A DNA stretch of 64,000 bases, from contig JABTUS010000005.1 in assembly GCA_015075305.1 (NCBI GenBank), positions 310,001 to 374,000 on the forward strand, written 5' to 3'. Made by a program: the position numbers and the translations under genes. Shown piece after piece: positions 1 through 64,000 of the stretch. How positions within the stretch are numbered: position 1 is the first letter of the stretch; each line of letters begins with the position of its first letter. Under the pieces are notes generated by a model that ran no database searches, was not told the DNA's origin, and saw only the letters and a program-made list of their open reading frames with translations. The DNA comes from Opitutaceae bacterium (GTDB lineage Bacteria; Verrucomicrobiota; Verrucomicrobiia; Opitutales; Opitutaceae).

Positions 1-705
1 CTGGCCCAGATTGGAAAAGAGCGGCGAAAGCCGGTCGCCGGACTTTCGCGCCTCCGTCAGATAGTTGTAGCTTTCGTACAGCGCGCGCAGAGTGGGCTTC
101 GCGCTCCGTTCGATCGTCTTGATGCGTTCGCGCAGCTGGTCCGCCTGCCGTGCAAGATCCACTCCGAATTCGGCGGCCTCACGCTGCAGCGCAAGCGCCC
201 GCAGTTCCTCGCCGCGCGTATAAATCTGCTCGGAAATGTCAGCTTCGCGCGCGGGATCCGGCTCGGCGCGCGACTTCATGGCGGCCAGTTGGGCTGAAAG
301 CGCATCCCGTGCCTCGCTGACAGCCTTCCGGCGGGTGATCAGGTCGCTCACCTTCTTTTCGGCATCCTCGGCTGTCAGATCGACTCCCCTCAGCTCCTCC
401 CGCAACGCACCCAGCGGACTTGTGTAGGTCTTCTTCCCAAGGGCCTTCTGGCGGGTCTCGATCGAAAGACGGTCCTCAAGGATCTTCAGTTCCTCGCGAA
501 GGCGCTGCAGCTTGACCTCAAGCTTCGTCTTCTCGGATGCGTTCTTCGCGGCCTGGACCACGCCATCCATCGCCTGAACCTGCTCCTTCAATTCGGCAAT
601 GCGATCCTCATCGCGCATCTGGGCCTTGGCTGCCGAACAAATCACCAACGCAACGGCAACACCGAGAACCTGGAGATGGACCGGAAAAATGCTGGGGCGG
701 GTCAC
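1..705 (-). CDS. Secreted coiled-coil protein, N-terminal part (runs off the window)
   Basis: An open frame of 235 codons reads leftward with no stop to the window edge. It begins at a GTG (705) and opens with a good signal peptide (hydrophobic LGVAVALVICSAAKAQ). About 190 residues rich in Glu, Lys, Arg and Ala follow, with heptad-like spacing typical of a long coiled coil. An ATG directly after the signal sequence (about 622) would discard that signal, so the GTG is preferred although no strong ribosome binding site is visible. Secreted coiled coils of this kind precede mechanosensitive channels or murein-hydrolase activators, but the diagnostic C-terminal part lies outside the window, so the function is left open. 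It follows the polyprenyl synthase gene by 82 nt on the same strand. Confidence 0.6.
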   Translation of the reverse strand, partial: MTRPSIFPVHLQVLGVAVALVICSAAKAQMRDEDRIAELKEQVQAMDGVVQAAKNASEKTKLEVKLQRLREELKILEDRLSIETRQKALGKKTYTSPLGALREELRGVDLTAEDAEKKVSDLITRRKAVSEARDALSAQLAAMKSRAEPDPAREADISEQIYTRGEELRALALQREAAEFGVDLARQADQLRERIKTIERSAKPTLRALYESYNYLTEARKSGDRLSPLFSNLGQ

Positions 706-787
706 GCTGCAGAAGCACAGCCGCAAATTCGCAAAAGGACAAGAACAGAGGCGACTCCGCACTCGGCCGCCTACACCCGTGTCCTCC

Positions 788-1681
788 TCATTTCCTTCGA
801 TTGGTCAGAAATCGCGTCAATGCGATGAGAAACTCCGTATCGCCTTCAACCCCCCGCCACGCATCCTCTGCGGCGGCGGAAGCCTCCCCCGCCAGCGCCT
901 TCGCCCGTTCCAGCCCATAGAGTCGGACATAGGTCGCCTTGCCCGCCCGGGCATCCTTTCCGGCAGTCTTTCCAATCGTGGCCGTATCGGATGTGGCGTC
1001 CAGGACATCGTCAACAATCTGGAAAGCCAGTCCCAGGTGTCTGCCGGCCTCGCGAATCCGCTCGATCCGGGAGGGTGTCGCTCCCCCAAGGCTCGCACCC
1101 ATCACGAGCGCAGCCTCGAACATTGCAGCGGTCTTGTTGAGATGAATGAACTGCAGCGCATCGCCGTCGATGCGGTCCTGATTTTCAGCCATCAAGTCCT
1201 CGATCTGGCCGCCAATCAGCCGTTCGCTGCCAGCCGCCTCCGCCAGCGTTTTGACCAAGGTCAGCGCAAGCTTGGGATCATTGCCGTACGAAGAAGCGAG
1301 CAGAAAAAATGAATGCGTCAGCAACGCATCTCCGGAGAGGAGTGCGGTCGCCTCGTCGTAGGCACGGTGAGCCGTGGGTCGTCCGCGGCGCAGATCGTCA
1401 TTATCCATGCACGGAAGATCGTCGTGGATAAGGGAATAGGTGTGCACACATTCGGCCGCCACCGCCGCCGGCACCGGATCCCAGCGACCGGATGGATCGC
1501 ATAGTTCGGCGGCGGCGAGAACCAGAATGGGCCTCAAGCGCTTGCCTCCGGATTCAAGGCTGTACCGCATGGCCTCGTGCAGGCGAACGGGCCGCGCCGA
1601 TGCACGCGGAACGTGCAGATCAATACCCGTTTCCACCCGCGATGCCATAACGCTGAATTTGGTTGTGAAGTCCATGGACAA
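788..1681 (-). CDS. ispA: Polyprenyl synthetase (farnesyl/geranyl diphosphate synthase type)
   Basis: A 297-residue trans-isoprenyl diphosphate synthase, the normal length for bacterial farnesyl or geranylgeranyl diphosphate synthases. The first Asp-rich motif is at residues 87-96 (DDLPCMDNDD) and the second at 224-228 (DDVLD); these bind the Mg-diphosphates of the allylic substrate. GGKRLRP near residue 45 binds isopentenyl diphosphate. The short spacing of the first motif (DDxxxxD) is typical of bacterial short-chain synthases; product chain length cannot be fixed from sequence alone. A TTG start at 1681 sits 8 nt behind a perfect AGGAGG, while the next ATG (1675) is 14 nt away, so the TTG is preferred. 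It is divergent from the membrane protein at 1714 with only 32 nt between starts. Confidence 0.9.
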   Translation of the reverse strand: MSMDFTTKFSVMASRVETGIDLHVPRASARPVRLHEAMRYSLESGGKRLRPILVLAAAELCDPSGRWDPVPAAVAAECVHTYSLIHDDLPCMDNDDLRRGRPTAHRAYDEATALLSGDALLTHSFFLLASSYGNDPKLALTLVKTLAEAAGSERLIGGQIEDLMAENQDRIDGDALQFIHLNKTAAMFEAALVMGASLGGATPSRIERIREAGRHLGLAFQIVDDVLDATSDTATIGKTAGKDARAGKATYVRLYGLERAKALAGEASAAAEDAWRGVEGDTEFLIALTRFLTNRRK

Positions 1682-1713
1682 GAAGCCACCCTCCTGACAC
1701 GTTACCCGCCGAA

Positions 1714-2322
1714 ATGCCGACGCTAGAACTCGTTTGCAAACGCCTTTTCAGCGACAAGTCATGGTTCGCCAAATGCCTGCTTGGGGCGATCCTGATGCTA
1801 ATACCCATAGCGCACTTCTTTGCATTCGGATATCTTTATGAGATGATCGCAAACGCACGCCGGGGCGAATCGTTTTCATGGCCCGCCTGGGACAACTGGC
1901 GGCGGTTGTTCTCCCAAGGCGTCGCCGCTTTCATCATATTTGCAGTACTGACAATCCTGCCGATTCTCCTCTGCTGGATCCTGACATGGCCACTGCGCTG
2001 GATGGCCTACGGTGTGATCATCTATGTGCCGATAATTCCGGCCATCATGCTCGCCGGCCCACTCACCGCCGCCGGAATCTACCGGTACCAGAAAAGGGAG
2101 GACTATCGCGATGCCTTCCGAATTTATGTGCTGGGCGCCATGCTTCGCTCGAGTCGTGCGCGATTCATCATACCGACACTGGCGTTGATCGGATTTCTGG
2201 CCGCCGGCTATCCCTTGATGACGTTCACCGTCTTCGCTGGGCTGGCTGGAAGCTTCACCTACTACGCCGCCTATTACCGCTTCGTGGAAGAATCTCGCAA
2301 ATCTCAGCCCCGTTCAATGTGA
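1714..2322 (+). CDS. DUF4013-type integral membrane protein
   Basis: A 202-residue membrane protein with a cytoplasmic-looking N terminus, a hydrophobic segment at about 22-44, a conserved soluble stretch (RRGESFSWPAWDNW) and further segments at about 72-92, 98-120 and 150-180. The spacing and the WPAWDNW-like motif between the first and second segments match the DUF4013 family, whose function is unknown. The next gene starts 18 nt downstream and is also membrane anchored, so the two probably form a small envelope operon. No catalytic motif is visible. Confidence 0.7.
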   Translation: MPTLELVCKRLFSDKSWFAKCLLGAILMLIPIAHFFAFGYLYEMIANARRGESFSWPAWDNWRRLFSQGVAAFIIFAVLTILPILLCWILTWPLRWMAYGVIIYVPIIPAIMLAGPLTAAGIYRYQKREDYRDAFRIYVLGAMLRSSRARFIIPTLALIGFLAAGYPLMTFTVFAGLAGSFTYYAAYYRFVEESRKSQPRSM

Positions 2323-2340
2323 TCGCCGCAAGCACCCATC

Positions 2341-2997
2341 ATGGAAATTAGAAATCAGCGAGCCATCCATGGCCCCGGCTGGACGGAGGTTATTCTGGGA
2401 ATTGGCCTGAGCCTGCTCGCGGGCGTCGCCCTCGGATTCGTCTGGCTCGTTTTCAAGCCGGTGGTTGTCGCGAAGGAATTGTCTGAAACGGCTCCACCCG
2501 GCTCAGTGTTCTACTATCCGGGTGCCACAGGCTCCTCCGCATCGCGGGCGTGGATGCGCAAGCGCCAGATCCTCGTGGAGGGACAGTCCGGCAGCTTCCA
2601 GTTGACGGAGGAGGAGCTGAACGCCTGGGCAGCCGATGCCTTCAAGCCACCGTCGGACGAAAGTTCCGCTCTCATCGTCCCAGGCAAGATCAATTTCCGC
2701 GTGGCGGACGGCACCCTTCAAATCGCGGCGCCCACCACGGTGAATTTTCTCGGAGTCGCCTTGCCTGTCATCATTCAGGCGCGCGGGGTCTTCGAGCGCA
2801 GCGCGGGCACTTTCATCTACCAGCCGCACGAACTCTTCCTCGGCTCCCTCGCGACACACCGAGTCCCCGGCCTCGCCCCGCGGGTGCTGCATTACATCGC
2901 CGAATCCCATCCGCTTCCTCAGGACGTTCTTGATGGCTGGAGAAAACTTTCGGCGGCCTCCATCGAGGGAAGACAGCTTCAGCTCACTCTTCCCTGA
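2341..2997 (+). CDS. Hypothetical membrane-anchored protein
   Basis: A 218-residue protein of unknown function. One N-terminal transmembrane segment (about residues 15-38) is followed by a roughly 175-residue domain that should face the periplasm; it contains an ELTEEELNAW-like helix and a beta-rich segment (about 95-150). I do not recognise the family. It follows the DUF4013 gene by 18 nt in the same direction, which suggests co-expression. It converges with the minus-strand phosphotransacetylase-like gene ending at 3038, and no clear terminator hairpin is seen in the 40-nt gap. Confidence 0.65.
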   Translation: MEIRNQRAIHGPGWTEVILGIGLSLLAGVALGFVWLVFKPVVVAKELSETAPPGSVFYYPGATGSSASRAWMRKRQILVEGQSGSFQLTEEELNAWAADAFKPPSDESSALIVPGKINFRVADGTLQIAAPTTVNFLGVALPVIIQARGVFERSAGTFIYQPHELFLGSLATHRVPGLAPRVLHYIAESHPLPQDVLDGWRKLSAASIEGRQLQLTLP

Positions 2998-3037
2998 GCT
3001 TCGGCAGCACCTCGCATCCCGCCGGACGACTGTCGCT

Positions 3038-4267
3038 TCAGACGCTGGCAAGCAGGCGTTCAAGGTCCACGTGATCGAGCACCATTTGCTTGATCACGGG
3101 AAACTTGTCGGTGTCTTCCGGCAGCGTCTTGACGGTCATTCCCTGAATCTTCGAGGTGATGGTGAAGCATTCCTCATTCGCCAGAATCACCGGAATCTCG
3201 GTCTGCCTGAGAAGATCCAGGAGCGTCGAATGCGGCGCGATGTCATTCGTGAGAACGAGTCCCGCGATTGCACGCCGTCCCGCGATCCTTCCGCTCAGCA
3301 GAGCGGCAAGGATGATGTCCTCCCTGTCGCCGGGGGTGATCACCAGCGTGCCCGGCTCCATGTTGTCGATGATTCCCTTGGCGGTGCCTGCGCCAATGAT
3401 CACGTTCTTGATCCGATTCACCGACCTTGACGCCGGCGCATTGAGCCATTGTCCACCGATCTCCTCGGCCACCTGGGTGAGGTTCGGGGAGGTGAGCAGA
3501 TTCTGCTTCGGAATGATGCCGAGCAGCGGCACTCCAAAACGCGCCAGTCCCTTGCCCGCATACTCGGCGACGAGCGGAATTTTCTCCGTCTCCACCTTGT
3601 TGAGTATCACGCCGACAACCTCCACGCCTTCGCGATCGAAAAGCGCCTTGTTGATGGCAATTTCGTCGATCGGCCGTCCGATTCCGCCAGGAGTGATCAT
3701 CAGCGCCCTGGCTCGAAGCATCTTTGCCACGCGGGCGTTCGAAAGATCAAACACGCTGCCCACCCCGGCGTGTCCGGTACCCTCGATCAGCGTGAAGTCC
3801 TTTTCCCACGACACCCGGTCGAAGGCCCGGCAGATCCGGTCCTGAAGTTCGGCCAGCATTGGTTCCGGATCCTTCAGAAACCTCCGCGTAAACGTGCCGT
3901 CGACGGCGACGGGGCTCATGCTCTCGATCGGCACGTGCACGTCGTAGATCGTGTCGAGAAGCACGGAGTCCTCATCGATCTGATGCCCTTTGACCGTGAC
4001 GAACCTCTGGCCGATCGGCTTGATGAATCCCACGCGGGGATAGATGCCCTGCATCGCCGCATAGAGACCCAGGCAGGTTGTTGTCTTGCCGTCATTCATC
4101 CGGGTGGCTGCGACAAACAGTCGTTTTGTCACCGTGTTGGTCGGCGCCGTCTGCAATGGCAGCGGCGGAGCCGTGAAGGGATTCCGCACTTCGGCCGCCG
4201 GGCGGGTCGCCGAATTGTCCGCCGCTGCGGGCACCGCGGGATTCGCGCGTGATTCAGGAGTTGCCAT
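3038..4267 (-). CDS. AAA_26-DRTGG protein, equivalent to the N-terminal half of long phosphotransacetylase
   Basis: A 409-residue protein with an N-terminal P-loop domain like dethiobiotin synthetase and cobyrinate synthase (FVAATRMNDGKTTTCLGL, about residues 50-67), a middle region, and a C-terminal DRTGG domain (about 275-390: VIIGAGTAKGIIDNM, VITPGDREDIILAAL, GLVLTNDIAP). These two domains form the regulatory N-terminal half of long-type Pta such as the E. coli enzyme; here they are a separate gene directly after the catalytic pta. The ATG at 4267 overlaps the pta stop by 14 nt, indicating translational coupling. The open frame extends to 4327, but that would put 74 nt inside pta. By analogy the role is allosteric or assembly control of acetyl-CoA/acetyl-phosphate exchange (inference). 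Confidence 0.82.
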   Translation of the reverse strand: MATPESRANPAVPAAADNSATRPAAEVRNPFTAPPLPLQTAPTNTVTKRLFVAATRMNDGKTTTCLGLYAAMQGIYPRVGFIKPIGQRFVTVKGHQIDEDSVLLDTIYDVHVPIESMSPVAVDGTFTRRFLKDPEPMLAELQDRICRAFDRVSWEKDFTLIEGTGHAGVGSVFDLSNARVAKMLRARALMITPGGIGRPIDEIAINKALFDREGVEVVGVILNKVETEKIPLVAEYAGKGLARFGVPLLGIIPKQNLLTSPNLTQVAEEIGGQWLNAPASRSVNRIKNVIIGAGTAKGIIDNMEPGTLVITPGDREDIILAALLSGRIAGRRAIAGLVLTNDIAPHSTLLDLLRQTEIPVILANEECFTITSKIQGMTVKTLPEDTDKFPVIKQMVLDHVDLERLLASV

Positions 4268-5285
4268 GGAGTAGGCGCCGGTCAATGGCCTGACAGCCGA
4301 CAATCGCAGCCGCACCGAAAACATCATGGGCGCTGGCCCCGCGGCTGATTTCCGCGGCCGGCCGGCTCAGGCCCGTGATGATCTGACCGAATGCATTTCC
4401 GCCAGCCAGGCTCTGGACAAGCTTGAATGCAATGTTGCCGGAGTTCAGATCGGGAAAAATGAGGACATTGGCGCGTCCGGCAACGGGTCCGGTGACGCCC
4501 TTCATGGCGGCCGCTGTGCTTTCAAGCGCGGCGTCAGCCTGCAATTCCCCGTCGATCTCCATCGCAAGCGCCGCGGCCGCCGCCTTGCGTCTGGCCAGTT
4601 CAGTCGCCTCACGCATCTTCACGACTGAAGCCTGCTGCGAAGTGCCGTGGGACGCCCAGCTCAGCATGGCGACACGCGGAAGATCATTGGTGAGATGACG
4701 CGCAATCACCGCCGTCGAAATGGCTATGTCCGCCAGTTGCTCGGCGGTCGGCTCCGGAATTACCCCGCAGTCCGCAAGGAACAAGGTGCCATCGCTGCCC
4801 ACCTGTTTTTCCTCGAAATCGAGTATCATGAGCGAGGACGCCGTCTGCACATGCTCGAGCCTCGGAATGATCTGAAACATCGGGCGCAGCGCGCTGGATG
4901 CGCTGACCGTGGCGCCTGAAACGAGGGCGTCCACCTGCCCGGCCACGAGCATCATCGTGCCGAAATAGCTGGTGTCGAGCATCAGTCGCTTCGCCACCTC
5001 AAGCGTCATGCCCTTCGCACGGCGCAGGTTTTCGAACTGAGCGGCAAAGGAACCGAGATCCTCGCTCCTTTCGGGGTCAATAATGCGCATGCCCTGAAGG
5101 TTCAGATCAAGGCGCGCGGCAGACTCCTTGATCGCCGTTCTCCCTCCAAGAAGAACTGGCGCACCCATCCGCCGGGTCACCCACTGACGGGCCGCTTGCA
5201 GGACCCGCGGGTCGTTGCCCTCCGTAAACACCACCCGCTTGGGATGGCGCTGGAGTCGGTCGATCAACGTGGGAAGTAGCGGCAT
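4254..5285 (-). CDS. pta: Phosphate acetyltransferase (catalytic domain, short form)
   Basis: A 343-residue PTA_PTB enzyme, the length of short-form Pta, which converts acetyl-CoA and phosphate to acetyl phosphate and CoA. Family features: RVVFTEGNDPRVLQAA at the N terminus, YFGTMMLVAGQVDALVSGA near 120, LFLADCGVIPEPTAEQLADI near 180, and the C-terminal LSRPAAEISRGASAHDVFGAAAIVG phosphate/CoA-binding region (about residues 310-334). The companion AAA_26-DRTGG gene overlaps its 3' end. No acetate kinase gene lies in the window. It is divergent from murJ with only 18 nt between annotated starts. Confidence 0.93.
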   Translation of the reverse strand: MPLLPTLIDRLQRHPKRVVFTEGNDPRVLQAARQWVTRRMGAPVLLGGRTAIKESAARLDLNLQGMRIIDPERSEDLGSFAAQFENLRRAKGMTLEVAKRLMLDTSYFGTMMLVAGQVDALVSGATVSASSALRPMFQIIPRLEHVQTASSLMILDFEEKQVGSDGTLFLADCGVIPEPTAEQLADIAISTAVIARHLTNDLPRVAMLSWASHGTSQQASVVKMREATELARRKAAAAALAMEIDGELQADAALESTAAAMKGVTGPVAGRANVLIFPDLNSGNIAFKLVQSLAGGNAFGQIITGLSRPAAEISRGASAHDVFGAAAIVGCQAIDRRLLHGNS

Positions 5286-5303
5286 GTCGATGCTTCACGC
5301 TGC

Positions 5304-6998
5304 GTGCTGGCATCTGAAGCGTCAATGTCCGAGGCGGGCCGGACGTGGTTCAACCCTCACTCCGGAATTGCTAACGCCGCTTCCCCTGCTGACAAAGGGT
5401 TGTTGTCCAAGAATCTCAAGAACATCGGGCTGGTTTCTGTCCTGACAATGGTCTCGCGCGTGCTGGGCCTGATGCGGGACTCCCTCATCGCCGCCGTTTT
5501 CGGGACATCAGCACTCGCCAGCGCGTTTACCACCGCATTCACCCTGCCCAACCTCTTCCGCCGGCTGCTCGGTGAAGGCGCGTTGACGGCCGCGTTCGTT
5601 CCAACCCTGCATGAGGAACTCGGCGAGCGCCAGCATGCCGGCGCATTTCAACTGCTCAGTCAGGTCTTCACCTGGCTGCTTGTCGCCACGACAGGCATCG
5701 TAACACTGTCGATTGTCGTCCTGCTCGCGGCAACAGAGGCCGCACAGCACAGTCATGGCTGGGGCGCCCGCCCGGAAACCGTCGCCCGCTGGCTTCTGGC
5801 CGCCGAGCTGGCCATCTGGCTCTTTCCGTACCTCATCCTCGTGTGCGCGGCCGCCGCACTGGGCGCGGCGCTCCAGACCCTGCAGCGCTTTCTCGAACCC
5901 GCCCTCTCCCCCATCTGGCTCAACCTGTCCATCCTCGCGCTGCTCGGGGCGGCCGTGACGTTTGGATGGGGCGACGGGGATCCAGGCAGGATGCGCTGGC
6001 TCTGCATGGGTGTGCTCCTCGGCGGCGCGTTCCAAATGCTTGTGCCCGGCGTCGCCCTGATGCGGCTCGGCTGGCGGCCGCGTTTTGACCTGCGGTTGAG
6101 CCCGCGCGTAAACGCAATCGCACGATTGATGGCACCCACCTTGTTTGGATCGGCCATCTATCTCGTGAACATGGCCGTCTCACGATTCATTGGACTCTCG
6201 CTCGATGATGCGTCCGCGACCGTGCTCAACCTGGCCTCCCGCCTGATGGAGCTTCCGATCGGACTCTTCGCCGTCGCGGTCACCACCGTGATCTTTCCGC
6301 TCATCTCGCGTTACGCATCGCTTGGCGACTGGACCGGCATGGCGACCGCCTATGGCAAGGGCATGCGGCTCATACTGGTGATGAACATCCCCGCAGCCGC
6401 CGGCCTGGCGCTGCTCGCCACCCCGATCGTGCGCCTGCTCTTTCAGCGCGGGGAATTCTCCGCGAGCGACACCGCGCTGACGATGCCGGTGGTCGCGGTC
6501 TATGCTCTCGGCCTCCCCTTTTTCTCCTTCGTCAATCTGCTCCTGCGCGCGTTCTACGCACAGAAGGACACGCTCACTCCGGTCAACGCAGCGTTCTTCA
6601 GCTTTCTGATCAATCTCGCGCTCAGCCTGCTGCTGATGCACCGGCTGGGGACGATCGGCCTCGCGCTGGCCGGCAATCTGGCGGTCGTGTTCCAGGCTGT
6701 CTACCTGCAGCACCGGCTTTCACGCCGCAGGCATGAGCTTCGTTTCGCCCCGATGGCCCCGGATCTCCTCAAGATTCTGGTCGCCACGGCAATCATGAGC
6801 GCCGCGGTCTACGGCGCCCACCACGTCTCGATGCGATACCTCTCAACCCGCACGCTGCACGACGTTGTTCGGATCGGGGCAATCATCGCCATCGGCGTGA
6901 CCGTCTATGGATTCGCCATTGCATCAATGCGGATCGAGGGCTCGACCGGACTGCTGCGGCTCCTGGTGCGCAGGAGGGAGGCTCCGCCTTCGGCCTGA
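5304..6998 (+). CDS. murJ: Lipid II flippase MurJ
   Basis: A 564-residue polytopic protein of the MOP/MVF superfamily with about 14 transmembrane segments. It moves the peptidoglycan precursor lipid II across the inner membrane. The signature SRVLGLMRDSLIAAVFG (about residues 50-66) contains the essential Arg of the central cavity; further family motifs are NLFRRLLGEGALTAAFVP, SRLMELPIGLFAVAVTTVIFP and RLLFQRGEFSASDTA. A cytoplasmic N-terminal extension of about 38 residues precedes the first helix. The ATG at 5325 (MSEAGRTW) is an equally possible start. A transporter gene follows by 23 nt on the same strand. Confidence 0.93.
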   Translation: MLASEASMSEAGRTWFNPHSGIANAASPADKGLLSKNLKNIGLVSVLTMVSRVLGLMRDSLIAAVFGTSALASAFTTAFTLPNLFRRLLGEGALTAAFVPTLHEELGERQHAGAFQLLSQVFTWLLVATTGIVTLSIVVLLAATEAAQHSHGWGARPETVARWLLAAELAIWLFPYLILVCAAAALGAALQTLQRFLEPALSPIWLNLSILALLGAAVTFGWGDGDPGRMRWLCMGVLLGGAFQMLVPGVALMRLGWRPRFDLRLSPRVNAIARLMAPTLFGSAIYLVNMAVSRFIGLSLDDASATVLNLASRLMELPIGLFAVAVTTVIFPLISRYASLGDWTGMATAYGKGMRLILVMNIPAAAGLALLATPIVRLLFQRGEFSASDTALTMPVVAVYALGLPFFSFVNLLLRAFYAQKDTLTPVNAAFFSFLINLALSLLLMHRLGTIGLALAGNLAVVFQAVYLQHRLSRRRHELRFAPMAPDLLKILVATAIMSAAVYGAHHVSMRYLSTRTLHDVVRIGAIIAIGVTVYGFAIASMRIEGSTGLLRLLVRRREAPPSA

Positions 6999-7021
6999 GG
7001 CGTGCCCGGAATCGTTTCGTC

Positions 7022-7999
7022 ATGAGACTGAAGGTCGACTGGTTTCTGGGCGGCATGGCCGCCGCGGTGGCGCTGGCCTGGATTTTTCCGGATCCGGGCG
7101 CCCGTGGGGGCTGGCTGTATCCGGAAATCCTTACAAAGGCCGGCATCGCCCTGATCTTTCTGCTTCACGGGCTCACCCTGTCCTTCGCATCGCTGAAGGC
7201 GGGTACCGTCCAGTGGCGGCTGCATCTCGTTGTTCAGATCACCACATTCTTAGTCTTTCCGCTCATCGGGCTGGCAACCCTGTGGGCCGTCGGCGGACGG
7301 CTTTCGCCCGCATTGAGAACGGGCGTGTTTTTTCTGTGCGCCCTGCCCTCGACCGTGTCCTCCTCCGTCGCGATGACCGCGGTCGCAAGGGGCAATGTCG
7401 CGGGTGCCGTTTTCAATGCAACTCTCTCGAGCCTGATCGGCATTTTTGTCACTCCCCTTTGGATCGGACTCCTGCTGACGACCGGCGGGCAGCGGCTGCG
7501 GCTCGGCACCGTGATTCTCGATCTGATCATCTGGCTGCTGCTCCCCCTTGTGCTGGGCCAGTGCCTGCGGCCGTTCCTCGGCGAACTTGCCGCGCGGTAC
7601 AGAAGATACATCAGCCTCGTTGATCGCCTCACCATCCTGCTTCTTGTCTACACATCCTTCTGTGATTCCATGAAGCAGGGCGTCTGGACAAATCAAGGCG
7701 CCGGCATGATCGCCGGGATTGCCCTCGGATCGTGCGCACTGTTCGCGCTCGTCATGAGTCTCGTCAACGCCGTCTCGAGAGCTCTCCATTTCTCGGAGGA
7801 AGACCGTATTGCGGCGATCTTCTGCGGATCAAAGAAGACTCTCGCATCAGGAGTGCCCATGGCGCAGTTGATCTTCGGAAGCCATCCGGGAATCGGACTG
7901 ATCCTGCTGCCCATAATGGTCTATCACCAGTTGCAGCTCATAATTTGCGCTTCACTGGCGGGGAAATGGGGCGGACGCTCATCCAATTCGGGGTCCTGA
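7022..7999 (+). CDS. Bile acid:sodium symporter-like transporter (SBF-like, YfeH type)
   Basis: A 325-residue inner-membrane protein with about 9-10 predicted helices. The N-terminal pattern (WFLGGMAAAVALAWIFP, GIALIFLLHGLTLSF) and FCGSKKTLASGVPMAQLIF near residue 275 are characteristic of the SBF-like branch that includes E. coli YfeH, related to the BASS sodium/organic anion symporters. The substrate is unknown. It starts 23 nt after murJ and may be read from the same transcript. The reductase gene 86 nt downstream has the same direction. Confidence 0.85.
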   Translation: MRLKVDWFLGGMAAAVALAWIFPDPGARGGWLYPEILTKAGIALIFLLHGLTLSFASLKAGTVQWRLHLVVQITTFLVFPLIGLATLWAVGGRLSPALRTGVFFLCALPSTVSSSVAMTAVARGNVAGAVFNATLSSLIGIFVTPLWIGLLLTTGGQRLRLGTVILDLIIWLLLPLVLGQCLRPFLGELAARYRRYISLVDRLTILLLVYTSFCDSMKQGVWTNQGAGMIAGIALGSCALFALVMSLVNAVSRALHFSEEDRIAAIFCGSKKTLASGVPMAQLIFGSHPGIGLILLPIMVYHQLQLIICASLAGKWGGRSSNSGS

Positions 8000-8085
8000 G
8001 TATTTCACGGCCTCGTCGACTTCTCAGGAAATCTGAGCAGCATCGCACAAGCGCATCGCACTCTCCCGCGCCTTTCATCGCCCTC

Positions 8086-9150
8086 ATGTCCATTCTCTTT
8101 CAACCGCTCCAACTGGGTGCCCTGAGGCTTCCCCATCGCATCATCATGTCGCCGCTCACGCGCTGCCGCGCCGCGGCGGGTCGTGTTCCGAACCGGATGA
8201 ATGCGGAATATTACACGCAGCGGGCGTCGGCGGCCCTCATCATCACGGAGGCCACTTCGGTCGATCCCATGGGCGTGGGCTACCCGGACACTCCCGGCAT
8301 CTGGAGCGACGAACAGGTGGAGGGCTGGCGGATCGTCACCCGTGAAGTCCATGCCGCCGGCGGCAGAATCATGCTGCAGCTCTGGCACGTGGGGCGTGTG
8401 TCCGACCCTAGCCTCATTGGCGGAGCCACGCCCGTCGCTCCGAGCGCGATTGCCGCACCGGGACAAGTCAGCCTGCTCCGGCCGCACCGGCCATACGTGA
8501 CACCGCGCGCCCTGGCTCGCGACGAGATCCCTGCGATAGTCTCCGCGTACAAAAAAGGGGCGGAAAACGCCCTGCGCGCTGGATTCGACGGCGTGGAACT
8601 CCACGGTGCCAATGGCTACCTGCTCGATCAGTTTCTCCAGTCGGCTTCGAATCAAAGAACCGATGCCTACGGCGGAAGTGTCCGGAATCGCGCTCGCCTT
8701 CCGCTCGAAGTCACCGACGCCGTGCTCTCGGTCTGGCCCGCCGACCGGGTCGGCTATCATCTTGCGCCTCGTGGAAACAGTCACGGCATGGGTGATGCCA
8801 ATCCTGCCGAAACATTCGGTTACCTTTCAGAAGAATTGGGAAAGCGGAAACTCGCCTTTCTCTGCGTGCGCGAAAGCCTGTCCGAACCCAGGCTCGCACC
8901 CGCGTTGAAAAAGGCGTTTGGCGGCCCGCTGATCGCGAACGACGGTTTCACCCAGGTCACAGCGACCGCCGAGATCGACGCCGGTAATGCGGACGCCGTG
9001 GCCTGGGGGCGGCTCTTCATCTCCAACCCGGATCTTCCCCGGCGCATGCAGACGGGAGCTCCCCTGACTGCACCGCATTCGGCAACCTTCTACGTTCTGG
9101 AGGGAGACCGTCGCCGTGGATACACCGACTATCCAGCACTCGCCTCGTAG
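8086..9150 (+). CDS. NADH:flavin oxidoreductase, old yellow enzyme family (NemA-like)
   Basis: A 354-residue FMN-dependent alkene reductase of the OYE family. Landmarks: MSPLTRCRAAAGRVPN near residue 16 (FMN binding), TEATSVDPMGVGYPDTPGIW near 46-65, LQLWHVGRVSDP near 95, the substrate-binding HGANGYLLDQFLQ near 170-182 (His/Asn pair plus Tyr), and the C-terminal FMN phosphate site ADAVAWGRLFISNPDLPRR. Such enzymes reduce activated C=C bonds, nitro groups or quinones with NAD(P)H. The open frame extends upstream into the transporter gene; the ATG at 8086 matches the family N terminus (MSILFQPLQLGALRLPHRI). Confidence 0.9.
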   Translation: MSILFQPLQLGALRLPHRIIMSPLTRCRAAAGRVPNRMNAEYYTQRASAALIITEATSVDPMGVGYPDTPGIWSDEQVEGWRIVTREVHAAGGRIMLQLWHVGRVSDPSLIGGATPVAPSAIAAPGQVSLLRPHRPYVTPRALARDEIPAIVSAYKKGAENALRAGFDGVELHGANGYLLDQFLQSASNQRTDAYGGSVRNRARLPLEVTDAVLSVWPADRVGYHLAPRGNSHGMGDANPAETFGYLSEELGKRKLAFLCVRESLSEPRLAPALKKAFGGPLIANDGFTQVTATAEIDAGNADAVAWGRLFISNPDLPRRMQTGAPLTAPHSATFYVLEGDRRRGYTDYPALAS

Positions 9151-9219
9151 CCCGTCACCGGCGTCTTTCCACACCGCGGTTCGAAATCGAGTCGCAGGTC
9201 TCGATTTGCACCCGCTTCC

Positions 9220-9801
9220 TCATCTGCGCCAGATCCTCGCGCTCTCCTCGTCGCCGAGTTTCCTCCACCGGCCCGGAGCCAAACCGAGCACTTGAATGTC
9301 GAGCTCTCCAATCCTGGCTCGAAACAACCGAAGTGTCGGGTGCCCCACTGCGGCGGTCATCCGCCGCACCTGCCGGTTCTTCCCCTCCGTCAGGGTCAGT
9401 GCAATCCACGCATCGGCCACATTCCGCCTGAATCGGATCGGCGGCATTCGGGGCGGCAGATTCATCTCCGCGGCATCCAGGATGCGAACAGCGCAGGGTC
9501 GCGTCAGGTGACCCCCGATTCGAATGCCACCCGAAGCGAGTTTCTTCAACGTGGCATCGGAAGGCACGCGCTCCACCTGCACCCAGTATTCCCGCGAATG
9601 TCCCTGCGCCGGTGAAAGCAGCCGCGAGTTGAGTCCGGGCTCGTCCGTCAGGAGAAGCAGCCCCTCCGAATCCGCATCCAGTCGTCCAACCGGATGGACG
9701 TTTCCAGGAAGCCTGAACCGCGCAAGCGTATCCCATCGCGAGTTCGGCTCAGGAGTGAACTGCGACAGCACACCGTAGGGTTTGTTGAACGCAATCAGCA
9801 C
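9220..9801 (-). CDS. 23S rRNA pseudouridine synthase, RluE-like
   Basis: A 193-residue pseudouridine synthase of the RsuA/RluB/RluE group without an N-terminal S4 domain. The start MLIAFNKPYGVLSQFTPE is the conserved first strand and loop; the catalytic Asp is in GRLDADSEGLLLLT (about residues 39-52), and the closing EGKNRQVRRMTAAVGHPTLRLFR motif is complete. Length and the lack of S4 best fit RluE, which modifies U2457 (E. coli numbering) in the 23S peptidyl transferase region; the exact target is inferred. It lies between convergent and codirectional genes without an obvious operon partner. Confidence 0.87.
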   Translation of the reverse strand: MLIAFNKPYGVLSQFTPEPNSRWDTLARFRLPGNVHPVGRLDADSEGLLLLTDEPGLNSRLLSPAQGHSREYWVQVERVPSDATLKKLASGGIRIGGHLTRPCAVRILDAAEMNLPPRMPPIRFRRNVADAWIALTLTEGKNRQVRRMTAAVGHPTLRLFRARIGELDIQVLGLAPGRWRKLGDEESARIWRR

Positions 9802-9870
9802 GGATGAGCAAGCCTGTGCGTGGACCGAATGCCGACCCCGCGCCGCGGGCGCAGGCGGGAATCCAGCAGG

Positions 9871-12063
9871 TCAAAACGTCGCCGCATAGCTGAAGTTCAG
9901 CGTGCGTTGCTGCCCCGGTCGCGCCAGCAGAGCGACAAGGTCGCGATCAAGCAGGTTGCGCACGCTGAGGCCGACACTCTGACTGAATCTGCTTTTCGGC
10001 CTGGACCACGAATAGCCGGCATTTGCCGTGAACAGCACATAGTCGGGAAACGCGAGAAATTCGCGGTTCCTGTCCTCGTAGCTGTAGACATAACTGCCGA
10101 CGTAGGTTGATGAAAGGCCCGCCGACAGCCCCTTGAATCTTCCTTGGCCAAAAACATACCGCGCACTCAGCACGGCGGTTCGCGCAGGCAGGCGGCTGAG
10201 CTGGCGTCCGACTTCCGACGGGAGGTCCGGGGACGCAGTAGTGAGCGCGCGTGTGTAGGTGACCAGCCCGGAGAGGATCCATTGGGGCGCGGGGACATAG
10301 CGCAGATTGAGCGATGCCCCGGTGAACTGCTCCTCACCGGCGGCGACAAGCTGCGGCTGGGTGTGGTTCGCATCCGCAATGGGATCGTCGAGCAGCGGAT
10401 TGCGACGGGAAATATTCTTGTTGGTGTATTGAAAACCCAGAAGCGTTGCCGTGAACGTGCGGGCATGCAGCAGCGCCTTGATTCCAGCCTCCACGCCACT
10501 CGTCGTTTCGTTTCCCTGGATCCGATTGGTGCGCGCATCAACCCGCGTGGAAGGCTCGAAGGCCGTGCTCGTGTTTGCGAACACCAGGTAGCGACCGGGC
10601 ACAAGCTGGTAGTTCACTCCGCCCAGCCAGGTGAGCTCCCGGGTGCCGTCCGAGATGTGGGGAAGGGAGACTCCAGGCCGCCGGTCATCCACCTTGAGAT
10701 CTACGACATCATATCGAAGACCCAGCGCCAGCACCGTGCGGCCACCGTTCAAGGCCATGCGTTCGGTGAGAACCGCCGAGGTGTAGCCTGTTGTCTCCGT
10801 GCGGTCGGCAATGATGCGACGGTAGGTGTCGGGACCGAAAACAGGACGGGAATAGTCGGGATTGAACGGGTTGAACCGCCGCACCGACTCGGGAAGCGCC
10901 GCACGCTCCGCGGCATCAAGTCCGCGATGAACACGATCGTACCCGACGCGCGACGACTCCAGTGAGGCCAGAACCTTGTGGTCCGCTCCCAGCGCATACA
11001 AACGGGCAGTCGCGTCAACCTGCCCCACAAGCACATCGACCTCCTGCTCCTGCCGCTGCGCCTCCCGCGTGCCGGCAAAAACCCCCGTGTCGAGCAGATA
11101 CTCGCCCTTGGTGAAACGATCGTCCTCGATTTCACGCCGGAACCACTGCGCTCCCGCGCGCAGGCTGAGAGCCTTTGTCGGCTGCCCCTCAAACTGCACG
11201 CTCGCGCTCGCAACACGCTTGTTGATGACCGCATCGGGTCCATTGACATGGAAATAGGCGAGCGGGCGGTACGGCCCGACCACCTTGCCTGTCCGCGTGA
11301 GCCGGTATTCAGGCACGCCCGAGCCGGGATTCGCCCTGACGTCAACGTAGTCCAGTTGAATCATCGTGCTCGCCGCACGGGAATGCCGCAGGGTGACCGC
11401 ACCGCTCACCGAATGCGTGCGATTGTAGGAGTACGCCTCAGGGCCCATTTTTTCCCTCAGGTTCACATCCAGCCGCTGCCACGCCCTCTTCGGAATCAGC
11501 GGGGTGTTTATCTCAAATTCGGCGTACCGATCCCGCGCACTCGTGGCGAGCAGTGACAGGCGCCTGTACGCGGTGGACCGGGGGCGGGCGGTCATCGTGT
11601 TTTCAATGCCACCGGGCGCCGCCTTCCCAAGGACTGGTGTCAGAGGCCCCTGGATTCGATCGCCTCCGCGGCCGTTGACCACCTCGGGCACGCCGCTTTG
11701 CGAAAATCCATTGCGCAGCCGAGGCGTTGGAAATCCCCGCAGATTGAGGCGCGACACCCCGGCAACGAGATCCGCAGGCGACGTGGCGGCGATCAAGCCA
11801 AGCTCCATGTTGATTTCCCCCACATTCTCAGAATCCTCCGAGTTCGACATGATCATGTCGTTTGAGAAGGGCGGTTCCGTCATCTCCGCCTCCATCGAAC
11901 CCATGCCCGTGGCGTCATAGTTCATGTCCTCGCTCTCGGCTCCCACCAGTAGCGGATCCAGGCGCACGGCATTCTCTTCCGACAAGGGCACCCTTCCCCA
12001 CACCCGGGTATCGGCGCATTTAAGCAGACCAAGGAGAATAAGACAGCCGATCAATCGTGCCAT
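9871..12063 (-). CDS. TonB-dependent outer-membrane receptor
   Basis: A 730-residue protein with a signal peptide (MARLIGCLILLGLLKCA), a short plug domain (about residues 20-160, with LNLRGFPTPRLRNGFSQSG and GGIENTMTARPRS) and a beta-barrel made of alternating polar and aromatic strands that ends in the classic aromatic C terminus (LNFSYAATF). It should import a siderophore, oligosaccharide or other large ligand across the outer membrane with TonB energy. The segment before the plug (about residues 45-85) is unusually rich in Met and acidic residues. The open frame continues upstream across the complement of the tRNA-Phe, but that extension is an artefact; the ATG at 12063 is right for the signal peptide. 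Confidence 0.82.
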   Translation of the reverse strand: MARLIGCLILLGLLKCADTRVWGRVPLSEENAVRLDPLLVGAESEDMNYDATGMGSMEAEMTEPPFSNDMIMSNSEDSENVGEINMELGLIAATSPADLVAGVSRLNLRGFPTPRLRNGFSQSGVPEVVNGRGGDRIQGPLTPVLGKAAPGGIENTMTARPRSTAYRRLSLLATSARDRYAEFEINTPLIPKRAWQRLDVNLREKMGPEAYSYNRTHSVSGAVTLRHSRAASTMIQLDYVDVRANPGSGVPEYRLTRTGKVVGPYRPLAYFHVNGPDAVINKRVASASVQFEGQPTKALSLRAGAQWFRREIEDDRFTKGEYLLDTGVFAGTREAQRQEQEVDVLVGQVDATARLYALGADHKVLASLESSRVGYDRVHRGLDAAERAALPESVRRFNPFNPDYSRPVFGPDTYRRIIADRTETTGYTSAVLTERMALNGGRTVLALGLRYDVVDLKVDDRRPGVSLPHISDGTRELTWLGGVNYQLVPGRYLVFANTSTAFEPSTRVDARTNRIQGNETTSGVEAGIKALLHARTFTATLLGFQYTNKNISRRNPLLDDPIADANHTQPQLVAAGEEQFTGASLNLRYVPAPQWILSGLVTYTRALTTASPDLPSEVGRQLSRLPARTAVLSARYVFGQGRFKGLSAGLSSTYVGSYVYSYEDRNREFLAFPDYVLFTANAGYSWSRPKSRFSQSVGLSVRNLLDRDLVALLARPGQQRTLNFSYAATF

Positions 12064-12224
12064 GGATACCGAAAATGAAGAGCGGCATCCGATGCAATGC
12101 CGAGGAGTATTTTGGGGCGACTGCAAATTTGCGGCAGGCTCCTTGCGATCGGCGAATGCGTTGCACGCAAAATCCCTGTTGACGACACCGCTTCCCGCCC
12201 TTTCCTCTCCACCCTCACAGATCT

Positions 12225-12300
<76 letters not shown>

Positions 12301-12507
12301 TCCGCCGCGCAAGGTTGTGCGGTCAATCCCGATGATGTGGGCGAAAATGGATTTCATGAGCGACGTGAATATGTAGATGCTCATGCGTGCCAAATGGTTA
12401 TAAGTTTATACTCCAGACGCTCCACGGGGAACCGATTTAATCCCTTGCCCATGATCTTCCAGTTCCCAGCTCCCGTGGACGATTGCACCATTCCCTGAGG
12501 GATTCGA

Positions 12508-15222
12508 TTGAGTTTCCTGAATTCCCAGATGCCGGTGTTACCTCGCAAAAATCCATGGCTCTTCGGTCTTCTCGCCTTCGCCGGCATGGTGGGTGCCCAT
12601 TTTGCCGCCAATGCAATCGGAGGACGCCTGCAAGGGGACTCCCCGGCCGTGTCAATTGTTCCCGGCGCTCTCATTTTCGGCATTCTGGCGGCGCTGGTGA
12701 TCCGGCTGGCGATCGTGCCACTGCTCGATCAAAGCCGCAAATCCGAGCGGGAGGTTTCTCTCGGAAAAGAGGAGTATTCTTCGTTGATGCGCCGTTCGAA
12801 CCAAATGCGTCATGCCATCGACGAGCATGCATCTGTCGCGATAACAGATCCGAACGGCGCAATCACCGACGTCAACGACGCCTTCTGCCGCGCATCCGGC
12901 TACTCTCGTGAAGAGCTCATAGGCCAGAATCATCGCCTGTTGAATTCCGGATATCACTCCACCGAATTCTTTGCGGAATTGTGGAGAACAATAGGCAGGG
13001 GCGGCACCTGGCATGGGCATATTCGCAATCGCCGGAAGGATGGATCCTTTTATTGGGACAACTCCACCGTCGTGCCCTTTTTCGACGATGACGGGAAGAT
13101 TGAAACCTATATCGCCATTCGTTATGACATCACGGCACGGCTAAAGGCGCAGCATGCGGTGAAGCAGGAGCGCGCCCTGCTGTTGAAGGTCTTCGAGTCG
13201 TCCTTTGCCGGCTACTGGGACTGGAACCCCATGGCCAATACGTTCCTCTACAGCCAGAGCTACAAACGCATGCTCGGCTACGACGATCAGGAGTTCCCCA
13301 ACTCTCCGGACGAATGGAGGCGTCACTTGCATCAGGAGGACATCATCACCGCCGAAAAACTGTACAGGGAGCTCGTTGAGAGTCGGGGAGCGAAACCCTA
13401 TCACGCGACCTTGCGCTTCGTCCACAAGGATGGGCGCACGGTCTGGGTGCTCGCCTCCGTGCTCATCGCTGAATGGAGCGAAACCGGCATTCCTCAACGC
13501 GTGGTGGGCTGCAACATAGACATCACCGAACAACGGGAGGCCGAGGAGACCATTCGAAAACGCAACATGGAATTGAGGGCGGCCACCGCCCGTGCCGAGA
13601 AGTTCGCCCGGGATGCACACGCGGCGGCGACGGCCAAGGCGGAGTTCCTGGCCAACATGAGCCACGAAATCCGCACGCCCATGAACGCAGTCATCGGCAT
13701 GAGCGACCTGCTGCTCGACACGACGCTCGATGCCACCCAGCGCGAATTCGCGGAAACCATTCGCACGAGCGGCGACGCGCTTCTCGCAATCATCAACGAC
13801 ATTCTCGACTACTCCAAGATCGAGTCGGGCCACCTGGAACTGGAGAGAACACCCGTAAATCTGCGCGAGTTCGTGGAGAGCGCCATCGATCTCGCCGCCG
13901 GTCCCGCCTCGGCAAAGCGGCTGGATCTGCTGTATTGGATTGAGGATGACGTCCCCCCGTGCATCGTGGGCGACCTTACACGGCTTCGCCAGATCCTGAT
14001 CAACCTGATTGGCAATGCGGTGAAATTCACCGAACGGGGTGAAATCCTCGTGACTGTAAGCCAGCGCACGACGGACAATGGCCAGCCCCGGCTTAACGTT
14101 TCGGTGCGAGACACCGGGATCGGCATCCCCCCGGACCGGCTGGACAGGCTCTTCAAATCCTTCAGTCAGGTCGACGCCTCGACCACTCGCAAGTACGGTG
14201 GCACGGGACTGGGGCTCGCCATTTCGCATCGCTTGGTCGACTTGATGTGCGGACGCATCTGGGTCGATTCGGTCGTCGGTCAGGGGACCACCTTCACGTT
14301 CGAAGTGCCACTTGAAGCCGCGCCGTTCGTTCCCGGACCGCGGGACCAGAACAACAACCATGTCCTCAAGGACCGCCGGCTCCTGATAGTGGACGACAAT
14401 GCCACCAACCGCCGCATCCTTTCACTTCAGTCAAAACGCTGGGGCCTGGCTCCCGAAACCGCGAGCTCGGGTCCGGAGGCAATCCAGTGGATCGACAGCG
14501 GCAAATCGTACGACCTTGCGATCATCGATGTCCAAATGCCCGGAATGGACGGCTACGAACTGGCTCGCGAGCTCCGCAGGCGACGGACCAAGGAACAGCT
14601 CCCAATTGTTGCTCTCACCTCGCTCGGCGACTCGGGAGCCGGTTTCAAGGACCAGGGAATTGCACGGGTCCTGACGAAACCTGCAAAGGCTGCGACATTG
14701 TGCGAGGCACTGGCCAGGATTCTTGACAAGAATGCCCCCACCAATGGATCGGCTGCACCGGCAGCCAGCGGCGCGCTTCTCGCCCAGGAGTTTCCACTTC
14801 GAATCCTGCTCGCTGAAGACAATGCGGTCAATCAACGCGTCGCCTCGCTCCTCCTTGGGAAATTGGGTTACAAGATCGAGCGGGTTTCCAACGGCATTGA
14901 AGTGCTCGCAGCACTCTCAAAGCAGTCATTCGATCTCATTTTTCTCGACGTGCAAATGCCGGAGATGGATGGACTGGAATGCTCGCAGCGAATCTCGGCG
15001 CTCCACCCTGTGACAAATCGTCCGTGGATCGTGGCCATGACCGCAAATGCGATGCAAGGCGATCGGGATCGTTGCATGGAGTCGGGAATGGATGACTACA
15101 TCAGCAAGCCCATCCGCCCCGCTGTTGTCGCCAAGGCGCTCGTCCGCGCCCACGGGCAATTGCAACTTCGAAGAGCCTCATCCGAGCAAGCCCTGGCGTC
15201 ATCCACGCTGAGCTTCAATTGA
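12508..15222 (+). CDS. Hybrid sensor histidine kinase (2 TM, 2 PAS, HisKA, HATPase, 2 receiver domains)
   Basis: A 904-residue membrane kinase. Two transmembrane helices (about 15-35 and 50-70) enclose a very short periplasmic loop. A PAS domain (about 95-220), a second PAS/PAC domain (about 225-350), a HisKA domain with the phospho-accepting His386 in MSHEIRTPM, and an HATPase with complete N, G1 and G2 boxes ([30 protein letters not shown]) follow. Two receivers end the protein, with Asp674 ([11 protein letters not shown]) and Asp814 ([10 protein letters not shown]). No Hpt domain is present, so phosphotransfer probably goes to a separate partner. The start is a TTG at 12508 with GAGG 7 nt upstream; an ATG at 12529 lacks a ribosome binding site. 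It stands alone between two tRNA genes; the signal is unknown. Confidence 0.92.
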
Positions 15223-15294
15223 ATCCTGGCGGCACGTGCCGGAAAAAAGACTTGCGCCGGTTCCGCGCAGACATGAACTAGCCGCTCCTTCATT

Positions 15295-15381
15295 GGTAGG
15301 ATACTCAAGTGGCCAACGAGGAGAGACTGTAAATCTCTTGGGCTTTGCCCTTCCCTGGTTCGAATCCAGGTCCTACCACCA
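15295..15381 (+). tRNA. tRNA-Tyr (GTA)
   Basis: A class II tRNA of 87 nt with a long variable arm (TTGGGCTTTGCCCTT). Acceptor arms GGTAGGA and TCCTACC pair perfectly; the anticodon loop is CTGTAAA with GTA; the T arm is GGTTCGAATCC. The 3' CCA is encoded. Confidence 0.96.
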
Positions 15382-15519
15382 TTTCCCGCAGCTGCTTCAC
15401 GAGCTGCACTCGAGCGGATTAACAATCGTTACCGCAGGCGTGCGCTGTCGCGGAATGTGGCGCATCTCTGTTTCGGACTGGCGCGCTGGCAACCCGGTTT
15501 GCGCGAGTCTGGCACCGAT

Positions 15520-16122
15520 TCACGTAAGCGCCACACAATAGCGGTTGATCAAAACTCTCGCGAGAGACGTTCGCGCAAGCGGATACGCCGGTCCTTCGAT
15601 GCGTGGCGCGGCATCGCCCGGAACCTCGAAAAGGGCAACGCACATCCTGCCCGTGAATCGCGAGGCGTAGATCAGGCCATGAAATCCTGACGGATGATCC
15701 ATGACCGCCCTTCCCCATTGGTGGGTGAACCTGCGCGATCGATGCATGAGCGCCGAGGCATCCACTTTGGCGGAAGCCATTCCCGCAAAGGTGAGATTCG
15801 CCACCGCAACACTGGGAAGCCTCAGCGTGGAAAACACGCGCGCCTCCCATTCGCTCCTGGCAATGGCCACGCGCGTCCTTCTGGCAAAGAAGACGTCGCC
15901 ATACACCTCCATTGTCGCGGTTTCCTCGTCGGACGCGGCGTAGAGCACGGGATACCGGCCCAAGGGGTGGGAGAACCGGTGTTCTTCGTTGAGCGTGAAC
16001 CGCACCGCCCTCCCTGGAAAATGCAGTCGCCACCAACCTCTTTCCGCCAGTTTGGCATCCGCCAGTTTCAGCGAGGCCAGATCCCTCGGCGGCAGCCTGA
16101 GCGGCTTCAGTTTAGCCGACAT
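15520..16122 (-). CDS. RES-domain toxin-like protein
   Basis: A 200-residue protein with a RES domain at about residues 28-190: WRLHFPGRAVRF supplies the conserved Arg, then RYPVLYAASDEETATMEVYGDVF, and later GLIYASRFTGRMCVALFE. RES toxins of two-component toxin-antitoxin pairs are NAD-degrading or ADP-ribosyl-transferring enzymes that halt growth. The upstream gene overlaps by 11 nt, the usual antitoxin-then-toxin order. Arg, Tyr and Glu residues of the family are present, so an active enzyme is plausible. It lies 138 nt downstream of a tRNA-Tyr gene in the opposite orientation. Confidence 0.8.
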   Translation of the reverse strand: MSAKLKPLRLPPRDLASLKLADAKLAERGWWRLHFPGRAVRFTLNEEHRFSHPLGRYPVLYAASDEETATMEVYGDVFFARRTRVAIARSEWEARVFSTLRLPSVAVANLTFAGMASAKVDASALMHRSRRFTHQWGRAVMDHPSGFHGLIYASRFTGRMCVALFEVPGDAAPRIEGPAYPLARTSLARVLINRYCVALT

Positions 16123-16708
16123 GCGCTTTGGCGAGCGCCTTCAATCGTTTCGCATCGCCGGCGATCAGAAGATCGACAGGCGCCCTGCCGCGCAGGCTTT
16201 CCCGCGGTGTGAGGAAAAAGGTGAGCACGGCCCAGTCATCGAGACCGCTGATCTCCCTGAAGGTTTGGACAACCTCAACCAAACCCTCACGCACCCGGCC
16301 CTTCTCATCGAACTGCCATGTGGGAAACCTGACCGCCCCCTGCTTTTCCAATCGCACCCCGAACAAGCCGCCCTCCTTGGCCTTTTCGAGTATTCTGGGC
16401 TTCGAGATTCCGACTATGCGGGCGGCAATCTCGGCCGACACACATGGCCCCTGCGGCGCACGCAGCATTTCAGCCCGCGCCGCTGCACCGCGAACCAGGG
16501 CCAGAGCCACGCCTTCGTGCTCCAAGGCAGGAGAAACCGCCGGCACCAGCTCCACCAAATCATCCGCGAACGCCGCCGCTCCTTCGTTCGATTCACCCTT
16601 GAATGTCGTCACATAGTCTTCCATGACCGCTCCGAGGCGGCGGCGCATTTTCCGCCGGAGTTCATCCCGGACAATGAGCTTCTCCGTATTGAGCGCGTCT
16701 GCCTCCAT
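16112..16708 (-). CDS. Antitoxin of the RES pair (MbcA/ParS/Xre-type C terminus)
   Basis: A 198-residue protein placed directly ahead of the RES gene and overlapping it by 11 nt. Its C-terminal 50 residues (DDWAVLTFFLTPRESLRGRAPVDLL, then a short helix) match the toxin-binding MbcA/ParS/Xre (DUF2384) pattern W..FL..P...L.G..P.DLL. The middle (about residues 88-130, VSAEIAARIVGISKPRILEKAKEG) looks like a helix-turn-helix, and the N-terminal 80 residues are helical. The usual Xre antitoxin is about 130-150 residues, so this one carries an extra N-terminal domain. It probably neutralises the RES toxin and represses the pair's own promoter (inference from family and layout). Confidence 0.72.
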   Translation of the reverse strand: MEADALNTEKLIVRDELRRKMRRRLGAVMEDYVTTFKGESNEGAAAFADDLVELVPAVSPALEHEGVALALVRGAAARAEMLRAPQGPCVSAEIAARIVGISKPRILEKAKEGGLFGVRLEKQGAVRFPTWQFDEKGRVREGLVEVVQTFREISGLDDWAVLTFFLTPRESLRGRAPVDLLIAGDAKRLKALAKAHVG

Positions 16709-16731
16709 GAAGCCAGCATGGGTCTTTCTGT

Positions 16732-16745
16732 AAGTTTGTCAACTT
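16732..16745. promoter_or_regulatory. Inverted repeat upstream of the toxin-antitoxin pair
   Basis: AAGTT-TGTC-AACTT is a perfect 5-bp inverted repeat with a 4-nt spacer, 24 nt before the antitoxin start. On the minus strand it overlaps TTGACA, a consensus -35 box. Its position fits autorepression by the antitoxin, but this is short and unproven. Confidence 0.35.
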
Positions 16746-16796
16746 CGTTAAATCGTCTTAAAACTTCTGCCCGGCGTGCGCAGCATCAAAGCCTGC

Positions 16797-17744
16797 TCAC
16801 TTGCCGCGACTCGGCTCCCGGTCTGGTGCCTCATGCGGTACGGTGGGTCCGCTGAATGGCTCGACGTGGGTCACGATGTCAGTGACGGCGGGAAAAGACG
16901 CTCTGACGGCGTCCTTGACCCTATGGCCGATCGCATGCCCCTTCTCGACGGTGATGCGCCGGTCCACCTGCACATGGACATCCATGTGATAGCCGAGGCC
17001 GCTCTTCTTCATTCTCAGCTTCTCAATCCGGCGGACGCCCTCCGTGCTTTCAGCCAGGGCCAGCACCTCCCGCACCATTTCAGGAGGCGCGGCGCCGTCC
17101 ATGTTCTCATGCAGGGCGAGCTTCAGGAGCGAAAATCCGTTGTATCCGATGACCAGACATCCCAGAAGCGCCGCAATGTCATCCGCCTTCTCGTACCCCG
17201 GTCCACCGGCAAGCGAGATCGTGATTCCAAGAAACGCCAGTGCCGACGTGATCGCATCCGAACGATGATGCCAGGCGTCACCCTTGAGCGCGATGCTCGT
17301 GGTTTCCGCACTCTTCTTCAGGGCGTACCGTGAAAGGATCATTTTCGTCACCACAACGAGCAAAAGAATTGGCAGGGTGAACCAGTCCGGGGAACTGTGG
17401 CGTCCGACAAGATTCCGGGAACTTTGGATGGCGATGATCGCGCCTGCGGCAAGCAGTGCCAGCGCCGAAAACAACGCCCCGAGCTGCTCAGCCTTCCCGT
17501 GTCCGAACGGATGGTCCTCGTCGGGAGGCCTGCTCGAAATCCTCAGGGAAACCAGCACCACTGACGATGTGACGACATCGGTCAGCGATTCGATCCCGTC
17601 GGCAATCAATGCATAGGAATGACCGAGCAACCCGGCGAGGATCTTGACCGCCGCAAGCACGACGTTCACGAAAATGCTCTTCAAGGTTGTTTGAAACGCC
17701 ACCGCAACCGATTGCTTCATTTTGGATCCCGCCAGGATATGCAT
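16797..17744 (-). CDS. Cation diffusion facilitator (CDF) metal exporter
   Basis: A 315-residue CDF transporter exporting Zn(II), Fe(II) or similar divalent metals by proton antiport. Six helices are predicted in the first 210 residues. The transport-site motifs ALIADGIESLTDV (helix 2) and GDAWHHRSDAITS (helix 5) provide the Asp/His/Asp ligands, and DEDHPFGHGKAE is the conserved cytoplasmic loop. The C-terminal cytoplasmic dimer domain (about 215-305) has the usual LRMKKSGLGYHMDVHVQVD strand. The open frame begins upstream inside the enolase-like gene; the ATG at 17744 fits the family better, with ATG 17720 possible. It follows the enolase-like gene by 67 nt. Confidence 0.88.
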   Translation of the reverse strand: MHILAGSKMKQSVAVAFQTTLKSIFVNVVLAAVKILAGLLGHSYALIADGIESLTDVVTSSVVLVSLRISSRPPDEDHPFGHGKAEQLGALFSALALLAAGAIIAIQSSRNLVGRHSSPDWFTLPILLLVVVTKMILSRYALKKSAETTSIALKGDAWHHRSDAITSALAFLGITISLAGGPGYEKADDIAALLGCLVIGYNGFSLLKLALHENMDGAAPPEMVREVLALAESTEGVRRIEKLRMKKSGLGYHMDVHVQVDRRITVEKGHAIGHRVKDAVRASFPAVTDIVTHVEPFSGPTVPHEAPDREPSRGK

Positions 17745-17811
17745 TCCAACGACGCGGGTCAACGCAGCCCCTTGTCGACCCTCGCTGTAGCGCGCCAATG
17801 CGGGAGGCGGC

Positions 17812-19113
17812 TCAAGCCAGGACAGGAAGCGCAATGCCAGCCGCCTCAAAAATGCCGGTGCCAAGGAAGCGTGCGCGTCCACCGAGGCTGCGTTGAATCC
17901 GGAGGACCTCGTTCCATTTCACCATCCGTTCACTGCGGCTGAATGAGCCAACCTTGAGCTGGCCCGCATTGGTCGCCACCGCGAGGTGCGCAATGAACGC
18001 GTCCTCGGTCTCCCCCGAACGCGCCGACACCACGGGCAGCCAGCCGGCGGCCTGTGTCTGGCGGATGGCTCGGATCGTCTCGGTCACGGTGCCGATCTGG
18101 TTGAGCTTGATCAGCACGGCGTTCGCGGTCCGGGCGGAGATCCCCCGCCTGATCCTTTCGGGATGCGTCGTAAAGTGATCGTCCCCGATGAGCTGGCAGC
18201 GGTGCCCGATCGCTTCGCGCACGAGTCGCCAGCCATCCCAGTCATCCTCCGCCATCGGATCCTCGATCGATACGATCGGATACTTCTCCACCCAGTCGAT
18301 CATCAGGCGTGCAAACTGCGCGGATGTGAACCGCCGTTTTTCCAAACCCAGCGAGTAGCTGTCGTCCTGAAAAAGGTCGGTGGCTGCGATGTCGAGCGAG
18401 AGCCCGACATCGCGTCCCGGAGTGTAGCCGGCCGCACGAATCGCGGCGAGCAGCGCCTCAAACACGTCCTCATTGCGGTCGAAAAGCGGCCAGTAACCGC
18501 CCTCGTCCGCCACGCCGGCGAGCCGGCCTCGCGCCCGCATGACATCGGCGGCGGCGTGAAAGACATTGTGCGTGATCTCAAGCGTCTCCTCGTAGGTGCG
18601 CGCGCGAAGCGCCACGATCATGAAATCCTGGATGTCGATGCGGCCCTGCGCGTGGCGGCCCCCGCCGAAGATCTGGACCTCGGGCAGCGGCAGCAGCGTG
18701 CTCTGGCCGCCTCCAAGCGATTCAAAAAGCGGCACACCCCGCGCGCACGCCGCAGCCTGCGCCGCAGCCATCGAAACCCCCAGCAGCGCGTTGGCGCCCA
18801 GCCGCGACTTGTTCGGCGTGCCATCCAGCGCAACGAGCGCCGCATCGAGTCCCGATTGATCGAAGACATCGCGCCCCACCACCAGACGCGCGATTTCTCC
18901 TTCAACATGCGCGATGGCTTGAAACACCGACTTCCCGCGGTAGCGATGCGGATCGCCATCACGCAGTTCGTGCGCCTCATGGCTTCCGGTCGACGCCCCG
19001 GAGGGCACGAACCCGCGGCCACTCATGCCATTTTCGAGGGTGATCTCGACCTCCACTGTGGGATGGCCGCGGCTGTCGAAGATCTGCAGGGCGTGCAGGG
19101 CGGAAATTTTCAT
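17812..19113 (-). CDS. Enolase-family protein with two altered active-site residues
   Basis: A 433-residue protein aligned with enolase along its whole length. Retained (yeast numbers in brackets): the loop SGASTG at 38-43 (S39), H154 (H159), E204 (E211), the metal ligands D241 (D246), E284 (E295) and D311 (D320), K336 (K345) and K387 (K396). Changed: E168 is Asp163 (DIQDFMI for DIQEFMI) and H373 is Ala364 (SARSGETED for SHRSGETED). Both normal residues contact substrate in glycolytic enolase. The ATG at 19113 overlaps the stop of the upstream kinase gene as ATGA, so the pair is translationally coupled. It may be a low-activity enolase or a paralogue acting on a related 2-phospho acid; whether another eno exists in the genome cannot be seen here. 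Confidence 0.85.
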   Translation of the reverse strand: MKISALHALQIFDSRGHPTVEVEITLENGMSGRGFVPSGASTGSHEAHELRDGDPHRYRGKSVFQAIAHVEGEIARLVVGRDVFDQSGLDAALVALDGTPNKSRLGANALLGVSMAAAQAAACARGVPLFESLGGGQSTLLPLPEVQIFGGGRHAQGRIDIQDFMIVALRARTYEETLEITHNVFHAAADVMRARGRLAGVADEGGYWPLFDRNEDVFEALLAAIRAAGYTPGRDVGLSLDIAATDLFQDDSYSLGLEKRRFTSAQFARLMIDWVEKYPIVSIEDPMAEDDWDGWRLVREAIGHRCQLIGDDHFTTHPERIRRGISARTANAVLIKLNQIGTVTETIRAIRQTQAAGWLPVVSARSGETEDAFIAHLAVATNAGQLKVGSFSRSERMVKWNEVLRIQRSLGGRARFLGTGIFEAAGIALPVLA

Positions 19114-20108
19114 GAGGATGCCAGGGTCAGGAGCCAGTCGGCGGTGAAGGTCTTGAGGACGGGCGTGGGAGTCACCAGACAACGCACGGCAAAGGCTGTC
19201 ACAATATCTCCATCCCCCGGCTTGAGATATTCAACGGGAGACTTTCCATGGACTCTCGCAAGCATGAGCGCTGCAAGCAAGAGGACGGTGCGCGACTCCA
19301 GATCCGCCGTGGCGCGACTGCCGAGAGCCGTGCCATAGGCATTCCAGAATGCGGGAACCAAGTCCAGAAGGCGCGCCGGATCCGCGCGATGAAGCAGCGT
19401 CTTGAGGTGCAGATGGCAAAGGAGAAAGGCGGTGTCGAAGGCGGGATCACCGTACCATCCGCACTCCGCATCCAGCACTACGATGCGGTCGTGCGACACC
19501 AGCAGGTTTTTGGGTGAATAGTCCCCATGCACAAGCGCCAGGTTCGTCCTGGCCAGCCGTCCGGCCTCTGCCTCAAGCACGTCACGGACGGCCGGAACCC
19601 GCGCAGCGGTCGTCAGAAGATAGGGCTCAATCCGCAGCGCATGAAAATTGGACAGCGTGGCAAATCGCGCTGCAGCGTTTGAATCTCCCCATGACGCCGC
19701 ATGAAGCCGCCCCAGCACGGCACCGGCATGGACCGCGGGCCCGCGATCCGCATGGCCCGCCAGCAGCATCTGCTTCCAAGTGCGAAAACCATCGCCGAAA
19801 TACTCCATCGCAAACCATCCCTCCTCCCTGTTTCCCGCGAGTATGCGCGGAACCGATTCCGGGACCACCCGTGCCGCATAGTCGAAGTAGTCCCATTCGG
19901 TTCGATTCCGACCGGTGTCGGCAAGCCACTCGGCGCTGACCTTCAGCCGGGGGAGCGCGCGCTTCACCACGAGCCTTCGATCGCCGTCCTCGACGAGGGC
20001 AATCTCGCTTGAAACTCCACCTTCGAGGCCGCGCACGCGCACCGGTCCCGCCGTCACGGTGCCGGCGGCTCGCAAGTGGGCGATCAGGCTGTCACTCGAT
20101 GCGGACAT
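19110..20108 (-). CDS. APH-fold small-molecule kinase
   Basis: A 332-residue protein of the aminoglycoside/choline/homoserine kinase superfamily. A glycine-rich N-terminal loop (RVRGLEGGVSSEIALVEDG), a nucleotide-binding Lys in RRLVVKRALP, the catalytic loop LVHGDYSPKNLLV (about residues 197-209) and the metal-binding VLDAECGWYGDPAFD (about 216-230; DAE where many members have DFE) are all present. It should phosphorylate a hydroxyl group of a small metabolite or antibiotic. The tight ATGA overlap with the enolase-like gene suggests a shared pathway in which the kinase makes a phosphorylated acid or precursor of it (inference). It is not a recognisable resistance enzyme. Confidence 0.8.
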   Translation of the reverse strand: MSASSDSLIAHLRAAGTVTAGPVRVRGLEGGVSSEIALVEDGDRRLVVKRALPRLKVSAEWLADTGRNRTEWDYFDYAARVVPESVPRILAGNREEGWFAMEYFGDGFRTWKQMLLAGHADRGPAVHAGAVLGRLHAASWGDSNAAARFATLSNFHALRIEPYLLTTAARVPAVRDVLEAEAGRLARTNLALVHGDYSPKNLLVSHDRIVVLDAECGWYGDPAFDTAFLLCHLHLKTLLHRADPARLLDLVPAFWNAYGTALGSRATADLESRTVLLLAALMLARVHGKSPVEYLKPGDGDIVTAFAVRCLVTPTPVLKTFTADWLLTLASS

Positions 20109-20197
20109 GTACTCGGAGATTCAATCCGAGCGCATGTTCGAAGGTCGAGTCAAGGCATGGAAATACCCTTCATGCCCGCAGCCTTGCGACTGCGCCC

Positions 20198-20275
20198 TCA
20201 AATCGGGGCGAGCAGGCCGCCATCCACGTGGATGATCTGGCCATTGAGAAAATCCGATGCGCGACGCAAGAAATC
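20198..20275 (-). pseudogene. C-terminal remnant of a short-chain dehydrogenase (SDR)
   Basis: On the minus strand 25 codons ending in TGA read DFLNGQIIHVDGGLLAPI at their end, the stereotyped C terminus of classical SDR reductases (F.NGQ.I.VDGG). In frame just upstream is a TAA, and nothing SDR-like is seen in the other frames to 20340, so only the tail remains. It lies immediately upstream of the kinase/enolase-like pair and in the same orientation, as if an SDR gene once led that cluster and was deleted. Confidence 0.6.
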
Positions 20276-20369
20276 GCTTTACGGATACAGCAGATGGGCC
20301 ATTGAGTGGTCCGGACTTGTGTGCAGAATGGGAGGCTCATTTGCGCATCGGCTTCCATTCCCCAATGAA

Positions 20370-22616
20370 ATGAAACCCGAAACAATCATGCCTCCCTGTG
20401 TGATACAAGTCCGTGCCCTCGCTCTTGCGCTGGGACTGTTCTCCCTCTGCCCGCATCCCGCATCAGCGCAGGCCGCCAGGGAGAGTTCACGGGTTGCCCC
20501 CCCCTCTGCGCACAGGACCGATCTCGACGTCATTGCCGGCTGGGTGCAATTTCGGGCGGCGCCCGACGCACTGTATTTCCATCTCCACAATGAGGCGCTG
20601 GCGTTGCTGGCACAACGGGATCAGCAGGCGGCTGGACTCCACTCGGCAGAGGATTGGAAACGACAGCAGGAAAAGGTGCGGCATACGCTCGCTGAGATCG
20701 TGGGACCCTTTCCGGAACGCACCCCGCTCAATGCCCGGATACTGGGCACGGTCGAAAAGGCCGACTACCGGATGGAGAACATCGTCTTCGAATCGCAGCC
20801 GGGGTTCTACGTCACATCGGCGCTTTTCCTGCCCAGACACCTGTCCGGACCGGCACCAACCGTGCTTTATGCCAGTGGTCACTCGCCAAGCGGGTATCGG
20901 ACCGGGTACATGCGTACCATTCTCAATCTCGTCAAGAAGGGCTTCGTGGTCTTCGCCTGGGACCCCGTCTCCCAAGGCGAGCGCATGCAGTATCTGGACG
21001 ACACCGGCAAGCCGCGGGTGGGTGACAACAATCTCGAGCACGCCTACATCACCCAGCAGGCGATGCTCACGGGTTCATCGCTCGCCCGCTACGTCATCTG
21101 GGACGGCATTCGCGCAGTCGACTATCTCCTCACGCGTCCGGAAGTCGACCCGAAGCGTCTCGGCATGGCGGGGCGGTCGGGAGGCGGCTTCCAATCGCTC
21201 TACATTCCCGCATTCGACGAGCGGATCCTCGCGGCGGCGCCGGAAAACCATGTTTGCAACAACACGCGCATTCTCCAAAAAATCGGCCCCCGCGACGGCG
21301 AACAAAACCTGTTTCACATGTTCGCCCGTGGGATCGACCACCCGGACCTGCTGACCGCACGGGCGCCCAAACCGGCCCTGATCATCGCGACAGCAAATGA
21401 CCTCTTCAACATCGAGGGCACGCGCGAGACCTTTCGCGAGGTGAGCAGGGTCTATCGCGCCATGGGGGCGCCGGAGAACCTGAAACTCGTCGAGGACGAC
21501 GCCGGACATGAGCCCACAACCCGGAACAGCGAGGCCATGTATGCGTTTTTCCAGGCGCAGCTCAACAATCCGGGCTCATCCAAGATCGAAGCGGTGGAAC
21601 TGCCGACCCAGGACGAGCTGCGCGTGACCCCCACCGGACAAGTCCGCACTTCGTTGAAGGGTGAAACAGTTTCGAGTCTGACGCGGCGCGAGGCCGATCA
21701 ACTCGTCACCCAGCGTCAGGACGGAATCTCCGCGTCAGGCTTCAAGCCGGCAAACGTGGTGGAGGCGGCCAGACAAATGAGCGGCTACCGACCGCCCAAT
21801 TCCGCGGATCGGCCCGTGCTGACAGGCCGCGGCCACCGCGAGGGATGCGTGATCGAGCGCTATTTCGTCATGGGCGAGGGCGACTATCCCATTCCCTACG
21901 TTGCGATGCTGCCCGAACACCCCAATGGACGCGCGGTGCTCTACCTTCACCCGCAGGGCAAGGCGGCCGATGGCGGCAAGGGCGGGGAAATGGAGCGGCT
22001 TGTCCGACTGGGCTACAAGGTGCTTGCACCCGATCTGGTTGGAACCGGAGAGGTCGGTCCCGGGATTTCCGCCGGAGGAAGGTACCCCGGTCATCCGGCG
22101 AATTCCGGTGTCAACTACAAGACCTGGTATCTGGGAATGTTCATCGGCCGCAGCGTGCTGGCTGTTCGCGCCGCGGATGTCGTGAAGCTGGCCGCCATCC
22201 TGAAGGCCGAAGGCAGCTCAGACGTGTCAGCCGTGGCCTACGGCACGATGGGCCCGCTGCTGCTCCATGCAGCCGCGTTCAGCCCGGATATTTCCCGCGT
22301 GGCGCTGATCGATTCCCTGAGTTCCTACCATTCTGCGGCCGCCACGGAGTACTATGCGCCCCGGTTCATAGAGACCTTCGTGCCCGGCGTCCTGCGGTCC
22401 TACGATCTTCCCCTGCTCGCGGCGGCCCTCGCGCCCCGGCGAATCATTTTGCACAACACGGTGGATGGCGGCGGCAGGCTTCTGCCTGTGGAAAGCGTGA
22501 AGCGCGAGTACGCCCTGGCCTTTGCCGCCTTCGGCTCCGCGAAATCCGAAAACAACCTCGTGGTGGGCGCGGGCGAGGACTTGAAGGCACCGATGACCCG
22601 GCTGTTGAATGATTGA
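20370..22616 (+). CDS. Secreted double alpha/beta-hydrolase (acetylxylan-esterase-like)
   Basis: A 748-residue exported protein: signal peptide (CVIQVRALALALGLFSLCP, cleaved after ASAQA), then an alpha/beta-hydrolase of the acetyl-esterase/dipeptidyl-peptidase-like class (about 60-430). Ser270 lies in MAGRSGGGFQS, the acid is in ALIIATANDLFN, and the His is in DDAGHEPTTRN. A second region (about 470-745) repeats the fold in degenerate form (RAVLYLHPQGKAADGGKGGEMERLVRLGYKVLAPDLVG) but lacks a clear GxSxG (VAYGTMGPLL). It probably removes ester groups from polysaccharide outside the cytoplasm. The open frame continues far upstream, overlapping the kinase gene; the start at 20370 or 20388 gives the signal peptide. 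The sulfatase starts 10 nt after its stop. Confidence 0.82.
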   Translation: MKPETIMPPCVIQVRALALALGLFSLCPHPASAQAARESSRVAPPSAHRTDLDVIAGWVQFRAAPDALYFHLHNEALALLAQRDQQAAGLHSAEDWKRQQEKVRHTLAEIVGPFPERTPLNARILGTVEKADYRMENIVFESQPGFYVTSALFLPRHLSGPAPTVLYASGHSPSGYRTGYMRTILNLVKKGFVVFAWDPVSQGERMQYLDDTGKPRVGDNNLEHAYITQQAMLTGSSLARYVIWDGIRAVDYLLTRPEVDPKRLGMAGRSGGGFQSLYIPAFDERILAAAPENHVCNNTRILQKIGPRDGEQNLFHMFARGIDHPDLLTARAPKPALIIATANDLFNIEGTRETFREVSRVYRAMGAPENLKLVEDDAGHEPTTRNSEAMYAFFQAQLNNPGSSKIEAVELPTQDELRVTPTGQVRTSLKGETVSSLTRREADQLVTQRQDGISASGFKPANVVEAARQMSGYRPPNSADRPVLTGRGHREGCVIERYFVMGEGDYPIPYVAMLPEHPNGRAVLYLHPQGKAADGGKGGEMERLVRLGYKVLAPDLVGTGEVGPGISAGGRYPGHPANSGVNYKTWYLGMFIGRSVLAVRAADVVKLAAILKAEGSSDVSAVAYGTMGPLLLHAAAFSPDISRVALIDSLSSYHSAAATEYYAPRFIETFVPGVLRSYDLPLLAAALAPRRIILHNTVDGGGRLLPVESVKREYALAFAAFGSAKSENNLVVGAGEDLKAPMTRLLND

Positions 22617-22626
22617 AGGAACCACA

Positions 22627-24036
22627 ATGATGCAATCTCCACGTCTCTCATTTCTTGCCCTTGCCCTCAGCACGATGCTGGGCACGGCGGCGGGCGACAC
22701 AAAGCCGGTCAATATTCTCTTCATCCTGGCGGATGACCTGGGCACGGCGCCGGTCAGCGCCTACGGTGGCGACTACTACCACACGCCGGCCATTGATTCA
22801 CTGGCAAGCGACGGTCTGAAGTTCACCGACGCCTATGCGGCGTGTCCGGTGTGCTCGCCGACACGCGCCTCGCTGATGACCGGCCAGTATCCCGCGCGCA
22901 CTCACATCACGGATTTCATTCCGGGAGGGTCGTTCCCCCTGGCGCGCCTCACGCAGCCAGACTGGCAGAAGTTTCTGCCGCTCTCCGCCACGACGATTGC
23001 CGAGGTCCTTGCGCAACGCGGCTACGTGACGGCGTTGTTCGGGAAGTGGCACCTTGCCCGCGGATATTTTCCACCTGAAAGCGTGGCCGAGGGGCCGGAT
23101 CGCCAGGGTTTCGCCGAGACCTACATCACGCAGAAACCCAAGAAAGGCGACGATCCCGAGGCGGATGCGCACAAGGTCGGGTCGATCACCTCGCATGCGC
23201 TGGACTTTCTCACGCGCCACCGGGACGAGCCGTTTTTCCTGGAGCTGTCCTACAATTCCATTCACTCGCCGATCATGGCGCCGCGTGCGCTCGTCGAAAA
23301 ACACCAAAAGCGTGCGGGGTCGGACCAGCCTCAGAACAATCCGGTCATCGCCGCGATGATGGAGGAACTCGACAATTCGATCGCACGGGTGCTTTCGCAC
23401 CTCGATGCGCTCGGACTGCGGGATCGCACGGTTGTGATCTTCTACGGCGACAACGGCGGGCTGCTGGCCGACGCCGCGCAGACACCCTGGCGCGGTGGCA
23501 AGGCGCGGTTGTATGAAGGAGGGATTCGCGTTCCGCTGCTCGTGCGCTGGCCGGGAGTCATTGCTCCGGGCCGGATCAGCGCCACGCCGGTGACGACGGT
23601 TGATTTTTTCCCCACATTCCTCGAACTCGCCGGAGCGCCGGCGCCACGCGGCGTGCCGCTGGACGGCGTCAGCCTGGCGGGACTCTGGCGGGGGAGCCCG
23701 GCACCCGCTCGCGAGGCGATCTTCTGGCACTACCCACACTATCACGCCGCGGGATCCGGCGGCCCAGCCGGAGCAGTGCGGTCGGGCGATTGGAAATTGA
23801 TTGAGTACTACGAATACACCCTGGCACACACCGGCCGGGCTCCCGAATTGTACAACCTGCGATACGACCCCGGTGAAACGCAGAATCTCGCCGCGCAGGA
23901 ATCCGCCCGGGCAACCACCCTGCTCGCGCTGCTCGCGGCCCATCGCACAGCCACGGGCGCACAGATGCCAACCGTGAACCCCGCCTATGATCCGCCGAGG
24001 ACCAAGGCACCAACCGCCAGGGCTGTCGAGCATTGA
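22627..24036 (+). CDS. Arylsulfatase-type sulfatase (S1 family)
   Basis: A 469-residue exported sulfatase. A short signal peptide ends near AAGDT; metal-binding residues lie in ILADDLGTAPVSAYGG (about residues 34-48); Cys76 in CSPTRASLMTG is the residue converted to formylglycine by the maturation enzyme. GKWHLA and a metal-binding FYGDNGG are present. Organic sulfate esters, such as those on algal or host polysaccharides, are the likely substrates. The ATG at 22627 has GAAGGAA a few nt upstream; an ATG at 22609 inside the hydrolase gene is less likely. It follows the esterase by 10 nt, so both are probably one operon for modified glycans. Confidence 0.92.
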   Translation: MMQSPRLSFLALALSTMLGTAAGDTKPVNILFILADDLGTAPVSAYGGDYYHTPAIDSLASDGLKFTDAYAACPVCSPTRASLMTGQYPARTHITDFIPGGSFPLARLTQPDWQKFLPLSATTIAEVLAQRGYVTALFGKWHLARGYFPPESVAEGPDRQGFAETYITQKPKKGDDPEADAHKVGSITSHALDFLTRHRDEPFFLELSYNSIHSPIMAPRALVEKHQKRAGSDQPQNNPVIAAMMEELDNSIARVLSHLDALGLRDRTVVIFYGDNGGLLADAAQTPWRGGKARLYEGGIRVPLLVRWPGVIAPGRISATPVTTVDFFPTFLELAGAPAPRGVPLDGVSLAGLWRGSPAPAREAIFWHYPHYHAAGSGGPAGAVRSGDWKLIEYYEYTLAHTGRAPELYNLRYDPGETQNLAAQESARATTLLALLAAHRTATGAQMPTVNPAYDPPRTKAPTARAVEH

Positions 24037-24194
24037 GACACAGGCACAAGGCAACCTGAACGGCCCCTCTAATTGATTTGTTGCCGCGGTAATCCAATCC
24101 CCTTTATCCGCCGCTCATCCGTGCCGATGACAATCGGGCAAACGCAGACTTGACAATCCACACAACCCCCGGCACCTCCTTTCGTACAACGGCA

Positions 24195-24293
24195 ATGTCC
24201 CTCGCTCACTCGACGCACTTTACCAGCCTCCTCGCCCACGCCTCCGTGGTCGCCGTCGTGTCCGTTATTATCCGAGCACCGAGAGGGAGCTGA
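24195..24293 (+). CDS. Candidate Val/Ile leader peptide of an attenuator
   Basis: ATG at 24195, TGA at 24291-24293, 32 codons, too short for most gene callers. Residues 18-26 read VVAVVSVII: seven of nine codons are Val or Ile, as in the ilvL and ivbL leaders of enterobacteria. The peptide ends (RAPRGS) 17 nt before a strong intrinsic terminator. No strong ribosome binding site is visible ahead of the ATG, which weakens the case. The proposed role is to sense charged tRNA-Val and tRNA-Ile by ribosome stalling and so control the downstream aminotransferase. The inference rests on composition, position and RNA pairing, not on homology. Confidence 0.6.
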   Translation: MSLAHSTHFTSLLAHASVVAVVSVIIRAPRGS

Positions 24294-24347
24294 CGTCCAA
24301 CCTGACTTTCGCCCCCTTCGGTGTCTCACCGAAGGGGGCTTTTTTTT
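24246..24347 (+). promoter_or_regulatory. Candidate transcription attenuator (control codons, antiterminator, terminator)
   Basis: Val/Ile control codons occupy 24246-24272. The last leader codons, CACCGAGAGGG at 24277-24287, resemble the terminator's 3' arm (CACCGAAGGGG) and can pair with the 5' arm at 24311-24323: six Watson-Crick pairs, one G-U, one mismatch, three more pairs. A ribosome stalled early in the Val run leaves 24277-24287 free to capture the 5' arm and lets transcription continue. A ribosome that reaches the stop codon covers it, and the terminator forms. This is the classic logic of ilv/trp attenuators, read here directly from sequence complementarity. Confidence 0.6.
24311..24347 (+). 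terminator. Strong intrinsic terminator (attenuator terminator)
   Basis: Perfect 13-bp stem GCCCCCTTCGGTG / CACCGAAGGGGGC with a 3-nt TCT loop, followed by eight T residues (24340-24347). It stands 274 nt after the sulfatase stop and 58 nt before the next ORF, so it is better placed to attenuate the aminotransferase unit than to end the sulfatase operon. Confidence 0.9.
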
Positions 24348-24405
24348 GCCCCGACGGTGAACGACGAGGGGAGCGGCAACAAAAAAACACAACCGCCTCC
24401 CAACC

Positions 24406-24612
24406 ATGTATACGTTCCTCGGCCTTCCCAAGCCTCCCATTGATGACGACGAGACAGACGACGACAGTCGACAAATGAAGCGTCGCAGCGCCCGCCCGCT
24501 GCCATTCCTCGCCACCTGCGAAATCGCACAGAATCACGACCTGCTCGTGATGAACCTGCGCGAGGACCTCACCGACACATTCCAGGGAAACTTTGACATC
24601 GACTTCCCGTGA
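24406..24612 (+). CDS. Small acidic protein coupled to the aminotransferase
   Basis: A 68-residue ORF with strongly GC-rich third codon positions, as expected of a real gene here. An acidic stretch (PIDDDETDDDSRQ) is followed by a basic patch (MKRRSAR) and a C-terminal segment ending NLREDLTDTFQGNFDIDFP. I do not recognise a family. The stop codon overlaps the GTG start of the aminotransferase as GTGA (24609-24612), so its translation probably feeds that of the enzyme. No clear ribosome binding site precedes the ATG at 24406. It may be a partner or regulator of the aminotransferase, or simply a translational leader. Confidence 0.55.
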   Translation: MYTFLGLPKPPIDDDETDDDSRQMKRRSARPLPFLATCEIAQNHDLLVMNLREDLTDTFQGNFDIDFP

Positions 24613-25865
24613 ACACCTCCGTCACCGCCGCTCGATCCGCATCTCAATCCTCCGCATCCCCTGTCTTTCGTTATGCCACGCGGACGTCAGGCTTCAAGGC
24701 CAGTGCCATCCGGGAAATCCTGAGATACACGGAGTCGCCGGACTTCATCTCCTTCGCCGGCGGTTTGCCCGCCCCGGAGTTGTTCCCGGTGGAGGCCATC
24801 GCGCGCGCTTCCGCCACCGTGCTTGCGTCAGACGGGCCTGCGTCGCTCCAGTACGGCGCCACCGAGGGCTTCCTGCCGCTGCGCGAATGGGTCTGCCAGC
24901 ACCTTTCCGCGACGGCGGAACTGCACACCTCGCCGGACCAGGTGATCATGCTGCACGGATCCCAGCAGGGCCTCGATCTCATCGCGAAGGTGCTGCTCAA
25001 TCCGGGGGACACGGTTCTGACGGAGAATCCCGCCTACCTCGGCGCCCTTCAGGCCTTTCGCTCCTACGAGGCAAGGGTCGTGGGCCTCGACTCCGACCAG
25101 CATGGACTCCTGCCCGACGCGCTGGAGCATCATCTAAACGGAACAGCCGTCCTTCCAAAATTTCTGTATCTCAACCCAAATTTTCAGAATCCCACAGGCA
25201 CCTCCCTCACCCAGGAGCGTCGCAGCGCCATCGCGCAGATTGCCGCGCGTCACTCGGTGGCTGTCATTGAGGACGATCCCTACGGCGAACTGCGTTTTGC
25301 AGGCACTGCAATTCCAGCGCTGAGCGCGATTGAAGCGGGTCACGCGTGGATCTACCTGGGAACCTTCAGCAAGATTCTCGCTCCCGGTCTGCGCGTGGCC
25401 TGGATGGTCGCGCGCGATCGCATTTTCATGGATCGCGTCGTGACGGCTAAGCAGGCGACCGATCTCCACACCGCGGCCTTCAACCAGCGTGTCATCTGGG
25501 AAACTGTTCGCCACGCGGGCATGCTCGACAGACACGTCGGTCAACTGCGCGAGACTTACAGCCGGCGGCGGGCAGTGATGCTCTCAGCCCTTCGCCGTCA
25601 CTTCCCCACCGACTGCACCTGGACGCAGCCGGATGGAGGACTCTTCCTCTGGGTGACAACAGCGCCTGGTGTGGACACCCTCGACCTTCTCCAGCACGCA
25701 CTCGCCCAGAAGGTCGCCTTTGTTCCAGGAGCACCCTTCTGGGTTGACCGCGCAGTCAAAAACACGCTGCGCCTCAACTTCAGCAACGCCAGCGAGGAAC
25801 GGATCGATCAGGGAATAGCCCGCCTCGGCGCAGCCCTGGCGGCTGTTCCTGCCGCCGCAGCCTGA
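24609..25865 (+). CDS. PLP-dependent class I/II aminotransferase (LysN/2-aminoadipate type)
   Basis: A 418-residue fold-type I aminotransferase of the group related to the catalytic domain of MocR regulators and to LysN. Landmarks: the SPDFISFAGGLPAPELFP entry motif (about residues 41-58), LQYGATEGFLPLREW, the cofactor-binding VIEDDPYGELRF and the Schiff-base Lys in YLGTFSKILAPGLRVAWM. Enzymes of this group act on 2-aminoadipate, leucine, valine and aromatic amino acids. A role in branched-chain amino acid metabolism is suggested by the Val/Ile-type attenuator upstream (inference). The GTG start at 24609 overlaps the stop of the small ORF. Its operon appears to end before the convergent rhamnose isomerase gene. 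Confidence 0.9.
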   Translation: MNTSVTAARSASQSSASPVFRYATRTSGFKASAIREILRYTESPDFISFAGGLPAPELFPVEAIARASATVLASDGPASLQYGATEGFLPLREWVCQHLSATAELHTSPDQVIMLHGSQQGLDLIAKVLLNPGDTVLTENPAYLGALQAFRSYEARVVGLDSDQHGLLPDALEHHLNGTAVLPKFLYLNPNFQNPTGTSLTQERRSAIAQIAARHSVAVIEDDPYGELRFAGTAIPALSAIEAGHAWIYLGTFSKILAPGLRVAWMVARDRIFMDRVVTAKQATDLHTAAFNQRVIWETVRHAGMLDRHVGQLRETYSRRRAVMLSALRRHFPTDCTWTQPDGGLFLWVTTAPGVDTLDLLQHALAQKVAFVPGAPFWVDRAVKNTLRLNFSNASEERIDQGIARLGAALAAVPAAAA

Positions 25866-25947
25866 GCAATCAATTCCCTGGCCGGGGCATGAAGCCGGAC
25901 TATTCCGGACTCATGACGCGCCAGGCAGCAAACCTGTTGTTTCCGCG

Positions 25948-27156
25948 TCAGGCGAAGCCGCCCCCCGAAACCAGTCCGAGTTCGCGACGCCGCTTGGCGC
26001 GGTCCCGTCCGGCCTTGATTGCATAGCCGGATCTCCGGTGCTCGGCTATAGGATCGTTCGGCAGCCCCTTCTGTCTGCGCCAGACTTTCAAAGCAGGCGC
26101 GACATCGGTGAAAAACGCCCTTTTCAGCTCCAGCTCCGCAGCCACCACATCATGCGCCTCCTGCGCCTTGCGCAGCGCCTCGTGGTCAACGAGCGCGGCC
26201 TTCGCAAAAAGCTCCTGCGCCATCATCACGGTCTGCAGTGTGGCCTCGATCTTCGGCTTCTCGTTGTGACACTGGTCGATCATGTAGGCGATCTTCGGCG
26301 CCTTGCCACGCTCAACCGAGAAGCTGTGAATCTCGTGAAAGATGCGGAAAACCTGGTACGGATCGATCGATCCAAGCGTCAGATCATCGTCCGCGTAACG
26401 CCGGTCATTGAAGTGAAAGCCTCCAAGCATGTCTTCATCGAGCAGGAAGGCGACGATCTGCTCGATGTTCTGGCCGGAGTAATGGTGGCCGGTGTCCACG
26501 AGGACCTTCGCTCGCCGGCCGGCCTTTTTGGAGAGCACGTACGACATTCCCCAGTCAGCGATGTCGGTGGCGTAGAAGGCCGGCTCGAACGGCTTGTACT
26601 CAACCAGCATTGTCTGATTCGGCGCGAGCTTGCGATGCAGCGCCTTCAGCGCCGCCTCAAAGCGATGCTTGCGGTCGCGAATGCTCTCCTGCCCCGGATA
26701 GTTCGTGCCATCCGCAAACCACAGGGACAGGTACTCGCTGCCGACCGCCTTCCCGATCGCAATCGAGTCATAACAATGCTGGAGCGCGCGTTCGCGCACC
26801 GCCGCATCCGAGTTTCCAAACGACCCCCACTTGTATTCCTGGTCCTGGAAGAGATTCGGATTGATCGCTCCAATCCTCACGCCATGCCGCTCGGCCAGTT
26901 TTGCCACCGCCTTCGGATCCTCGCCGGGTTTGAAGTCCCACAGCACGTGCACGGCCACCGTGGGGCAGCATCCCGTTAGCGCATGGACGTGACCGCTGTC
27001 GGCCAGCTTGTCCGCCAGGTCGATCGCCGCGGCATCCTGAAGGAATTTTCCAAAACGCGTTCCGGTGTCAGCGAAGCCCCAGGAAGGCACCTCGACATTG
27101 AAGTTGTTGAGTATTGGCAGGAGGCGGGAGACGAGTGCGGAATTGGCTGCAGCCAT
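25948..27156 (-). CDS. rhaI: L-rhamnose isomerase, RhaI type
   Basis: A 402-residue TIM-barrel sugar isomerase of the RhaI (Rhizobium/Pseudomonas) type, converting L-rhamnose to L-rhamnulose. Motifs: FNVEVPSWGFADTGTRFG near the N terminus, LWFADGTNYPGQ, VEYKPFEPAFYATD (Glu metal ligand), VDTGHHYSGQNIEQIV (Asp and His ligands) and GGFHFNDRRYADDDL (His/Asp ligands). The C-terminal tail AGRDRAKRRRELG is also typical. The ATG at 27156 is preferred to 27213 because family homology begins there. It is divergent from the heme dehydrogenase gene across a 306-nt region. With the PL26 lyase and LacI regulator at 36-40 kb it indicates rhamnose-containing polysaccharide use. Confidence 0.9.
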   Translation of the reverse strand: MAAANSALVSRLLPILNNFNVEVPSWGFADTGTRFGKFLQDAAAIDLADKLADSGHVHALTGCCPTVAVHVLWDFKPGEDPKAVAKLAERHGVRIGAINPNLFQDQEYKWGSFGNSDAAVRERALQHCYDSIAIGKAVGSEYLSLWFADGTNYPGQESIRDRKHRFEAALKALHRKLAPNQTMLVEYKPFEPAFYATDIADWGMSYVLSKKAGRRAKVLVDTGHHYSGQNIEQIVAFLLDEDMLGGFHFNDRRYADDDLTLGSIDPYQVFRIFHEIHSFSVERGKAPKIAYMIDQCHNEKPKIEATLQTVMMAQELFAKAALVDHEALRKAQEAHDVVAAELELKRAFFTDVAPALKVWRRQKGLPNDPIAEHRRSGYAIKAGRDRAKRRRELGLVSGGGFA

Positions 27157-27462
27157 GGCGTTGTCAGGAAAAGAAAAGAAGCATTTTTTGATGTCTCCGC
27201 ACCTGCGGGACATCGAATTTCAAGTATTCGCCGCGCCATCCAAAATGGCAAGGCCTTCAGTAACCTCGCCCGTTCCAAAATCGTCTTTCATGCGTCGAAC
27301 AAAAAATTTTCAAAGCGCGATGCGTTCGCCTGTTCGCATGCGTCGCGCTCTCGCAGATTTGCAAACCCTCAGCTTGTAAGCAACGGTGCACCTTTTCGCT
27401 TTGGAAGGCGTTCCCACTTCCGTCACGCTTCAATCTTCTGCCCCGTCGCGGTACTCCGCCAG
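27157..27462. other. Divergent intergenic region with a dyad
   Basis: No gene is seen in these 306 nt between rhaI (minus) and the heme dehydrogenase (plus). A dyad, CCGCA-CC-TGCGG flanked by GTC and GAC, lies at 27193-27211, 37 nt from the rhaI start, and could bind a regulator. The dehydrogenase open frame extends through the region and into rhaI, but no signal peptide or family homology begins there. Confidence 0.4.
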
Positions 27463-30150
27463 GTGCGGACCTGCCCAACAAGATCTGCCGCAACCACCTT
27501 GAACCCGCACCCTCCGCGCCCATACCGCCTCGCACTTGCACTGCTCGCATCCTGCGCAGCCACACTCGCCGCCCCAGCCGCCAAATCCGTCGATCCGGCG
27601 CCCGCCGCACAGACAAAGCCGGATTCCCCAAAGTCGCGCACGGGTTTGGTCGTCGGCGAAAACAAGGCCACTCCGGTCAGCCGCATCAAGGCGGCGAACG
27701 GCTTTCAGGTCGAGCTTCTCTACTCCGTTCCGGGAGACGAGCAGGGGTCGTGGATCAATCTTTGCCTTGATCCCAAGGGAAGAATCTACGCCGCGGACCA
27801 GTACGGCGGGCTCTATCGCTTCACACCTCCGCCGCCCGGCAAGGTCCTCAGTCATTCGCAAATCGAGCGGGTCCCAGCAAATATTCGCGCCGTCAACGGC
27901 ATGGTCTGGGCCTTTGGAGCACTCTACGTGGGCGTCAACGACTACGAACAGAAAATTCCCAGCGGCCTGTATCGCCTGACCGACTCCGATGGCGACGACC
28001 AGCTGGACAAGGTGGAGTTGCTGCGCGAGATGACCAGCAAGGGAGATCACGGCGTGCACGCCGTGCTGCTCACAGAGGACGGGAAGGGACTTTACCTCGT
28101 GTGCGGCAATGGTGCCAAGCTGACTGAGATCTCCCCTGACTCACCCGTTCCGCAGATCTGGGGCGAGGACCAGCTCCTGCCGCGCATTCCGGACGGCCGC
28201 GGATTCATGGTCAATGTCCTCGGGCCGGGCGGCGTCATCTATCGGGTGACACCCGACGGCCGGCGCTTCGAGGCCGTTGCCAGCGGTTTCCGCAATGTCT
28301 TCGACGCCGCCCTGAATCGCGACGGCGAACTGTTCACGTTCGACGCCGACATGGAGTACGACTTCAACACCTCCTGGTACCGCCCCACGCGCATCAACCA
28401 CGTGGTCAGCGGCGCCGAGTTCGGCTGGAGAAACGGCGCGGGGAAACGCCCCGACTTCTATGAGGACAACCTGCCCGCAGTCATCAACATCGGACCGGGT
28501 TCGCCAGCAGGCACGGTGTTTGGCTACGGGGCGAAATTTCCCGCCCGGTATCAAAATGCGTTCTTCGGACTTGATTGGAGCTGGGGCAGACTCTACGCGG
28601 TTTTTCTCGAGCCTGACGGAGCGACCTACAGGGCGACAAAGGAGGAATTCCTCTCCGGCACCCCGCTTCCATTGACCGACGCCGTCATTCACCCCGGGGA
28701 TGGCGCGATGTATTTCACCATCGGCGGCCGCCGCGTCCAGAGCGGCGTCTATCGCGTCACCTACCACGGATCGGAGTCGACGGCCCCCGTGGCGCAGCGA
28801 TCGCATGAAACTCCCCTTGCAATCCTGCGACACCGCCTCGAAAAACTTCACCACAGCTCCAGCCCCGAGGGCATTGCCATTGCCTGGCCCAGCCTGGGCC
28901 ACGAGGATCGATTCATCCGCTGGGCGGCGCGCACCGCCATCGAGCACATTCCCGTCGCCGCATGGAGGGATCGCGCGCTCGGGGAACCCGATCCCTCCAG
29001 CCGCGTGGAGGCGCTGCTCGCGCTTGCCCGCGCCGGAGGCATCAGTCCGCCCCATCGCGACGACAACAGCCCGCCGGTCGATCATGCGCTCGGGCGACGG
29101 CTGCTCGACTCCCTGGTCGAAGTTGACCTCAGCCGCCTCGATCCGCAGCGCAAACTGGCGCTGGTGCGCACAGCGCAGATCATCCTGCACCGCTTCGACA
29201 TCTTCCCTTCCGCGCTGACCAAGCCGCTCAAGGCGAAGCTGGATCCGCTGTTTCCCGCCGAAACTCCGGAAATGAACTGGCTGCTCTGCGAGACGCTTGT
29301 CTATCTGCAGTCGGACTCCGTCGCGCAAAAAGCCATGAAGCTGATCGCCGACGCACCCACGCAGGAGGAGCAGATCGAATACGCCCGCTCGCTTCGCATG
29401 CTCAGGCACGGATGGACGCTGCAGACCCGCAAGGCTTACCTGGAGTGGTTCAATCGAGCCGCAAACTTTCGTGGCGGGGCCAGTTTCAAGCAATTCATCG
29501 CCTTCATCCGCACCGATGCGCTCGCAACATTCTCCGAGGGCGAAAAGGAGGCGCTCGAGGATTTGATCAACAAGGCGCCAGAGGTGCGGAGCGTCATCGA
29601 GACCTTTGGCGACGTCTTTGTCGGACGCACGCCCCGCGATTGGAAACTGCAGGAGCTTGCACCCGCTGTTGAATCAGGGATGAAGAACCGGAATTTCGAA
29701 AACGGCCGCAGGATGTTCGGCGCCGCAGCCTGCGCAGCCTGCCATCGCTTCAACAACCAGGGCGGAATGACCGGCCCGGATCTCACCGGCGCAGGCGGAC
29801 GCTACAGTCCGGCCGATTTGCTCGACCAGATCCTGAATCCGAGCAAGGAGATCAACGAGCAGTTCGTTCCGACCATCCTCACCAGGGAAAATGGTGAAAC
29901 AGTCGTCGGCACGGTGGTCAATCTGAAGGGTGACAATGTCATCATCAACACCGACCCATCGAATCCGAACGCCATCGTCTCGGTTGATCGCAAGCAGGTG
30001 AAGAGCATAGAACCGTCAAAGGTGTCACCCATGCCGCCGATGCTGCTGTCATCAATGACCGAGCCGGAGATCCTCGATCTGCTCGCGTACGTCCTCAGCG
30101 CGGGGGATCGAAACAACGGGATGTTCAGAGCAGGCGGAAGGAGCGACTGA
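27463..30150 (+). CDS. PVC-type membrane-bound dehydrogenase with C-terminal c-type heme domain
   Basis: A protein of about 895 residues. A hydrophobic export signal (YRLALALLASCAATLAAP) is followed by a beta-propeller-like dehydrogenase domain (about 60-420: GFQVELLYSVP, GRIYAADQYGGLYRF, GGVIYRVTPDGRRFE, ADMEYDFNTSWYRPTRINHVVSGAEFGWRNG), a helical HEAT-like region (about 450-730) and a cytochrome-c-like domain with CAACH at 757-761. It then ends in the TRENGETVVGTVVNLKGDN domain common in Planctomycetota and Verrucomicrobiota. Such proteins probably oxidise sugars or alcohols outside the membrane and pass electrons to the heme. Start uncertain: GTG 27463 and TTG 27499 both retain the signal. 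Confidence 0.82.
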   Translation: MRTCPTRSAATTLNPHPPRPYRLALALLASCAATLAAPAAKSVDPAPAAQTKPDSPKSRTGLVVGENKATPVSRIKAANGFQVELLYSVPGDEQGSWINLCLDPKGRIYAADQYGGLYRFTPPPPGKVLSHSQIERVPANIRAVNGMVWAFGALYVGVNDYEQKIPSGLYRLTDSDGDDQLDKVELLREMTSKGDHGVHAVLLTEDGKGLYLVCGNGAKLTEISPDSPVPQIWGEDQLLPRIPDGRGFMVNVLGPGGVIYRVTPDGRRFEAVASGFRNVFDAALNRDGELFTFDADMEYDFNTSWYRPTRINHVVSGAEFGWRNGAGKRPDFYEDNLPAVINIGPGSPAGTVFGYGAKFPARYQNAFFGLDWSWGRLYAVFLEPDGATYRATKEEFLSGTPLPLTDAVIHPGDGAMYFTIGGRRVQSGVYRVTYHGSESTAPVAQRSHETPLAILRHRLEKLHHSSSPEGIAIAWPSLGHEDRFIRWAARTAIEHIPVAAWRDRALGEPDPSSRVEALLALARAGGISPPHRDDNSPPVDHALGRRLLDSLVEVDLSRLDPQRKLALVRTAQIILHRFDIFPSALTKPLKAKLDPLFPAETPEMNWLLCETLVYLQSDSVAQKAMKLIADAPTQEEQIEYARSLRMLRHGWTLQTRKAYLEWFNRAANFRGGASFKQFIAFIRTDALATFSEGEKEALEDLINKAPEVRSVIETFGDVFVGRTPRDWKLQELAPAVESGMKNRNFENGRRMFGAAACAACHRFNNQGGMTGPDLTGAGGRYSPADLLDQILNPSKEINEQFVPTILTRENGETVVGTVVNLKGDNVIINTDPSNPNAIVSVDRKQVKSIEPSKVSPMPPMLLSSMTEPEILDLLAYVLSAGDRNNGMFRAGGRSD

Positions 30151-30193
30151 CTGCCGGCTTCCCTGTCGCAGCTCACCAAGGAAACGGCCGTTC

Positions 30194-32503
30194 GTGTTGT
30201 CACGTCCCAGCAAACACCTTCTGGCTCTCGCAGGTCTGCTTGCGGCCTCGGTCGGCTGGGGAGCCCCATCGAAGCCGACGCTCTCCGGCCGCAAGGTGGA
30301 CACACTTTTCCGCTCCTACAACGGGGATCCCGCTGCGCTCTCGCGCGACGGAGGCATGCTCGCCTACGTCGTGCGTGACGAGCGGCAGCTTGCCGTCGCC
30401 GTGGTGGACCTGGACCAACGGGAGAAACCGCGTGGCAGGATTCTCCTGAACGAAAGATCGGATGCGGCGGTGACTCACCTCGAATGGGCTTCCCCGCATC
30501 TGCTCGTGCTCGTCTCTGCAACTCCCGCCATCTTCAGCCTGGACGTCTCCACGCTGAAGAGTCAGCGGGTGCTGGACTCCACAACGTTCAACGATCCGGA
30601 CAGCACAACCTCGCGCCCGCCGCGATTTGTCGGACTTGTTCCCAACGAGCCGGGCATGGCCTGGGTCGAGGGCATCTCGCAGGTTCCGGGCCTGTCGCAG
30701 CTCGACATGGACATGGCCGCAGGCGGCGATTTATCGACCGATCAGTCCGGTCAAACCTTCGACGATGGCAACTCCCAGACAACGGCCGACCCGCAGTTGG
30801 ACACCTACAACATGGAGATCGATGACGTGCAGGCGTCCCAAAGCTCCGTAAGGTGGGTGGAACTGGTGAAGCTCGACCTGTCCACCGGCAAGACCAAGAG
30901 CCTTTCAAACCTCAGTGTCAGCCTCGACGGCACCCTCCTCTATGATCGACAGGGCAAACCACGGATCATGCAGGAGCAGACGGCGCAGACGCAGCATTTT
31001 CTAACCCTCAATCCAAAGAGGAGCCTGTTCAGCAAGTGGCTGGATATCGACCGGCTTCTCGGGAAAGGTCATGCGCTCGAGTTCAAAGTCACACCCGAGA
31101 ACTTCCTGGCCCATCGATCATTCCCTCTCGCATTCGACACGAACCCCGACCTTTTCTACTATGCGTCCAATGTCGGACGCGACACCTATGCGATCTTTCA
31201 GCTCAACCTGAAGGATGGGTCCACAAGGGAAATTACAGCGTCTCCGGACGGTTTGGATCTCGCGGATCCGGCCCAGCCGATGTCGGAGTGGAACATGGTC
31301 TTCGATCGGAAGACCGGCGCGCTGCTCGGCGTCCGCGCCGCTTCGCCGCATGCATCCACGATCTGGACGGATTCCGATTTCTCCGCGATCCAGGAGGCGG
31401 TGCGTCGGAAATTTCCTGGCCGGGCCGTTGAACTTGTCGATGGGGATGATGCCCGGGCGAGGTTTCTCGTGCTCGTCTCCAGTCTGAATGATCCCGGTCG
31501 CTATTTTGTCTACTTCAAGGCCACGGGAGAATGCCTCGAATGCGTGCGGCGCGCTCCCTGGCTGAAGCGGGAGGAGGCGAACACCACGCGCGCCTTTCGC
31601 TTCACATCGAAAGCAGGAAATGAGGTTTCCGGTCGCCTGACCCTGCCGCGCGCGACGCTGCTCAACGTGGCTCCGCTGGTCGTCTGGTGCGGCCTCGGAC
31701 CAGGCGCACTCGATTCCGACGAGTTCAGCCGGCAGGCGCAGGTATTCGCCGACCTCGGGTGCATGGTGCTCGAGGTCGACTACCGCGGTTCGGGCGGGCG
31801 CGGCGTGGCCCATCGGCAGGCGATCACCGCAGCCTTCGATCGGATTCCCCTCGAGGACATCCTCGCCGCCATGGATTGGCTGCCGTCCGTGCGAACCTAT
31901 GACGCCCGCCGCGTTGCCATCGGCGGTTCGGGCTTCGGCGGATTTCTCGCACTGCGCGCCCTCGCGCTCCACCAGGGAAAGTTCCGCTGCGCCGTCGCCG
32001 TGAACGCACCGACGCGCCTGGATCAACTGGCTGAGGAACCGGCAGGCGAACGCATGGAGGACATGCGCCGGTTCAGCGATCAGACCCAGTCCTACATGAA
32101 AGCCCTGTCCAATTGGAAACCCGGCCAGGGGCGCATGCCAACCATGCCCATGATGGAGCCGCGTCCGATCAACTTCGGGCTCGAATTGAATCGCTGGCTC
32201 TACAGCCACGGAGCGACAAGCGTGAAGGACATGTCCGTGATCGCCGACGCAAGGCTGATCAATCGTCCCATTCTCCTGCTGCACGATCCAGACAGCCCCT
32301 CCGTCTCCTTCGAATATCCCAAGGCACTCAAACGCGCGCTCGGGCGCCAGGGTGTCGACTGTGTGTTGAAGGAGATTTCCGGGGGCTTTGCCGCGGGCAA
32401 TCCCGCATCCCTCGGCACAGCCTTCGACGCCATCGGCGAATTCATAGCCGACCAGTTCTATAAATTCGACGTGGAGGTCGGTGAGGCCCGGGAGCAGAAA
32501 TGA
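30194..32503 (+). CDS. S9 prolyl-oligopeptidase-like protein, catalytic His apparently absent
   Basis: A 769-residue exported protein: signal peptide (LLALAGLLAASVGWG), a beta-propeller region (about 30-450) and a C-terminal alpha/beta-hydrolase (about 470-760). The nucleophile Ser579 is in AIGGSGFGGFLAL and an acid is likely in LLLHDPDSPSV. Where active S9 enzymes have GHGF near the C terminus, this protein reads EISGGFAAGNP (about 727-737), with Gly in place of His. It may therefore be inactive or use another residue. The start is GTG 30194 (or TTG 30197) with AAGGAA upstream. The 3' end overlaps the next gene by 4 nt (ATGA). Confidence 0.83.
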   Translation: MLSRPSKHLLALAGLLAASVGWGAPSKPTLSGRKVDTLFRSYNGDPAALSRDGGMLAYVVRDERQLAVAVVDLDQREKPRGRILLNERSDAAVTHLEWASPHLLVLVSATPAIFSLDVSTLKSQRVLDSTTFNDPDSTTSRPPRFVGLVPNEPGMAWVEGISQVPGLSQLDMDMAAGGDLSTDQSGQTFDDGNSQTTADPQLDTYNMEIDDVQASQSSVRWVELVKLDLSTGKTKSLSNLSVSLDGTLLYDRQGKPRIMQEQTAQTQHFLTLNPKRSLFSKWLDIDRLLGKGHALEFKVTPENFLAHRSFPLAFDTNPDLFYYASNVGRDTYAIFQLNLKDGSTREITASPDGLDLADPAQPMSEWNMVFDRKTGALLGVRAASPHASTIWTDSDFSAIQEAVRRKFPGRAVELVDGDDARARFLVLVSSLNDPGRYFVYFKATGECLECVRRAPWLKREEANTTRAFRFTSKAGNEVSGRLTLPRATLLNVAPLVVWCGLGPGALDSDEFSRQAQVFADLGCMVLEVDYRGSGGRGVAHRQAITAAFDRIPLEDILAAMDWLPSVRTYDARRVAIGGSGFGGFLALRALALHQGKFRCAVAVNAPTRLDQLAEEPAGERMEDMRRFSDQTQSYMKALSNWKPGQGRMPTMPMMEPRPINFGLELNRWLYSHGATSVKDMSVIADARLINRPILLLHDPDSPSVSFEYPKALKRALGRQGVDCVLKEISGGFAAGNPASLGTAFDAIGEFIADQFYKFDVEVGEAREQK

Positions 32504-34272
32504 ATCCTTCGCGGCGATCCTTCCGTCCGGTCCTGCTCCTCATCGCATTCGCTGCGAACTGCCTGGCGGCGTCCCCAGCCTCCGCCCAGACCGACGCCAC
32601 GAGTGAGCGCGTGATCGAGCTCCCTCCCCTGCTGGTCGAGGAGCCCGCCAAGCCTCTCCGCTGGCGGTACGTGGAATTCCCCGGAATCGAGGTGCTCTCC
32701 GTCGTGTCGGACGGCGACACAAAGACCTTCCTTAAAAGGTACCACAACCAGTCTCAAATTCTGCAGTGGATCCTGCCGTCGCGGCTTCAGGGACGGTCCT
32801 CCGTGCCCGACGAATACATCCTGTTCAACGACAACCTGACCCGCGCCCACTCGCAGGAGGTCATGAAGACAATGATGTCGAGCCAGCGGGAGGCCGCGCG
32901 ACGCAAGCTGTCGCAGGAAGGAAAGGAAGCTGGGGAGCCGGACTTCGGACGCAACCGCTCCCGCGCACCCCGGATCAAGTTTCTTCCCAACATGCGGCTG
33001 ATCGATGTCGACACGACCGCGGTCTTCGTCGTCGTGAAGGATTCCGACAACCTCGCCTCCGATTTCACCTTCTCCCTCGATCGCATCGTCCACCTGCTTG
33101 CCTCGCGCGTGCCCGTGCTTCCGTCCTGGTTTTCGGTGGGCATGGTCGGACTCTATCAGCGCGCAGATTTCGGCGATGATCGCGTCACCTTCCGACCCGC
33201 GACCTGGACAACACCCGCGGCCGTCACCGCACTGCAGGACAACCCGGAGCCGCTTCGCACGCTCCTTCCCATGTCGGAGCTTTTTTCCGGACGGCCGCGC
33301 CCGGGATCGCCCGAGGCGGGCTTCGACAAGCTTTGGCGCGCGCAATGCGCGCTGTTTCTCCGCTGGGCGATCGCCGATGACAACGGCTCCCGGCGTGAAG
33401 CGCTCTGGGGGTTCATCGACCGCCTTGAAAGGGAGCCGCCTTCGGAGGCGCTCTTCGAGAAGTATTTCAATGTTGGTTACTCCGACATGCGCGACATCCT
33501 CAGCGACTACCTCGTGTCGTCCGTCGACCAGAAGGTGACGCTCCGAGGCGGCAGGGTCGCCAAACCACCGGCGATCGAACTGCGCGACGCATCGCCCCTC
33601 GACATCGCGCGAATCCGCGGCGACTGGGAGAGGATACAAATCAACTTCGTGCGCAGGGCGTTTCCGGACGTGGTCGACAAGTACATAGAGCAGGCGCGGC
33701 GGACGCTGCGCAAACCCTATGACCAGGGAGAGCGGGATCCGCGTCTGCTTGCCCTCCTGGGCCTGCTGGAATGCGACGCAGGCGACCGCGCCGCCGGGCT
33801 TCCGTTCCTCGCGGCCGCCTTCCGGGGGAGGGTTGAACGGCCGCGCGTATACTACGAACTCGCCCTGAGCCGGTATCTGGCCGCGGCCGGAAGCATGAAT
33901 GGAGCAGGATTGAGCGCCGGACAGATCGGAGAGATCTCCGCTCCGATCGAGGCGTCCTGGGATATGCAGCCTCCCATCCCGGCCTCGTATGCCATACTTG
34001 CCGACGCGTGGTTCCGCACTCGCGAAACTCCGCCCGACGCCGTGTGCGATCACCTCAATCGCGCTGCGACACTCTTCCCCCAGGTCGAGGGGCTCGTCCT
34101 CAGGGTCGCGCGCCTAAATGTGAAACGGGGGGACCTCGAGCGCGCGGAATCGCAGCTCCGCCAGTCCCTGAGCAATGCAAGCGATCCGAATCTTCAGAAG
34201 GCAATCGCCAGCGAGCTCGAACGCGTCACGGGTGAGCGGGCGAAAACCGCCTCGGCCACCTATCCGCATTGA
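32500..34272 (+). CDS. Exported TPR-containing protein of unknown function
   Basis: A 590-residue protein with a signal peptide (RPVLLLIAFAANCLAASPASA) and no membrane anchor. The middle region (about 120-330) resembles the peptidase-like MA domains found in DUF1570-type proteins, with an FSLDRIVHLLASRVPVLPSWFSVGMVGLYQ segment, but I see no HExxH zinc motif. The C-terminal third (about 415-590) consists of helical TPR-like repeats (LLALLGLLECDAGD, YELALSRYLAAAG, RVARLNVKRGDLERAESQL). It is coupled to the S9-like gene by an ATGA overlap, so the two products probably act together in the periplasm. Its last 13 nt overlap the convergent pseudouridine synthase gene. Confidence 0.72.
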   Translation: MNPSRRSFRPVLLLIAFAANCLAASPASAQTDATSERVIELPPLLVEEPAKPLRWRYVEFPGIEVLSVVSDGDTKTFLKRYHNQSQILQWILPSRLQGRSSVPDEYILFNDNLTRAHSQEVMKTMMSSQREAARRKLSQEGKEAGEPDFGRNRSRAPRIKFLPNMRLIDVDTTAVFVVVKDSDNLASDFTFSLDRIVHLLASRVPVLPSWFSVGMVGLYQRADFGDDRVTFRPATWTTPAAVTALQDNPEPLRTLLPMSELFSGRPRPGSPEAGFDKLWRAQCALFLRWAIADDNGSRREALWGFIDRLEREPPSEALFEKYFNVGYSDMRDILSDYLVSSVDQKVTLRGGRVAKPPAIELRDASPLDIARIRGDWERIQINFVRRAFPDVVDKYIEQARRTLRKPYDQGERDPRLLALLGLLECDAGDRAAGLPFLAAAFRGRVERPRVYYELALSRYLAAAGSMNGAGLSAGQIGEISAPIEASWDMQPPIPASYAILADAWFRTRETPPDAVCDHLNRAATLFPQVEGLVLRVARLNVKRGDLERAESQLRQSLSNASDPNLQKAIASELERVTGERAKTASATYPH

Positions 34273-35231
34273 TTGCGCGGCGGCAGCATCCCGCGGCTGT
34301 GACAGAAGCCTCGCAGGTCATCAGGGAGCTGCGATTCGAATCGATGCGGAAATCCAGCGGCATGAAGGTCGATTGCGCTGCAATGCAGCGCCTGCCGCGA
34401 CAACAGGAGTCGCTCCTGCAATGCGGCTGTCCACCCGTGTTCGATGAATTCCAGGAAAAGCCGGGGATCCGGCCCGTAGATCTTGTCGCCCACCAGTGAA
34501 TGCCCGAGCCACTGGGCGTGCGCGCGAATCTGATGTTTGCGTCCGGTTTCGGTCCGCACCCGCGCCAGCGTGAATCCACCTCCCTCCGCCGATCCGGACA
34601 GGGGCTCAAAATGGCTGACGGCCCGCTGGCCGGTTCCATCGGTTTTCACACAGCTCTTCACCGTCACCGGACATCCGACGTCGGGCCCGAGCGGTTGATC
34701 GACACACACCGCGCGATCCAGGATCCCGTGCAGAACGACGAGGTATTCCTTTGAATAGCGCCTTTCCTGGACCGCCATTTGAAGCTGGCGCGCAACCAGT
34801 GCGTCCTTGGCGAAAACGACGAGACCGCTGGTCTCCCGATCGAGCCTGAAGATCAGATGGGATGCGATGTCTCCTCCCCGATGCTGCCGGACCGCCCCGG
34901 CGAGGCTCGACCATGGCCCCTCCTTCGACGGATGGCAGACAACATCACCGGGCTTCTCGATCACAAGCAGACGCTCGTCCTCAAACCGAATCCAGGAAAC
35001 CAGTTCCGCCGGAGCGATCTGCCGGATGACACCCTGTCGAAGCTTCCTCTCCCAAGGGCCGATCGGCTTGGAATACGCATGAGGGTTTGGAACTGCCGTC
35101 GCGGAACGTTCCGCACCAGGGACATGATCAAAACCGCATGCATGGGAAGGCATTGGGAGCATTCTTTCACCGACCTCACCCCAAGGCAACCCGTCTGCGG
35201 TCAAACGCTGCGCATAGTCATAAATCCCCAT
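34260..35231 (-). CDS. RluA-family pseudouridine synthase
   Basis: A 323-residue pseudouridine synthase of the RluA/RluD family. The catalytic Asp is in HLIFRLDRETSGLVVFAKD (about residues 125-143); the entry motif is DERLLVIEKPGDVVCHPS (about 85-102); the closing GRKHQIRAHAQWLGHSLVGDKIYG motif is complete. No S4 RNA-binding domain is visible; the N-terminal 65 residues are poorly conserved, so the start could be internal (ATG at about 35162 or 35156). Its RNA target, rRNA or tRNA, cannot be assigned. It converges with and overlaps the TPR gene by 13 nt. Confidence 0.87.
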   Translation of the reverse strand: MGIYDYAQRLTADGLPWGEVGERMLPMPSHACGFDHVPGAERSATAVPNPHAYSKPIGPWERKLRQGVIRQIAPAELVSWIRFEDERLLVIEKPGDVVCHPSKEGPWSSLAGAVRQHRGGDIASHLIFRLDRETSGLVVFAKDALVARQLQMAVQERRYSKEYLVVLHGILDRAVCVDQPLGPDVGCPVTVKSCVKTDGTGQRAVSHFEPLSGSAEGGGFTLARVRTETGRKHQIRAHAQWLGHSLVGDKIYGPDPRLFLEFIEHGWTAALQERLLLSRQALHCSAIDLHAAGFPHRFESQLPDDLRGFCHSRGMLPPRNQCG

Positions 35232-35425
35232 GCGATATTTCCGGGTCTGGCCCGCATTAAGCTAGGCCACCAATCGGTGCGTTTTGTGTCGTAGTTGGTT
35301 GCAATGCCACTCAACAGGCAGCATCCTCTGCGCGTCTGATCATGAAGAACGATTTTCCGAAGGCAGGAAGATCCGCCGGTCCCAACGACGGCGCTGTCAT
35401 TCAGGTTCTCGTCAGGCAGGGGTTA

Positions 35426-35450
35426 ATGTCCGGAGATGGACCCCGGACAT
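35426..35450. promoter_or_regulatory. Inverted repeat ahead of the hibernation factor gene
   Basis: ATGTCCGG and CCGGACAT form a perfect 8-bp inverted repeat with a 9-nt spacer, 40 nt before the hpf start codon. A direct repeat, ATCGGCCAT ATCGGCCA, follows at once. These could be an operator or a hairpin in the leader transcript; no regulator is known. Confidence 0.35.
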
Positions 35451-35490
35451 CGGCCATATCGGCCAACCCTCCGAAAGGAACCCAAAAAAC

Positions 35491-35859
35491 ATGAATAGCA
35501 ATATCAACGCCCCCGAACTGATCGTATCCGGCATCCATCTCACCCTTACGCCTTCCCTGAAGACGTTCGTGCGCGAGAAATCCGAGCGATTGTTTCGCCA
35601 CCAGGAGCGCATCATGCGACTCCGGGTGGAACTGGAGTGTGATTCCAAGCAGGCAGTGGGCAATCGCTTCACCGCCAAGGGTCACATTGAAATCCATGGT
35701 CCCGACATGAATGCGTCGGTCTCATCGGATGAATGCCACAAGGCGGTCTCGCTGCTGGTCGACAAACTCGACCGCATGCTCAACAAGCGCGCCAAGGCCT
35801 ACAAATCCAGGCGACACGCCAACGAGCCAATCAGGGCGACTGCGGTCCTGCAAACGTGA
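35491..35859 (+). CDS. hpf: Ribosome hibernation/stationary-phase factor (HPF/RaiA family)
   Basis: A 122-residue short-form HPF/RaiA protein. It binds the small ribosomal subunit between the tRNA and mRNA sites and silences ribosomes in slow growth. The family pattern is complete: IVSGIHLTLTPSLKTFVREKSERLFRH, VELECDSKQ, FTAKGHIEIHGPDMNASVSSDECHKAVSLLVDKLDRMLNKRAKAYKSRR (beta-alpha-beta-beta-beta-alpha). There is no long-form C-terminal dimerisation domain. The ATG at 35491 has AAAGGA 11 nt upstream. A strong terminator follows at 35897. Confidence 0.92.
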   Translation: MNSNINAPELIVSGIHLTLTPSLKTFVREKSERLFRHQERIMRLRVELECDSKQAVGNRFTAKGHIEIHGPDMNASVSSDECHKAVSLLVDKLDRMLNKRAKAYKSRRHANEPIRATAVLQT

Positions 35860-35896
35860 CGGAGTGACCGGCCCGACCCGTCGGGCCTTTTCCGAC

Positions 35897-35928
35897 AAAA
35901 AGACCCGCCTTCAAGGGCGGGTCTTTTT
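35897..35928. terminator. Bidirectional intrinsic terminator
   Basis: A perfect 13-bp stem AAAAAGACCCGCC / GGCGGGTCTTTTT with a 6-nt loop. The A-run and T-run let it act on both strands, serving hpf (plus) and the lyase gene ending at 35956 (minus). Confidence 0.92.
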
Positions 35929-35955
35929 GTTGCCAGGCGAAGCAGCGCCCACCGG

Positions 35956-38706
35956 TCACGCCGGAGGCTCGCCGAGGAGCGCGAGGCATTCAATCGCGGC
36001 CAGGCCCCACTGCGCGGTGTCATTGGTGGATACACCCGGAAGTTCCTCGACCGGGCGGAGCACGTCCGGCCCGCGTATCGTCCTGAGTTGATCCGCGGTG
36101 AAGCGGCGCCCGCCCGGATTTCGTTCGAACTCGGACCACGCCCGACGCGCCAGGCGGCCATCAGCCATCTCCTTCGCCGCATACGCCGTGAGACGTGAAT
36201 GCCCTTGAACCAGCGGCCCGCGCACCAGCTTCCTTCCGAGCCTGTGCACCTGCTCCTCGTCACTCGCATTGTACAGTTCGCAGTACTCCAGCCAGGCTCG
36301 CTTGAACTCCGGCACGTCAAGGAGCTGTATCAGCTCCGCGCACACCTCGACCAGTCCGAAGACCGCATTGAGATGCGACGCGCCAATGTCACCGGGTTTC
36401 GCAATGGAGAATTCGCCGGTGTTGAGATTGAGCGTGGTGCCCGTGCTGAAGAATCCATGCGGCTGGTGGCCGAGCGACTTCATGCTCGCCAGCAGCCTGT
36501 CGCGCATGACCGCGCTGCCGGTCCTCTCCCACTCGGTGAGCCAGGCGCCCGCGATGGATCCCCAGTCGGTTCCCACGCTCACCCCCACACGGGTGGGATC
36601 GGTGCTTGCGCCACGGTCGAGATCGCCCGCCGATTTCGCCACCGACAGCTTTCGCCCCGGAGGAATACGCAGGAGCGCGCGCCCCGCCTCGATCTGCTCC
36701 CGCATGAGATCGCCCACCCGTTCGTCACCGGTCAGGTAATAGTAGTACCTCCGGTTGACCGCCGTGCTGATGCGAAGCTGCTTGGCGCTGCACCCCCAGT
36801 GCAGCACATTGTGACGCGATCCCAGCGGTGCGAATCGCCCGATGTGATGGACATCCACCTCACCCGTGTGACGGGTCATCGCCTCGGCAAACCGAAAGAC
36901 ATCCGCGCGTCCGGTGCGCAGGTAGTAAAGCCAGAGCCAGATGTCCGTCGAGAGCTCCGAATTGTCCCATGCGAATCCGCCCACGTCGTAACGCCACTCA
37001 TGGCGATCGGCATCATACGTGTGCATCACATCGCCATAGTTCCAGAAGCCGTACCAGCGCCGGTCCTCGCGCTGGCCAAGATAGTACGAAAAATTCAGCG
37101 CAAGCCGGTCCTCGATCACGCGGCGGGCGGCGGTTGAGCGATCCTCGGGCGACCAGAGCTCCCCGAACACTCCACAGGAATTGAGGTACGCGGAGGTCGC
37201 CACCATTTGCGGTGGATTGCGCAGGCACTCCGCAAGCGCGGCAAATCGCCTGCGGCTCGGCGTCGCCGGGAGAATCCACAGGTGCATCTCGCTCGTGCGC
37301 GCCACGCCCTCCGGATTGTCGAAACCCGGCTCGTAGTCCTCGTAGGTGATTTCCAAACCGCCGTTGTACTGCTTTTCGTACGTGTCCTGGCCCAGGCCAT
37401 CGTGATAGGGACGAAGATCCATCGGTGCGGACCTCGGCGCCCAAAGCCATAGTGTCACTTCCGCCGCCTCCTGCGTGGCGCCTCGAATGTCGAGTTGTGC
37501 GGGATGACTCTGCCAGAAATTCCTGATCCCAAAGGCCACTCCCCCCTTGGGCGATCCGAGGTAGCCCAGCCCGCCGGCCCGCTGGCCCTGCGCCGCGGTC
37601 AGCCATGTGCAATCCCCTCCTGTGCGCTTGTGCAGGTCGAATCCATCCGCGTTCGCCTGATGAAGCGTCCAGTCATTGTAGGCTGCCACGTAGCTCAACC
37701 GCGAGCTGACCGCTGTCGCCCAGGTCTCCAGCGGCGGAGTCGCCTCGCCCGCGACCTGCGCCCGTCGCACCGCCTCGCCGGGATCCCTCCGAAGTCCGGT
37801 GATGCCGCGTATCGCTTCCCCGAATACACCATCGCCCTGCCCGGAGAACCGCACATGGCGGTCGTACAGTTCGCCCTCGAGCGGCACGGAGAACCTCAGC
37901 CCGATGCCGCGGATGAAATCCCCGCGCTGCTTCCCGTCGAACATGAAGGTGTGCATCACCCGGATCGCGTCACTGCCCGCATAAAAGTAGAGCCGCACCA
38001 CAAACGGCAGCCATGCCCTGTCCGCTCCGTCCACCGAGCGGTGACGTCCCTCGATCTTCACGACCGCGCGCACGGGTCCGCTCTGCTCCAGAGTCACAGA
38101 CCCAATCTCCCCGTCAAACGCCTGCGGCTGAGCGGCTGCCTCGGGGGAATCCTGATTGAGAAGGACCAAGTGCCCGCCCCGAAGCGCCTCGCGCCCCTGG
38201 CGCAGAATCAGGGGAATCAGCACTCGACCGGATTTCGCCACGTGAACCCGCATGACTCCCGTGTCGATCTCATGGTGATCATTCATTTCCGATGCGCGTA
38301 TGGCCGTTCCCCCGGCGGCCGGCTTTCCCGGCACAAGTTCGAAATGCTCGCCGGACACCTCCCCCGCAATCGCATGAGCCGTCCATTTCAGGCTGCCGTC
38401 CGGCCATGTCGCCAGCGGCCAGTTCTGCACGGGCACCGGCTCTCCGGCGTCGGATTTCAATGCAAAGGTCGCGTCGGGACGGAACTTCCCGCGCGGCCAT
38501 GACACGCCCCAGGTCGAGCCAAACGACGCGCGGGGCGCACCACCCTCGAGCCAGTGAAGCGGCACGCCGCCGGCGGGGCCCGCCGCGGAAGACGCGGTCG
38601 ACGCCCCGGTCGATGGGGTGCGTGCGTGAAGTCCTGTGGCGAGTTTGGCAGCCGCCGTCGCAAACGCGGTCTTTCGGACAAAGTCGCGCCGTGTCAGTGA
38701 TTTCAT
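35956..38706 (-). CDS. Exo-rhamnogalacturonan lyase-like protein (YetA/PcRGLX, PL26-like), Tat exported
   Basis: A 916-residue protein with a Tat-type signal (SLTRRDFVRKTAFATAAAKLA). The next 250 residues form the YetA/PcRGLX N-terminal RIFT-barrel: GVPLHWLEGG, FGSTWGVSWPRGKF, PVPVQNWPLATWPDGSLKWTAHAI. The centre is an alpha/alpha-barrel region (WYGFWNYGDVMHTYD, HHIGRFAPLGSRHNVLHWGC) and a C-terminal beta segment ends the protein. The fungal founding member of PL26 cleaves rhamnogalacturonan I backbones exolytically by beta-elimination. ATG 38706 is preferred to GTG 38730. It is divergent from a LacI-family gene across a region holding a nested dyad, suggesting regulated use of pectic or other rhamnose-rich glycans. 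Confidence 0.8.
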   Translation of the reverse strand: MKSLTRRDFVRKTAFATAAAKLATGLHARTPSTGASTASSAAGPAGGVPLHWLEGGAPRASFGSTWGVSWPRGKFRPDATFALKSDAGEPVPVQNWPLATWPDGSLKWTAHAIAGEVSGEHFELVPGKPAAGGTAIRASEMNDHHEIDTGVMRVHVAKSGRVLIPLILRQGREALRGGHLVLLNQDSPEAAAQPQAFDGEIGSVTLEQSGPVRAVVKIEGRHRSVDGADRAWLPFVVRLYFYAGSDAIRVMHTFMFDGKQRGDFIRGIGLRFSVPLEGELYDRHVRFSGQGDGVFGEAIRGITGLRRDPGEAVRRAQVAGEATPPLETWATAVSSRLSYVAAYNDWTLHQANADGFDLHKRTGGDCTWLTAAQGQRAGGLGYLGSPKGGVAFGIRNFWQSHPAQLDIRGATQEAAEVTLWLWAPRSAPMDLRPYHDGLGQDTYEKQYNGGLEITYEDYEPGFDNPEGVARTSEMHLWILPATPSRRRFAALAECLRNPPQMVATSAYLNSCGVFGELWSPEDRSTAARRVIEDRLALNFSYYLGQREDRRWYGFWNYGDVMHTYDADRHEWRYDVGGFAWDNSELSTDIWLWLYYLRTGRADVFRFAEAMTRHTGEVDVHHIGRFAPLGSRHNVLHWGCSAKQLRISTAVNRRYYYYLTGDERVGDLMREQIEAGRALLRIPPGRKLSVAKSAGDLDRGASTDPTRVGVSVGTDWGSIAGAWLTEWERTGSAVMRDRLLASMKSLGHQPHGFFSTGTTLNLNTGEFSIAKPGDIGASHLNAVFGLVEVCAELIQLLDVPEFKRAWLEYCELYNASDEEQVHRLGRKLVRGPLVQGHSRLTAYAAKEMADGRLARRAWSEFERNPGGRRFTADQLRTIRGPDVLRPVEELPGVSTNDTAQWGLAAIECLALLGEPPA

Positions 38707-38744
38707 GGTTGTGGGTGGATTGAGTTTCACGAGCGCGCAGTCAG

Positions 38745-38785
38745 TCGATGCCGTCGCCGAAAACCGGGAGCATGCCCGGCATCGA
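38745..38785. promoter_or_regulatory. Nested dyad, candidate LacI-family operator
   Basis: Between the divergent lyase and lacI-like genes, TCGATGCCG (38745) and CGGCATCGA (38777) form a 9-bp inverted repeat that encloses CCGGG-AGCATG-CCCGG (38764-38779). The perfect palindrome ATGCC-C-GGCAT lies at 38772-38782. LacI-family operators are GC-centred palindromes of about this size, so this is a good candidate site for the adjacent regulator. Confidence 0.45.
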
Positions 38786-38941
38786 TCGACATTTTGAGGC
38801 GTCTTGGGTCATTGGGGGGAGACTGCGTGCGGTCACAGTGTTCCACCATGCGGACTCGCTGTCGAATCGCCACTTTCCAGAAAAGATCTGACAGTCATTT
38901 TTTCTTCGACCCCGGTTTCTGCGGCGATAGCGTTCAAGCTG

Positions 38942-39997
38942 ATGCCTGTGCCAACCCTGCGATCCCTGGCGCGCGAACTCGGGCTTTCGCGGACCACCGT
39001 TTCCGATGCGCTTTGCGGGTCACCGCGCGTGAAGGCGGCGACGGCTGAACGCGTGCGCGCAGCCGCAAAGGCGGCCGGGTACGAGCGCAACCCCCTCACC
39101 GGCGCCGTCATGTCGCAACTGCGCCGCTCCCGCACCCAGCAGTTCCGGGGCGTGATCGCGGCCGTGGAGATCATCGAGGAGGAACGCTCCCGCATAGCCG
39201 TCCGCTACAACAGCGCGATTCTGGCCGGGATCTCCGAGCGGGCGAACCAGATGGGATTCAACGTTGAGCGCTTTGTGGTCGGACCCCAGGGCGTGCGTAT
39301 CAAACGGCTGGATACCATTCTGCACACCCGCGGCATCCAGGCCGTTGTCCTGCTCCCCGCCAGTGGTTTCCCGGATCTGGGCGCACTGAGCTGGAACCGC
39401 TACACTGCCGTGTACACCGATTATTTCATCGACCACCCCCCGTTGCACTGCGTGTGTTCGGACCACTATCGATCGATGATCGCGCTCCTCCGCGAGCTTT
39501 TTGACCGCGGTTATCGCCGCCCCGGCCTTTTCATGGAAATCCCCCTGAGCGAGCGCCTCCAATACCGCTGGGAGGGCGCGTTTCTCGGGCTGCAGAACGC
39601 CATCCCCGGCATCACCCCGATCCCGACGCTGCGGCTGCCGGAAATCACGCGCCCTGATTTTGAATCCTGGTTCAGGCGGCATGATCCAGACGTTGTCATC
39701 GGTCACTCACCGGATGTCATCGGGTGGATGAAAGCCTGCGGCGCGCGCCTTCCAAGGAGCCATGGATTTGTCTGTCTCAATGTTCTGCGGACCAGCGGCA
39801 ACTGCGCGACGCTGGATCTGCAGACCGCCGAGCTTGGAGCACGCGCCACTGAACTTGTCGTGGGACAACTTCTCCACAACGAGCTGGGAATCCCACCCCA
39901 GCCATCCCTCACGACCATTCCCGCCAGGTTGATCGACGGCCCCACGCTGCGAAAATCCGTGAAGCCCGCTGGCACCCCGGCGACGGTCCGTGCATAG
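38942..39997 (+). CDS. LacI-family transcriptional regulator
   Basis: A 351-residue regulator. Residues 4-52 form the LacI helix-turn-helix and hinge region: TLRSLARELGLSRTTVSDALCGSPRVKAATAERVRAAAKAAGYERNP. The rest is a periplasmic-binding-protein-like effector domain (about 70-335), with the partition at RLQYRWEGAFLGLQNAIPG and a C-terminal TTIPARLIDGPTLR. The ATG at 38942 begins exactly at the domain; longer frames from 38804 have no homology. It is divergent from the PL26-like lyase and probably represses it in the absence of its sugar ligand (inference from layout). Confidence 0.9.
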   Translation: MPVPTLRSLARELGLSRTTVSDALCGSPRVKAATAERVRAAAKAAGYERNPLTGAVMSQLRRSRTQQFRGVIAAVEIIEEERSRIAVRYNSAILAGISERANQMGFNVERFVVGPQGVRIKRLDTILHTRGIQAVVLLPASGFPDLGALSWNRYTAVYTDYFIDHPPLHCVCSDHYRSMIALLRELFDRGYRRPGLFMEIPLSERLQYRWEGAFLGLQNAIPGITPIPTLRLPEITRPDFESWFRRHDPDVVIGHSPDVIGWMKACGARLPRSHGFVCLNVLRTSGNCATLDLQTAELGARATELVVGQLLHNELGIPPQPSLTTIPARLIDGPTLRKSVKPAGTPATVRA

Positions 39998-40050
39998 CGC
40001 CAACCCGGCTTTCCACCGACTCCTGCCCGGGCCCGGCGACCAACCACCGG

Positions 40051-41355
40051 TCAGTGCGCCAGCCAGTCAACGCCAGCGCGAATCAGGATGCCATTGAGCA
40101 GCATCCCGGCGAGGCCCGCGGCCGCCATCACGATCAAATCCCTGCAGATTCGCGATCCGGTCGCCACCGGTCGAATCATCCCGCGAATCAGGGGTACATT
40201 GGACAGGATGCTCGTCAGCGTGGAAAGTATGACACCGTTCACTCCAATCACGGTAGGAATCTCGTGCTGCGCCATGAGTGTGGCTGCGGAGGTGATGGCC
40301 GATGCGCTGGAGATCAATCCACCGGACATGCTCACAAAATAGAAACTCGCGGAACCAAAGTGCCGGTTGGCAAGGGCCCCCAGCACATTCAGCACCATGA
40401 AAGCGAGCCCGAACTTGAGTGCGGACCAGAGTTTGAAGGGCGATTCCAAAGGCAGGGCCGGAACGGGATCCTGCCGGGATCCGAGCGTGCGGCTCCACCA
40501 CCTGAAAATGCTCACCAGAAGCATGAGCCCCAGCGGCAGCACGCAGCGAGGCAGGGCAATGGGCGAAAAAATGCCCACGATCAGTCCATTTCTCAGGATC
40601 ATTGCTCCGGTCGAGAGAATGATCCCGCGATGCACTGAGGATTGCACTCCGGTGCCCAGCTCCCCAAGCCTTCCGCCCAGCTCAACGACCACCTTGCGGC
40701 TGTTCACCAATCCCCCGAAGAACGCCGTGATCTCCATGCCGCGCGGTCCCAGCAGCTTGAGCAGGATGTAGTTCACGAATCCAATCCCCGCGATTATGAT
40801 CACGCTCGCCCAATTTTCGCGCGGCTGCACGAGGCCCCACGGATCCACGGGTTGCGAGGGCAGAACGGGGAAAATGATGAAGGTCAGGATCGCCAGCAGA
40901 ATGCCCGATCTCAGCTCAGCGTCGGACAGACCAATGGCGAAATCGTTGATGACATTTTTCCATGCGAGCAAGGCGGCGGTGATGATGCCTGCAACCGAAG
41001 GAGTGAACACGTGCCCCTGTCCAAACAGGATTCCCGTGAACGCAACTAGCACGAGGCTCATCGAGGTGGTCAGTGTGAGCTTGCCGGCCTGAGCCATCTC
41101 CCGATGGTTCATCCACCCGACAGTAATCGCCACAAACAGCAACGCCGCTCCCCCATAGACCGGCCCCATCATCCCACCGAGGCCGCCAAGCAGGCCGGTC
41201 AGAGCAAAGGTGCGCACGCCACGCTTCTGGCTGTGCTCGCGCTCAAGGCCGATGAAGAGACCCATCGCCACCGCCATGCCGAGGCGGCTCAGCACCGTCA
41301 GGAAGGGCCACTGCAATGCCGTCTCCAACACATCGAGAACCGTTGAGTCAGGCAT
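40051..41355 (-). CDS. MgtC/SapB-DUF4010 membrane protein
   Basis: A 434-residue polytopic protein. The N-terminal MgtC/SapB domain (about 15-150) has LGMAVAMGLFIGLEREHSQK and GVRTFALTGLLGGLGG; a DUF4010 domain (about 185-430) follows, with FGGLVNSRKVVVELGGR and FYFVSMSGGLISSASAITSAATLMA. About 12 transmembrane segments are predicted. Proteins of this two-domain type are widespread but uncharacterised; MgtC relatives affect magnesium homeostasis and ATP synthase, so a transport or ion-homeostasis role is only a guess. The ATG at 41355 is chosen because the MgtC domain begins shortly after it. Confidence 0.85.
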   Translation of the reverse strand: MPDSTVLDVLETALQWPFLTVLSRLGMAVAMGLFIGLEREHSQKRGVRTFALTGLLGGLGGMMGPVYGGAALLFVAITVGWMNHREMAQAGKLTLTTSMSLVLVAFTGILFGQGHVFTPSVAGIITAALLAWKNVINDFAIGLSDAELRSGILLAILTFIIFPVLPSQPVDPWGLVQPRENWASVIIIAGIGFVNYILLKLLGPRGMEITAFFGGLVNSRKVVVELGGRLGELGTGVQSSVHRGIILSTGAMILRNGLIVGIFSPIALPRCVLPLGLMLLVSIFRWWSRTLGSRQDPVPALPLESPFKLWSALKFGLAFMVLNVLGALANRHFGSASFYFVSMSGGLISSASAITSAATLMAQHEIPTVIGVNGVILSTLTSILSNVPLIRGMIRPVATGSRICRDLIVMAAAGLAGMLLNGILIRAGVDWLAH

Positions 41356-41559
41356 AAACTCGCGTGATGCACATCTTGTCTCGCACACCAGGCAGAACTT
41401 CCGGCCCGTGTGTCCGGGCACCTTCGACCCGAAACGCGGCCGTCGCAATGGAAAAGATCACTTGCTCGGTTCCGCCATGAAACAAGTGCGCGGATTGTCC
41501 CGGTATGCTGCGATGACATCATCGCAAACCCTGCCGTGGGGACCTCCTGGAGGCCGCAG

Positions 41560-43062
41560 TCAAGCCGACTGCTCGTCGACCTTGTGAACGGCATATCTCT
41601 CGATCATGTCGTACAATGTCGGACGGCTGACGCCCAGTTCGACGGCAGCGGGCGCAATCTTGCCGCCATGCCGTCGCAGCGCCCCCTGCACCATCTCCCT
41701 TTCGAGGTCTTCCCGCGCCTCCTTCAATGAAGGGCCTGTGGAGGCTTCAGCGGATTCAAGCTCAAGATCGCGCGATGCTATGCGACTGCCTTCGGCCATG
41801 ATCACGGCGCGACGGATGCGGTTCTGCAGCTCCCGAATGTTGCCCGGCCAGGAGTGGCTGGCGATGGCACGCAGGGCTTCCCTGCTGAAAGCCAGACCCT
41901 GCCGCAGGTTCTGCGCGGCATAACGATTCAGAAACGTTCGAGCGATCAGTGCAATATCGTCTCCCCGGCTGCGCAGCGGAGGCAGCGTGATCCGGATGAC
42001 CGCGAGGCGATAAAAGAAATCCTCGCGAAAGGTCCCCGCACGCATGGCCTTCTCCAGATCGGCATTCGTCGCCGCCAGGATTCGCGTGTCCACCTTCATT
42101 TCCACACGACCGCCCACCCGCTCGATCGTCTGTTCCTGCAGAAACCGCAGCAGTTTCACCTGAATGGCCAGCGGAACATCGCCGATTTCATCCAGGAACA
42201 GCGTGCCTTTCGCGGCACTTTCGATCCGCCCCTTTCTCTGGGAGCTGGCTCCGGTGAACGCACCCTTTTCGTGCCCAAACAGCTCGCTCTCCAGCAGGGA
42301 TTCGGGGATCGCGCTGCAATTGATCGCTACGAACGGTCCATCGCGCCGCGCGCCATGGTCGTGAATGGCACGGGCCACCATTTCCTTTCCCGTGCCGCTT
42401 TCACCGAGTATCGTCACCGGGGCGTCGGAGGCCGCGACCTTTCTTATCGAAGCAAATACCGCCTGCATCGCCTGACTTGCGCCAACCATGCCCCCGAATC
42501 CGTCGGGCTCCATCTGCCGCTGCAACTCGTGAAAATCACGCTCCAGATTGGCGACGTAAAAGCAGCGCACCAGCAGCTGCCTCACTTCCTCGATGATCAA
42601 CGGCTTCGAGATCAAGTCATAGGCGCCCGCACCGATGGCCTTGAGAGCGACTTCATGGTCACCCCTGTCAGCAAGCACGACCACCTTGGTGAAGCGATCC
42701 ACCTCCAGAATTTCCCTCAAGGTGACAATCCCTCCATGCAGGTCATTCGCCGACGCCGGAGTTGAAAGTTCAAGAATGGCGACTGCCGGCCGGTGTTCAT
42801 GAACAAACGCCATTGCCGCCACCCGATCGCCCACGCACTTCACCTCATACTGCGCCGAAAGCGCTTCGCGGATTGCCTTCCATGCCCCCGCATCCCTGTC
42901 GATTATCAACAGCGCCGGTCGCGCCGCATCGCTGCGGCGCGGGCGAGATTCACTTCGCGCACCATCGCGACTCTTCTCCACCGATCGAGAGATCCCTTCG
43001 CCTCGATGACTAGTCAGAGTGGCGCAGGGGGATTCGAGATCGTTGGTTGCATGATCAGTCAT
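41560..43062 (-). CDS. PrsR-like sigma-54-dependent response regulator with degenerate receiver
   Basis: A 500-residue NtrC-type activator resembling PrsR of PEP-CTERM/exopolysaccharide systems. The receiver (about 50-175) has an atypical acidic pocket ([10 protein letters not shown]) and a Glu where the phospho-accepting Asp is expected ([10 protein letters not shown]). The AAA+ domain (about 190-430) is complete: Walker [16 protein letters not shown], the sigma-54 contact motif [15 protein letters not shown], Walker [11 protein letters not shown] and the Arg finger region. A Fis-type HTH closes the protein ([22 protein letters not shown]). It may be active without phosphorylation. The glycosyltransferase and acetyltransferase genes nearby fit exopolysaccharide control. 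Start ATG 43062. Confidence 0.85.
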
Positions 43063-43457
43063 CGGTACTTTCGCTGCGTGCGGTGCGCATGTAGAAGCGA
43101 CCAAAAGCAACGGAAATTGAGCACTTTCTAAATCTTCGGGCGCTGTCTCCTGCTGCCGATCCGGCCAGCCTGAGGATTCTGTCCATGGATGGCCTTTGAA
43201 GGCTTACAGAATTTCTTGAGAAATGAACGTTTGCCCGACCAGCCAGCCGGCAGTCAGTATCATGCCGGAAAGTCGTGGTTGCAAGTTCCACCCCGTCAAT
43301 AGAGCTGCATCGGCATTCTGCAACGTGGCGGATTTCATACACTTTTGAAAACTGCCGCCGCGATCCGTGTCGATCTAGTTGCAGTCCATCGTTTTCTCGA
43401 TGCGCTTGGGCAGGTCCCGCGCATGGCGATTTCGGCGGGCAATAGAAGCACCGAACC
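43063..43457. other. Divergent intergenic region, no gene seen
   Basis: These 395 nt separate the PrsR-like regulator (minus) from the glycosyltransferase (plus). I find no convincing ORF, RNA or repeat. I looked for a -24/-12 sigma-54 promoter (GG-N10-GC) for the plus-strand gene and found only near misses with 9 or 12 nt spacing. Confidence 0.4.
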
Positions 43458-44741
43458 ATGATCCTGCTGAGTCATCCAACTGGCACCACTCCCGCTCGCC
43501 ACGCCGCGCTGGGGCTTCAGCATGCCGGTTTGCTCGGTGAATTTTGGAACGTTTCCTACACGGCATCGGTACCCTGGTACCGGCGCATCCTGTCCCGCAA
43601 GGCCAGCGCGCCGCCTCTCGAACGAGTGTATCCCTCCGAAATCAGTGACAAGATTAGAACCATAGAATGGCGATATGCTCCCAACAGCCGAGGCAGCGGC
43701 ACGTTCCAGGAAGAGGCGGCGTTGAGGTCTCTCGACCAGAGCGTCGCCCAAAGACTTTCCTCCGCGGAATTCTCGGGAATCTATGCCTACGAAGGCGGCG
43801 CGGAATCGGGGTTTCGCACCGCGCGAGACCTCCAGGAACTGTGCATTTACGACAAGCCCTCCATCCATTGGAAGGCCGCCCAGGAATTGCTCCGGGAAGA
43901 AAGGGAATTGCAGCCGCAGTGGACGGAAACACTTGAGGAGAATTTTCCCGGCAATGAAACATGTGCGCGTCGCGACATGGAAATCTCCCTGGCCGACGTC
44001 ATCTTTGTACCAAGCGTATTTGCAAAGAACATGATCGAGCGGTACGCACGCAACCACGCTCGGATCGCAGTCGTGCCATTCGGACCCATCTCGCCGCCAT
44101 CCACGATCGCTCAGGAGCCACGGACTCCTTCAGCCCGTCTGCGTGTGCTATATGTCGGACCACTCACGCAGCGTCGTGGGCTGAGCTACCTCTTCGCGGC
44201 CATGCAGCAGCTCGAAGGAGCGGCCGAATTGACTGTTGCGGGCCAGCGCCCGGCACGCACGTGCTCCGTCCTCGACCAGGAGCTGTCAAAGGTGACTTTT
44301 GTCGATACACCGTCCGCACAGGAGATTCTCCAGCTGATGAACCAGAATGACGTGCTCGTGGTTCCCTCGTTGTTCGAGGACTCCGGGTCGGAGTTGCTCG
44401 ATGCCATGACACTCGGACTGCCAGTCATCGCGACTCCGAACAGCGCGGCCCCCGACCTGGTTACTGATGGCTCGGAGGGATTCATCGTGCCCATCCGCTC
44501 CGCCCAGGCCATAGCCGAGCGGCTGCACTTCCTGGTTCGTGAACGCGCACAGCTTGCCGAGATGAGCCAGCGCGCGGCGTCGCGCGCGCGCGAGTTCAAT
44601 TGGATACGATACGAAACCACCCTCGCCACCCGTGTATCTGAAGCTCTGGCCATCGCGGGACGAGGCCCGTGCTCCTCGTACGCACGCGCCACGCCTCCAC
44701 CCCGGCTTCCCGGTGTCGTCCCTTTCGAACAGAGAAGGTAG
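43458..44741 (+). CDS. Glycosyltransferase, GT4-like (GT-B fold)
   Basis: A 427-residue retaining glycosyltransferase. The C-terminal Rossmann domain (about 215-390) has LRVLYVGPLTQRRGLSYLFAAM, the nucleotide-sugar binding VVPSLFEDSGSELLDAMTLGLPVIAT and a SEGFIVPIRSAQAIAERL segment typical of GT4. The N-terminal acceptor domain starts at SHPTGTTPARHAALGLQHAGLLGEFW. The sugar and acceptor are unknown. Together with the WcaF-like acetyltransferase 67 nt downstream it probably builds an exopolysaccharide or lipopolysaccharide unit. The first codon is ATG at 43458 without a clear ribosome binding site. Confidence 0.88.
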   Translation: MILLSHPTGTTPARHAALGLQHAGLLGEFWNVSYTASVPWYRRILSRKASAPPLERVYPSEISDKIRTIEWRYAPNSRGSGTFQEEAALRSLDQSVAQRLSSAEFSGIYAYEGGAESGFRTARDLQELCIYDKPSIHWKAAQELLREERELQPQWTETLEENFPGNETCARRDMEISLADVIFVPSVFAKNMIERYARNHARIAVVPFGPISPPSTIAQEPRTPSARLRVLYVGPLTQRRGLSYLFAAMQQLEGAAELTVAGQRPARTCSVLDQELSKVTFVDTPSAQEILQLMNQNDVLVVPSLFEDSGSELLDAMTLGLPVIATPNSAAPDLVTDGSEGFIVPIRSAQAIAERLHFLVRERAQLAEMSQRAASRAREFNWIRYETTLATRVSEALAIAGRGPCSSYARATPPPRLPGVVPFEQRR

Positions 44742-44808
44742 GCGTACGGGCGGTTCCGTCTGTTTTGAAATTCCCCCCAAGCGCCCGGCATGCTTCGCTC
44801 GGCCCACC

Positions 44809-45399
44809 ATGAAGGCCGCAACCTCCATTCTTCGCCAACGCGACGCGTGGTCATCCCCATGGTCATGGTCTCATCGTTTCCAAAGGGCGCTCTGGTGTCT
44901 TTCTTGGACGCTCCTCTGCCGTTGGACACCAAAGCCATTCAATCGCTGGCGTCTGCTTGTCCTTGGAATCTTCGGCGCCACCGTGGAGGGCCTCCCCTTT
45001 GTTCACGCCAGCGCGCGCATCCACTTTCCACGTCACCTCTCGTTGGGCGATCGCTCCTGCCTCGGTGAACGCGCAGTCGTCTACTCGCTCGCCCCGATAG
45101 AAGTCCGCGCACACGCCACGGTGTCGACCGAGGCTTTTCTTTGCACCGGCACGCATGACTTCTCCGACGCGAACATTCCCGTGCAAACCGCGCCGATCAT
45201 TGTCGGGGCGCACGCCTTTGTCTGCGCCCGGGCATTCATTCTTCCAGGGATGGAGATCGGAGAATACGCCGTGGTCGGCGCCTGCGCCGTGGTCACCCAG
45301 GATGTGCCGCCCTCGACGATTGTCGCAGGAAATCCGGCGCGCCCAATCGGCCTGCGCCCGGTCGGCGGCAGCTCGCATGCGAACGAAGTCTGCGGTTGA
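44809..45399 (+). CDS. WcaF-like hexapeptide-repeat acetyltransferase
   Basis: A 196-residue left-handed beta-helix acyltransferase similar to colanic acid acetyltransferase WcaF. An N-terminal helical segment (SHRFQRALWCLSWTLL) is followed by hexapeptide repeats from about residue 65 (ARIHFPRHLSLGDRSCLGERAVVYS), the catalytic His in LCTGTHDF, and the closing GACAVVTQDVPPSTIVAGNPAR. It should O-acetylate a sugar of a surface polysaccharide using acetyl-CoA. The longer open frame starting in the glycosyltransferase gene is discarded because homology starts at the ATG of 44809. Confidence 0.88.
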   Translation: MKAATSILRQRDAWSSPWSWSHRFQRALWCLSWTLLCRWTPKPFNRWRLLVLGIFGATVEGLPFVHASARIHFPRHLSLGDRSCLGERAVVYSLAPIEVRAHATVSTEAFLCTGTHDFSDANIPVQTAPIIVGAHAFVCARAFILPGMEIGEYAVVGACAVVTQDVPPSTIVAGNPARPIGLRPVGGSSHANEVCG

Positions 45400-45407
45400 A
45401 CGATCCG

Positions 45408-46004
45408 TCAACCGCGCCAGGTGAAGGCGTGGCACAACGCCACACCCGCCGCATCCGCCTCATCGCTGGCCAGCGGTCTGCCATGGCCCAGCAGCGCCAT
45501 CACCGTGCGGGCCATCTGTTCCTTGCTTGCCCGGCCGACTCCGACCACCGCCTGCTTGACCCGCAGCGGAGGATATTCAAACACCTCGCACGGACGCAAC
45601 GCCGCCGCCGAGATTGCCGCACCCCGTGCGGCCCCAAGCACCTGCGCCGTCTGGAAGTTCTGAACGTATATTGTCTGCTCCAGCGCGACATGACGAACCT
45701 CGAAATCCGCCAGAAACGCGGCGACCGCGCGGTGAATCTCACCGAGGGCATGCGCCATCGACTCCCTCGCCGGCACCCGCACCGTCCGACACTTCAGCAG
45801 CACCGGAGACCGACCGGGCGCGAACTCGATCATTGCAAGCCCTGTGCCCCTCAGCGACGGATCAATGCCAAGCACCAGTCCGTGGAAAGGCGTGCGCCTC
45901 ACCGCCGTCTCCGGCGCCTGCGTTCGAAGTTGAATCGAACCGCCGTCGGTGGACAGCCCCCGAAGCTTTGCCGCCCACATCTGCCTCGCCGTCATGCGTC
46001 CCAT
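45408..46004 (-). CDS. ruvC: Crossover junction endodeoxyribonuclease RuvC
   Basis: A 198-residue Holliday junction resolvase with an RNase H fold. Acidic catalytic residues are in VLGIDPSLRGTGLAM, HVALEQTIY and the C-terminal SDEADAAGVALCHAF; the NFQTAQVLGAARGA motif is also typical. A roughly 35-residue N-terminal extension precedes the core. ATG at 46004 lies 4 nt after the upstream stop; ATG 45995 is the alternative. It is the last gene of a minus-strand run with the TauE-like exporter and recF, so DNA repair functions are grouped here. Confidence 0.92.
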   Translation of the reverse strand: MGRMTARQMWAAKLRGLSTDGGSIQLRTQAPETAVRRTPFHGLVLGIDPSLRGTGLAMIEFAPGRSPVLLKCRTVRVPARESMAHALGEIHRAVAAFLADFEVRHVALEQTIYVQNFQTAQVLGAARGAAISAAALRPCEVFEYPPLRVKQAVVGVGRASKEQMARTVMALLGHGRPLASDEADAAGVALCHAFTWRG

Positions 46005-46008
46005 GGGG

Positions 46009-46764
46009 TCAGAAAAAAACCAGCTTGATGCCCGCAAGCGCGGTCAGCGTCAGCGTAACCCGCTCAAACCAGCGCTGATTGATGCGATGAACGAGCCAGC
46101 GCCCCGCCAATCCTCCGATGGCGACCACGGGTGCAAGCACGAGATTTGCCTTGAGGCTTGGCATGTCGATGAGGCCCAGATCCACCATGAAGGGCACTTT
46201 GAACAGGTTGAGCAGCAAAAAATAATAGGCTGTCGTTCCAAGAAATTCCAGCTTCGGCAGACGCAGGGCCAGAAGATAGATCGCCATCAGTGGCCCCGCG
46301 GCGTTCGCAACGAGCGTTGTGAATCCCGCAACAAGTCCCGTCGCAATCACAAGCGGCGCCGGCGGGCCTTCCAGCCTCCAGCGGTCAAGCAGCACACCGG
46401 AACTGCGCCGGCTCCAGGCATGCAGGCCGATAAGGAAAATGATCGTCCAGCCGACAAGCACCCGTGCCTGGCTGTTGTCGATGTGATTCAGCGCAAGGTA
46501 TCCTCCCACAACCCCCAGTCCCGCCCACGGGAACAGGCGCAGCAACTGCGGCCACTGCGCATGGGTGCGATAGCTCGCCACTGCAATGCAGTCACCGAAG
46601 ACAAGAAGCGGAAGCACCATTCCCGTCGCCTGCTTAGTCGGGAGCACACTTGCAAATATCGCGATGAAAAGCGTGCCGAGGCCGGCAAGGCCGGTCTTGG
46701 CCATGCCCACAAAGAGCGAGCCCATCACCAGCAGCGCCCACTGCCATGGAAGCAGCGGTGTCAC
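46009..46764 (-). CDS. TauE/SafE-family sulfite/anion exporter
   Basis: A 251-residue inner-membrane protein with about eight helices. The family repeats GMAKTGLAGLGTLFIAIFAS and GLVAGFTTLVANAAGPLMAIYLLAL are clear. TauE/SafE proteins export sulfite, sulfoacetate or related organic anions; the substrate here is unknown. The GTG at 46764 overlaps the recF stop (GTGA), so the gene is read through coupling with recF; the ATG at 46821 further upstream would bury the start inside recF. Confidence 0.85.
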   Translation of the reverse strand: MTPLLPWQWALLVMGSLFVGMAKTGLAGLGTLFIAIFASVLPTKQATGMVLPLLVFGDCIAVASYRTHAQWPQLLRLFPWAGLGVVGGYLALNHIDNSQARVLVGWTIIFLIGLHAWSRRSSGVLLDRWRLEGPPAPLVIATGLVAGFTTLVANAAGPLMAIYLLALRLPKLEFLGTTAYYFLLLNLFKVPFMVDLGLIDMPSLKANLVLAPVVAIGGLAGRWLVHRINQRWFERVTLTLTALAGIKLVFF

Positions 46765-47855
46765 ACGGATGCGGGCAGCTCCGCCGAAAACCTTCCATTC
46801 TCCACATGCAGAAACTGCCACGCCTGCCCTGGGGCGCGGGGGCGTTCAGTACCCGTCGCAATCACCTGCCAGTCATCCGGCACCGCCGCCCAAAAGCCCG
46901 CCCGACGCTCCTCATCGAGCTCGCCGAGCACATCGTCAGCCAGGATCAGCGGCGGCGTTCCGCTGTGATTTCGAAACCATTCCGCCTGCGCAAGCCGCAG
47001 CGCCAGCACCAGGCTCCGCTGCTGACCCTCGGAGGCCACCACCCTGGCTGGATGTCCATCGAGCGTGAACTCGACGTCATCCCGGTGCGGCCCCGTGAGT
47101 GTTGTTCGATACCGCATGTCGCGGGCGCGCCCTTTCGCAAACATCTCCGCAAGCGAGCCCGCAACGCCGTCCCCCGCATTGGGCGCATATGCAAACCCCA
47201 TCCGATCCTGCCGGCTGCTCAACGCGATCCGGGAGTAGGCCTGTTGAAGGCCCGCCGCAAGTTGTTCCAGTCCCGAGATCCTCGCTGCAATCAGTCTTGC
47301 ACCATGCTCGGCAAGCGGTCGCTCGAATGCAGCGAGCTCCGGTTCCCCCGCATTCCGCCTGAGCAGTGCATTGCGATCCGCCAGCGCACGATGATAGCGT
47401 TGCAGGGCCTGCAGGTACCCTCCATCCACCGCGGCAAGCGTGAGGTCCAGCCAGCGGCGGCGGCCCGCGGGATTCCCCCGGATGAGCTGCTGGTCCTGGG
47501 AGCAGAACACGACTGTCGGAAACTGGCCGATGAAACCGGAGAGGCGCGTTACCTTCTCACTATCGATCGTGATCTCCCTGCCGTCCGGCCGCAGGCGAAT
47601 GGCCGCGTGCGTCGGCCCCCTGCGCCCGTGTTCAAGCTCGAAACCCATGGCCGCCTCGTCCTGCCCGTGCGCAATCATGTGTCGCGAATCGCTCGTGCGA
47701 AAGGATCGCAGGGCCGTCAGGTACCCGACGGCCTCCAGCAGATTGGTCTTCCCCTGCCCGTTCCGCCCAAGGACGAAATGCCTCACGCCATCCAGCGCCA
47801 GCGACGCGAATGGAATGTTTCTGAACTGCTGGAGTGTGATCCTGCTCAGGCGCAT
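46761..47855 (-). CDS. recF: DNA replication and repair protein RecF
   Basis: A 364-residue SMC-like ATPase that helps load RecA at single-strand gaps. Walker A is VLGRNGQGKTNLLEAV near residue 30, the signature motif is ASEGQQRSLVLALRLAQ, and Walker B is PLILADDVLGELDEERR near 325. The ATG at 47855 (MRLSRITLQQFRNIPF) is the canonical RecF N terminus. RecF usually sits beside dnaA-dnaN-gyrB; here those neighbours are absent and it lies between a cysteine desulfurase and an exporter. Confidence 0.94.
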   Translation of the reverse strand: MRLSRITLQQFRNIPFASLALDGVRHFVLGRNGQGKTNLLEAVGYLTALRSFRTSDSRHMIAHGQDEAAMGFELEHGRRGPTHAAIRLRPDGREITIDSEKVTRLSGFIGQFPTVVFCSQDQQLIRGNPAGRRRWLDLTLAAVDGGYLQALQRYHRALADRNALLRRNAGEPELAAFERPLAEHGARLIAARISGLEQLAAGLQQAYSRIALSSRQDRMGFAYAPNAGDGVAGSLAEMFAKGRARDMRYRTTLTGPHRDDVEFTLDGHPARVVASEGQQRSLVLALRLAQAEWFRNHSGTPPLILADDVLGELDEERRAGFWAAVPDDWQVIATGTERPRAPGQAWQFLHVENGRFSAELPASV

Positions 47856-47916
47856 CAGGCGGACCCGGAAGCAGGGACCACATTCACCGCACACGCAATC
47901 CCGCAGGAAACGCCCC

Positions 47917-49086
47917 TCATGCGGACACCGCCGGCACCGCCGTGCGATCAAGCTCCACCGCCGCCTCCTGCAGGGCGGCGGACAGTGCATGCCAGTCCTC
48001 GCGCGCGGTCGACCAGCCTGAACTGACCCGGAGGGACCGGCGTATTGAATCAGGCGATACACGAAGCGCGGCGAGCACGTGCGACGGCTGGTCGCTTCCA
48101 GCCGCACACGCCGATCCGGTCGAAACGGCGAAACCCTTCCTGTCGAGCAGGGTGACCCACCGATGGTTGTCGTGCCGCGGCATCAGAAGGGTGACAGTGT
48201 TCCAGAGTCGCTCCGCACCTTCGCCCACGATGACCGCCCCCGGCAGCTGCTCCATGATGGTACGCTCGAACTGCTGACGCCAGGCCTGCCTTTCGCTTTC
48301 AGACAGCACCTTGATGCGCTCCACCTCGGCCCACGCCGCCAGCATCGCCGCCACCGCAGGAAAATCCTCCGTGCCTCCCCGATGCCCCCGCTGCTGCTCA
48401 CCACCGGCCTGTCCCTTGAATCCATGGCCGGCGGCGGCGCGCAGCATGAACCCGGCGCTCTTGGGCGCCCCAAACTTGTGCGCGGACGCAAACACCCAGT
48501 CGGCCTCACCAAGCCCTGCTGCAGGCAGTTTTCCAATCCACTGGGTGGCGTCGCAGACATACTCCGCTCCGTGCTCCCTCGAGATGGCCGCGTACTCAGG
48601 CCAGGGCAGCAGCACTCCCGTCTCATTGTTGGCTGCCATGATGACGACCACCCGGATCGGATCATTCCCGGTCGCCCCCGACAGCCTTTCGGCGAGCGCA
48701 TCCGGTGGCACCACGCCCGCAGCATCGACGGGAAGCAATGCCACGCGCCCCGCAAACTCCCTGCCAAACGCCGCGAGCACACACGGATGTTCAGTCGGAT
48801 TGACGACCACCCCGGCATCCGCGGGCAGCGTTCTGCACAGGTGTGCCGCTATCGCATTGGCGGCTTCGGTCGCACCTGAGGTGAACACCACGCGATCCGG
48901 ATCCGCGCCCGTGAGGGTTCCCACCCCATGCCTCGCCCCTTCCAGCCTCACTCTCACGCGAGCGGCATCCCGGTACAGGCTCGAGGGATTCTGCCACGCA
49001 TCCTCCTGCGCACGGATCCAGGCGTCCCGCGCCACGGGCTCCAATGGAGTCGTTGCATTGTGATCGAAATATCGCACAACCGCCAC
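47917..49086 (-). CDS. Cysteine desulfurase (NifS/IscS family)
   Basis: A PLP enzyme of about 389 residues that releases sulfur from cysteine for Fe-S clusters or thio-modifications. Landmarks: YFDHNATTPLEPVARDAW at the N terminus, FTSGATEAANAIAAHL, the His-Lys of the cofactor site in ASAHKFGAPKSAGF, and the active-site Cys in STGSACAAGSDQPSHVL, with the loop length of group I (NifS/IscS) enzymes. There is no ATG near the start; GTG 49086, GTG 49077 and TTG 49113 are candidates. No iscU or other Fe-S assembly gene is adjacent, so a dedicated role cannot be assigned. It is divergent from the gmhA-like gene. Confidence 0.9.
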   Translation of the reverse strand: MAVVRYFDHNATTPLEPVARDAWIRAQEDAWQNPSSLYRDAARVRVRLEGARHGVGTLTGADPDRVVFTSGATEAANAIAAHLCRTLPADAGVVVNPTEHPCVLAAFGREFAGRVALLPVDAAGVVPPDALAERLSGATGNDPIRVVVIMAANNETGVLLPWPEYAAISREHGAEYVCDATQWIGKLPAAGLGEADWVFASAHKFGAPKSAGFMLRAAAGHGFKGQAGGEQQRGHRGGTEDFPAVAAMLAAWAEVERIKVLSESERQAWRQQFERTIMEQLPGAVIVGEGAERLWNTVTLLMPRHDNHRWVTLLDRKGFAVSTGSACAAGSDQPSHVLAALRVSPDSIRRSLRVSSGWSTAREDWHALSAALQEAAVELDRTAVPAVSA

Positions 49087-49150
49087 TCTGCCGGGCCGCA
49101 AGCCAGCTTGCAAGCGACGCCGTCACATCGCAGTGTCCCGGCACGCCACA

Positions 49151-49708
49151 ATGTCCCTTGATTCCTCACTTGCAGCCACAATCCAGGTGTTCCAGTCGCT
49201 GACCAGCCTTCGATTGGAGATCGATCAGGCGGGAAGACTCATCCTGGACACCCTTCGAGGCGGAAACAAACTTCTCATCTGCGGCAACGGTGGAAGCGCC
49301 GCTGAGGCCCAGCATTTCAGCACCGAACTCGTGGGCCGCTACTTCAAGAATCGCCGGCCGCTTCCGGCCATCGCTCTTTCCGCCGATGGTTCATTGCTCA
49401 CATGCATTGGAAACGACTACGGTTACGAAGCGGTCTTCTCGCGGCAGATTGCAGGACTCTCACGACCCGGGGATCTCGTGGTGGGCATCACGTCGAGCGG
49501 CAACTCCGCCAATATTCTCTCCGCCATCGGCGAGGCGCAACGGCTGGGACTCGCCAGCATCGCGATGCTGGGACGCGGAGGTGGGCGCATCAAGGGGCGG
49601 GCAACGATTGATCTGGTCGTACCCGGCGAGTCCGGCAGGGCCGCCCAAGAGGCGCACTTGTTCCTGATCCACCACTTCTGCGATCTGGTTGACGCGGAGT
49701 TCTCCTGA
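49151..49708 (+). CDS. gmhA: Phosphoheptose isomerase-like SIS protein (GmhA family)
   Basis: A 185-residue SIS-domain protein matching GmhA, which converts sedoheptulose 7-phosphate to D-glycero-D-manno-heptose 7-phosphate for lipopolysaccharide core or surface sugars. The nucleotide-like loop LLICGNGGSAAEAQHFSTELVGRY, VGITSSGNSANIL and the zinc-binding QEAHLFLIHHFCDLVDAEF are conserved. ATG 49151 is preferred; the frame opens 18 nt earlier with GTG. A TPR gene follows by 71 nt in the same direction. Confidence 0.9.
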   Translation: MSLDSSLAATIQVFQSLTSLRLEIDQAGRLILDTLRGGNKLLICGNGGSAAEAQHFSTELVGRYFKNRRPLPAIALSADGSLLTCIGNDYGYEAVFSRQIAGLSRPGDLVVGITSSGNSANILSAIGEAQRLGLASIAMLGRGGGRIKGRATIDLVVPGESGRAAQEAHLFLIHHFCDLVDAEFS

Positions 49709-49779
49709 TCCGGTCCCTTCCCTACCGGCCTCCATCGCACTCGGATTGACTCGCGCCAGCCATCATTCACGCTTCATTC

Positions 49780-50289
49780 ATGGACTCGCGCTGGCATCTT
49801 TCACACGCACGCGGTTACCTTGAGCTGAACATGCTGGCGGAGGCCTCCGCCGAGCTTGAGGCGCTGCCGAAGGATGGAGCCATGACCGCGGAGGCGTTGT
49901 CGCTCCGCATATCCCTTTATCAGAAGCGGTGTCAGTGGCGCGAACTGACCGCCGCATCCGCCGCACTGGCGCGCCAGCGACCCGAGGACGCCGGGGCCTG
50001 GATCATCTGGGCCTACGCGACACGGCGGGCCAAATCCCTGGCGGCGGCTGAACGCATTCTCGTTGAGGCAAGAACGCGCCACCCTCGCGAGGCGACGATC
50101 GCGTTCAACCTTGGCTGCTATCACTGCCAGCGCGGCGACGTCGAGGGTGCCGTGCGTCTCGTCGCCGAAGCCATCGCCCTCGACGATCGATTTCAGGAGC
50201 TCGCATGGACCGATCCCGACCTTGCGCCCCTGAGGGAGGCCGGTCGCATAGTGGAGCCGTTCAGGTCCCCGGCGCCTCAGGCGGATTGA
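49780..50289 (+). CDS. TPR-repeat protein
   Basis: A 169-residue soluble protein without signal peptide. It is made of about four helical-hairpin repeats: LSHARGYLELNMLAEASAEL, LSLRISLYQKRCQWRELTAA, WIIWAYATRRAKSLAAAERIL and IAFNLGCYHCQRGDVEGAVRLV. It resembles scaffold TPR proteins; the partner is unknown. It converges with the LptG-like permease (45 nt gap). Confidence 0.75.
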   Translation: MDSRWHLSHARGYLELNMLAEASAELEALPKDGAMTAEALSLRISLYQKRCQWRELTAASAALARQRPEDAGAWIIWAYATRRAKSLAAAERILVEARTRHPREATIAFNLGCYHCQRGDVEGAVRLVAEAIALDDRFQELAWTDPDLAPLREAGRIVEPFRSPAPQAD

Positions 50290-50333
50290 CGGTCGCCACG
50301 GCGGCCTTCCGCGGGCGCATTCCCGGCTGCCGC

Positions 50334-51476
50334 TCACCGAACGCGAAAAAAGAGGACGACGCCGACGATCAGCATGATCACGTTGGGCAGCAGCGCTGCG
50401 ATCATCGGCGGAATGATCTCCCGCCCGCCCAGCGCATAACTGGCCTGCACCAGACCGTAATAGAGCACAAAGAGTCCGAGGGACTTGCTGACCCCCACGA
50501 CCGGATTCACGCGCACGCCCGAAACAGCGAAGGGTATCGCCAGTGCAAGAATGATAAGCGGCCCCAGCGTGTCCGCCCACAGACCATAGTAACGTGTCGC
50601 ATAGAGCGTGATCTTCGGATTCGCATCGAGCGCGAAATAATCGAGGATGCGCCTGAGCTCCACAAAGGAGAGATCGCCGGGCTTCCGGTCGAACACCAGC
50701 ATCAGATCCGGGTCCTCCTTGAAATGCGGAACGGCCTTCTCCTTGAACGCCACCGTCCGCATCATCTCGCCGGTCTCGGCGTCAAACCAGTCCTCGCGCC
50801 CATCCTTGAAAACCCAGTACCCGCGCTGCGGATCACGGTACGCCTCGCGCGCGAGAATCCGGGTCCTTTCCCGCCTTTCCGAGTCGAGCTCGGCGACACT
50901 CACCCCGTAGCCGCGCGCAAGGAACGGCGAATAGCGGTTCATGAACCACATCCGATGCTCCTGCTGGTTGTCAAAGGCGACACTCTTCACGACTCCCACG
51001 CGGTCGTGCGGCACAGTCTGTGACAACTGCTCGTATCTGAGGCGTTCGAGCATGCGGTCGGACCGGTCGATCGACCATGGAATGACGCTCGCGTTGAGCC
51101 ACCAGGATACTCCGCAGAGCACCAGACCGCTCACCCAGAGGCTTCGCGTAATCTGAAACAAGCCAAGCCCGGCGGCGCGCAGTGCGATGATTTCATTGCC
51201 GCGATGCAGTCGTCCAAGCGAATAGAGCAGCGAAACAAGCAGTGACAGCGGCAGCACGACCGAGAAGAAGCGCGGCAGTCGCACCAGAAAATAGAAGACG
51301 ACATCCGATCCTGAAGCCCCCGCGTCCAGCAAATCACGAAAATTGTCGTAAAGAGCCTGCATCAGAACCAGCCCCATGGTGGCTCCCAGCACCAGGCCAA
51401 AAATGACCAGCCACTCCCGCAGGATGTATCGATCAACCAGGTTCAAGCCTTCAGGCAATCGCGTCCCGGCCCACAA
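50334..51476 (-). CDS. LptF/LptG-family permease
   Basis: A 380-residue inner-membrane protein with three N-terminal and three C-terminal helices surrounding a periplasmic jellyroll (about 135-275). The N-terminal LVDRYILREWLVIFGLVLGATMGLVLM and RLHRGNEIIALRAAGLGLFQI, then the C-terminal PLIILALAIPFAV, are family signatures. Together with a partner and LptB it extracts lipopolysaccharide from the inner membrane. No second permease or lptB lies in the window. No ATG is available; TTG 51476 and TTG 51446 are both possible starts. Confidence 0.87.
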   Translation of the reverse strand: MWAGTRLPEGLNLVDRYILREWLVIFGLVLGATMGLVLMQALYDNFRDLLDAGASGSDVVFYFLVRLPRFFSVVLPLSLLVSLLYSLGRLHRGNEIIALRAAGLGLFQITRSLWVSGLVLCGVSWWLNASVIPWSIDRSDRMLERLRYEQLSQTVPHDRVGVVKSVAFDNQQEHRMWFMNRYSPFLARGYGVSVAELDSERRERTRILAREAYRDPQRGYWVFKDGREDWFDAETGEMMRTVAFKEKAVPHFKEDPDLMLVFDRKPGDLSFVELRRILDYFALDANPKITLYATRYYGLWADTLGPLIILALAIPFAVSGVRVNPVVGVSKSLGLFVLYYGLVQASYALGGREIIPPMIAALLPNVIMLIVGVVLFFRVR

Positions 51477-51682
51477 GAAAACGAAAAAGCGTTTCGGTTT
51501 CTGCCAGTCTGGCGGCTCTCAACCGCCTTTTCCTTCGCCGCCTGAGATTGCACCTTTACGAACGCGTGCAGATTCCTTGAGACTCCCTTGAATTGTCACG
51601 GTCTCATCGTGCCTGCCAGTTCGCACAGTCCTTGCACCGCGCTTGAATTTTCCCCTTCGTCATCCTTTTTCCCATTGCTCTC

Positions 51683-52813
51683 ATGATTCGGACCAAACTC
51701 CTAGCCGCCCTCATCGGGCTGACGGGCTTGCTGACGGCTGTCTCCACGCAGGCGCAGGACACAATCAAGATCGGTGAATTTGCCTCCCTGACAGGAAAGG
51801 AGGCCGCCTTCGGCCAGTCCGCCCACAAAGGCATGGTTCTCGCCATCGATGCTGCAAACACCAGCGGTGGCATCCTCGGCAAACAGATCGAGCTCATCTC
51901 AGAGGACAACCAGTCCAAGCCGGGCGAGTCTTCCACCATCGCCAAGAAACTCATCACCCGCGACAAGGTCGTTGCGCTGCTCGGCGAGGTCGCATCCAGC
52001 CGCTCGCTCGAGGCCGCCGCCGTAGCCCAGCGCTACAGGATCCCGATGGTATCGCCCGCGTCGACCAATCCCAAGGTCACGGAAATTGGCGACTACATCT
52101 TCCGCGTCTGCTTCATAGACTCCTTCCAGGGGGCCGCCCTCGCCAAGTTTGCCCGCGAGGATCTCAAGGTAAAGAACGTCGCCATCCTGCGCTCGGTCTC
52201 CTCCGCCTATTCCGTCGGCCTCGCGAAGTACTTCAAGGACCGCTTCATCAAGGATGGAGGCACGGTTGTGATTGAGGCGAGCTTCAGCGAGGGCGACAAG
52301 GACTTCAGGGCGCAGCTCACCTCCATCAAGGCGGCCAACCCCGACGCGATTTTTGTTCCGGGGTACTACACGGAGGCCGCCCTGATCTGCAAACAGGCGC
52401 GCGACATCGGGCTGACGCTTCCGATCTTCGGAGGTGACGGCTGGGAGGCCCCCGCCCTTCTGGAGATCGGCGGCGCAGCCGTCGAGGGGACGTACTACTC
52501 GACCCACTACTCGCCGGAGGCGCCGTCGGAGACCGTGAAGGCTTTCGTGAGGAAATACAAGGAGCGCTGGGGCGAGGTCCCCGACGCAATGGCAGCCCTC
52601 GGGTACGACAGCGCCATCGTCCTGATGGATGCGATCAGGCGGGCGGGCAGCACCGCGCCGGCGAAGATCCGCGACGCCCTCGCAACGACGAAAAATGTCG
52701 ACGGCGTCACCGGTCGCACGACCATCGACGCCCATCGCAACGCCTCCAAGCCGGCCGTGATCATCGAGGTGAAGAACGGCAGGTTCCACTTTGTCAAGGG
52801 TGTCGAACCCTGA
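51683..52813 (+). CDS. livK: Branched-chain amino acid ABC transporter, substrate-binding protein
   Basis: A 376-residue periplasmic binding protein. A signal peptide (LLAALIGLTGLLTAVSTQAQ) precedes the type I two-lobe domain with TIKIGEFASLTGKEAAFGQSAHKGMVLAIDAAN and PMVSPASTNPKVTE. It delivers leucine, isoleucine, valine or a related substrate to LivHMGF. It is the first of five closely spaced codirectional genes that form a complete Liv-type importer. Confidence 0.92.
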   Translation: MIRTKLLAALIGLTGLLTAVSTQAQDTIKIGEFASLTGKEAAFGQSAHKGMVLAIDAANTSGGILGKQIELISEDNQSKPGESSTIAKKLITRDKVVALLGEVASSRSLEAAAVAQRYRIPMVSPASTNPKVTEIGDYIFRVCFIDSFQGAALAKFAREDLKVKNVAILRSVSSAYSVGLAKYFKDRFIKDGGTVVIEASFSEGDKDFRAQLTSIKAANPDAIFVPGYYTEAALICKQARDIGLTLPIFGGDGWEAPALLEIGGAAVEGTYYSTHYSPEAPSETVKAFVRKYKERWGEVPDAMAALGYDSAIVLMDAIRRAGSTAPAKIRDALATTKNVDGVTGRTTIDAHRNASKPAVIIEVKNGRFHFVKGVEP

Positions 52814-52834
52814 TTCCGCGTCCTCTCCGCGAGC

Positions 52835-53725
52835 ATGACGGAATTCCTGCAGCAACTTCTCAACGGCCTTTCGCTGGGCGCCATCTATGCGCTGATCGCC
52901 CTGGGATACACGATGGTGTACGGGGTTCTGCGCTTCATCAATTTCGCGCATTGCGACGTCTTCATGATCGGCGCGTTCATCGGCTATTTCGCCGGACAGC
53001 ATGTGCCGCCCGCCACAATCGGGGGCGGCGTTCTCATCCTGTTCATCGCCATGATTGGATGCGCGCTGCTCGGCATGCTCATCGAAAGGCTGGCCTACCG
53101 CCCCCTGCGCTCGGCGCCGACCCTCAACGTGCTCATCACCGCCATCGGTGTGTCACTGTTTCTTGAATACAGCGGACAGCTTTTCTTCGGAGCCACGCCG
53201 CGCAATTTTCCGGACATCTTCCCATCCGAAAACTTTCATGCCGGCGCGCTGGTCGTCTCCAGCAATCAGATCATCGTCATCGGCACGACGGTCATCCTCA
53301 TGGTCGCGCTGCAATTGATCGTCCACCGCACGCGGATCGGAACCGCCATGCGCGCCGTCTCCCTCAACCCCACCGCAGCCCGGCTGGTCGGCGTGAACAA
53401 CGATGTCGTCATCAGCTTCACGTTCGGACTGGGCTCCGCCCTCGCGGCGGCGGGCGGCATCCTCTACGCCATGAACTACCCGTCCATCGACCCGCTCATG
53501 GGCGTCATGCCGGGACTGAAGGCCTTCGTCGCGGCGATCCTCGGCGGCATCGGAAACATTCCGGGCGCCGCCCTGGGCGGCCTTCTCCTCGGCACGGTCG
53601 AGACCTTCGTGAATGGCAGCGAATACTCCACCTACAAGGATGCGATCGCCTTCGGCATCCTCATCGTGATTCTGCTCTTCCGCCCGGCAGGCATGCTCGG
53701 CAAGCTCATGGTCGAAAAGGTCTGA
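52835..53725 (+). CDS. livH: Branched-chain amino acid ABC transporter, permease LivH
   Basis: A 296-residue inner-membrane permease with about eight helices. Family motifs: LNGLSLGAIYALIALGYTMVYGVLRFINFAHCDVFM at the N terminus, RLVGVNNDVVISFTFGLGSALAAAGGILYAM, and GLKAFVAAILGGIGNIPGAALGGLLLG, which contains the coupling helix that contacts the ATPases. It begins 21 nt after livK and forms a heterodimer with LivM. Confidence 0.94.
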   Translation: MTEFLQQLLNGLSLGAIYALIALGYTMVYGVLRFINFAHCDVFMIGAFIGYFAGQHVPPATIGGGVLILFIAMIGCALLGMLIERLAYRPLRSAPTLNVLITAIGVSLFLEYSGQLFFGATPRNFPDIFPSENFHAGALVVSSNQIIVIGTTVILMVALQLIVHRTRIGTAMRAVSLNPTAARLVGVNNDVVISFTFGLGSALAAAGGILYAMNYPSIDPLMGVMPGLKAFVAAILGGIGNIPGAALGGLLLGTVETFVNGSEYSTYKDAIAFGILIVILLFRPAGMLGKLMVEKV

Positions 53726-53732
53726 TCGCTCC

Positions 53733-54674
53733 ATGCCACGCCCGCACTTCGCCCTGATCCTTGCGATCGCCGCCAGCATCGCAGTCACCCTTTTCTCCGA
53801 CCACATCGACCCCTACGTGCTCGATGTCGCGATGGGCGCCGGCATCAACGTGATGCTCGCCGTCTCGCTGAACCTGGTCACCGGGCACACCGGCCAGTTC
53901 TCCCTCGGACACGCGGGCTTCATGGCCGTCGGCGCCTACCTGTCCTCTGCCGTCACGCTCCACCTCGGCCCCCGGCTGCTCGGCGAGGACGGCGGCTCCG
54001 CGCTCGGCCAGGGGGGCATTTTTGCGCTCGCGCTGATCATCGGCGGACTCTGCGCAGCCGTGGCCGGGCTGCTCATCGGCATTCCCTCGCTGCGGCTCAA
54101 GGGCGACTACCTGGCACTTGTGACGCTCGGTTTCGGCGAAATCATCCGCGTGATCTTCCAGAACGTCGAATGGCTGGGCGGCGCGCTTGGCCTTGTCGGC
54201 ATGCCCGCCTACACCACGTTCGCGTGGACCTTCTCCTGTGTCGGCATCACAATCTTCACGGTGGGGTGCCTGGTCAACAGCACCTACGGCCGCGGTTTTC
54301 GCGCCACCCACGACGACGAGATCGCCGCCGAGGCCGTCGGCCTCGACACCACGCGATACAAGATCGTCGCGTTCGTCATCGGCGCCTTTTTCGCCGGGGT
54401 CGCCGGCGGGCTCTTCGCCCACTTCAAGCTCACGATCGATCCCCGCGGCTTCGATTTCCTTCGCTCCATTGAGATTGTCGTCATGGTCATCATGGGGGGC
54501 ATGGGCAACACCCTCGGCGTCATTCTGGCGGCGATCCTGCTCACGGTCCTGCCCGAGGCGCTTCGCGAGGTCGCCGAGTACCGCATGGTCATCTACGCCC
54601 TCATGCTCATTCTGCTCATGCTGCTCCGCCCCAGGGGCCTCTTCAACTTCAGGCTGGGCGGACGTCGTTCATGA
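53733..54674 (+). CDS. livM: Branched-chain amino acid ABC transporter, permease LivM
   Basis: A 313-residue permease with about nine to ten helices, partner of LivH. NVMLAVSLNLVTGHTGQFSLGHAGFMAVGAYLSS, LRLKGDYLALVTLGFGEIIRVIF and VVMVIMGGMGNTLGVILAAILLTVLPEALR are typical. It follows livH by 7 nt and overlaps livG by 4 nt (ATGA), so the operon is translationally coupled. Confidence 0.94.
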   Translation: MPRPHFALILAIAASIAVTLFSDHIDPYVLDVAMGAGINVMLAVSLNLVTGHTGQFSLGHAGFMAVGAYLSSAVTLHLGPRLLGEDGGSALGQGGIFALALIIGGLCAAVAGLLIGIPSLRLKGDYLALVTLGFGEIIRVIFQNVEWLGGALGLVGMPAYTTFAWTFSCVGITIFTVGCLVNSTYGRGFRATHDDEIAAEAVGLDTTRYKIVAFVIGAFFAGVAGGLFAHFKLTIDPRGFDFLRSIEIVVMVIMGGMGNTLGVILAAILLTVLPEALREVAEYRMVIYALMLILLMLLRPRGLFNFRLGGRRS

Positions 54675-55480
54675 ATCCGCAGGCCGCAGCAGCGGAGGAG
54701 TTGCTCCGCCTCAACCACGTCACCCTGCGTTTCGGCGGGCTGACCGCCGTCAACAACGTCGACCTGCGGATCAATCATGGCGAGCTCATGGGGCTGATCG
54801 GGCCCAACGGCGCGGGCAAGACCACGATTTTCAACCTGATCACCGGTGTCTATCAGCCGAGCGAGGGCTTCGTCTCCTTCGCCGGCAGAAGCCTCGCCGG
54901 CCTCAGCGTGCACTCAATCGCCGCGCGCGGAATCGGCCGCACCTTTCAGAACATCCGGCTCTTCGGCAGCCTCAGCGTGCACGACAATGTGCGCGTCGCA
55001 TGCAACCTGCACCGCAGCGCGTCCCCGGCCCAGAGCCTCATCCGGCTCGGCCGTTTTCGCAGTGACGAGGCCTCGATCCACAGGCGCGCCGACGAACTGC
55101 TCGAAATCTTCAACCTGCAGCGCTTCCGCGACGCCCCGGCCAGGAGCCTCCCCTACGGGGAGCAGCGTCGGCTCGAGATCGTGCGCGCGCTCGCCACGCG
55201 TCCCAAACTCCTGCTTCTCGACGAGCCGGCCGCGGGCATGAACCCTTCCGAGAAGGTCGACCTCGTTCGCCTCATCCAGCAGATTCACAGGCAGTTCGAT
55301 CTGACCATTCTCCTCGTGGAGCACTCGATGAAGGTGGTGATGGGTGTCTGCGAGCAAATCATCGTGCTCGACTACGGCATCAAGATCGCCGAGGGCACCC
55401 CCGCGGAGGTCCAGCAGGATCCCAAGGTGATTGAAGCCTACCTCGGCGAGGACCACGGCACCAACAGGGCCCATCACTGA
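54671..55480 (+). CDS. livG: Branched-chain amino acid ABC transporter, ATPase LivG
   Basis: A 269-residue ABC ATPase. Walker A is LIGPNGAGKTTIFNLITG (about 46-63), the signature is the LivG-type SLPYGEQRRLEIVRAL instead of LSGGQ, and Walker B is LLLLDEPAAGMNPSE. It pairs with LivF to power the transporter; the ATG overlaps the livM stop codon by 4 nt. Confidence 0.95.
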   Translation: MNPQAAAAEELLRLNHVTLRFGGLTAVNNVDLRINHGELMGLIGPNGAGKTTIFNLITGVYQPSEGFVSFAGRSLAGLSVHSIAARGIGRTFQNIRLFGSLSVHDNVRVACNLHRSASPAQSLIRLGRFRSDEASIHRRADELLEIFNLQRFRDAPARSLPYGEQRRLEIVRALATRPKLLLLDEPAAGMNPSEKVDLVRLIQQIHRQFDLTILLVEHSMKVVMGVCEQIIVLDYGIKIAEGTPAEVQQDPKVIEAYLGEDHGTNRAHH

Positions 55481-55501
55481 TCATTCCGCCACGCGCGCGA
55501 C

Positions 55502-56209
55502 ATGCTTTCCGTCTCCAATCTAACAGTCTCCTACGGCGCGATCACCGCGCTGTCCGGCATCTCCTTCACCATCCCGAAGGGCGAAATTGTCACCTTGGTC
55601 GGGGGCAATGGCGCAGGCAAGACCACCACCCTGCGCACCATCTCCGGCCTGCTCCGCCCAAAGGCCGGAAAAATCACCTTCGCCGGCGGGGACATCACCG
55701 GGCACCCGGCACACCAGATTGTCGCCCGAGGTCTGTGCCATGTGCCCGAGGGCCGCATGGTGTTTTCCAATCTCACGGTCGGCGAAAACCTGGCGATGGG
55801 CGCGTACCTTCTTCGCGACAGGGAGCGAATCGCGCGCAACCGCGACTACGTCTTCTCCATATTTCCCCGGCTTGGCGAACGCATCAGGCAGCTCGCCGGC
55901 ACCCTGTCAGGCGGCGAACAGCAGATGCTGGCGATCGGTCGCGCGCTCATGGGTGATCCGAAGCTGCTGATGCTCGACGAACCCTCCCTGGGCATCGCCC
56001 CGCGCCTGATCGGCACCATCTTCGAGAAGATCCAGGAGATCAACCGCACACAGGGCATCACCGTCCTGCTCGTCGAACAAAACGCAAATCTTGCCCTCGA
56101 GGTCTCCCATCACGCCTACGTGCTTGAAACCGGCCGCGTCGTGATGGAGGGAGTCAGCTCAACCCTGCGCGACGACCCGCAGCTGAAGGCAACCTATCTG
56201 GGTGGCTGA
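55502..56209 (+). CDS. livF: Branched-chain amino acid ABC transporter, ATPase LivF
   Basis: A 235-residue ABC ATPase with Walker A VGGNGAGKTTTLRTISG (near 33-49), signature LSGGEQQMLAIGRALM and Walker B LLMLDEPSLGIAP. It is the last gene of the Liv operon, 21 nt after livG. There is no clear terminator between it and htpG, but the 156-nt gap before htpG suggests a separate promoter. Confidence 0.95.
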   Translation: MLSVSNLTVSYGAITALSGISFTIPKGEIVTLVGGNGAGKTTTLRTISGLLRPKAGKITFAGGDITGHPAHQIVARGLCHVPEGRMVFSNLTVGENLAMGAYLLRDRERIARNRDYVFSIFPRLGERIRQLAGTLSGGEQQMLAIGRALMGDPKLLMLDEPSLGIAPRLIGTIFEKIQEINRTQGITVLLVEQNANLALEVSHHAYVLETGRVVMEGVSSTLRDDPQLKATYLGG

Positions 56210-56293
56210 TCTGAGGCCCGATCCGCAGGGATCCGCGTGCGCCCTCGCAGGCCGCTGGATCACGAAGGCTGCCACCGCATTGACGGCGCTCGC

Positions 56294-56320
56294 TTGATTT
56301 TTTCCGTGAAAGGCTAGACT
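56294..56320 (+). promoter_or_regulatory. Possible promoter of htpG
   Basis: TTGATT (56294-56299), 15 nt and TAGACT (56315-56320) make an imperfect sigma-70-like promoter 45 nt before the htpG start. The spacing is short of the usual 17 nt. No CIRCE inverted repeat or sigma-32 consensus is seen. Confidence 0.3.
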
Positions 56321-56365
56321 AACTACCCTTTTCGCCACGCAGACACCGCAAGTCCATTTCCTTAC

Positions 56366-58213
56366 ATGAGCGCATCAACACCGCAAACCTTCGAATTCCA
56401 GGCAGAGATCAAACAGCTCCTGGATATCGTCATTCACTCCCTCTACACGGAAAAGGAGATCTTCATCCGTGAGCTGGTCTCAAACGCATCCGACGCCCTT
56501 GAGAAGATGCGCCACCTCAAGCTGACCGAGAAGGAGATATTCGAGGACAGCCGCGAACTCGAAATCAATATCACCACGGATGACAAGGCGAAGACCTTCA
56601 CCATACAGGACTCCGGTCTTGGCATGACACGCGCGGAACTGGTCGAGAATCTCGGCACGATCGCACATTCCGGCTCAAAGGCGTTTCTGAAGTCACTCAG
56701 CGAATCCGGACAGAAAAACGCCAATCTCATAGGCCAGTTCGGCGTCGGCTTCTACTCCGCCTTCATGGTGGCGAAAAGCGTCAGGGTATACACGCACGCC
56801 TGGCGTCCCTCCGAGCCCGGTCACGTCTGGACCAGTGACGGCGCCGGCAGCTACTCGGTCGAACAGGCCGCCGATCAGAGCCGCGGCGTGAAGATCGTCA
56901 TCGAGCTCAAGGACGACTGCGGCGAATTCAGCCAGGAACGGAAGGTGAAGGAAATCCTCGAACGCTACAGCGCTTTCGTCTCCTTTCCCATCAACCTCAA
57001 TGGCAAGCGCATCAACACCGTCCAGGCCCTCTGGCTCCGCGGCAAGAACGAGATAAAGGACGAGGAGTACCTTGAATTCTACAAGTTCCAGGCGCACGCC
57101 TACGACGAGCCCCGCCTGCGCCTCCACTTCTCCGCTGATGCACCGCTGGCCATCAACGCACTGCTTTTCGTTCCAAAGGAAAACACCGAGAAACTTGGAT
57201 TCTCGCGCCTCGAACCCTCCGTCTCCCTCTACTGCCGGAAGGTGCTGATCGACGCCAAACCCAAGGACCTGCTTCCGGAATGGCTGCGGTTCCTCAAGGG
57301 CGTCGTCGACAGCGAGGATCTCCCCCTGAACATCTCGCGCGAAACAATGCAGGACCGCGCGCTGATCGAGAAGTTGAACAAGGTCATCACCAATCGGTTC
57401 ATCAAGTTCCTCGACGACGAGGCGAAGAACCGCCCGGACTCCTTCAACGAATTCCACAGCCATTTCGGCATCTTCCTCAAGGAGGGAGCCGCGCTGGACT
57501 ACACGCACAAGGACCAATTGGTGAAGCTGCTGCGTTTTGAATCCTCACTCACCGAGAAGGGCAAAACCACGTCGCTCGCCGACTACGTCACAAGGATGCA
57601 GCCCGAGCAGAAGGAGATTTACTACCTGCTCGGTGCCAGCCGTGAAGCGCTGGAAAACGGCCCGTACCTCGAGGGATTCAAGGCCCGCAACCTCGAGGTG
57701 ATTTTCTGCTACGAGCCCGTCGACGAATACGTGATGAACAATGTGCGCGAATTCGACGGGAAGAAGCTCGCCGCCGCCGACAACGCGGACGTCAAGCTCG
57801 CCGACCTTCCCAAGCCGCCGCAGGACGACGCGCTGCCCGGGGAGCAGGTCACCGCACTCACGGGCTGGCTCAAGGAAACCCTCGGCGAACGCGTCGCAGA
57901 GGTGAAATCAAGCGAGCGCCTCGTCGGTTCGCCTGCGCTCGCGCTCAACGCGGACAAGTTCATGTCTCCCCACATGCGCCGCATGATGAAGGCACTGAAC
58001 AAGGAGGGCGGCGATTCACCGCTGCGCATCAACCTTGAAATCAACCCGAGGCACCCCGTGATCAAGCGCCTCGCGGCCACCCGCGAATCGAATCCGGAAA
58101 AAGCGAAACTCGTCGCCGAGCAGGTGCTCGACAATGCGCTGATCTCGGCGGGCCTGCTCGAGGACCCCACCACCATGGTGAACCGCCTCTACAAGCTGCT
58201 CGAAAGCGTCTAG
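56366..58213 (+). CDS. htpG: Molecular chaperone HtpG (Hsp90)
   Basis: A 615-residue bacterial Hsp90, close to the 624 of E. coli. The N-terminal ATPase (about 1-220) has LYTEKEIFIRELVSNASDALEKMRHL (catalytic Glu and Asn), QDSGLGMTRAELVENLGTIA and GQFGVGFYSAFMVA (the lid Gly-rich region). The middle domain (about 230-490) has LNISRETMQD; the C-terminal dimer domain ends the protein. It helps fold and reactivate proteins under stress. It stands alone between the Liv operon and the hairpin repeat. Confidence 0.96.
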   Translation: MSASTPQTFEFQAEIKQLLDIVIHSLYTEKEIFIRELVSNASDALEKMRHLKLTEKEIFEDSRELEINITTDDKAKTFTIQDSGLGMTRAELVENLGTIAHSGSKAFLKSLSESGQKNANLIGQFGVGFYSAFMVAKSVRVYTHAWRPSEPGHVWTSDGAGSYSVEQAADQSRGVKIVIELKDDCGEFSQERKVKEILERYSAFVSFPINLNGKRINTVQALWLRGKNEIKDEEYLEFYKFQAHAYDEPRLRLHFSADAPLAINALLFVPKENTEKLGFSRLEPSVSLYCRKVLIDAKPKDLLPEWLRFLKGVVDSEDLPLNISRETMQDRALIEKLNKVITNRFIKFLDDEAKNRPDSFNEFHSHFGIFLKEGAALDYTHKDQLVKLLRFESSLTEKGKTTSLADYVTRMQPEQKEIYYLLGASREALENGPYLEGFKARNLEVIFCYEPVDEYVMNNVREFDGKKLAAADNADVKLADLPKPPQDDALPGEQVTALTGWLKETLGERVAEVKSSERLVGSPALALNADKFMSPHMRRMMKALNKEGGDSPLRINLEINPRHPVIKRLAATRESNPEKAKLVAEQVLDNALISAGLLEDPTTMVNRLYKLLESV

Positions 58214-58278
58214 CCCCGCGCATCCGCGGTCACGACGGAGCGTGCCCCTCCAGGTATTCTGAAATTTTCGCTGAGGAC

Positions 58279-58360
58279 GCATGCATCCCCCCTCCGCTGG
58301 AGGGCATGCATCCCCCCTCCGCTGGAGGGCATGCATCCCCCCTCCGCACGAGGGGCATGC
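58279..58360. repeat. Three tandem 25-bp hairpin-forming repeats
   Basis: The unit GCATGCATCCCCCCTCCGCT plus GGAGG is repeated exactly at 58279-58303 and 58304-58328; a third, variant copy runs 58329-58360 with GCACGAGGGG in place of GCTGGAGG. Every unit can fold as a CCCTCC/GGAGGG stem and loop, flanked by GCATGC palindromes. The array lies between htpG and ppk, 65 nt after the htpG stop. The copies are contiguous, with no spacers, and the first two are identical, so recent tandem duplication is likely. Confidence 0.85.
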
Positions 58361-58431
58361 TTTGTCATGCCCAGGGGATCTTTCGTTCTGGTTTCAAGCC
58401 GTTCCACGGTTAGGATCGGCTGAAACCCATC

Positions 58432-60618
58432 ATGGCAACGCGCACGCGGAGTACTTCCAGGCCGGCAGCCGCCCGCCTCAGTGAACAGGTCATTGAACCC
58501 GCATTGCATGCGCAGCGTGTGCGTCCGCTCACGCATTCCTCGAAGACCGCCTATTTCAACCGCGAGCTTTCCTGGCTGGCATTCAACCGCCGCGTGCTCG
58601 AGCAGGCCAGGAACCCGGACCACCCGCTCCTCGAACGCATACGTTTTCTCGCAATCGTCTCCTCGAATCTCGACGAGTTCTTCGAGATCCGGGTAGCCGG
58701 CCTGATCCAGCAGGTCGACTCCGGCGTGACCGAAACCAGCATCGACGGACTGTCCCCGCGCGAACAGCTGCGGCGCATCCATGCCGTCGTCGCCTCGCTC
58801 ATCGAGGACCAGTACCTCTGCTGGCGGGAGGAACTGGTGCCCGCCCTTGCGTCCAAGGGCATTGAGTTCCGCAACCCACAGCAGCTCTCCGCCGCGGAGC
58901 TGACCTGGGTCAGGGACTACTTCCGCGATCAGATCTTCCCGGTCCTCACTCCGCTCGCCCTCGACCAGGCCCACCCGTTCCCCCAGGTCGGCAACAAGGC
59001 GCTCAATGTCATCGTCTCCCTCGACCAGCCGGAAACCCCCGAGATCGAGCACATGGTCGCCATCCTGCCCGTGCCGCGCATCCTCCCGCGCATCGTCCGC
59101 ATCGCCACAGGCGCGGCAAGCGGGGCGAGCTACATCTTCCTCACCGACGTCATCAAGCTCTGCGCCGGGGAGTTTTTCCCCGGCTACGACGTCCATGGCG
59201 CCTGGGCCTTCCGTGTGACGCGAAACAGCGACCTCTACATCGACGAGGAGGAGTCCGCCAATCTGCTGAAGACGATCGAGGAGGAGCTTCGCAATCTGCG
59301 GCGCGGCGCGGCCGTGCGGCTCGAGATTGAGGACGGCGCCGCCGATCCGATCTTCAACACGCTCTGCAATCACCTCAAACTTTCCCACGAGTACGTCTTC
59401 CGGCTCAGCGGCCCGCTCAATCTTCTCCGCCTGATGAGCCTGGCCGAGCTCGAGCGCCCCGATCTGAAGTTTCCCCCCTTCACCCCGGTCGACATCTCGC
59501 CGCTCCAGATTCCCGAGCGGGTGTTCGAGGTCCTTCGCGGGCAGGATGTGCTGCTGCACCATCCGTACGACTCCTTTCAGCCGGTGGTCGATTTCATCGA
59601 GCAGGCCGCGCGCGATCCCAATGTCTTCGCCCTGAAGCAGACGCTCTACCGCACCAGCGGCGACTCCCCGATCGTGCGCGCCCTGATGGATGCATCGAGA
59701 AACGGCAAGCAGGTCACCGCCCTGGTCGAGCTCATGGCGCGCTTCGACGAGGCCAACAACATCCAGTGGGCGCGCCAGCTCGAGGAGGCCGGCGTGCACG
59801 TCGTGTACGGGCTCGTGGGACACAAGACCCACTGCAAATGCTCGCTCGTCGTGCGCCAGGAAGGGTCGATCATGCGGCGCTACGCGCATCTCGGCACGGG
59901 AAACTACAACCCGCGCACGGCGCGCCTCTACACGGACCTCAGCCTCTTCACGTCGCGCGCCGAGCTCACCGCCGACATCGCGAACCTCTTCAACTCCCTG
60001 ACCGGCTTCAGCCGTTCTCCGTCGTTCGCTGAAATCCTCGCCGCCCCGTTCAACCTGCACCGCCGCATCAACGAACTGATCCTGCAGGAAGCGGAGAACG
60101 CGGGACGCGGGCAGCCGGCGCGCATCATCGCCAAGATGAACTCCCTCGTGGACAAGGTGACGATCGACAACCTTTACGCGGCGTCCGCAAAGGGCGTTTC
60201 GATCGATCTCATCGTCCGCGGAATCTGCTGCCTCGTGCCCGGCGTGAAGGGCCTCAGCGAGAACATCCGCGTCAGGAGCATCGTGGGCCGCTACCTCGAG
60301 CACGCCCGAGCCTTTTATTTCGAGAATGCCGGAGGCACCCCCCGGATCTTCGCCGGCAGCGCCGACTGGATGCCCCGCAACTTCTTCCGTCGCATTGAAG
60401 TGGTTTTTCCAATACACGATCCATCCCTGCGCCGCTGGGTGCGTGAGGAACTTCTGGAAACGGAACTCAAGGACAACGAATTCGCGCGTGTCCTCATGCA
60501 GGACGGCGGTTACGTCCCGGTCGCCACCGCACCGGGCGCCCCGTCGTTCTCCTCGCAGGCGTGGTTCATGGCCTCCGCCCTGCAGCGGGCCGCGCTCGCG
60601 GCCTCCACACCGAGCTGA
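58432..60618 (+). CDS. ppk1: Polyphosphate kinase 1
   Basis: A 728-residue PPK1, longer than the 688-residue E. coli enzyme by an N-terminal tail of about 35 residues. [21 protein letters not shown] opens the N-terminal domain. The catalytic phospho-His region is [17 protein letters not shown] and the second conserved His is in [12 protein letters not shown]. The product polyphosphate is made reversibly from ATP. A gcvR-like gene follows by 68 nt in the same direction. Confidence 0.95.
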
Positions 60619-60686
60619 GAATCCAACCCGCGGCGCCCGGCCGCTCTCGTCTTGCGCCTGCGCCAGCCGGATCGTTTCATCACGCC

Positions 60687-61211
60687 ATGCTCGCCACCGT
60701 TGTCATCACCCTATTCGGCGCCGATCGCCCCGGTCTCGTGGAGGCCACTGCCGCGCGCGTCGCCGCCCATGGAGGGAACTGGCTCGAAAGCCGCCTGCTT
60801 CACCTGGGCGGACACTTCGCCGGCATCGTGCGCATCGAGGTTGATTCGACTCGTGTCGCCGAACTGCGTGAAGCGCTGCTCCACTCCGATTCTCTCGGCC
60901 TCACCGTCGTCGTCCATGACACCAGAGCGGAGGCCCCCTTGTCGCCCAGGAATCCGCCCGCCACGCTCGAAATCGTCGGCCACGACCGCCCCGGAATCAT
61001 CCGCGCGGTTTCCCAGGCACTCGCCACACACCGGGTGAATGTTGAGGAACTGACAACCGAACGCACCTACGCACCCATGACCGGCGAGCCGATCTTCCAG
61101 GCTCGGGCCTCACTGACTTTTCCTCCGGGACTTGAACCAGCCACGGTTCGCAGCGAGCTTGAGAAGATCGCCGGGGACTTGATGGTCGACATTCATTTCC
61201 TGCCGAAATAG
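60687..61211 (+). CDS. ACT-domain regulatory protein, GcvR-like
   Basis: A 174-residue protein of two ACT domains: residues 2-75 (VVITLFGADRPGLVEATAARVAAHGGNWLES) and 90-172 (ATLEIVGHDRPGIIRAVSQALATHRVNVEELTTE). This is the layout of the glycine cleavage repressor GcvR, which binds glycine and partners GcvA, though GcvR-like proteins without a GcvA partner are common outside enterobacteria. ATG 60687 starts the first ACT domain; the longer frame from 60561 overlaps ppk. Confidence 0.85.
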   Translation: MLATVVITLFGADRPGLVEATAARVAAHGGNWLESRLLHLGGHFAGIVRIEVDSTRVAELREALLHSDSLGLTVVVHDTRAEAPLSPRNPPATLEIVGHDRPGIIRAVSQALATHRVNVEELTTERTYAPMTGEPIFQARASLTFPPGLEPATVRSELEKIAGDLMVDIHFLPK

Positions 61212-61443
61212 CCGCGCCTCCCACAAAATCGCGCGTTTTCAGCAAGATGCGCAACCGCTTCGGCTGTTTGCTGTCTGGTTTGGCTCAACCGACAGATCAG
61301 CCTTTCGCCGGCACCAGCGCATATCGATAAGCTTCCTGTTGATGGTAAGTATTTTATGATTTTCCTTACTTCGACGAAGCCATGCGTTTTGAGCTTGTGA
61401 ATCTTCTGCCGCGCAGGTGACTAGTAGTCTCTTTGTTCCACGC

Positions 61444-64000
61444 ATGCCTCCTTCATATCCGGATCCGGCCACGCTCCATAACTCACTTTTCCGCTCGCTC
61501 CGGCAAACCTTCATGGGAGCGCGACTTGCGCGGGGCGCGTTTGGCGCCATTCTCCTTGCGTGTCTCGTGGTCGGCACCGGCTTCTCCACAGCCCATGCAC
61601 AGACCGCCCCGACATTGGTAAATACGCTGCGCGACTACACCACCGTGCTGGGAGGCAGCAACACATGGACCTTGGTGGCCAACGGCTCCTTTCCCATGAA
61701 TTTCCAATGGCAGCGCCAGCCCGCGGGCCAGACCTCATGGGAAAACCTGTCGAACGGCAGCGAATACTCAGGCACGCAGACCGGCGTTTTTTCCGTCAAT
61801 TATGCGCAGCAGATCATGAACGGTGACAAGTTCCGCTGCGTGGTCAGCAACACCAACGGCAGTGTCACCTCCAACACCGTCACGCTGACCGTCGCCCCCA
61901 TGCCGCAGGCTCCATCGGTCCTCACGCAGCCCATCAGTCAGACAGTCTCCGTCGGCTATTCCGTGCTGCTGACGATCGATGTCGCGGGTGCTCCGACCCC
62001 CACCATCCAATGGTTCAAGGGCAGCAATGCAATCCCAGGGGCAACCGGGCCTTCGCTCTACATCCTGAGCCCCCAGCTCGACGACGCCGGCACCTACTAT
62101 GCAGAACTTGTCAACTCGTCCGGGTCCATCTACAGCGCCGGAGCCACGCTGAATGTCATCGCGACGGTGCCCTCCGTGGGCAGCTATCCCATCACGACAT
62201 TTGCAGGCAGTTCTATAGAGTCGGGCTCAGTCAACGGCGTCCGCACAAACGCCCGCTTCAACTCCCCCAATGGCATCGCCGTCGACTCCCTCGGAACGAT
62301 CTTCGTGGCCGACGAAGGCAACCACGTCATCCGCAGCATCCTTCCTGACGGCACCGTATCCATTCTTGCCGGCTCCGCCGGCTTTGGCGGCGCCACCGAT
62401 GGCAGCGCGCCCAATGCACGCTTCCGTTTTCCCAAGGGCGTTGCCATGGGCAATGCCGGTTTCGTGCTTGTCGCAGACACCTTCAATCACGCCATCCGGC
62501 GCGTCGCTCCGGACGGCACGGTTTCGACACTTGCCGGTTCACTTGGATCCAAGGGCACCGTGGACGGCACCGGCACTCAAGCCCGCTTCTCCGACCCCAC
62601 GGGCATAGCGGTCGACTCGTCAGGCACGATCTACGTCACCGACCGCACCGCACACACCATCCGAAAAGTTACGTCCCAGGGCGTGGTCTCCACCTTCGCC
62701 GGACTCGCCAACAATCCGGGAAGCTCCGATGGCACCGGCAGCGCCGCGCGATTCGACAACCCCACAGGCATTGGCGTCGATGCGGCAGGCAACGTGTATG
62801 TTTCCGATACGTTCAACAGCACCATCCGCAAGATTACGCCTGCGGGAGTTGTCACAACCCTTGCGGGCGCGCCCACGCAGGTTGGCAGCACCGACGGCAC
62901 AGCCACGCTCGCGCGGTTCCGCTTTCCGAACGGCATCGCCGTCGACGCAGCCGGCTTCGTCTATGTCGCCGATGGCAGCAATGCCGTGATCCGCAAGGTC
63001 AGCCCCTCCGGGGATGTCCTAACCATCTCCGGTCTGGCCGTGGTGCGTGGATCTGTCGACGGCACCGGCATCAACGCCCGATTCCAAACGCCGCTCGGCA
63101 TCGCGGTCGCCGGCAACGGCGATCTCTGGATCACCGATGTCAACCTGACCAATTCAGCGGGCACCATTCGGAAGGGCACCCTGCTTTCGGCTCCCCAGCC
63201 CGTCCTCAACCCTGCCGGACGCACGATCACGGCGGGGCAGTCCGTCTCATTCAATGCCACCGCAACCGGCACCGCACCCATTTCGTACCAGTGGCAGCGC
63301 CTGCCGGCCGGTCAGACCAACTGGGTGAACCTGCTGAATGGCCTGGATATCACCGGCGTGCACACGACGACGCTCTCCATCAGCAATGCCTCGCTTGGGC
63401 TCAATCACGACCAGTTCCGCTTGGCATTCACCAACGGACAGGGAACCGCCTTCTCCCAACCAGCCCTGCTCACGGTGAATGCCCTGATTGTCCCCGCAGC
63501 GATCGCAACGCCCCCTACCAGCCAGACCGTGACCGTGGGCAATCCCGCAAGTTTCACGGTGAATGCCACCGGCACGGGTCCGCTGACCTACCGCTGGGAG
63601 GCTCTGCTGCCCGCAAGCAGCATTTGGATTGATGTCGCAGGTCAACCCCAGGTGTTCACCGGCGGCACCACGGCCACCGTCGGCATAACCTCGACCACGC
63701 CGGTGCAAAGCGGAACCCAGTTCCGAGTCACAGTTTCCAACAGCGCCGCCACCGTCACGAGCCAGACCGTCACCCTTACCGTTCTCGGCGTCCCATCGCG
63801 CCTGGCCAATCTCTCGATTCGCGGCCCCGCGGGCACGGGAGAAAAGACGCTGATTCTCGGTTTTGTCGCCACAGGAACAGGCTCGAAGAATCTCATCCTG
63901 CGTGTCGTCGGCCCAACGCTCGCGCCGCTCGGCGTCCCCGGCGCGATGCCGGATCCGACACTGACACTGTACAGCGGCACGAATCCGGTTTCCATTGCGA
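61444..64000 (+). CDS. Large secreted Ig-like/NHL-repeat protein (runs off the window)
   Basis: An open frame of at least 852 codons reaches the window edge without a stop. A signal peptide (about residues 25-54, GAFGAILLACLVVGTGFSTAHAQ) is followed by two Ig-like domains (about 60-150 and 155-240), six NHL repeats of about 55 residues (about 245-570; each with a FADPxGIAVDxxGxxYVAD-type core), then two more Ig-like domains (about 585-785) and a region beginning LANLSIRGPAGTGEKTLILGFV. The last segment resembles the C-terminal repeat region of Opitutaceae surface proteins that end in an anchor; the anchor is outside the window. It may be a cell-surface adhesin or binding protein. ATG 61444 or ATG 61513 could be the start; either gives an export signal. 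Confidence 0.85.
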   Translation, partial: MPPSYPDPATLHNSLFRSLRQTFMGARLARGAFGAILLACLVVGTGFSTAHAQTAPTLVNTLRDYTTVLGGSNTWTLVANGSFPMNFQWQRQPAGQTSWENLSNGSEYSGTQTGVFSVNYAQQIMNGDKFRCVVSNTNGSVTSNTVTLTVAPMPQAPSVLTQPISQTVSVGYSVLLTIDVAGAPTPTIQWFKGSNAIPGATGPSLYILSPQLDDAGTYYAELVNSSGSIYSAGATLNVIATVPSVGSYPITTFAGSSIESGSVNGVRTNARFNSPNGIAVDSLGTIFVADEGNHVIRSILPDGTVSILAGSAGFGGATDGSAPNARFRFPKGVAMGNAGFVLVADTFNHAIRRVAPDGTVSTLAGSLGSKGTVDGTGTQARFSDPTGIAVDSSGTIYVTDRTAHTIRKVTSQGVVSTFAGLANNPGSSDGTGSAARFDNPTGIGVDAAGNVYVSDTFNSTIRKITPAGVVTTLAGAPTQVGSTDGTATLARFRFPNGIAVDAAGFVYVADGSNAVIRKVSPSGDVLTISGLAVVRGSVDGTGINARFQTPLGIAVAGNGDLWITDVNLTNSAGTIRKGTLLSAPQPVLNPAGRTITAGQSVSFNATATGTAPISYQWQRLPAGQTNWVNLLNGLDITGVHTTTLSISNASLGLNHDQFRLAFTNGQGTAFSQPALLTVNALIVPAAIATPPTSQTVTVGNPASFTVNATGTGPLTYRWEALLPASSIWIDVAGQPQVFTGGTTATVGITSTTPVQSGTQFRVTVSNSAATVTSQTVTLTVLGVPSRLANLSIRGPAGTGEKTLILGFVATGTGSKNLILRVVGPTLAPLGVPGAMPDPTLTLYSGTNPVSIA

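Follow-up and report, generated by a model that had tools for sequence, protein, structure and literature searches.

A predicted valine leader-peptide attenuator precedes a small protein or acetolactate synthase genes in the Opitutaceae

Results

Organization of the locus

The window, by which we mean the whole 64,000-nt stretch of Opitutaceae DNA that was analysed, lies within contig C5 of a 4.87-Mb genome. The unit described here consists of a short Val-rich ORF, an intrinsic terminator, a small ORF, and an aminotransferase gene, and it is flanked upstream by a sulfatase gene. Its features, in window coordinates, are as follows.

22609-24036, + strand: sulfatase (PF00884)
24150-24155, + strand: TTGACA box, candidate -35 element, read from the sequence, 45 nt upstream of the leader ATG
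24195-24293, + strand: putative valine leader peptide ORF, MSLAHSTHFTSLLAHASVVAVVSVIIRAPRGS; ATG at 24195, 32 codons, TGA at 24291-24293
24246-24272, + strand: putative control codons, VVAVVSVII, residues 18 to 26, read from the sequence
24277-24287, + strand: predicted antiterminator strand, CACCGAGAGGG, able to pair, apart from one bulged base, with the 5′ arm of the terminator
24311-24323, + strand: terminator 5′ arm, common to the antiterminator (terminator scan and pairing in seven leaders)
24327-24339, + strand: terminator 3′ arm (terminator scan and pairing in seven leaders)
24340-24347, + strand: T8 tract of the intrinsic terminator (sequence and terminator scan)
24406-24612, + strand: small protein, 68 aa, with a HDLLVMNLREDLTD core (HD[FL]LVLNxxPDL-like family; ORF translation)
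24609-25865, + strand: PLP-dependent aminotransferase, class I/II, MocR-like, 418 aa (Pfam PF00155, E = 8e-35)
25948-27213, convergent with the aminotransferase: L-rhamnose isomerase-like gene (TIGR02635, below cut-off)

A first-pass annotation, made from the letters alone, had proposed that a ribosome-mediated attenuator with Val/Ile control codons lies here ahead of the aminotransferase and the small protein. Its coordinates and sequence were right, base for base. Direct reading gives the 32-codon ORF with VVAVVSVII at residues 18 to 26 as claimed, and both direct reading and a terminator scan find the perfect 13-bp terminator with eight T residues: the stem at 24311-24339 has no mismatch, carries a TCT loop, and lies 17 nt after the stop codon. 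An intrinsic terminator is thus found where an attenuator has one, between the leader ORF and the structural gene. The small ORF starts 58 nt after the T-run, and the start of the aminotransferase gene overlaps its stop by 4 nt (GTGA). The NCBIfam matches listed for the aminotransferase were below their cut-offs.

The scan of 14 kb returned 9 sites, compared to 10.7 in shuffled sequence; therefore, a terminator match alone is uninformative. With 13 pairs, the 24311-24339 site stands apart from the other eight, none of which exceeds 9. When folded alone, 24258-24323 forms the predicted antiterminator at −20.4 kcal/mol (z = −2.1; 6 of 200 shuffles did equally well), which agrees with the pairing that had been proposed between 24277-24287 and the terminator 5′ arm. 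The fold of 24277-24345 is the terminator (−33, z = −3.7), so that with the 3′ arm present, the terminator wins.

Conservation of the leader, terminator, and predicted antiterminator

We searched for the aminotransferase in 57 genomes, and 8 of them, including the source genome, hold a copy with 54% identity or more. One of these copies (L007) stops at a contig edge. The remaining seven genomes, with readable upstream DNA, all keep the arrangement (L001 and L008 to L013), which indicates that the feature is more than chance. Indeed, the leader ORF is kept in 7/7 (own genome included), Val-rich and 30 to 34 codons long, with the majority peptide SVVAxxVVSVxRAPRGx. Gaps within the ORF in the seven-leader alignment are multiples of three, and the Val runs differ in number while the frame is retained. 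Upstream of more distant aminotransferases, 37 to 48% identical (L014 to L020), no terminator was found by search and no such leader by eye. In L013 (G002:C125:13598-14752), the aminotransferase match has internal stops (4 TGA and 2 TAG), and the leader and small ORF are open; this copy may be broken (a pseudogene) or badly assembled.

Among the seven leaders, the arms of the GC-rich terminator pair in 98.8% of 83 cells, and two pairs are changed on both sides. The ORF ends in CRCCG-n-RAGGG-like bases, which form standard pairs with the 5′ arm in 70/70 cells, compared to 49 to 61% for slid versions of the antiterminator. Covariation of the antiterminator was not above chance in these seven sequences; since 283 of 500 shuffles reach the same score, covariation by itself is not evidence for this pairing. 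The alignment of relatives that the first-pass annotation had called for returned the Val codons, the terminator, and the pairing in 7/7, but neither the covariation nor a consistent Ile, which is absent from the control region of L012.

We then built a covariance model (R1) from the seven close-relative leaders and ran it over 250 genomes of the family. At E ≤ 0.1, 178 of the 250 genomes match, and by hand count 137 match at E ≤ 1e-7, at full length except for one at a contig edge; 7 of these 137 are the training genomes. The other 113, under these strict filters, have no R1 match at E ≤ 1e-7, so the leader is not universal in the family. The source genome has one real copy. From the listed matches we fetched 90 loci, the top 30 and 60 more that were picked to cover many genera and to include second copies, and found a Val-rich ORF in the same place in 88. 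Of the other two, L125 was judged spurious and L122 had no leader ORF under our rule. The parsed loci are often from the same genus, and the counts below are of loci, not of independent events.

All 88 leaders are followed by a hairpin of 8 to 14 bp that has no more than one mismatch and runs into four or more T residues (weak in L121). The predicted antiterminator could also be followed through this set. Its mean pairing energy to the 5′ arm is −17.1, versus −11.4 for shuffled leader segments. Locus by locus, only 36 of the 88 leaders beat all but at most one of 50 segment shuffles; 9/88 pair more weakly than −12 kcal/mol, L121 and L130 being the weakest. In 72/88, the pairing strand stops 1 to 6 nt short of the last base of the stop codon. 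A ribosome at the stop codon would thus be placed to mask the antiterminator, which itself excludes the terminator.

The repeated codons of a regulatory amino acid that an attenuator needs are present in the predicted leader ORF as Val codons. Each of the 62 leaders ahead of the small ORF has at least 4 Val codons (median, 7), as does each of the 20 ahead of acetolactate synthase genes (median, 7.5). In the 62 leaders, GTA and GTT make up 131 of 427 Val codons, versus 21 of 163 in five aminotransferase genes. Val accounts for 20 to 24% of leader residues and Ile for 3 to 4%. Because of this difference and the lack of control-region Ile in L012, the predicted control amino acid is valine; the Val half of the Val/Ile control proposed initially stood, but the Ile half did not.

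The last codons of the leader gave stronger evidence for the antiterminator than covariation did. The peptide motif PRG is present in 61 of 88 leaders, and its Arg codon there is CGA in 37, AGA in 16, CGG in 8, and CGC or CGT in none. Five aminotransferase genes use CGC or CGT for 118 of 145 Arg codons, with 27/145 outside this pair; the contrast with the leaders has a Fisher p of 2e-31, from rows that are not independent. In addition, five leaders, all ahead of ilvB, read the element in another frame, as RREG, RQEG, or RAEG (L111, L114, and L118 to L120), and in L126 and L127 a stop codon falls inside it (CACCGTGAGGG). L130, of the same group as the latter two, lacks GAGGG after CACCG. We did not count L089, L095, L105, and L110 as frame changes, the shift there being one of the pattern and not of the frame. 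Arg codon choice and frame changes together argue that the putative antiterminator element is held at the RNA level.

Start of transcription and translation

TTGACA lies 43 to 46 nt before the ATG in 7/7 close relatives, and a TTGAC, TGGAC, or CTCGAC box lies 36 to 51 nt before the start in 86/88 leaders, most often at 41 nt (32/88); the 86/88 figure has no control, as the pattern was chosen after looking and the match nearest to 44 nt was kept. A promoter scan predicted no site on the + strand at the leader, and there is no clear -10 element. An SD-like tetramer 3 to 18 nt before the start, which would mark the ribosome binding site of an attenuator ORF, occurs in just 2/88 leaders; before the small ORF it occurs in just 2/62. 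The first-pass annotation had named the missing ribosome binding site as its main weakness; the absence is real, and it is common to the whole set.

A TTGAC-like box followed by an 18-nt spacer would place the transcription start about 10 bases or less from the ATG. The absent ribosome binding site and a box about 41 nt upstream fit a near-leaderless transcript, and we infer that translation begins from such an end. Leaderless attenuator ORFs are cited for mycobacteria in passages of PMC9094748, so we do not treat a ribosome binding site as strictly defining for an attenuator.

Genes downstream of the leaders

We classed the downstream genes by BLAST clusters and scanned one protein of each kind against NCBIfam. 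The 88 leaders precede the small protein at 62 loci, acetolactate synthase genes at 20, and an MFS-like transporter gene at 4; two end at contig edges. At the 20 acetolactate synthase loci, the downstream gene belongs to the valine pathway: 19 have ilvB, and at one just ilvN was seen (L122, without a parsed leader, is a further ilvB). The large subunit tested scored over the TIGR00118 cut-off and had its best match in PRK08155, below that family's cut-off; the small subunit tested matched PRK08178 best, also below cut-off. Finding the same leader ahead of acetolactate synthase genes (20/88) ties its Val codons to the valine pathway. In the source genome, a single ilvB passes E ≤ 1e-100, and it shares 43% identity with the leader-borne kind. 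No Val-rich leader was found upstream of this gene and of five other ilvB genes of the second type, 6 of the 14 listed places.

The four MFS-like genes behind Val leaders are at L121, L126, L127, and L130, and the NCBIfam match of this kind was below cut-offs. The gene is a candidate transporter of valine or branched-chain amino acids.

Of the 90 fetched loci, 17 have a gene of the aminotransferase cluster. We considered it as the primary target and rejected this, as three genomes of the same genus (G003, G004, and G006) and loci in other genera have the leader and small ORF with no such gene behind them. We also rejected the idea that it replaces the usual branched-chain enzyme: fold-IV aminotransferase matches are present in 18/18 genomes, with or without it (the match in G001 is partial). 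The gene order claimed initially, a leader ahead of the aminotransferase and the small protein, was therefore right as to position, but the aminotransferase is not the constant target. With the small ORF behind 62/88 leaders and the aminotransferase at 17/90 loci, the predicted constant target of the leader is the small protein.

Eleven further loci of the family added seven small ORFs (L177, L178, L181 to L183, L186, and L187) and four ilvB-like genes (L176, L179, L180, and L185). For the rest of the class, we made a second model (R2) from 69 leaders and ran it over 384 genomes. It matched 30 genomes at E ≤ 1e-6, 22 within the family and 8 beyond it. Five of the latter, from other families of the class, have Val/Leu leaders ahead of ilvB-like genes (L168 to L172, judged from the first residues). 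In another family of the order, a Val leader is followed by a small HDFLVVNPRPDL protein (L175). L174 (G443:C20), from another family of the class, has a Leu-rich leader, RLSLNALLLSR, read from TTG, with a terminator ahead of leuA (2-isopropylmalate synthase; PRK03739, 818.7 bits, over cut-off), which suggests that predicted leader-peptide attenuators for other amino acids exist in the class. L173, a candidate leader outside the family, looked spurious and was not counted. Within the family, L176 also has a Val/Leu leader ahead of its ilvB-like gene. L168 to L170, L172, and L176 carry a CCCGCCGG-type terminator, which is of another sequence.

The small protein

Across the 62 loci, the small ORF encodes 59 to 90 aa and starts 47 to 92 nt past the hairpin. 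At 61/62 loci, an ORF of fitting size and position contains the motif [HNTY]D[FLM]L; among controls it was found in 0/62 in each of five shuffles, 0/62 in an unrelated stretch, and 0/61 further downstream. Beyond the motif, H is present in 55/61, the next residue is V in 33, 49 have P at +9, and 41 have L at +11; the invariant D and L of the core were built into the search motif and are not evidence. The core D is encoded by GAT in 31 and by GAC in 30. Since the codons of the core vary, it is the protein and not the DNA that is kept. L178 has ADFLVTNLRPDL in place of HDFL in its small ORF.

A profile of 18 rows of the small protein, run over 38 genomes, gave 12 matches, 10 of them with E < 1e-4. 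All 10 lie directly behind a leader match, and five of them are rows of the profile; the other two (E = 0.013 and 0.018) are probably chance. The members tested had no relative in Pfam, NCBIfam, PHROGs, or PDB sequences. A fold from AlphaFold2 with a three-row alignment was set aside (mean pLDDT, 56; pTM, 0.13).

By a GC3-based call, the gene after the small ORF is convergent within 250 nt at 24/62 loci, on the same strand at 30, and convergent further off at 2; at 6 the call was left unresolved. The convergent call at L050 is probably a misread aminotransferase. With a convergent neighbour this close, the unit appears to consist of the leader and small ORF alone at about 23 loci. At L046, L053 to L057, L060, L063, and L064, the small ORF is followed, in the same orientation, by a member of one BLAST cluster; the member tested, at L046, resembles YchJ/SEC-C motif proteins, below cut-offs.

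In the window, a GC-rich hairpin with an A-rich loop (GGGAGCGG...CCGCCTCCC) lies before the start of the small ORF, within 24348-24405. Across the 62 loci, we rejected the idea that the stretch from the T-run to the small ORF contains a further conserved hairpin (mean z, −0.4, with 18/62 below −1).

Discussion

The sequence comparisons strongly support the central claim of the first-pass annotation, a ribosome-mediated leader-peptide attenuator with an antiterminator overlapping the end of the ORF, through its conservation in the family. We conclude that the leader is very probably a valine-responsive transcription attenuator. RNA polymerase would start close to the leader ATG, and a ribosome would begin on the near-leaderless end. 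With ample Val-tRNA, the ribosome would run to the stop codon and cover CACCGAGAGGG; the terminator arms would then pair, and transcription would end at the T-run. When Val-tRNA is scarce, the ribosome would stall at residues 18 to 24 and leave CACCGAGAGGG free to pair with the terminator 5′ arm, with read-through into the small protein. In this lineage, the overlapping aminotransferase gene would be reached as well, and leaders of this kind in relatives would act on ilvBN, the small protein alone, or the MFS-like transporter.

Three other explanations have to be weighed. The leader ORF could govern translation of the small ORF, or access of Rho, with the hairpin just helping. We regard this as very unlikely. 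In its favour, the small ORF mostly lacks an SD sequence (2/62 have one), and hairpins are predicted directly before its ATG at many loci, but these are barely above shuffles (mean z, −0.4; 18/62 below −1), and 88/88 leaders are followed by an 8- to 14-bp hairpin with at least four T residues, weak in L121. It is very unlikely that the hairpin is a plain, unregulated terminator that ends some unrelated transcript, and that a separate promoter past the T-run serves the small ORF and aminotransferase. Such a reading would account for the lack of a predicted promoter at the leader, but not for the joint presence of leader, terminator, and small ORF at 62/88 loci and in a separate family (L175), the occurrence of the same leader ahead of ilvBN, or a pairing element in the ORF kept against normal Arg codon use. 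A regulatory RNA that binds a ligand or a tRNA, such as a riboswitch or T-box, with an incidental short ORF is likewise very unlikely: a conserved leader with a terminator at its end looks the part, and ppGpp riboswitches can control ilvB genes elsewhere (PMC10272879), but no Rfam family reached the gathering score in eight loci, the window leader had 5 Rfam matches at E ≤ 5, all below gathering, the ORF region 24195-24310 folds no better than chance (z = 0.37), and the ORF has gaps in multiples of three and Val runs that vary in number yet keep frame.

Read as a valine attenuator, the leader has a well-known counterpart. E. coli ivbL-ilvBN has a 32-codon leader that includes Val and Leu codons, then a terminator, with ilvBN downstream (sections of PMC11187965). 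Relatives of the window leader likewise precede ilvBN, with best NCBIfam matches PRK08155 and PRK08178, and by anatomy and by these relatives the predicted attenuator is of the ivbL kind. Unlike ivbL-ilvBN, the family described here also has a small protein, an aminotransferase, or an MFS-like gene downstream; it has no SD sequence, it carries its antiterminator strand in the last codons of the leader, and it belongs to a different phylum.

Other systems are similar in part. The Corynebacterium ilvB-II uORF and the ilvB-OMG and Leptospira ilvB motifs share a uORF rich in branched-chain amino acids, with predicted attenuation, and in the abstract and section 14 of PMC10272879 they are described with ilvB. 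The ilvB-OMG motif, with 41 representatives from various phyla, may overlap the ilvB leaders found here; the same text contains no mention of Opitutaceae. Actinobacterial ilvB leader peptides are likewise short ORFs with Ile/Val/Leu runs and terminators ahead of ilvB, but in them the terminator overlaps the ORF, and altering the codons reportedly made no difference in Streptomyces (parts of PMC1262725). The mycobacterial polycysteine uORFs of Canestrari et al. (2020) are the parallel for a leaderless ORF in an amino acid-responsive attenuator (as cited in passages of PMC9094748), but theirs sense cysteine. For the mycobacterial cys operons, the relevant part of PMC1262725 states that there are no conserved upstream hairpins or obvious terminators.

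A 2010 statement placed leader-peptide systems only in Proteobacteria and Actinobacteria, and the same paper adds Firmicutes (sections of PMC2965389). Its main text lacks Opitutus and Verrucomicrobi-, and the main texts of PMC8632094 and PMC11109978 lack Opitut- and Verrucomicrobi-. The passages of PMC11683593 that we checked concern erm(B). We found no report of a leader peptide or attenuator for Verrucomicrobiota, Opitutaceae, Opitutales, or Opitutus terrae in the open-access literature. As far as we have searched, then, the valine attenuator is unreported for the phylum, and the small protein is a new target and the commoner one among the loci read.

What might the small protein do? One tentative idea, which we hold to be possible but doubtful, is that it is an undescribed effector of valine starvation that works in trans on valine metabolism, the aminotransferase being a later recruit. 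If so, it would be made just on Val-tRNA shortage, often as the sole product of its transcription unit, and it might, for example, act on the other acetolactate synthase, itself without a leader. The predicted attenuator hints at when the small protein is made, namely at valine shortage, and an anonymous ORF thereby becomes a testable regulator or enzyme partner. The leader would also offer a natural example of a peptide whose last codons double as an antiterminator, kept at the RNA level against codon preference. For the Opitutaceae, these data point to one attenuator family in over half of the 250 genomes, whose target would be either the classic ilvBN or the small protein.
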